Shown one piece after another: positions 1-64,000 of a stretch of 64,000 nt of DNA; positions within the stretch are counted from its first letter, which is position 1; each line of letters starts with the position of its first letter. The notes under the pieces are model-generated. The model was not told where the DNA came from and ran no database searches. It saw nothing but the letters and a program-made list of their open reading frames with translations. Both the position numbers and the translations under genes were made by a program. The DNA comes from Halichondria panicea. Lineage: Eukaryota; Porifera; Demospongiae; Suberitida; Halichondriidae. The DNA lies in the NCBI RefSeq assembly GCF_963675165.1, contig NC_087377.1:5580042-5644041 (forward strand). Direction: 5' to 3'.

Positions 1-169
1 GCATGTTGTTAAGAAATTAAATTTGTAGGACCAACACTGAAAATGTAGTGATATGTGTATGCATGTCGAATATCTCCTCTGGTGTCGCTTATGTTCATGC
101 CTTGAGGGGTTGTATGCAGAGCTGCTAACATGTACTCCTCTACACTCTCTCCCCCCCCCCCCCCCTCAG

Positions 170-32705
<32,536 letters not shown>

Positions 32706-32758
32706 TCACTTTTTTAACTAGTCTGCAAAATTTTATACTTCAAATAATTCTGCCTCCC

Positions 32759-32764
32759 ATTAAA
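32759..32764 (+). promoter_or_regulatory. Possible poly(A) signal of WDFY3
   Basis: ATTAAA, the common variant hexamer, 54 bases after the stop codon. No canonical AATAAA precedes it after the stop. Confidence 0.4.
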
Positions 32765-33658
32765 TTGTGCACACAAACTTAAAAAATCACGATAAAAAAA
32801 TTAACCATTATTAATTTGGAAGTAATAGTACAGGTCATGCATGACTATATAGTGACATACATGAGTTCAGTTCATCTCGAGTTCTATAATTATAATTGTG
32901 GTATACGTATCATAGGTATACGTATCATAATGATAATCCTTAATTTATATCATCCACTATTATATCTCCATGGCCACTTCAATATTGCCTGTATAAAATG
33001 ATATTATTATAGGTGCAGACAATAATAATTATTATGACATCTGTATAATTATTATATGTATAATTATATATAATTTATATACATCACATAATAATTATTA
33101 TCAGTGACAGGCTCTGGGAAAACCAGACTTTTGGAGCAGGCTAAAAGTACCGACATATATATACGATAGAGCAATTAAAGCATCGCCTACACAATGATAT
33201 ATATGCTTAATTAGTTTCATACCCGAGTTATGCGCGTCGGAAACTCGAAGCCGTGAAATGTAGTATCGAGAAAAACGCCTCTCAATAAGGTAATAATTAT
33301 AAGGTAATAATTTTTATAGCGAAAGTTTGGATGAAGCGCTTCGATGGAAAGAGTTAATTGCATGCATGGATTTAGAGCATCAGATTTTACAGAGAGAGGT
33401 AGTAGAAGGACGTACTGCATGTACACAGTAATATGCTATTATTTGAGATTTTACACTAATAATAATAATAATTATTTATGGCTACAGTGTAAAATCATGC
33501 ATGCCCAATATTGAAGCTCATCACAGGAAAAAATGTATAATTACACATTGCATGCATGCATGGCAATTATTTTGTGCACTATACGTACTATATACAATCA
33601 TAATTATAATTATATACAGCACAGTCATAAAAGCATTTCTTGGCAGATAAAAATTATA
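32765..33658. other. Intergenic, no gene seen
   Basis: AT-rich spacer between the convergent ends of WDFY3 and the minus-strand ROCO gene. It contains many TAATTATTA-type simple repeats. No ORF, tRNA or clear element was recognised. Confidence 0.6.
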
Positions 33659-34674
33659 GGAGGTGATTACCGCTAAAATTAGCATTTTAAAAGTAGAGGT
33701 GCGTTTTGCAAAAATAAGTGGTGCAATTTTTTTTAGTGAATGTTAATTGCATGTACCGGTGACATTATTATTTTCGCGTGTGTTAATTTCTGCTATTTCT
33801 GCGAATGGAGTAAAATCGCAAAAATTAGTATTCGCAAATAATTGGCCGCCCTCTTGTTTAATGTATCCAGATCGACATTTGCAAACAATTATACCAGCAA
33901 AATGTACAAAACTGTAAAAACGCAAACAAATCTACCTGTGAAAATATGTCACCTTAAGGTATATAGAGAGGTGTGTTTTGTATTATAGCTAGAGAGGTAT
34001 AATTATTTTCAGAAAGGTGAATTTTGTAGGGTTCATTTTTAGAAAAAACATGCTCGCGTGGCGGAAGCAAAACAGAAGGAACGTTATACTTTCTTCTCCA
34101 CGTGGCTTTGCTATTAAGATGGAGAGCACCAATTAAGCTGCTGCTGAAACCTAGCTGTAGACCCTAATCCCTTCATCAAGATCATACAAAGCAAAAGGAG
34201 TACCGCCAATCTTGTTACCGCTGTGGAATATCGAATCACTCCGCACAGCTCAGGGACGCATGCAGAGTGCCATACATGTGGAAAGCATGCAGGGACACAA
34301 ATAGCACCAGCTAGCCTGCCGCTCCAAGGTCATGCATGTGACCAAATCACATGATCATCTCATGGATGGAGTTACGTGAAAAACTACAAAATGCACCTCT
34401 CCGAAAAATGCACCTTTCTCTGAAAATGCACCTCACTGAAAAGCGCACCTCTCTACAAAGCGCACCTCTCTACAAAACGCACCTCTGTACAAAACACACC
34501 TCTCTAAAAAAAATTGCACCACTCCATTTTTTAAAACGCACAGGCTCTGTATAAAAAGCAGCAGCACTTATTTTTAAAAACGCACCTCTGTAAAAAAAAA
34601 CAGCACCACCTATTTTTACAAAACGTACCTATATACTTTTCACTGCTAATTAATTTTTGGCAGTAATCACCTCC
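33659..34674. mobile_element. About 1-kb inverted-repeat element between WDFY3 and the ROCO gene
   Basis: Left arm starts GGAGGTGATTACCGC and right arm ends GCAGTAATCACCTCC. Similarity continues inward (AGGTGCGTTTTGC... against ...CAAAACGTACCT, both near a GTGGTGC/GCACCAC string). No certain target duplication. The centre (about 34205-34310) can be read as a decayed CCHC-type zinc knuckle (CYRCGISNHSAQL...), hinting that gag-like retrotransposon debris was captured or inserted. That part is weak. Confidence 0.65.
34391..34510. repeat. 17-18 bp tandem repeat
   Basis: About seven units of the form RYGCACCTCTCTACAAA run head to tail inside the inverted-repeat element. They share the GCACCTC core with its arms, so they probably grew from it. 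Confidence 0.8.
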
Positions 34675-34973
34675 CATAACAAATTAATAGCGCACATGCC
34701 ACGACCTTTTTTTTTAATGAGCTGTTTGAGCGAACTAGACACTTTCACGATCAAGGAATGCTTTAACTGCTAACGAAGACAACTAGTGAGTTGAAAAATA
34801 ATGATTATGAGACTAGCTTGAATGCAATATCTTCGAAGGTGAAAAAAACACTGTTTTCTGACCGATCTAATTGGTGCATGCTTTCAGTTTATAAATTCAC
34901 GATCATTCCCGATTAATAATTCCCCATACTAATACGGTAAAAAGTTATTGTGTGTTCGTTATTCACATGCATG

Positions 34974-37900
34974 TTAGTTAGGTAACTCACTTGTATGCTT
35001 GATACAAGCCTTATGAATGCTACGAACTGCCTCCCCGTCCTTGTCCTCCTTAGCAATTTCCACTAGTCGACCATAAGTTGCTGTTGATGTTGATGGATTG
35101 TCCAAATCAATACTAGTACTCTTCCATTTCAGTAGAGCAGAGTAAAATTTGCCTTGGGTACTGTAGAAGTTTCTTGGATCGTTATCGATTTCGTCTAAAT
35201 CAGCACGACTCACGCCCAGCCTGTGCTTGTATTTGTTGTATCCAGCAATCTCGGTAGACAACTGGAGAAGAGCTTCTTCCGAGCACTCTTGACTCAACTG
35301 AACTGCAGTCGCTGTAGTCTCATGTTGTTGAACTATCATAATAATTATATGACATTAATTATTTCCGAAGGACGATGTACCTATAGTAGCTTATACTATA
35401 CTGGTGAAATATACACCACAAACAGAGCTAGCTCATGTACTATTAATTTTGATAAATACCTGTCTCAGGGAGTCCATGAGTAGCTACATCTAGTTGAGTC
35501 GCTGCCTTATCTATGAGGGTGATAACATAATAATCACATGAGACCCACTTATATACACATACAATGCAACGGTCAAGGCTATTCAAAATTATTACACTTA
35601 TGACTGGACTACTTGCATGTATATAATTATGTATAGTGCTAACATTCGCTGGTAAGTGGATTTGCAACAGGCTATACAGTTGTAAGAGTTCTTGTCATCG
35701 TTGGTTACGTGAATTATAAGCCTTGATAAGCATTTAATATGGTAAGTGGTTTGCACATGCTACATGTATAATGCTGTCAATTTTGGTAACATGAAGCCTT
35801 GATGAGCATTGTTGAGTAAGCATAATTATAATTATATGGAAGTTAAAACCAACCCAGAAAGAATTTTAACTAAAAAAAGTGTCAGCAACCAAGAATTACA
35901 TGAATACATAATGTTACGTAAAGCCTTGATAAACGCGAAACAACCTAGAAAGAATAGTCCAAGAGCGTAAACAACCAAAATTACAGTTATGCATGCATGT
36001 GTATTGAACTAGTACGTTCTGTAAAGGAAGCTGAATATGCTACAGTATATACACAAGTAAAAGACAAATTCTGCATGCTTAAAATTATTTTACCGACACT
36101 CTTTTTCAGGCAGTGGTATACAGTAAAAAATGGCTTCTGGTTCTTAGAGATTTTGCAACTGATAAAGCCCTCGAAGTGACCATCTAACAAGTCCTTGAGT
36201 TCCAATTTGTTTCTTCGACCACTAATTTCAGGTCTTCTTTTGCTCCACTTGAAAGCAAGGCTTGGCTCTAGGTCCTCTAAATCAGAGGCAAAAGGCAGAG
36301 CCAGGAGAGAAACACCCCCGCCTATGCTGGCTTCCTGAACACATAGAAACAAATTAATTACTCAATTTACGAATAAATAAACTTAATGCTGACCAACATT
36401 AATGTAGGCACAATTGTATAGGTATACTAACGTTTGCAAACCAGCATTCTTGGTGGGGGCTCAGAGAGATTGCACTGGTACATTTAAAGCATGGATGCAA
36501 TCCTTGTGTGAGGAGGCAAAGTTTAGAACCATTTTCATGTTTGCCGCAGTAGCAATCAAACGCGATGATCGGAGACAGAAGAGGACTGATTTCCTTCATG
36601 ATAAAGAGGACCGTTGAGAGGACGTAGGAACAGAGCTCGTGCATTGTATATTTCCTGTCCTGTCGAATAACCCGTACCTCGTAGCAATCCACATGAGCAA
36701 TCAGGGTAACGAAATGTTCGGCAGACTCGTCAATGTGAAATGAGACGAGGTTTCTCTTTACTGAGGAATCAGCGGCAAGTTTCCACGTCATGCCCAGAAT
36801 TCCTTTACCTCCCCTTGAAACCAATTCACTGATCATGGCACAGAATATTCCAATGGGAACGTATTGGGGGTCAAATGTGAACTTGATGGGAGAGGGTGTG
36901 TCAATTCCAGTGGGAGGTGATGGCTTCAATAGTTCCTCGCGAGATGCACACTTGAGAATAGCGGGCATGAAGTACATTATTTTAACCATTTCTGTAATAT
37001 GGCTATTCTTCACCACTGTTGTGATGGTGGCCAAAAGATGGGAATGCTCAAGTAGTATGAGTAGCTTCTCAACAGGAATCAACTGGCCTTTCTTCACATC
37101 CTTGTTTTCCTCCGAATAGCATCGAGTGATTGTTTCCAGAGAGAATTGTCCTTTGAGTGTCCAATTCTTTCTCTCAGTTTCCTTAAACTGAATACTGCTC
37201 TCTTCAGAATGGAGCTCCAGTAGCGGCTTGACAACAAGAGCACTGAGGCTGTTGAATACCACTTGGGGGTTGCAAATGACAAAGTTCTCAAACCAACAAT
37301 CTTTGTCTTTGATCTCTGGTTGATAGATCAAAGCTCCAGGTACCAAACGGTGAATCGAACCTCCTCTTCTCTCATATTTAACCCCTCGGTACCGATACGA
37401 ATGCAATCTTCGATAGATACAATGTCAAACTCCTTTCTCAGAACAACTCCAAACAAAAGCTGCTGTGGGCGAATTCGAAGGTTGGTATCTTTGAAATAGC
37501 TACTCAATATGCCACGAAGATGTTCACGAAGAGGATCCATATCAGAATCAGTGCCTTCATAGTTGTCAACTGGTATGAAGTTCCTATCTTTTGGGTTAGA
37601 AAGTAAATCTTCAAACTTGCTGGTAATCGTGCTCACGGCTTCGTTTTTCTCTTCCAACTTCTGCTCTAAACGGTCTTTGACGTCTTTTTTGAAAGCATCT
37701 GAGTTAAGGTGTTGGCTGACTGTTCGCTGAATGGCAGCCATGTCTTCTGCACTGACGTTGGCTTGCTTATCATTATACTTTTTTCGAGTCAAAATGTTCC
37801 GAATTGCTTTGTTTTGTTCGTGGGAAATCTCAATATTTTGAGCAGTGGTCTCGCTGGCAGTGATACTATCACTCTTGCTGGTAGTGGTGCTGTCACTTTT

Positions 37901-40820
37901 GCTGGCAGTGGTACGTGTCTTGTTCACAGCTTTTCTTGACGTACAAAATTTCTCATACAAAAGATCCACCTTGATTTGCATTTCAAGTTCATCCTTGAAA
38001 GTACCTATGAGGGTAGCAACAGGCTTAGCGGAGCCTAGTTTGCCAAGTTTATTGCACAACTCACGATCAATATCCGAGTCAATCTTCGTATAGTGGCTGA
38101 TAGCTGAGAGGACTTGAGAGAGCGTTTCTCTGCTTGTATAAGTTGAAACATATGGTGTGATCTTGTCACTACCTCGTTCGTAGGATACTTGACACAAGTC
38201 ATCGAGGTCTTTGTCCAGTCGAAAGAATGACAGAAAAATTCCTGCACCTTTGCTTAGGAATGGAAACATCTCCATGAATCCAGGCTGCCCTCCAATATCA
38301 ACCAGATTGAGTAGGACATTGCTTTGCAGCTCTTTGCTGTACTTTCCCGAACCCACAATACTACGGAGTCTTGTGACAACCTTTCCAACATCAACTGTGG
38401 TCACAGACACATTCATAACTTTTTGTCTCTCCAGTCCAGTTGAGACGGTTTCATCGCTCTTGTTAAGAGGTTCTTTCTCGACATTAGTTGTTTCTTTTGA
38501 AGAGGCGAAACCTTGTGATTTTTTCGGCTGTTTATCAGGTGGACTAATATTGCTGATGGTGCTGTTTTCACATGACATAAGGTAAGAGAAGATAAACTGT
38601 GTTTCCTCCTCCAGATTTGAAGATGTTTTGAATTCAAGCTTTGTTCCAGATTTGTCTACAAAGGCCAATATTTGTTCGCACTCGGCAAGAAATGTACTGC
38701 AACGTTTCCTTTGATCTTCGGGCAGCAAAGACAGGTTAATAATCGATCTAACAAGACGCTGTCGAGTGGTTGTTTTTCCAACACCCGAGGGACTGATAAA
38801 GTGCATCTTGAGGTACTGAAGCTCAATCGTATTAGTTTTGTCGGCCAGCAGCTCATCCAGTTTTTGCAAGTAGCTTTGGTTTTTAAAACTGGCTGTAAAA
38901 GGAAAAGTATAAGAGTTGACCTTTAATTGTTAAGCTCAATTAAGCCATCTCTATACTCTAACTCTAACCCAAAATCCTTGAGTCCACTGTTGGGGAATTA
39001 GTCAGTTATGAATAAGCTATAATTATACACACAAGTTCTAGACAGTTACACATATGCATATACCTGGTTCGGATTCTGAAGTAGAGCGCATCCGTAGAGA
39101 CTTAAGATAGTCAATAACTTTAGTGCGACCTTCGTATACTGCCACGTCAAGAGGAGTCCTCCCGCCATAATCAGTCATATCTGTATGGACAGATGAGGGA
39201 CTGAGAGACAGATATGTTGTATATAGTCGTTACTGACGACATTGACGTTGGTATACAATACCACACACACAATCACACAAAAATCACCACATCAATATAC
39301 GTATCGAGTACAGGATGCCTATATATACATTATTTAGAGTCATCCTGTATCTTATGGAGCACATGCAACAACTATAGTCAAGCTTGTGTTACGGTGCCGT
39401 AATTATATGGCTGCATGATACAACTGCAGGGCTGGAATAGCGAGAGTTTACTGTCTACATTTCCATCAGAGGATCTGAAACGATATACTCACTACAGACA
39501 TTAATTACTCACCAACATCACACTTGCACTCCTCCACTAACCACTGTACAACGTCTTTGTGACCATGATAACAAGCACAGTGCAGTGGTATCTGGTTGTA
39601 CTTATCTCTTAAACCTGTGCGACAAGACAAGAAAAAGTTAACTCTGTGAGTTAGTGCATCTAAATATTAAATAGTTCAGGTCTGTGAAGTACATGTATAT
39701 AGTGCAATATCAGTCATGTACACACCATATCATGCAGCCAATTGCTTTGCCCTGCACTTTCAATCACAAGTATACGCATGCTGCTCAGTTACAATTAATA
39801 CAGCCATCAAAATTAATGGCCATGTGAGAAGGGTGGTGATGTCAGTACAGGATTGGCCAACAGGAAGGGAACAATAAAACACGCTTCTCGTGGAATCTTG
39901 TTACTAACCAGCTAGTATTGAAGTACACGTCTTGTGGTATAATAATAATAGTCATCCTGTATCCTATTAAATTATGATACACAATCATGCATGCAGTATA
40001 ACTGCTCGTCCTCTAAGTAGATGTTTATAATTTGGGGAAATAATGATAAACACTCTTCGATTGTATTATCACTAACCAAAATTGCACTTCAGCATTATCA
40101 CTAGGTACTGCACAACTTCAATACTTCCACCCGTACAAGCATAGTGCAGTGGTGTTAGGCTGTACTTGTCTCTCACATCTATGTGGGGTGAGTGAAGTGA
40201 TGACATTGCATACACAATAGACACACTGACATATAAAACGGTTTGTAACCATTTCAAAACGAATTAATCCTACCATTTGAATCATTAGGAACAAGCTTAG
40301 TCAAATGATGTTCTATAAAACTTTCTGGCCTTATTATAGCTAACATTGTACGAAATAAAAAGCTTGGACAACACGTCTTAAATAAGTCACATTCCGTAGT
40401 AAGTTTAGTAATGTGCAACACAATATAATAATTAATACATCATTCCTTTAGCTATGAACACTACGCGACTAACACATAATATACTTACCAATAAAGCAAT
40501 TAACATATTGTGACAGGTACACAACAGTCTCTTTATGTCCTCCTCGACACGCATAGTGAAATGCAGTCCCTCCCCAATATCCACCCCCTTTCTCAATATC
40601 AGCTCCGCCACTAACAAGTGCCCTGGTGATTTCCAGGTAACCTTCCTTGCATGCTTCATGTACTGGAGGGTATCTATTTTTCTTCCAAAACTGATACCAA
40701 TCTACACTCCAATACAGCTGGTGATTGGGGTTGGCCCCCTGTCCCAACAAGGACCTCACCTTGCTGACATCATCATCTATAACAGCCTCCCACAGATCCA
40801 CAGCCAGCTGTTCTTGAGCA
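34974..40820 (-). CDS. Ankyrin-GTPase (ROCO-like)-Death domain protein, 5' exon not found, apparent frameshift
   Basis: Exons (minus): 40820-40489, 40178-40077, 39614-39513, 39180-39064, 38892-36432, 36334-36094, 35510-35460, 35332-34974 (stop TAA). The four 5' exons encode ankyrin repeats (TPLHYACTGGSIEVVQYL; IPLHCACYHGHKDVVQWL). The large exon has a P-loop SPSGVGKTTTR and, about 170 residues on, a G3-like LVDIGGQPGF, then COR-like sequence. The last exon encodes a death-fold domain (YKHRLGVSRADLDEID...). At about 37340 the frame changes between FTVWYLEL and VPGALIYQPE with no room for an intron; phase counting shows one base missing modulo three. It is either a recent pseudogene, a sequencing error or a deletion allele. 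The first coding exon lies upstream of 40820 and should end in phase 2. Likely role is stress or death signalling; partners unknown. Confidence 0.8.
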
Positions 40821-40876
40821 CTGCATGCATGTACAATAGTTGGGAGCATCACATGCAATTAACATGTATAATACTA

Positions 40877-41053
40877 GTATATAGGGGGTATTTTTCAGGG
40901 GACAAAACATTCGTGGTTGAGTAATAGTCACTTCATGGATAATATTTTCGTTGGTTGCTGCTTGCACTGCAGGTAAAGGTAGGCTTCATTCGTGGGCTTC
41001 AACCCACCAAAACCACAAATATTTTGCTCCACGAAAATTACCCGCTATATGGT
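40877..41053. mobile_element. Palindromic mini-transposon, GCGGGTAATTTTCG family
   Basis: Imperfect inverted repeat (TATATAGGGGGTATTTTTC left; GAAAATTACCCGCTATAT right). On the reverse strand it closely matches the element at 57889-58080, including ACCTGCAGTG and GCAAGCAGCAACCA, so both are copies of one family. It sits just upstream of the minus-strand ROCO gene's ankyrin exon. Confidence 0.8.
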
Positions 41054-42908
41054 TTATTATAATTTTGTTTAAGTTACAATACTTGTGCCGTTTATTTCTA
41101 GTTTGACTTTTGACTCCTAACCAGCTAGTGAGAAAGGCGCTTACTTCTATCTTATTAAATCAGGATTTACACTACACATCACATTAATCCATCTGCGTTA
41201 TATACATTTAACGCTTAGTAAAGAAAGAGTATTAGTAAAAATAAAATCAGTTTATCTATCGCCATTCGGGATACCTGAGAGGTATTTTAGACAAACAAGA
41301 AAAATATAGCTCCTTGTAGTCTCATGAATGTGCAACCTATAATACCCTATGCACTGATGCATAATCAACTAGTATAATAATCATTGATAGCTGACTACAA
41401 ACTTGTATATATAATTATAGCTGCATATACAAAAGACAAAGTGAGTATAATTATAGTATAATATAGGTGTGAATTTTCTCTCACTCTGAGTTTTTCCCAG
41501 TGGCCATTGTCTCATGCCAAGTCCTTGTGCTAGCAACCTCCAACAGTATGTGGCTGCTACTGACTAGTACTGCAACAACTATAGAACAACACTAGCACAC
41601 AAAAACTACAGCAAGCTATAATAATTATTATAGACTATCATAATTATAGATCTATTATGTCTATACAATGTATATAGGCTCCAGGCCAGTATAGAAATGC
41701 ACTCAATAGCAATACAAATATAGTATTGTCACCGCTAAAAATAGAAAGTATGGATTTAGCATTCAGGGAATATCAACCTCTGGCATGTCAATAGAGGCCA
41801 CACCAAGTTAATTACATTACGTTTTGCATAACGATATTCTCATGCAAAAATGGCTATTATGAATCAGTTCAAGTCAACAAGATAACAATGAGAATCGTGA
41901 TATATTAATTATGGCTTGTGTCGTTGTGTGCTGTGTTTATGTCTACGTCTTATATATGTCTACGTCTTAATTTGCCTACGTCTTAATAATCACATTTGGA
42001 CAGATTTTTTACGAGAATAATTGGATTTTATATGAGTCGTACAATGTTTTAGCCGGAGTGTGTGTGTATACATGTACACGTAGTTGAATATCTTTCAACA
42101 GCCATAACTTTATAGTACTGTTGATACAATGTCAAACAGAATAATGGGTGAAAAAAAAAGCATAGGGTCAGTCTACCTACTGTATCATGGCAAAATTAAT
42201 GTTGGTCAGCTGTCACTACGACTTTTTGTCATGCAGAAGTCACGGGCCTCACGGCTTGCGTCGGAGTCTATATCTGACATACTGTTATTGCAGGCGCCCT
42301 TGTGCAACATGCCATAATTATGGATTACATAATGCCCTCGGGGCCTGTACTAGTTACTAGTCTTGAAAGAAGACAATAGATCCCTGACTATATAAGCCTG
42401 ATTGTATGGTAATTAGCATTTGCATGGTCATTCCCCTTAGTCTAAGGGAAAGAGCCTCCCTCTATGCAATTACAATGTACAAGGTGGCATCACTACATGT
42501 TTACTCACCCTCCACCTGATCGAGTCCTTACACACAACTGCATGCAACTGTGGCCATTGGTTTGCTGATCTTGTATACATGATAGGTTTGCTTGTCTCAA
42601 TTCCACACCCTTCTGTAAAAAACACTGGAGGCCCCCATTCAAGGCCTTGATATAATTACTATGTGTATGATGATGGTACATGTATTACAGTTGTATCATA
42701 ATCAGGCCCACTAAATGTAGCAAGTTAGGGATGTAGTATTTGATACGGATCGTTAAACTAGTGAACAAAAATTAGCAGTGGAGGCCCTCATTGACATAGC
42801 ACAATCCGTACCAAGAACAACTGCCATTTGCAGAGGCGTGTGTGACCTCTGTGCTTGAAATAAGATGGTGTGATAATACTTTATAGTACCGGCTAGCTGT
42901 ACTGCAGT
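41054..42908. other. Intergenic between divergent genes
   Basis: It separates the 5' side of the minus-strand ROCO gene from the first elongase gene. It must contain the ROCO promoter and probably its missing first exon, plus the elongase promoter. I see AT-rich sequence, a threefold GTCTACGTCTTA-like repeat (about 41941-41985), and no convincing ORF or RNA gene. Confidence 0.6.
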
Positions 42909-44098
42909 ATGGGTGACAAACTAGGTGAGTTGTATAGATTTATTTATGGCAATGATCCTGTCTTGCGCATTACTTTTGTCGAAAAGTTTTGATCCCGAAC
43001 TTGTAGCCATATAGCGCTATCTGTTTCCCTCACAGAGTGTATAGGCCAAGTGGTGAGGATCTTTGCTACGTCGAGGAGTGCCCCTATTGTTGGGCTCTAC
43101 CTGCTCCTGGTGTGCTTGTCCCCACTGCTAAGGAGACTCTTGCCAGCATTTCAGCTGAGGAGAGCACTGATTCTGCACAATTTTGTGTGTTGGATTCTAA
43201 GTGTTTATTCTCTCGCTACACTTGTTTTTGGTCTGTGGGAGGTGTGTTCAATTTAAAAATTTTTTGTGTCCATTCAAAGTGCATTGTATATTTCATTTTC
43301 TTCAAAGGTTGGTGACATTTTTCTCATGGAACATACAGAGGGGTGGCTGAGGCATGGACTTTTTGTTTACTGGATTTCTAAGTTTGTGGAACTCTTGGAT
43401 ACTGTTTATATGATTCTCCGTCATAAATCACGTCAAATATCGTTTCTTCATGTCTGGCATCACAGTACTATCACACTGCTTGCAGGTGATGGAGATTTAG
43501 CTAGCCGTTGTGCAATGGACCGTCCGAATATAGGACACTTGGAGCCAATAATTATAGATAGTCGATTTTGAGTAGGATGTGTGTGTGTTGTGTACTGTAT
43601 AGTGAAGCACTGCATGTCTTCTAATCGAAGACATTCAATGTTGGGTCCAGTGTTACCTGTACATACATGCATTTAATACTCAGTATTTTACTCTCAATGG
43701 CAAAGAGGCTCAATTAAAACCCTTGAATTGATAACCGTAAAAAATAGCTTGATTGCGTCAATTAGAATTGGTATCTTCTCACAGATTGGGCTTACACTCG
43801 TTCCAGTTGGCCAGCCCTCACTCCAATCCTTGCACTCAACTCGGCAGTGCATGTTTTCATGTATGGCTACTATTTTCTAACAGCACTACATCCTTTGCAC
43901 GACTTCACTTGGAAGAAGCGAATCACTCAATTTCAGATGGTGCAATTTCTCATCGGCATCTCCCAGGCAGTTTATGGATACTTGTACAGAGGTTTCTGTA
44001 TCTACTCTATCGGTTATGGTGCTGCAATGTTAGGCCTATTTGGGAACTACTACTATTACGCTTTCATCAGGAAGAAGCCACAGAAGAAAGAACAGTGA
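42909..44098 (+). CDS. Very-long-chain fatty acid elongase, ELOVL2/4/5/7-like
   Basis: Exons 42909-42924, 43036-43241, 43308-43485 and 43785-44098 (stop TGA), 237 residues. ELO signatures: [15 protein letters not shown], the catalytic histidine box HVWHH, and [14 protein letters not shown]. The C-terminal KKPQKKEQ resembles a lysine ER-retrieval tail. It catalyses the malonyl-CoA condensation step of fatty-acid elongation in the ER membrane. The box begins HVxHH, as in the ELOVL4/5 class, unlike its neighbour with HWYHH. At 237 residues it is shorter than the usual 265-320, mostly at the N-terminus, where the start rests on a 5-codon first exon (MGDKL) with a good donor. Confidence 0.9.
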
Positions 44099-44731
44099 CT
44101 TTAAATTATATTATATTTAGCATTGAGCACGTGTTTTGTCTGTTAATGAGGTTGTGGTTGTTTTGTAGATCTAATTAGTCTGTGGGTGCATGACCTTTCT
44201 GACTTTTAAGTAAACAATCCACGTGGAAAAAACTGACCTTTGAGTTGGCGTCGTGTGAGCTCCCTCTCATATCAATGAATACTCTTTCACCACAAATATA
44301 ATAATCCTGTGTCTTCCTCTACAAAGTTTGTGCAAGGTCATTCTGATCTGAGCGTTGTTCTCTGAAAGCTTGAGAGGATAGATCATATTCAGGTCAGTTG
44401 TGTTCATGTGTTAGTTTTAAGCTAGCTGTAAATTATATAATTAATACAATGGTTTATGTGGTTTGTTTATGTGCAAAGGTCAGGACAGATGACTTGTAAT
44501 TGACCTTTTAAAAGTAGCATGTCCAATAAGTTTTGGAAAGTGATTTGGGTCTTGGGTTTTAAAAGTGACTAGGTAGGTTTGCAGTTGCAGTGTTAAGTTA
44601 AATGATGCACTGTAAAATTAATTTTTAGGTAGGTAACTAGGTACTAGGTAAGCTCCATAATTATTATTAGCTGCACCCCCTTTCCTTTCCTCACAGCTTT
44701 CTTTCTCTTAACTCAACCTTTCAGATCTAAC
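44099..44731. other. Spacer and likely 5' leader of second elongase gene
   Basis: The 633-base gap between the two elongase genes. TTTCAG at 44719-44724 just before the next ATG could be the acceptor of a leader intron. TAGGTA-rich direct repeats occur at 44568-44650. No other gene seen. Confidence 0.5.
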
Positions 44732-46681
<1,950 letters not shown>

Positions 46682-46794
46682 GAGATGTATTTTATTTTTC
46701 TATCTGTTTTTGTTGTTGCTCTTTACTACTTAATTAGAATAATTATGTGAAAGTTTCAGTGCATGTCTTTTTTCAAGAGATAAAAGTTGAGGAA

Positions 46795-49700
46795 ATGGAA
46801 CTAGCCAAGTACGTGAGTGTAGAGAGTTGATACTTGCATGTACACTCGGGATGCATGGTCATGGTTTATACTTGACTGTGTAGGGCAAGATCTGTAGATA
46901 CTAGGTGTTGTGCGCGTATATGTATACACACTACCACTGACTACAATAATTGTTATGTGTAATATATAAACTTTACATTGTAGATCTAGTCAAGAGATAT
47001 TGAACGAGGAACTCTACAATGCGTCTGCTAATGGCTCTCTATCTAAGGTCACTCAACTGCTGGGCAAGGGAGCAGACCCTGATTACCATCCCTACTATGG
47101 AAAATGGACGCCACTGCATGCTGCTTGTGCAAACAACCACCCTGGTGTTGTGAAAGCTCTTGTGAAGGGCAAAGCTAACGTGACAGCTAAAGACAGGATT
47201 GACTACACTCCACTGCATGTGGCGTGCATGTATGGATACATGGAGTGTGTGCGTGCATTCGATGAGTACAAAGACAGGTACAGTGCAGGTAAGATTTTAT
47301 GTTGTAATTATCGAGAGTGCTTGTGTTCAAGGGAGTCAAAATGACCTCTAAAAGCACTGAAATGATAGCTAGGCTTCCACGAAAGTGGTCAACCACAATG
47401 TCATAGTGAAAGCAGTGCGGACTATACTCTAGTAGTAGTAGTCCTAGGGATAGTTGTTCCCCATGTGTAAGTGGTTAGAAAATGTGTGAAGAATCCTTTT
47501 GCTCGCCTACTCTAAGCTAGCTACTTAGTGAGAGTTAGAAGTTTGTTCCTATTATACGATCTGGTGGCGTGAGTGAGCATTATGTGAGATCGTGTACCAT
47601 TTTTCATAAAGTTCCGTTTTTTCCCCTGTGTCTGTTTAGATGTTCAGAATGAGAAAACCCTGTCTCCACTTGGCCTGGCGGTGGAGAGACAACAGATGGG
47701 CGTAGTCCGGTATCTTGTCACTCATCTCAAAGTCAGCCCCAGAGGTATACACCAGGAATACATAATATGGCTTTCGGTGTTGGATAGTTGCTATAGGCAA
47801 TCTTAACTGTGGTCTGATAGTGGTTGGAGTGTTTAGACAGCAGGGGTTTGCAGAATCTTTGCAACACACCTGTCCAGTAAAAGTGCTGAGCGTTACTTAC
47901 ATGGACTATGTGTCAGTCTGTTTTACTACTTATGAGCGTAGTCCATACACATATAATAGGAACACACAATATTTGTGTTGCAAATAATTATTCTGCAAAC
48001 TCTAGTACACATAGGACACTGAAAGTACCATAAAGTATAACAGGGCTGCATCCAGGATTTTGGGCAAATTGGGCACATGAAAAATATAGGGGACGCGAAG
48101 TTGGTGTATGCCAAACTAGAGGGGTCCGGAGCCCGGAACATTTTGGATATTTGGGGGCTTAGATCACTTCTGGCGCAATTTCAGCACATAATTATGTAGC
48201 TATCAATTATAATAATCAGATATCATCGTTACATGATTGTTGTAAATTATAGTGTGAATAGCTGGCTAAACTGACTACCCACCTCAGCTTCTATATGTCT
48301 GTGTCCGTCCTAATAAATGCCCTCCCCCTTAATGCAGCCCTGCCTATAATTATAGCCCTCCCATGACAATAATTACAATATTCAATCAGGTCTTGATAAT
48401 AATATACAGCTGTTACTGTAGCTGTGATCATTGGCAAGCAATCGTTAAAAGTAAAACATACACGTACGATGATAACTTAGATCCCACATGTACATGCAAC
48501 AGTTCCCACCGCATTGCTAATATTTTATGTGGAGTAGTGCATGTACCGGTACAGACATGTACATGTACGTACTGTATATCCTTTCACAGAATAGCTTTTA
48601 ATCATATAAATTTAATACATTAGCCATGCAGCTGCAAATAACGATACGTGTATATATAATTGTACATGAATTTCTTCATTCTCACAGCATTGAGGGATGA
48701 GATTCTAGAGCTTGGCTGCAAGAATAGAGATCTTGAATTTGTCAAGCTCATGATGAAAAAGTTTGATTGTGACCCTGAAAGTAAGTTAAATTACCAATCA
48801 ATGAATTTTATGACATTATAGTATTGCACCTTCAGAGCAAAAGGAGGTGGTTCTGTCTCTTGGTTGTCAAGCTGGTGATCTGGAGATGGTCAAGATTATG
48901 ATTGACAAGTATCAGTGCGACCCAAATGGTGAGCGTGAAGTGAAGTTGTCCGTCATTATTGTCCCATACATTCTTGATCTGTAATACTTACTACTGTGGG
49001 AAGAAACATTTATATACATGTAGGCTTTTTGTCCAATGTAGCTGTAACAGAATTACGAGGACGGGGGCACTCTCCTTACGTTTGTAGAGAGGTCCACCTT
49101 GATATGTATACATGTAGCTTTTATTAAATATTGCTGTAAAGTTCAGTGAACCTTTCTTGTAGCTCATTTGAACCTGTTTGGCGACACTCCGATGAGACTC
49201 GCTGTTCAGAACGGCCGGCTAGGTATCGTGAAGTATCTAGCAGAACACAAGGTTGATTCCGGAGGTGAGCTACAGAAATGTAGAAGCTCCTAGTTATTGT
49301 GGGAACACAAACAACACAAGATATCGATGTGCTTGTTTGTATTCATCGTAGTCAGTCTATAAAACAGGTCACCCTCTACACGTAGGCCTTCATACATGTA
49401 GCATGCATTTTGACCTGAATAATTAAATTCAATGCGTGCATTACGTCTTAACATTGTTGTGGCCTAACCGTATTACTAGAATGTTTTGCGAGTAACAAAC
49501 ATATGCGAATTTTGCGAGGGTTGCTCAATTCGCAACAATAAAATCGCAAAACCTAAATTATTACTACATGTATATTAAATAAATTATTACTACACGATCC
49601 TTGTCAAATCGCAATAGTTAGATCGCAAAGAGTCAAATTTTCTGCTGATTTAGCTCATTCGCAAATGTTTTTCACCCGCAAAATATTCTAGTAATACGGT

Positions 49701-52700
49701 ACAAGACTAGTACATCCCATATTTCTGTAGGCTACATGTACGTACGTACATGTATGTGTGAATAATTCCTAATGTTTTTTCTCTCCAGACTGCCTTGTCT
49801 TGGCCTGTACGGGTGATTTCCAGCATATTGTCAACTACATGCTCACTAGCTTGAACTGTGACCCTAACGTACGAAACGAAGACGGGGAAACCCCTCTCTC
49901 TCATGCCAAATCCAACAAAGTCATTCAGCTGTTGTTGAAATACGGTGCCGATGCTAAAGATGCGTACCAGCTGTATCGCCAGTCGCTCGGTAATCTGAGT
50001 GCCGAGGATCCACTTGTTAATCCGGTGAAGATGTTTGTGTTAGGGTTTGCAGAAGAGGGGAAAACCACGCTCATCCAATCGATGCAACAGGAACGAAAGC
50101 GAGACACTTTATTCAGCCTCGTCTCTTCAAAGGAGATCAAGGAACGTACTCCAGGCATTGTTTCGAAGGTGTTCAAAAGTCGGGTGTTTGGTGATGTGCA
50201 ATTCTTGGATTTTGCTGGGCAGAAGAGCTACTACAACAGTCATGCAGCGTTCATAAAATCTTCAATTGTGAGCTATCCGCCTTTGTTTTTGCTGGTTGTC
50301 GGTCTTCATCGAACCTGCAAACAAATCGAGTCCAACATTTCTTCGTGGATGATCATTTTGAAGAACCAATGTGCTCAGATAAAAGGAAAAGCTCCTCTGA
50401 TAGTCGTAGGCAGTCACGAAGACGTATTGAAAGAGCATCCCGAGGACAAATTGAAAAAGGAAAAATTGATCTTGCAATGCATTGAGTTGTATCAAAATTT
50501 CTTCAGTTCATTTGAATTTTTTTCCATGGATTGCCGAATTTGTAACACAGATCAAATCAAACAACTGAGGGAGATGGTCGGTGGGAAATGTAAGGAGCTT
50601 CGGTCCCAACTTTCTGTGAGTGTGAATGCACATATGTTTCTTCTCTTTCTTCTTGAAAAGTACCCAAAAGAATTCGCTGTTACTCTTGAAACTGCTCGCT
50701 CCCGAATAGAAACGGAGATACAGCTTGAAATATCGAAGAAACATGACAAGATTCTGCCTTTTCTTCCGACCAATGTTTCCCACATTGTCAAAATTTGTGA
50801 ACAGCTAAATGACAATGGCCACATCCTGTACTTACCGAATTCTTCGTCTGTTGGTCAAGGATATATTGTCATCGATAAGGCTGCTCTTCTCACAAAAATA
50901 ACTGGCACGATATTTGCACCTCCTGAGATGCGACAATACAGAGACATTGCGTCAAAGAGTGGTATCGTACCATTATCCAAATTGGTATCTTTGTTTCCCG
51001 ATTTTAACAGCAAAATGCTTCTTATGCTTGTTGGTTTTATGACAAGTCTTGAGCTTGCCATGATGATCGGTGATGAACCCATTTCTATCGACACCCTTGG
51101 TGACAGGCACCTCTTTTGCCCATCTCTAGTTTCTTCTGAGCCGTCAGAAACCGTTTGGGAGAAGGACGATAACTTCAAGTATCACTTTGGTTGGGTGCTC
51201 TCGTGTGTTGATAAAAATGGGGAGTTTTTCAGCAATCGGTTGATTCAAGTTTTGTTGCTCCGTCTTGCTCAATTGAACAAAGCTTCTGATGCCAGTCTTT
51301 TGTCGTCCGAACCATCTTACTCCATCTGGAAAATGGGGATCTGCTGGGGGTCAGGGAAAGGGGTTGTTACCATGGTCGAAATTGACGCTAACTGCAAAGC
51401 AATTTTGTTGAGAATGCGTGCCCATGACCTGACAGTAGACTTCCTTGAACTTCGATACGAAACTATTAGCAAAATTCTAAACACGGTCAAAGATGTATGC
51501 TCAAGTGTTAGCACTAAAGAAACGTTGGTCCGTTCAAATGACATTGTTAGTCACAGCACGTCTTTCACCAAGTTTACACGATATTCCTTCGATTCAGTTG
51601 CCAAGTCTATTGTCAAAAAAGATCCATGTGTTGCCTCTGGGCATAGCTCGACTAAAGTCACAGACCTGCTTCATGTGGAGGTGTACGAAAATCTAGGCGA
51701 AGCCATTTTGCAAGGATTTTTCAACAATGAATCAAGCAGGAAGCCCCTTTCTGATTGTTTTGTGAAGTCATTTTCCAGTGTACTTTCAAACCACCCTGAA
51801 CAAGCAGAGATTTTGTATCAAGCAATTGCTAATCTCCGAGAAAAGAATCGACCGCCTTCTTTAACACTTTACGAAGAACTGAAGGCTTGGAGTGAGAGTG
51901 GTGCTGGGACGTATCTAGCTCTGGGAGAGGTACTAGATCGATTGAGTGTGTTCAGGGGGAGGGACCCACTGGTGAGTGTGTGTCAGTCAGTAGGATGCAT
52001 GTGGATGATCTATAGCCGTGTACAATATAGTAATGTGTTTTGTGTATAATTATGTACAGTGTAAAATTTTATGTGACAACTAGTACATGTAATTGTATGA
52101 ATTATACTTATACTACTTTTTACAGAAAATAGCTGGTGTTGAGACCAAGCTCTTCTCTGAAGATGATCTACCCAACCCTGAAGAGATACTTCAAGGTACG
52201 CATCAAGAGTTTACTGACAATAAATGATTTAACGCTCCTCTTTTTCCTTCATTTACAGAACGTTCTTTTTCCTCGCTGGGAGCCCGTTCACTTCACAGAG
52301 GGTCCCTACCTGGTGATATGATTAGTCCGCAAACCTTCCAACGTACGGATTCAATCTCCTCTCATTATTCTGCCCACAGTGTAAGTGACGTTGTCCCATA
52401 ATCATTGTATCAAAATAAAAGCCGCCCGCCACGTACCTTAAATGTGTAGTTGTTCTTTTGCATAAGCATTCTACTTGTGACAAGTATTACTAATTTGTTC
52501 GTCCTGTACACTTCTGTCTATAATTCACAATGTACTTACCTTTCTCCCAAAGGCTTTTTCCTCAAGCTTTGACTCATTTGATCCCGAGCAGTCTTTTTCT
52601 CCCAGTGGGTGTGTTTCAAGTCCTCCAACGTCACTTGATAGACGGTTTATCTTTTCAAAAAGAAATTCTGGTTAGGAACATTGTTATTCATTGAACATGT

Positions 52701-55700
52701 ACATGTACTGTATTAGTATACTGCCAACGAGCTCTATCTTGAATGATTGTGCAACTTTACTTACAGATGGTCGTGTCCTCACAATTGAAAATTTACAACA
52801 GAGGAATGAAATCTCTGACTCTCTGTTACACTTGGAGATACATGAAAACAAGCTTCACTCTCTTGCCGGCTGCTTCGATAATGTGGAAGATTATCTGGAT
52901 GAACTTGAACTAACTGAAGGCCAGCAAACAGACGTTAAAGATATTGCCCACAAGAAAGGCACACAGATCGGGATGACAAAAGCTCTGAAATTGTGGCGAC
53001 GACTAAACCCAATGATCGCTACATATGAGAACTTACTGATTTTGCTGCTCAAACTCAAGAAAGGTGATGTGGCTTGCAAATGTTGTGATCTTATCCCAAA
53101 GCTTCTACCAGGATCTCCAGACGCCGGTAAATCTAACTCACGATCTCAGTCAATGGATGAAGGTATTGTACACATACATGTATACTTATACTCACAAAAT
53201 GTGCCTCCCGATATCTTGTATAATTATGTATAACATTGTATAATTTCATGATTACGATATTCTGAATTTATAGAGGCAACCTTACATGTACATGTAGCTC
53301 AGTAACAGAATGTTCAATTATTGAAAGCCCGCGGGTGCTGATGCCTCAGTGGAATGCTAGCAGCACGTGAAGCTAATACTTTTACTTTTACTCAGACTCT
53401 TGCTATTTAACAATTATTTGCATGCAGGGATGCAAGAGAGTGGGAAATAAAGACCCTGATAAGAATGTTACCAAAAGTTCAAAGTCTATATAATTTATGG
53501 CTGCTGCATCTCTGCGCACTTAAGGCCCGGGTCCAGATTTCAATACCAAAATTTACACTATGTTCATACTGCTGTATTATTAGCCTCGATTCCAGGCCGC
53601 TGAGAAAGGCGGCCTGGTATACACTGTTACGCATGCGCCAGAATTACCAAGAATCTTGGTAATCGTAAATTGTAGTATATTTATCAGTATTCTTATTCCG
53701 CATTTAGTTGTAAAACATTGATATCCGTTTCATTTATAATGATGTCATTGAAAAAAGAAATCTAGTCCAAGTTGTGTAATGGCTGCTACCTTCTCTTCTG
53801 CTCTCGCGTACGCGTTATCCTGTGTTGGAAAACCAGGTCTAGTCTTGAAAGACAAGCAGCTGGAGGCGTTGAAGTGTCTGTACGCTGGTGTTTATGTGGG
53901 TACCGTACCGACCGGCTATGGCAAGTCCCAGAGCAAGTCCATCTGCTTTCCAGACACTCCCTTTCTTGATTGATGTGAAGCTTGACACCTCTCTCTGAAA
54001 GAAGTGTTGTGATGAAAAAAGTGTTGTGATGGTGATTTCTCCTCTTGTTTCTCTGAGTGAAGCCATCTTCAAAGTGTTAGTGTGTCTGTTCGACGTTCAG
54101 TGCCATTCTCTCTGGAAGGAAGTATTGTTGTGACATTTGCCGAAAATTGGTCACAGAGTAAGTACGTGGTATCTGATCCGAGAACTGTGTGGCCTGAATG
54201 TGTTTACAATCCGAGGGACTTGTGTGCATCCGATCCGAGGGCTAGGGACTTGTTGCTTGAGTGTGTATTAATGGATAGTGCTTTCAATGGTAAATATATT
54301 GTGTAAATCAATAAGTAGTCCTCACATTATGTTACGTCACAGCCACTGTACTTATCCACATTTATTTTTTACCCACAGGTTTAACTAATTTCTTATGAGA
54401 TTAACTTGTCGCCTGAGTGTGTATCCGATCCGAGCCTCAAGTTAATGAATAAATCTACAGAGCTGATGTTTTACTTAGCTGTCTCTGTCTACAGTATATA
54501 CAGAGAGGTAGCCTCTCCTTTTCTTTTTTCTGTTCTTTATCACAATAAGATAAAATACTGTTTTAACGTTCAATGAGATAAAATACGGTAAATAATTGTC
54601 CACCCACGCGCCAACAGTAAATACCAGGCCCACTATTCAAGGGGCTGGAGTCGAGGCTACTGTATTATTTGCAATATACAGTGTATGCTGCATCAAATTG
54701 ATCCAAAATGAAGCTCAATGTTTTCTTTTTTCCAAAAAACTAATTATCAATATCTAGCGTTCTCGGATCCTAATAGCAAGTTATATCGACCAATTTTGCT
54801 ACACACGAGTCTAAAGAGACTGCTATGGCGCTCAAAGTAAGCAAAACTAGCCATACCCGAGAACAAAGCCTTATTTTGCAAGTCCACACATTGAAAACAT
54901 TGCTAGAAGAGCAGCTATAATACATGTAGCAGCTAGTCTACGCATTCATACACAAACACACTACCGTCTATTACCTCGCTGCGCATGCGCACATTGAGGC
55001 ATAATATAGAACATGTTGGTGCAAATCATTCAATAATTATAATTATACAGCCACTTTTTCTAAAACAAAATTGATATTAGCACGAATCAAAATGCCAACA
55101 CGGTTCATGACATTGTTCCTACACATGTATTAATTGTCCCTTGATTACAAATAATTATAATGTACATTTCACCTTATTTTACTACAGTTCTTAATTTATC
55201 TGAGGTACATGTATCATTGCAGCAGTGCATACTTTTTAACAACTTATTTCTTTCATACCTCAGGCTTGTCTACTGATCCTCGTAATCGTACCAGTCACCT
55301 TAAAGTAGTAAGGTCAGAACTGTGGGATGTCAGGGCCAAGTGGCGTGACCTGGGGATTGATCTGGGGATTCACGTAGACACTTGTGATGTGAGTATGTAC
55401 GTTTACAATAATTATGACTACTTTACAGTTATACCGTGGAACCTTCCTTAATAACCACCTCCGAAAAGCAACCACCCTCTCTAAAATGGCTAAGAACTCA
55501 GGTCCGAAGTTTTTCTAGTTCTCGATCAGCTTCATAACATTTGCCTTCCTGAACGGACAGCCATGCATGCACACCCAAAACATTGAGGCTGGGATAAGCA
55601 TTATTTTGCACCATTGAAAACCTGCACGTAGCTATAGCTATTCAAGGCTTATACTCATAGAGAGCAAACATGTTGGCAATTGAAACCTCTCAACTATAAG

Positions 55701-56013
55701 ACTAACCTCTCTATAACGGTTGAAAGGCTGTTTTCCAATAGTGTCCCTTCTGGGGTTCCACTGCAGTATTATAACTGCTACTCGAATGTCACTGTTATTA
55801 TTTTATGCATGCATGCAGGCGATTCAGCTGAATCGTGCGGGGCACCCAGATATGGCTGGTCAGTGCTTCACAGACATGCTCGAGAAGTGGTTGAAGAACG
55901 ATCCACAACTGAACGACTTATTCAAAGCTCTTGAGTCTCCCGTTATTGCTAGAGCTAGCATAGCCAGGGATCTGAAACAGAAGATTGAGGGCAAGCAATT
56001 GACATTATGGTAG
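46795..56013 (+). CDS. Ankyrin-ROCO GTPase protein with two death-type domains
   Basis: Exons 46795-46808, 46984-47288, 47640-47744, 48688-48780, 48836-48928, 49163-49264, 49789-51971, 52126-52195, 52259-52380, 52553-52670, 52767-53162, 55264-55388 and 55819-56013 (TAG), phases consistent, 1306 residues. The first exon (MELAK) is inferred from phase and position. Residues 1-280: ankyrin repeats (WTPLHAACANNHPGVVKAL). Residues about 300-480: Roc-type GTPase with P-loop GFAEEGKTTL, G3 FLDFAGQKSYY and G4-like VVGSHEDV. Then a COR-like region to about 960, a Ser-rich linker, and death-fold 1 (exon at 52767). A second death domain is split over the last two exons (LWDVRAKWRDLGIDLGI; CFTDMLEKWL). 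It is paralogous to the minus-strand gene at 34974-40820. If the 2.1-kb intron is not spliced, translation would stop at 53233 with one death domain. Confidence 0.85.
48041..48342. mobile_element. 302-bp hAT-like MITE
   Basis: Left end CAGGGCTGCATCC and right end TTAATGCAGCCCTG are short inverted repeats with the CAGGG start common in hAT elements. Flanks AAGTATAA and CCTATAAT are similar but not identical. It lies in the intron 47745-48687 of the ANK-ROCO gene. Confidence 0.65.
49468..49698. mobile_element. 231-bp palindromic MITE
   Basis: Ends CCGTATTACTAGAAT and ATTCTAGTAATACGG are exact inverted repeats. The arms continue with GTTTTGCGAG / CGCAAAAT, and the interior is rich in TTTTGCGA/TCGCAAAA. 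It is in the intron 49265-49788. Confidence 0.85.
53581..54659 (+). mobile_element. 1.08-kb DNA transposon with RecQ-like helicase remnant
   Basis: Ends TAGCCTCGATTCCAGGCC and CTGGAGTCGAGGCTA, flanked by perfect 9-bp repeats CTGTATTAT (53572-53580; 54660-54668). The left TIR holds the hairpin CAGGCCGCTGAGAAAGGCGGCCTG and CGCATGCGC; the right has the matching GCGCCAACAGTA and TACCAGGCC. It is the same family as 6000-6576. The extra interior carries the helicase fragment listed next. It is inserted in the intron 53163-55263 of the ANK-ROCO gene, in the same orientation. Nine-base duplications resemble Mutator-like elements, but no transposase is present, so the superfamily is open. Confidence 0.92.
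53779..54120 (+). pseudogene. Decayed RecQ/SF2 helicase N-terminal fragment
   Basis: From ATG 53779 the reading frame gives motif 0-like LKDKQLEAL followed by the Walker A motif VPTGYGKS, the RecQ form. It then breaks. LPFLIDVKL appears in a second frame (about 53958), and the motif Ia-like VMVISPLVSL appears in a third (54026-54055). At least two frameshifts and stop codons separate the pieces, so no helicase is made. Motif order and spacing fit RecQ-family SF2 helicases, and only the first part of the domain is present. Confidence 0.75.
55434..55763. mobile_element. 330-bp MITE, (C/A)GTGGAACC family
   Basis: Ends CCGTGGAACCTTCC and GGGGTTCCACTG form short inverted repeats; TA precedes the left end. 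An internal block CTCTATAACGGTTG is also found at the start of the element at 57183. It lies in the last intron of the ANK-ROCO gene. Confidence 0.6.
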
Positions 56014-56195
56014 ATAGATTTTTTGCAAGCATTCACTCACACAATAGTTTTTGTCACCACATTAATTTTGATGTTTCTTGTTTGAGGATCCATACCAAAT
56101 CTTTGTATGAATAAAAGGGCGTGTCAGGGGTTAAAAGTAATTAATTGTTGTTGGCTATTAATTAAAAGACTAGACTCGATAATTATTGCTCAAAG

Positions 56196-56915
56196 ATGCC
56201 AAAGTGTCCATCCTGTAAGAAAGAAGTGTATTTCGGTGAGTTTGTTCACTGTCTATGAGACTGGTAGGTCAACCTGGTATAGATATTGTCTACATGTTTT
56301 GTAAACTTGTTTTACAATTAGAAATCTGAAATACCTATTATGATCTATTGGTTTGGTTTGCTTTAACATCTACAGCGGAGAAGGTGACCTCACTAGGTAA
56401 AGATTGGCACCGACCATGCTTGAAGTGTGAGAAATGCAAGAAAACCCTCACATCAGGAGGTCATGCTGAGGTACCTTCGTTTAATTGTTGTGAATACAAT
56501 GTATCTATTGTGTACATATTTCGTTGTCCCTAGCCAATTTCTTTGCATGCAATATCACTTAAACCGCACCTGTGTACACAAGAGTTGTCTGTACACTGTC
56601 ATGCTATCAAGCTTTTGTCTTAAAGCAAGTATTGAAGTAATAACGGAGAGGTATAATAGTGGTGTCCTCGGGTGTGCCAATAGATCTGGATACTAGTAGC
56701 AACATAGTAAAAATACACATGTGCCATGCTAAACTTATACACCTAATACGATCATAGACACATGACACATTAATTTACAAAGAATTTGCACTAATCTACA
56801 CACCCTGCTCATGCAGCACGAGGGTAAGCCGTACTGCAACAAGCCGTGCTACAGCTCTATGTTTGGCCCTGGGGGCTTTGGACGAGGTGGCACCGAATCA
56901 CACAAGTATAATTAG
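56196..56915 (+). CDS. CRIP1: Cysteine-rich intestinal protein (single LIM domain)
   Basis: Exons 56196-56235, 56376-56470 and 56817-56915 (TAG), 77 residues, the same length as human CRIP1. [26 protein letters not shown] and [13 protein letters not shown] follow the vertebrate protein almost word for word. All eight zinc ligands of the LIM fold are present (CPSC, HRPC, CEKC, CNKPC). The Gly-rich tail [10 protein letters not shown] is typical of the CRIP/CRP family. It probably acts as a small zinc-binding adaptor in the cytosol or nucleus. CRIP1 and CRIP2-4 split later in animals, so the symbol means the family rather than strict orthology. Confidence 0.95.
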
Positions 56916-57182
56916 GAGCACCACATGGTCACATGCAAGCTAGGAGCAGAGAACAGATTATGTACGCTACGAAACTGTAGTGTACGCAATTAATGTAGTT
57001 TATAGATTGTCGATCTACATAATTATTATACATAATTTTTATTAGAGTTTATTTCTAGCTTCATGCGCATATGCATGCATGATCAATAATTAATTTTCGT
57101 CACACTCAATAATTATTATTACCGATTAATGCAAATAAATTAATTATAATGTACACTTGTACATGCATTAATTTTTTAATTA

Positions 57183-57368
57183 CAGTGGAACCCCTCTATA
57201 ACGGACACGTACCTTTAATTGCATGGGGAACAATGCATGTTTTGGCCTTTATACAGAGCTGAGGTGGCCTTTATAATGGTTGAGAGCAAAACAACCTCTC
57301 AAGAGAGTGATTGATAGTGGAGTAGAAGGGGGAGTACTATGAGGTGGGTGTTAAAAGAGGTTCCACTG
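57183..57368. mobile_element. 186-bp MITE, CAGTGGAACC family
   Basis: Left end CAGTGGAACCCCTCTATAAC and right end GTTAAAAGAGGTTCCACTG are inverted repeats; TA precedes the left end. The right part includes AGTGATTGATAGTGGAGTAG, shared exactly with 61154-61173. It is located between the convergent CRIP and membrane-protein genes. Confidence 0.75.
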
Positions 57369-57644
57369 TTATGTTCCTGATTAAAATGATTATGACTGTA
57401 CGTACATGTTAATAAAATCACTTATTATAATTCTACTTTTAGTCATTAGTATAAAGTTAACATTCTTATTCAACCTTTTGACTTAAGATACAACAGATGA
57501 CTCACAAACATCAAAATTAATGTCAGAATGGGTTTAAAATAATCACTCTACAAAATAGATTTCTATATCTACGAAAATGTAATAGATCAATGTTTGTACT
57601 AAGAAAGTTTTGAGACGAATAATCCAACTACAAATTATTATTGT

Positions 57645-60080
57645 CTACTTCCTTAATTTTCCTTTTTCCACTGTCTGGAGTTTAGAGAAATTTGCTGATT
57701 TCGCCTTTCCATGAATGACCCAGACAACAGCGAGAATCATGACGGATAAGAGTACTACCAGGTACATGTACAACAGTAAAACGTAGACCACCAGTCCACG
57801 ACAGACATCAGTGAGAAGGGCACTCGGAGTCATCGTAATCATCAGGTATGTGCCTGCATGCATATGTGTAAAAAATGTATGGACTACCCCGTATAGCTGG
57901 TAATTTCTGGGGGGGGAGCAAAATATTTATGATTTTCGTAGTTGAAGCTCTGACTACAAATGAAGCGATTTTGCCTACCCTTTACCTGCAGTGTAAGCAG
58001 CAACCACGAAAATATTATCCAAACTAAATAATTATTGCTCAACTACGAACGTTTTGCCTCCGAAAATTACCGGCTATACGGAACTGTACAACACTGTATT
58101 ATAGTGTGACAAACAGTTCATCTACACAGTACCGTAAAGTCTATGAAGTTGTGATTTAAATAATACTCCTAATTTAAAGGTTAGTAGCTTACATAATTAT
58201 GATATACATCATGTACATTGACAGCCAGAGTCCGTACGAAGTTATAGATTTCATTAACATTACTCGTACATAATCTACCAATCTCTTACCTCCACCAATC
58301 CAGACCATATAGACGAGCAGCATCAGAGTGAACAGTATGAATCCAGTGACGAGAAATATTTTGCAGCAGTTGTTCAACGACAGCCCACAACAGAGGCCAA
58401 CGAAACTACCACAACATAGACAGTTGAAGACTATCATCACAATCACAACGACCCCTGTGCTCTGTGTGTGTGCATGTACATACATGAAATAGACTTTCTA
58501 GATAAGTGTAACACGGACCACACTTCAACCTACACAAAACGTGTATCTACATGTAGTAAGCAGCGGCAACAATTACTTTGTAACAATTACTGGTGTAATA
58601 CTACATGCAGAGTAAAACAATCACCTTGTACTGTACAATCTACATCCTTGCTATAGACTACACTATAATTATGTAGTTAGAAGTGCTCAGTGATACCATA
58701 TAGCGGGTAAATTTGGAAACAAATAAATTTTGGAAATTTGGCGAATCAAGGTGAAGGTCACCAACATTATTGTGTGTTAATTAGCTTGACTTCCTGGCAA
58801 CACTCAGTCCCCAGTACATCGCAGGTGATCAATCATGCTGTATTCATGCCATGCAGCATCATTGTCAACTTGCCCATTAATTGCCTCATTCGCCAGATAC
58901 TAGGCTCACCAAATTCACCGCTATAATTATGGTGTGCTATTTAATGTGGAAGTGATACATGTATACGTACATAACTACACAGATGAGTAGAAATGTACAT
59001 GTAATTGAACCATCAGATGAACATTTATTGCTTTAAAGTTTAAATGCTTACCGCTAGATACCAGCCGTAAGCATTCACTCCGAGAAGAGGTACGGTAGGG
59101 TCTTCCACACTGGTTCCATTCACGGATCCCGGGCCACACATTGCTTTGGTCATTGCTGCATCAGGCACCACTATGTGTGTGTGTGGTTGGGGGGGGGGGT
59201 AAGGACATAACTCATTGACATTATCATCGGCCATTGCAACAGGGTGAAGGTATACTACATGTATCAAGAGGGTTACTTGCACTCCTAACAGAAGACTGTC
59301 TGCATCTAATTTATAGTTCTTGTGAGCTCACCTGCGAACCCTCCTCCTATTAGCAGCAACGCACCTACGACACATAGTGCAATCATACCTGCATGGGAAC
59401 ATAATTTATAAGTCGATTCAACACAATGCACAATAGACTGCACATGTACATGATGTACAGTCATGCATGTGTGTCCAAGTGTACAATAATACACAGTCAT
59501 ATACGGAGGCCTGCATGTGGTTACATTTATTTTACCACACTGATATTATCAGGTTGCCAAGCTAACTACATGTAACCATAGCGATATGCACTGAGTTTCT
59601 AAGAATGTTGCTCAATTATCATGTTCATAGAAGCACACTAAAGAGCATTACACTGAATCAAGGATGTACATGTACCATTACCGTATGTCAATAGCTAAAA
59701 GCATGCATGGGCACAATCTTAATTATTTATTACCTATAGCCTCCTACCAATAATAATTATCTTGAAACGAACTACAATTGTCTATAACATTATTATGGGA
59801 AGTACGAACTCACACCAACAGATGAGTTGATTCCATGGTGACATGCGACACACTGCCTCACAACATTTGTTGCAGCAGCTTTCAGCCTTGCTGCCTTCTG
59901 GAAGAGTGAATGAACACGAGCAGAGATAGTAAAACTGAGGCTCCAACAGAGTTATTTAATACATGTACAAACATTTTAGCAGAGTTAGTATCAACATTAA
60001 TTTTTAGCTGAGTAAAATCCCTCTACAACTGCTATCATATCAAGGCTGTTATATAATTTACGTCTTTGCTTAGGAGCCAT
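57645..60080 (-). CDS. Unrecognised four-helix membrane protein
   Basis: Exons (minus): 60080-60062, 59897-59814, 59388-59332, 59170-59052, 58461-58290 and 57853-57645 (TAG), phases consistent, 219 residues. The cytosolic-looking N-terminus MAPKQRQGSKAES is followed by a Cys cluster (CCNKCCEAVC), possibly palmitoylated or metal-binding. TM1: IALCVVGALLLIGGGFA. The loop of about 40 residues contains an N-glycosylation site (NGTS). TM2: VVVIVMIVFNCLCCGSFVGL. TM3: IFLVTGFILFTLMLLVYMVW. TM4: VVYVLLLYMYLVVLLSVMIL. The tail is basic (KGKLRK). Topology is tetraspanin-like, but the large-loop CCG signature is absent, so I do not call it a tetraspanin. It is divergent from FNIP across 749 bases that contain a MITE. 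Confidence 0.8.
57889..58080. mobile_element. Palindromic MITE, second copy of GCGGGTAATTTTCG family
   Basis: Ends CGTATAGCTGGTAATTTC and GAAAATTACCGGCTATACG pair over the outer part. Inner arms TTTTCGTAGTTGA / TCAACTACGAA also pair. It matches the reverse strand of 40877-41053. It lies in the last intron (57854-58289) of the membrane-protein gene. Confidence 0.85.
58696..58933. mobile_element. Degraded palindromic MITE of related type
   Basis: Left CCATATAGCGGGTAAATTTGG and right CCAAATTCACCGCTATAATT form an inverted repeat with a few mismatches. The ends resemble the neighbouring CCGTATAGC elements. It is in an intron of the membrane-protein gene. Confidence 0.6.
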
Positions 60081-60190
60081 CCTGTTGGGCTGGTTTTCCG
60101 CCTCTCAAAAGTATCCTTGTCCAATCCTACGATGTTGATCAATGGCTCCTACAAGACTAGACAGCCATTTTGAGGCAACTTTGTGGTGTA

Positions 60191-60424
60191 CCGTATAGCG
60201 CGAAATTTTCGAGGCACTTATATTTCGTGGAATGGCCTCTAAAAACCATTTCGTTGCACAATGTTCGCGGAATGACTGCTTACCGGAAGCCACGCCTTTA
60301 AATATTTGCACGATAGCAGGTAATTCTAATTAAAGAACAATTTTCGTGGACTTAATTTTCGTATAGAATTCTAACCCACGAAATCCGCGAAAATTAAGCC
60401 CCTCGAACATTTCGCGCTATACGG
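60191..60424. mobile_element. 234-bp MITE in the bidirectional promoter region
   Basis: Ends CCGTATAGCGCGAAATTTTC and ACATTTCGCGCTATACGG. TA precedes the left end and GTA follows the right. Strings such as TTCGCGGAAT and CCGCGAAAATTAAG recur inside. It separates the divergent membrane-protein and FNIP genes and so could affect both promoters. Confidence 0.85.
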
Positions 60425-60829
60425 GTATTTAATAATTATGGGCGTGGCTACTAATCTCTAGCTAGTAAGGCGTGGTTTAGATTGTAAACAATCACGAGTT
60501 TTCCTCCTAAGAACAATCACATGACTACTAGCTAGCAACTAGCTGGTGTAGAGAACAATGTGGGTCTATTCCACTGTAGTATTGAAGGTATTCCACGAGT
60601 AAACTGTCGTATGGTGGTCCCTCTAGTTGCTTCTTGTGTCCTAGTTGCTGCTCACTGCTGAAAACTCTCTTCATACTACATGGTGAAACATAAACTTATT
60701 GGATCTATTCAAGCTACAGGTATTAAATACATCTAGCTGACTACTACATAGTGATAATGTATCTGTATAATATTATATCATTGGGCTTTTAATTTACTGC
60801 AGGTTCTGTTGCCCAATAACGAGGTAGCT

Positions 60830-63800
60830 ATGAGTGGACCGCTGAATAAACTGCAGAGCATTCTAGGGAACATTGCTGGAAGAAAAAATTCCTCCGCATC
60901 TCCTAAAGATATCGCGTGAGTGTCTCTGTTATTGGTCGGTCTGTATTGGTACATTTATATTGATATGGTATCTATGTGTGGGGATTGCACTCGTGGTGGA
61001 TAGCGTTGCACACATTCCTATCAGTATATTATAGTGGGTGTTCTAAGCGAAGTGCTTCTTGTTCTTGAACAATAAACGTGTAATGGTACAAAAATAGAAT
61101 TGATGTCTAGTAGCTATGACAGTGGGCACTTTTACTATGGGGGAAGAAAGGGAGAGAGAGTGATTGATAGTGGAGTAGAAGGGGGAGTACTATGAGTGTA
61201 TTCATTTCGTATCATTTTTTTATTATTCCTAGCACTGTTTATCGTTTATCATATTCAATCTCATGTTGTCTTCTCGTACTCTTACACATGTCCTTGTTAC
61301 CATACATGTGATTTACAGCACCTGCAGAAATATTATGGGAAAATTGTGTAGGTAATGTGTCTATACACTGGTTGTCATGTGAGTGATTCCCTTATATTTG
61401 TCAGGAAGTTAACTTGTTTTTGGGAACTGTATATACAATGTACTAAGCAGCTGCTCGTAGACGTAGGTTTTTTTTTAAGTAAGTAAAATTAGTCCGTAAG
61501 TTCACTTAATTATCAGTAATGTATTAGGCCTTGTATAAGACCTAATACATCAATAGGTCTTATAAAGGCATAAGTATGTACCATGGCTGGAATTTGATTT
61601 CTGTTGCAAGGCATCTGATCATGCAAATCTTTCTCATTTTCAACTTTTTGATGGAAGAGTGATAATAATATTTTGGTCTCCCCAGTGTTTGTATCAGTAT
61701 GATATTCATAGCTGCACAGTCACTTGTGCTGCTTACAGTAGACAGAGACTGAGTGGTATCGATATCACATGGTGGACGGACATGTGATATTTTTCGTGCA
61801 TAATCTTATTATCACCATAATTATGCATACATAGCAACTGTATTTAGCTCATACCAAGATTTAGGCATGCCTCATTATTACGTGAGTCTGTTTGGTAAGC
61901 TTGAACCATGCTCTCAACATAATAGTGTACAAGTGCACATTTTTTATCACTGTCCAGTTAAAAGTTCTAGTGTTTGTACCAGAGATTTCATAGCTGGTCA
62001 CCTGTGCAGTATACAGTAGACAGAGCGGTAATGATATCACAAGTGGACGGACATGTGACGTTTATCATTATTTTCTTTGATCTGTGTCATGTGATGTATT
62101 GTGCATCATAATCTAATGACTATCGGAGGAGGTACGACAACACCACGTGCTGGACTACGGAATTTCAATCAATGAGCAGCAAAAATTCTGACAGTGCAAT
62201 TTTTGGCTGTGCTACGTAGTACCTGATTGAAATCCCATAGTTCAGCACGTGATGTTGTTGTACTCTCTCAGATGATCATCACTTACTGTGCTAAATGACA
62301 GAGCAGAAATGCAAATGCTTTGTTTTATAGCAGTTGTACGTAACGTGTTACTTGTAAACTTTAAATCAGTAATTCTGTATTGTGTGCAAATATTTGTGTT
62401 TAGCTTGCAGTGTGGAGTCTAGGTCAATGTGTTGCAAGGGTCAGTGTGTTGCTATTAGCAGGGCAGTTTTGGTGAAGCCTGGTGTGGCAGCGGTTAGGTC
62501 AGAGTCATGTGAGCCATGAATATAATTATGTAGTTCTTTCAACTTTACTGTACATGTACATGTACGTAAAGATTCTAGGAACCTGTGTTGTTTTTGGGAG
62601 GTATATACATGATCGAGACTAAATCTTATGCACCTCTCTATCAAATGTTTTAGCTGTACTTATCTAATACTATTTGTCCCTAAACTTCCAAGTGAGCTGC
62701 AAAGCACAGTAGTACATGTTTCCTTGTATCGATCTCCATTTGTCATAATTATTATCTAGTTGCTAACATTAACGAAACACTTGTGATTAGTCACATGATG
62801 TGTGTGTGTCAACCATTATCCCATTAATTTGGTCCCACATACCTGTACTGTACAACAATGCTGCATGAGAGTAGAGTGACAGGCCCATTTGAGGATCACA
62901 TGGGGTGATGAGCTTATCGTATTTGGTGTGAATTGTGTTAGTAGCTCTGTAGGCCTGACTGTCACATGTTCAAAGCTCAGGTTAATGGTGTACGTCACAC
63001 ACACAAAGACGTCCAGTCATAAAAGGGCACAATTGAATGAATGCACCTCTGTACAAAGGACAAGCCCAAATTCATTGCCTTCCTTTATGAATGTACTTTA
63101 CATAAGGAGGATGACCTCTTTACTGTGCAGGCAAACAAATTTACATGTACTGTACGTATTTTCCCCACAAAATGTGTCTTTTACCTGTTAAGTATCGCAC
63201 ATATTTTTCAGATTATTATTTTCATACAGTGCAAATACATGGACGCTGCAATCGGACTTGTATAATCAGTAGTTCTTCTCTCCACAGTGATCGGGAGCAT
63301 CGTGCCAGAAGCCTTCTCCACCCCACTGGTAGAAGCACCATTCAACTGAGTCCGTCCAGGGTCCGTATTGTGGTGTTCAAAGATGATATGGGAGTGAAGC
63401 AGCCACTCTTTGACTCACAGGTCAACTGTGAGAATGAGGGAGAGGTAAGTGTACAGTGCGTAGACAGATCGTAGCACATGTACAGTTTACACTGTGTGTG
63501 GATATGGTACTGTTCTAACTTGAATTGGAGTAGGATATATGACACAATTATTTTGCATTCCAACAAGCTGTTGTACCCTTAGAAAATTAGTGTGACAAAG
63601 AAAAATGATGGTGTTACCTAAGCTTCTTGAATAGGCCTACCAAGCAGGAACATTGTTTACCACAAATATGTTTTCATTAATTACTGGTAAACATAATTCA
63701 GGAGCCATCCACCAAGTCCCTATGTGACATGAGGAGTATAGAGCGCCTGGAACACAGCAACTCCTCCACTAGCAGCGTCCCACCTCTGAGCACTTCATCC

Positions 63801-64000
63801 GGGTGGGTGGGATCCTGTAAGAAAAGGAGAGCTGGCTTTGTCAAGAGACCTGTAAGTATTACAGTTTGATTTTATTTACTATTACGGTGTACATATGCAC
63901 ATGTATTCTCATTAATAATTTGGCTGTTGTGTGTCATTTACACAGTCTACTGATTCTGAGCTGCTCGGTGAGATGATGTTTGGGTCCATGCCAATGAAGA
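60830..64000 (+). CDS. FNIP1: Folliculin-interacting protein, 5' part (runs off window)
   Basis: Exons 60830-60915, 63288-63444, 63702-63851 and 63946 onward, phases consistent; the reading frame is still open at the window end. The first 149 residues include VRIVVFKDDMGVKQPLFDS and, at the edge, LLGEMMFGSMPMK, both diagnostic of the FNIP longin/DENN N-terminal region. FNIP binds folliculin to form a GAP for RagC/D and also binds AMPK, acting at lysosomes in nutrient signalling. ATG 60830 begins MSGPLNKLQSILGNI and is the first in-frame start after an apparent leader acceptor (60801). FNIP1 and FNIP2 arose in vertebrates, so the symbol denotes the single invertebrate gene. Confidence 0.92.
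61688..62065. repeat. Diverged direct duplication in FNIP intron
   Basis: Copies at about 61688-61797 and 61973-62065 share GTTTGTA(T/C)CAG, TTCATAGCTG, TACAGTAGACAGAG, GATATCACA and GTGGACGGACATGTGA in the same order. This indicates a segmental duplication or two insertions of one element. Confidence 0.75.
62118..62276. mobile_element. About 160-bp inverted-repeat element
   Basis: Arms of about 55 bases: GTACGACAACACCACGTGCT left and AGCACGTGATGTTGTTGTAC right, extended by GGAATTTCAATCA / TGATTGAAATCC. The spacer is about 45 bases. No target duplication was found. Confidence 0.75.

Follow-up and report, generated by a model that had tools for sequence, protein, structure and literature searches.

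A short element in the genome of the sponge Halichondria panicea raises the question of why a DNA transposon with 9-bp target-site duplications should carry a piece of a RecQ-type helicase gene. The preliminary description of the 64,000-nucleotide stretch analysed here (the window) offered two explanations, namely a captured host RecQ gene or an autonomous transposon family with the helicase as an unusual replication partner. We addressed this question through the copies of the element in the genome, its longer relatives and the arrangement of the genes that these relatives encode.

Boundaries, copies and target sites

The coordinates given in the preliminary description are exact, and the element of 1,079 bp enclosed by the two 9-bp repeats begins with TAGCCTCG and ends with CGAGGCTA. 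The terminal inverted repeats claimed for it are likewise present, although imperfect. The features of this element, and of a second such element elsewhere in the window, are as follows.

53572..53580, no strand: left target-site duplication CTGTATTAT, perfect 9 bp
53581..54659, plus strand: element of 1,079 bp, very probably a non-autonomous, AcademH-like deletion derivative
53581..53646, plus strand: left terminal inverted repeat, approximately 66 bp, imperfect
53592-53617: hairpin CCAGGCCGC...GCGGCCTGG inside the left terminal inverted repeat
53779..53952, plus strand: helicase exon 1 remnant, 58 codons open, with motif 0 and motif I
53951..54055, plus strand: helicase exon 1 continued in a shifted frame (LPFLIDVKLD, a stop, then VMVISPLVSL, which is motif Ia)
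54116..54600, no strand: middle stretch, no good match among L064-L071
54593..54659, minus strand: right terminal inverted repeat, with 83% identity to the right end of L068 over its last 59 bp
54660..54668, no strand: right target-site duplication CTGTATTAT, perfect 9 bp
6000..6576, no strand: second element, 577 bp, with a perfect 9-bp duplication AGTATAATT at 5991-5999 and 6577-6585

The nearest long relative of the window element is L068, to whose left 522 bp its positions 1-535 are 69.5% identical and to whose right 60 bp its positions 1021-1079 are 83% identical. The middle of the element (approximately 54116-54600) is without a good match in L064-L071, the eight loci used for comparison, where a single weak 36-base hit was seen (E 0.006). 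By eye, CCGATCCGAG-like words recur mid-element, at 54150-54440 of the window.

In the genome searched (131 Mb, 39 contigs), the element had at least 47 matches, a lower bound with 40 of 796 candidates scored; 40 of these matches, the element itself included, were long (at least 825 of 1,078 bases), and the other 39 long ones were 88-96% identical to it. The 18-base left end occurred 9,410 times (4,695 + 4,715) with up to two mismatches and not once in the reversed control, while the exact 8-base end occurred 14,013 times (6,951 + 7,062) compared with 949 times (443 + 506) in its reversed control. Since these counts far exceed the controls, the pairing of the window element's ends is not a matter of chance, and these ends are very abundant in the genome.

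Using the element or the helicase part of it as query, we retrieved sixty loci, several of them spanning the same place. In 52 of these, a TAGCCTCG...CGAGGCTA pair is flanked by a duplication (perfect over 8 bp, or over 9-11 bp with no more than one mismatch); the other eight lack such an arrangement. After removal of duplicates from 71 loci and the window, 50 distinct elements, ranging in length from 50 to 6,353 bp, had perfect 9-bp duplications, in a set that admits these ends or ends with one mismatch. Exact 8-base ends at both sides are present in 46 of the 50, and a related end, TAGTCTCG, in two. Their duplications comprise 49 different 9-mers, among which no strong consensus was found; the elements in L039 and L040 have one duplication in common, and that of the element at L008 1488-3341, which encloses another element, may be due to chance. 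A perfect 10-bp duplication flanks one element, seen in both L017 and L060. A cross-locus control (38 of 9,252 equal) was not clean, with several loci spanning the same place, and is not relied on here. Flanks joined in silico matched uninterrupted related sites carrying a single 9-mer, most clearly for L032 against L044 and for L058 against its own flank; L032 showed small junction differences from the related site in L006, and the empty-site matches of L012 and L048 were poor at the junction. Five loci considered as longer copies (L023, L044, L053, L057 and L058) are longer by other sequence and not by more helicase, as judged from their blastn pieces and frames.

Many of the ends contain a hairpin (CCAGGCC...GGCCTGG) near the tip, a feature that is new here, and each end of the 577-bp element folds into a hairpin. 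In a comparison of 13 ends, picked because most of them show the hairpin, 85.5% of the cells pair. The paired-cell share and the covariation score of these ends exceed all 500 shuffles, and the covariation score also exceeds the slid controls. The number of pairs changed on both sides, however, was reached by 441 of the 500 shuffles and the number of further pair types by 408, and good variation is confined to a single column pair (19-38, with GC 7, CG 4, UA 1 and unpaired 1). Folding of 45 distinct ends gave a median z of -2.0. The hairpin is not general, because it is missing at the termini of the L064, L067 and L071 lines and at the TAGTCTCG ends.

The helicase remnant and the longer relatives with two facing genes

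The wording of the preliminary description, a broken reading frame with three RecQ-type motifs, is apt: LKDKQLEAL (motif 0, 53845-53871) and VPTGYGKS (motif I, 53905-53928) have a common frame, and the frame is broken in that VMVISPLVSL (motif Ia, 54026-54055) sits in a different one behind a stop. The helicase likeness of the window element stops at about motif Ia. A profile search of the translated interior had been suggested as confirmation of the helicase, and here the outcome was divided. The 58-aa window fragment alone (P0001) matched nothing in Pfam or NCBIfam at E ≤ 1, and the longer, more open frame of L016 (116 aa) matched DEAD with an E of 3.1e-4, under the Pfam cut-off, and had no hit in NCBIfam; the longer relatives, on the other hand, match both recQ_fam and Pfam models. 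The window fragment is identified as helicase because it is 70% and 81% identical to L065 and L068, respectively, whose helicases score in profiles. Since the L016 frame runs through motif Ia and then departs from helicase, the window family probably lost the remainder of the helicase gene before spreading. The 58-codon stretch was compared in 33 distinct copies, drawn from 55 hits in L001-L060 and restricted to copies matching the entire stretch, and gave a pN/pS of 0.51 with zero stops. No complete helicase was seen in the window element's own subfamily among the 150 of 688 candidates scored.

At the protein level, the 58-aa fragment had at least 150 matches (150 of 287 candidates scored), and among the matches listed approximately 110 were at least 75% identical to it and about 40 more diverged. 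Among the long ones fetched were elements with the ends of the window element, a helicase, a probable transposase and 9-bp duplications. Five of the loci are as follows.

L065, 5,643 bp: perfect 9-bp duplication; all six gene stretches open
L066, 5,821 bp: perfect 9-bp duplication; breaks in both genes
L068, 6,353 bp: perfect 9-bp duplication; nested insert; second half of the helicase lost
L070, 3,161 bp: perfect 9-bp duplication; shortened copy of the L065 type
L069: both helicase exons present; breaks in both genes

L065 and L066 (5.6-5.8 kb) combine the ends of the window element with two convergent genes and are presumably autonomous. For L067, L069 and L071, no 9-bp duplication was found. 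Imperfect terminal inverted repeats of 58-66 bp are shared by the window element, L065, L066, L068 and L070. In all seven loci (L065-L071), helicase sequence enters from the left and a gene with a zf-AD-like start and additional exons from the right, on the other strand. The nested insert of L068 (L068:3699-4966) matches DUF3504 and QRICH1, with Phage_integrase below its cut-off, a pattern that we take to be that of Crypton-like tyrosine-recombinase elements.

Both helicase exons are open in L065 and present with breaks in L066 and L069. In L065, exon 1 ends with AHCVHKW and is followed by an apparent 58-bp intron and by exon 2, which encodes the C-terminal helicase domain and a RecQ zinc-binding module; the protein reads DEAHCVHKWSADFRP across the intron, which is similar to the aromatic-rich loop of RecQ helicases. 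The Pfam matches are DEAD (8.7e-13), Helicase_C (6.7e-12) and RecQ_Zn_bind (5.9e-6; 27.4 bits with a cut-off of 25). With recQ_fam (TIGR00614), exon 1 and exon 2 gave E values of 9.5e-28 and 1.4e-42, their single scores of 97.2 and 146.1 bits falling short of the cut-off of 219.8 set for a whole protein. Among solved structures, exon 2 is closest to WRN, bacterial RecQ, RECQ1 and BLM. The helicase core and zinc-binding module that mark the RecQ family are thus found in L065 and not in the window fragment alone. With 50 elements carrying 9-bp duplications and with the helicases of L065 and L066, the claim of a DNA transposon family that combines such duplications with a RecQ-type helicase is borne out. 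A search with PF00270 for long helicase genes also retrieved L061, which by eye is a RIG-I-like helicase and separate from the window element's family.

The right-hand gene of L065 comprises several exons, with a zf-AD-like start (21.1 bits, below the Pfam cut-off of 28) and with DUF6589 in two exons (1.9e-15 and 2.7e-31). We infer that the DUF6589 protein is a DDE transposase, with candidate acidic residues in the D of FVGDN (5/5 covering rows), the D of GGD/VGD (5/5) and the E of HNEH (4/4). Predicted folds of two putative transposase exons had mean pLDDT values of 33 and 36, and neither exon matched PHROGs. DUF6589 is named in no paper found in the literature searched; its probable role as a transposase domain is new here, and through it a Pfam domain of unknown function gains a probable identity.

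Mutator-like elements are also known for 9-bp duplications, and a Mutator-like (MULE) family with the helicase as a passenger would account for these and for the inverted repeats. However, no MULE domain was among the Pfam hits of the six L065 frames (E ≤ 1), nor among those of the two L066 frames scanned (E ≤ 0.01). Membership fails in the scanned copy, which has DUF6589 instead, and the helicase, present here, is conserved across lineages. We consider this origin extremely unlikely.

The helicase as a resident gene

A genome search for DUF6589 gave 92 matches, which formed 63 clusters, some of them near-identical copies. In 33 of these clusters a RecQ helicase match lies on the opposite strand no more than 8 kb away, and all 33 pairs are convergent; in one cluster the only helicase match is on the same strand, and for the other 29 the matches used include none. 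Random placement of the helicase matches gave a mean of 0.5 and a maximum of 3 in 500 trials. The helicase matches used (n = 63) were picked by hand from those listed, excluding the short family and a further broken one, and the choice was not blind, some pairs having been seen already.

Between L065 and six other loci, dN was 0.25-0.46 for the helicase exons and 0.33-0.54 for the t2-t4 exons of the DUF6589 gene, values restricted to codons aligned by tblastn and thus favouring conserved stretches. Synonymous sites are saturated in both genes (dS at least 2.1, mostly beyond the formula). At the level of sequence, these values speak for purifying selection on both the helicase and the DUF6589 gene. 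Because dN is this low with saturated synonymous sites, the helicase appears to be a resident gene and not a recent capture.

The captured host RecQ gene, the first of the two initial explanations, must be weighed against this. Pack-MULEs capture genes, and a host RecQ fragment recently taken up in that manner by an ordinary transposon would fit the broken state of the helicase in the window copy. Capture is nevertheless disfavoured, because the helicase occupies the same end in the same orientation in diverged long elements and shows signs of purifying selection; moreover, all 33 helicase/DUF6589 pairs are convergent, and several RecQ proteins, separated by modest margins, are its closest relatives of solved structure. 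We therefore assign it a very low probability. The second explanation, a family with a helicase partner, gains support from the 33 of 33 convergent pairs and from the selection on the helicase, and this selection makes a good case for the helicase being a selected component of the element.

Placement among known transposons and proposed working

Helitrons share the possession of a helicase, but theirs is of the Pif1 type and they are not known to have terminal inverted repeats or target duplications, whereas the family described here has a RecQ-type helicase, inverted repeats and a 9-bp duplication. Closer is AcademH, reportedly described by Kojima in 2020 as the helicase lineage of the Academ superfamily. 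AcademH elements encode a helicase and have 9 or 10 bp duplications, and a title cited in the same source places them in animals and fungi (PMC10045372). The sponge family has 9-bp duplications in 50 elements and a 10-bp duplication in one (L017/L060), a helicase in full-length copies (L065, and with breaks L066 and L069) and terminal inverted repeats of 58-66 bp in five elements. The match is one of description, covering duplication length, helicase and inverted repeats, and in these it revealed no difference other than that the window copy is a deletion derivative. AcademX, another lineage of the same superfamily, differs in having a nuclease and 3 or 4 bp duplications in place of the helicase and 9 bp seen here, and the duplication lengths of the two lineages have been linked to their helicase and nuclease (PMC10045372).

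KolobokH resembles the sponge family in combining a transposase with a RecQ helicase, and in Kolobok-1_CCri of a red alga the helicase lies on the complementary strand, as it does here (PMC9587614). However, Kolobok duplications are TTAA-specific and 4 bp long, and KolobokH is described from fungi only, with the helicase downstream of the transposase (PMC9587614); the sponge elements have convergent genes and 9-bp duplications of mixed sequence, and it is by their duplications that they fall outside Kolobok. A KolobokH or other helicase-bearing Kolobok origin is hence hardly probable. A new superfamily uniting DUF6589 and RecQ, with a likeness to AcademH limited to the helicase and the duplication length, is improbable to a slightly lesser degree: DUF6589 is unnamed in the literature searched and the likeness is descriptive, but both duplication length and helicase agree with AcademH, by title an animal and fungal lineage (PMC10045372). 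A literature search on RecQ, transposase and Amphimedon found no paper.

We therefore consider it very likely that the 1,079-bp element arose by deletion from an AcademH-type cut-and-paste transposon and is non-autonomous, while its long relatives carry convergent RecQ helicase and DUF6589 genes. The apparent conflict between helicase and 9-bp duplication is resolved because transposons that combine the two belong to a lineage already described, and the earlier idea of a new kind of family does not hold, AcademH having both (PMC10045372). While the AcademH kind is already known, a very abundant example with a huge copy number is new here.

Based on this placement, we propose a hypothetical multistep mechanism in which (i) full-length copies would supply the DUF6589 protein as transposase in trans; (ii) the transposase would bind the shared ends, perhaps via its zinc-binding start; (iii) it would cut the ends and join the element to staggered target cuts 9 bp apart; and (iv) the RecQ helicase might help to open or process the ends or the strand-transfer intermediate. 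The short element retains its two ends, a portion of helicase exon 1 and the unmatched middle stretch; it therefore encodes neither a complete helicase nor a complete transposase but could still be mobile. The most likely working is cut-and-paste in trans by the DUF6589 protein with the RecQ helicase assisting, in which catalysis, trans-mobilisation and the role of the helicase are all presumptive. We put forward more tentatively, as an unlikely but attractive extension, that the RecQ helicase and DUF6589 form a two-part transposition machine in which the helicase acts on the short end hairpin. If true, this would provide a function for DUF6589 and a reason why some cut-and-paste transposons retain a helicase.

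Further sequences were encountered alongside this family. A multicopy RecQ-like helicase frame of 356 aa (L072:362-1429; DEAD 4.2e-15) has relatives of 37-38% identity on several contigs, and neither TAGCCTCG nor CGAGGCTA was found around it in the 2.5 kb fetched. There is also a large family of broken helicase fragments (for example G000:C12:4327692-4328108) that are approximately 45% identical to the query, most of them with one TAG and one TAA, and that perhaps represent a second deletion derivative. In the window itself, a 758-aa open frame with a Roc domain (27.7 bits, with a cut-off of 27) and ankyrin-like repeats lies upstream of the element at 49773-52049, and an open frame at 46133-46681 matches the ELO (GNS1/SUR4) fatty-acid elongases. 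Long tandem repeats extend over 3616-5084, where three minus-strand frames are open, one of them rich in Thr and Pro.
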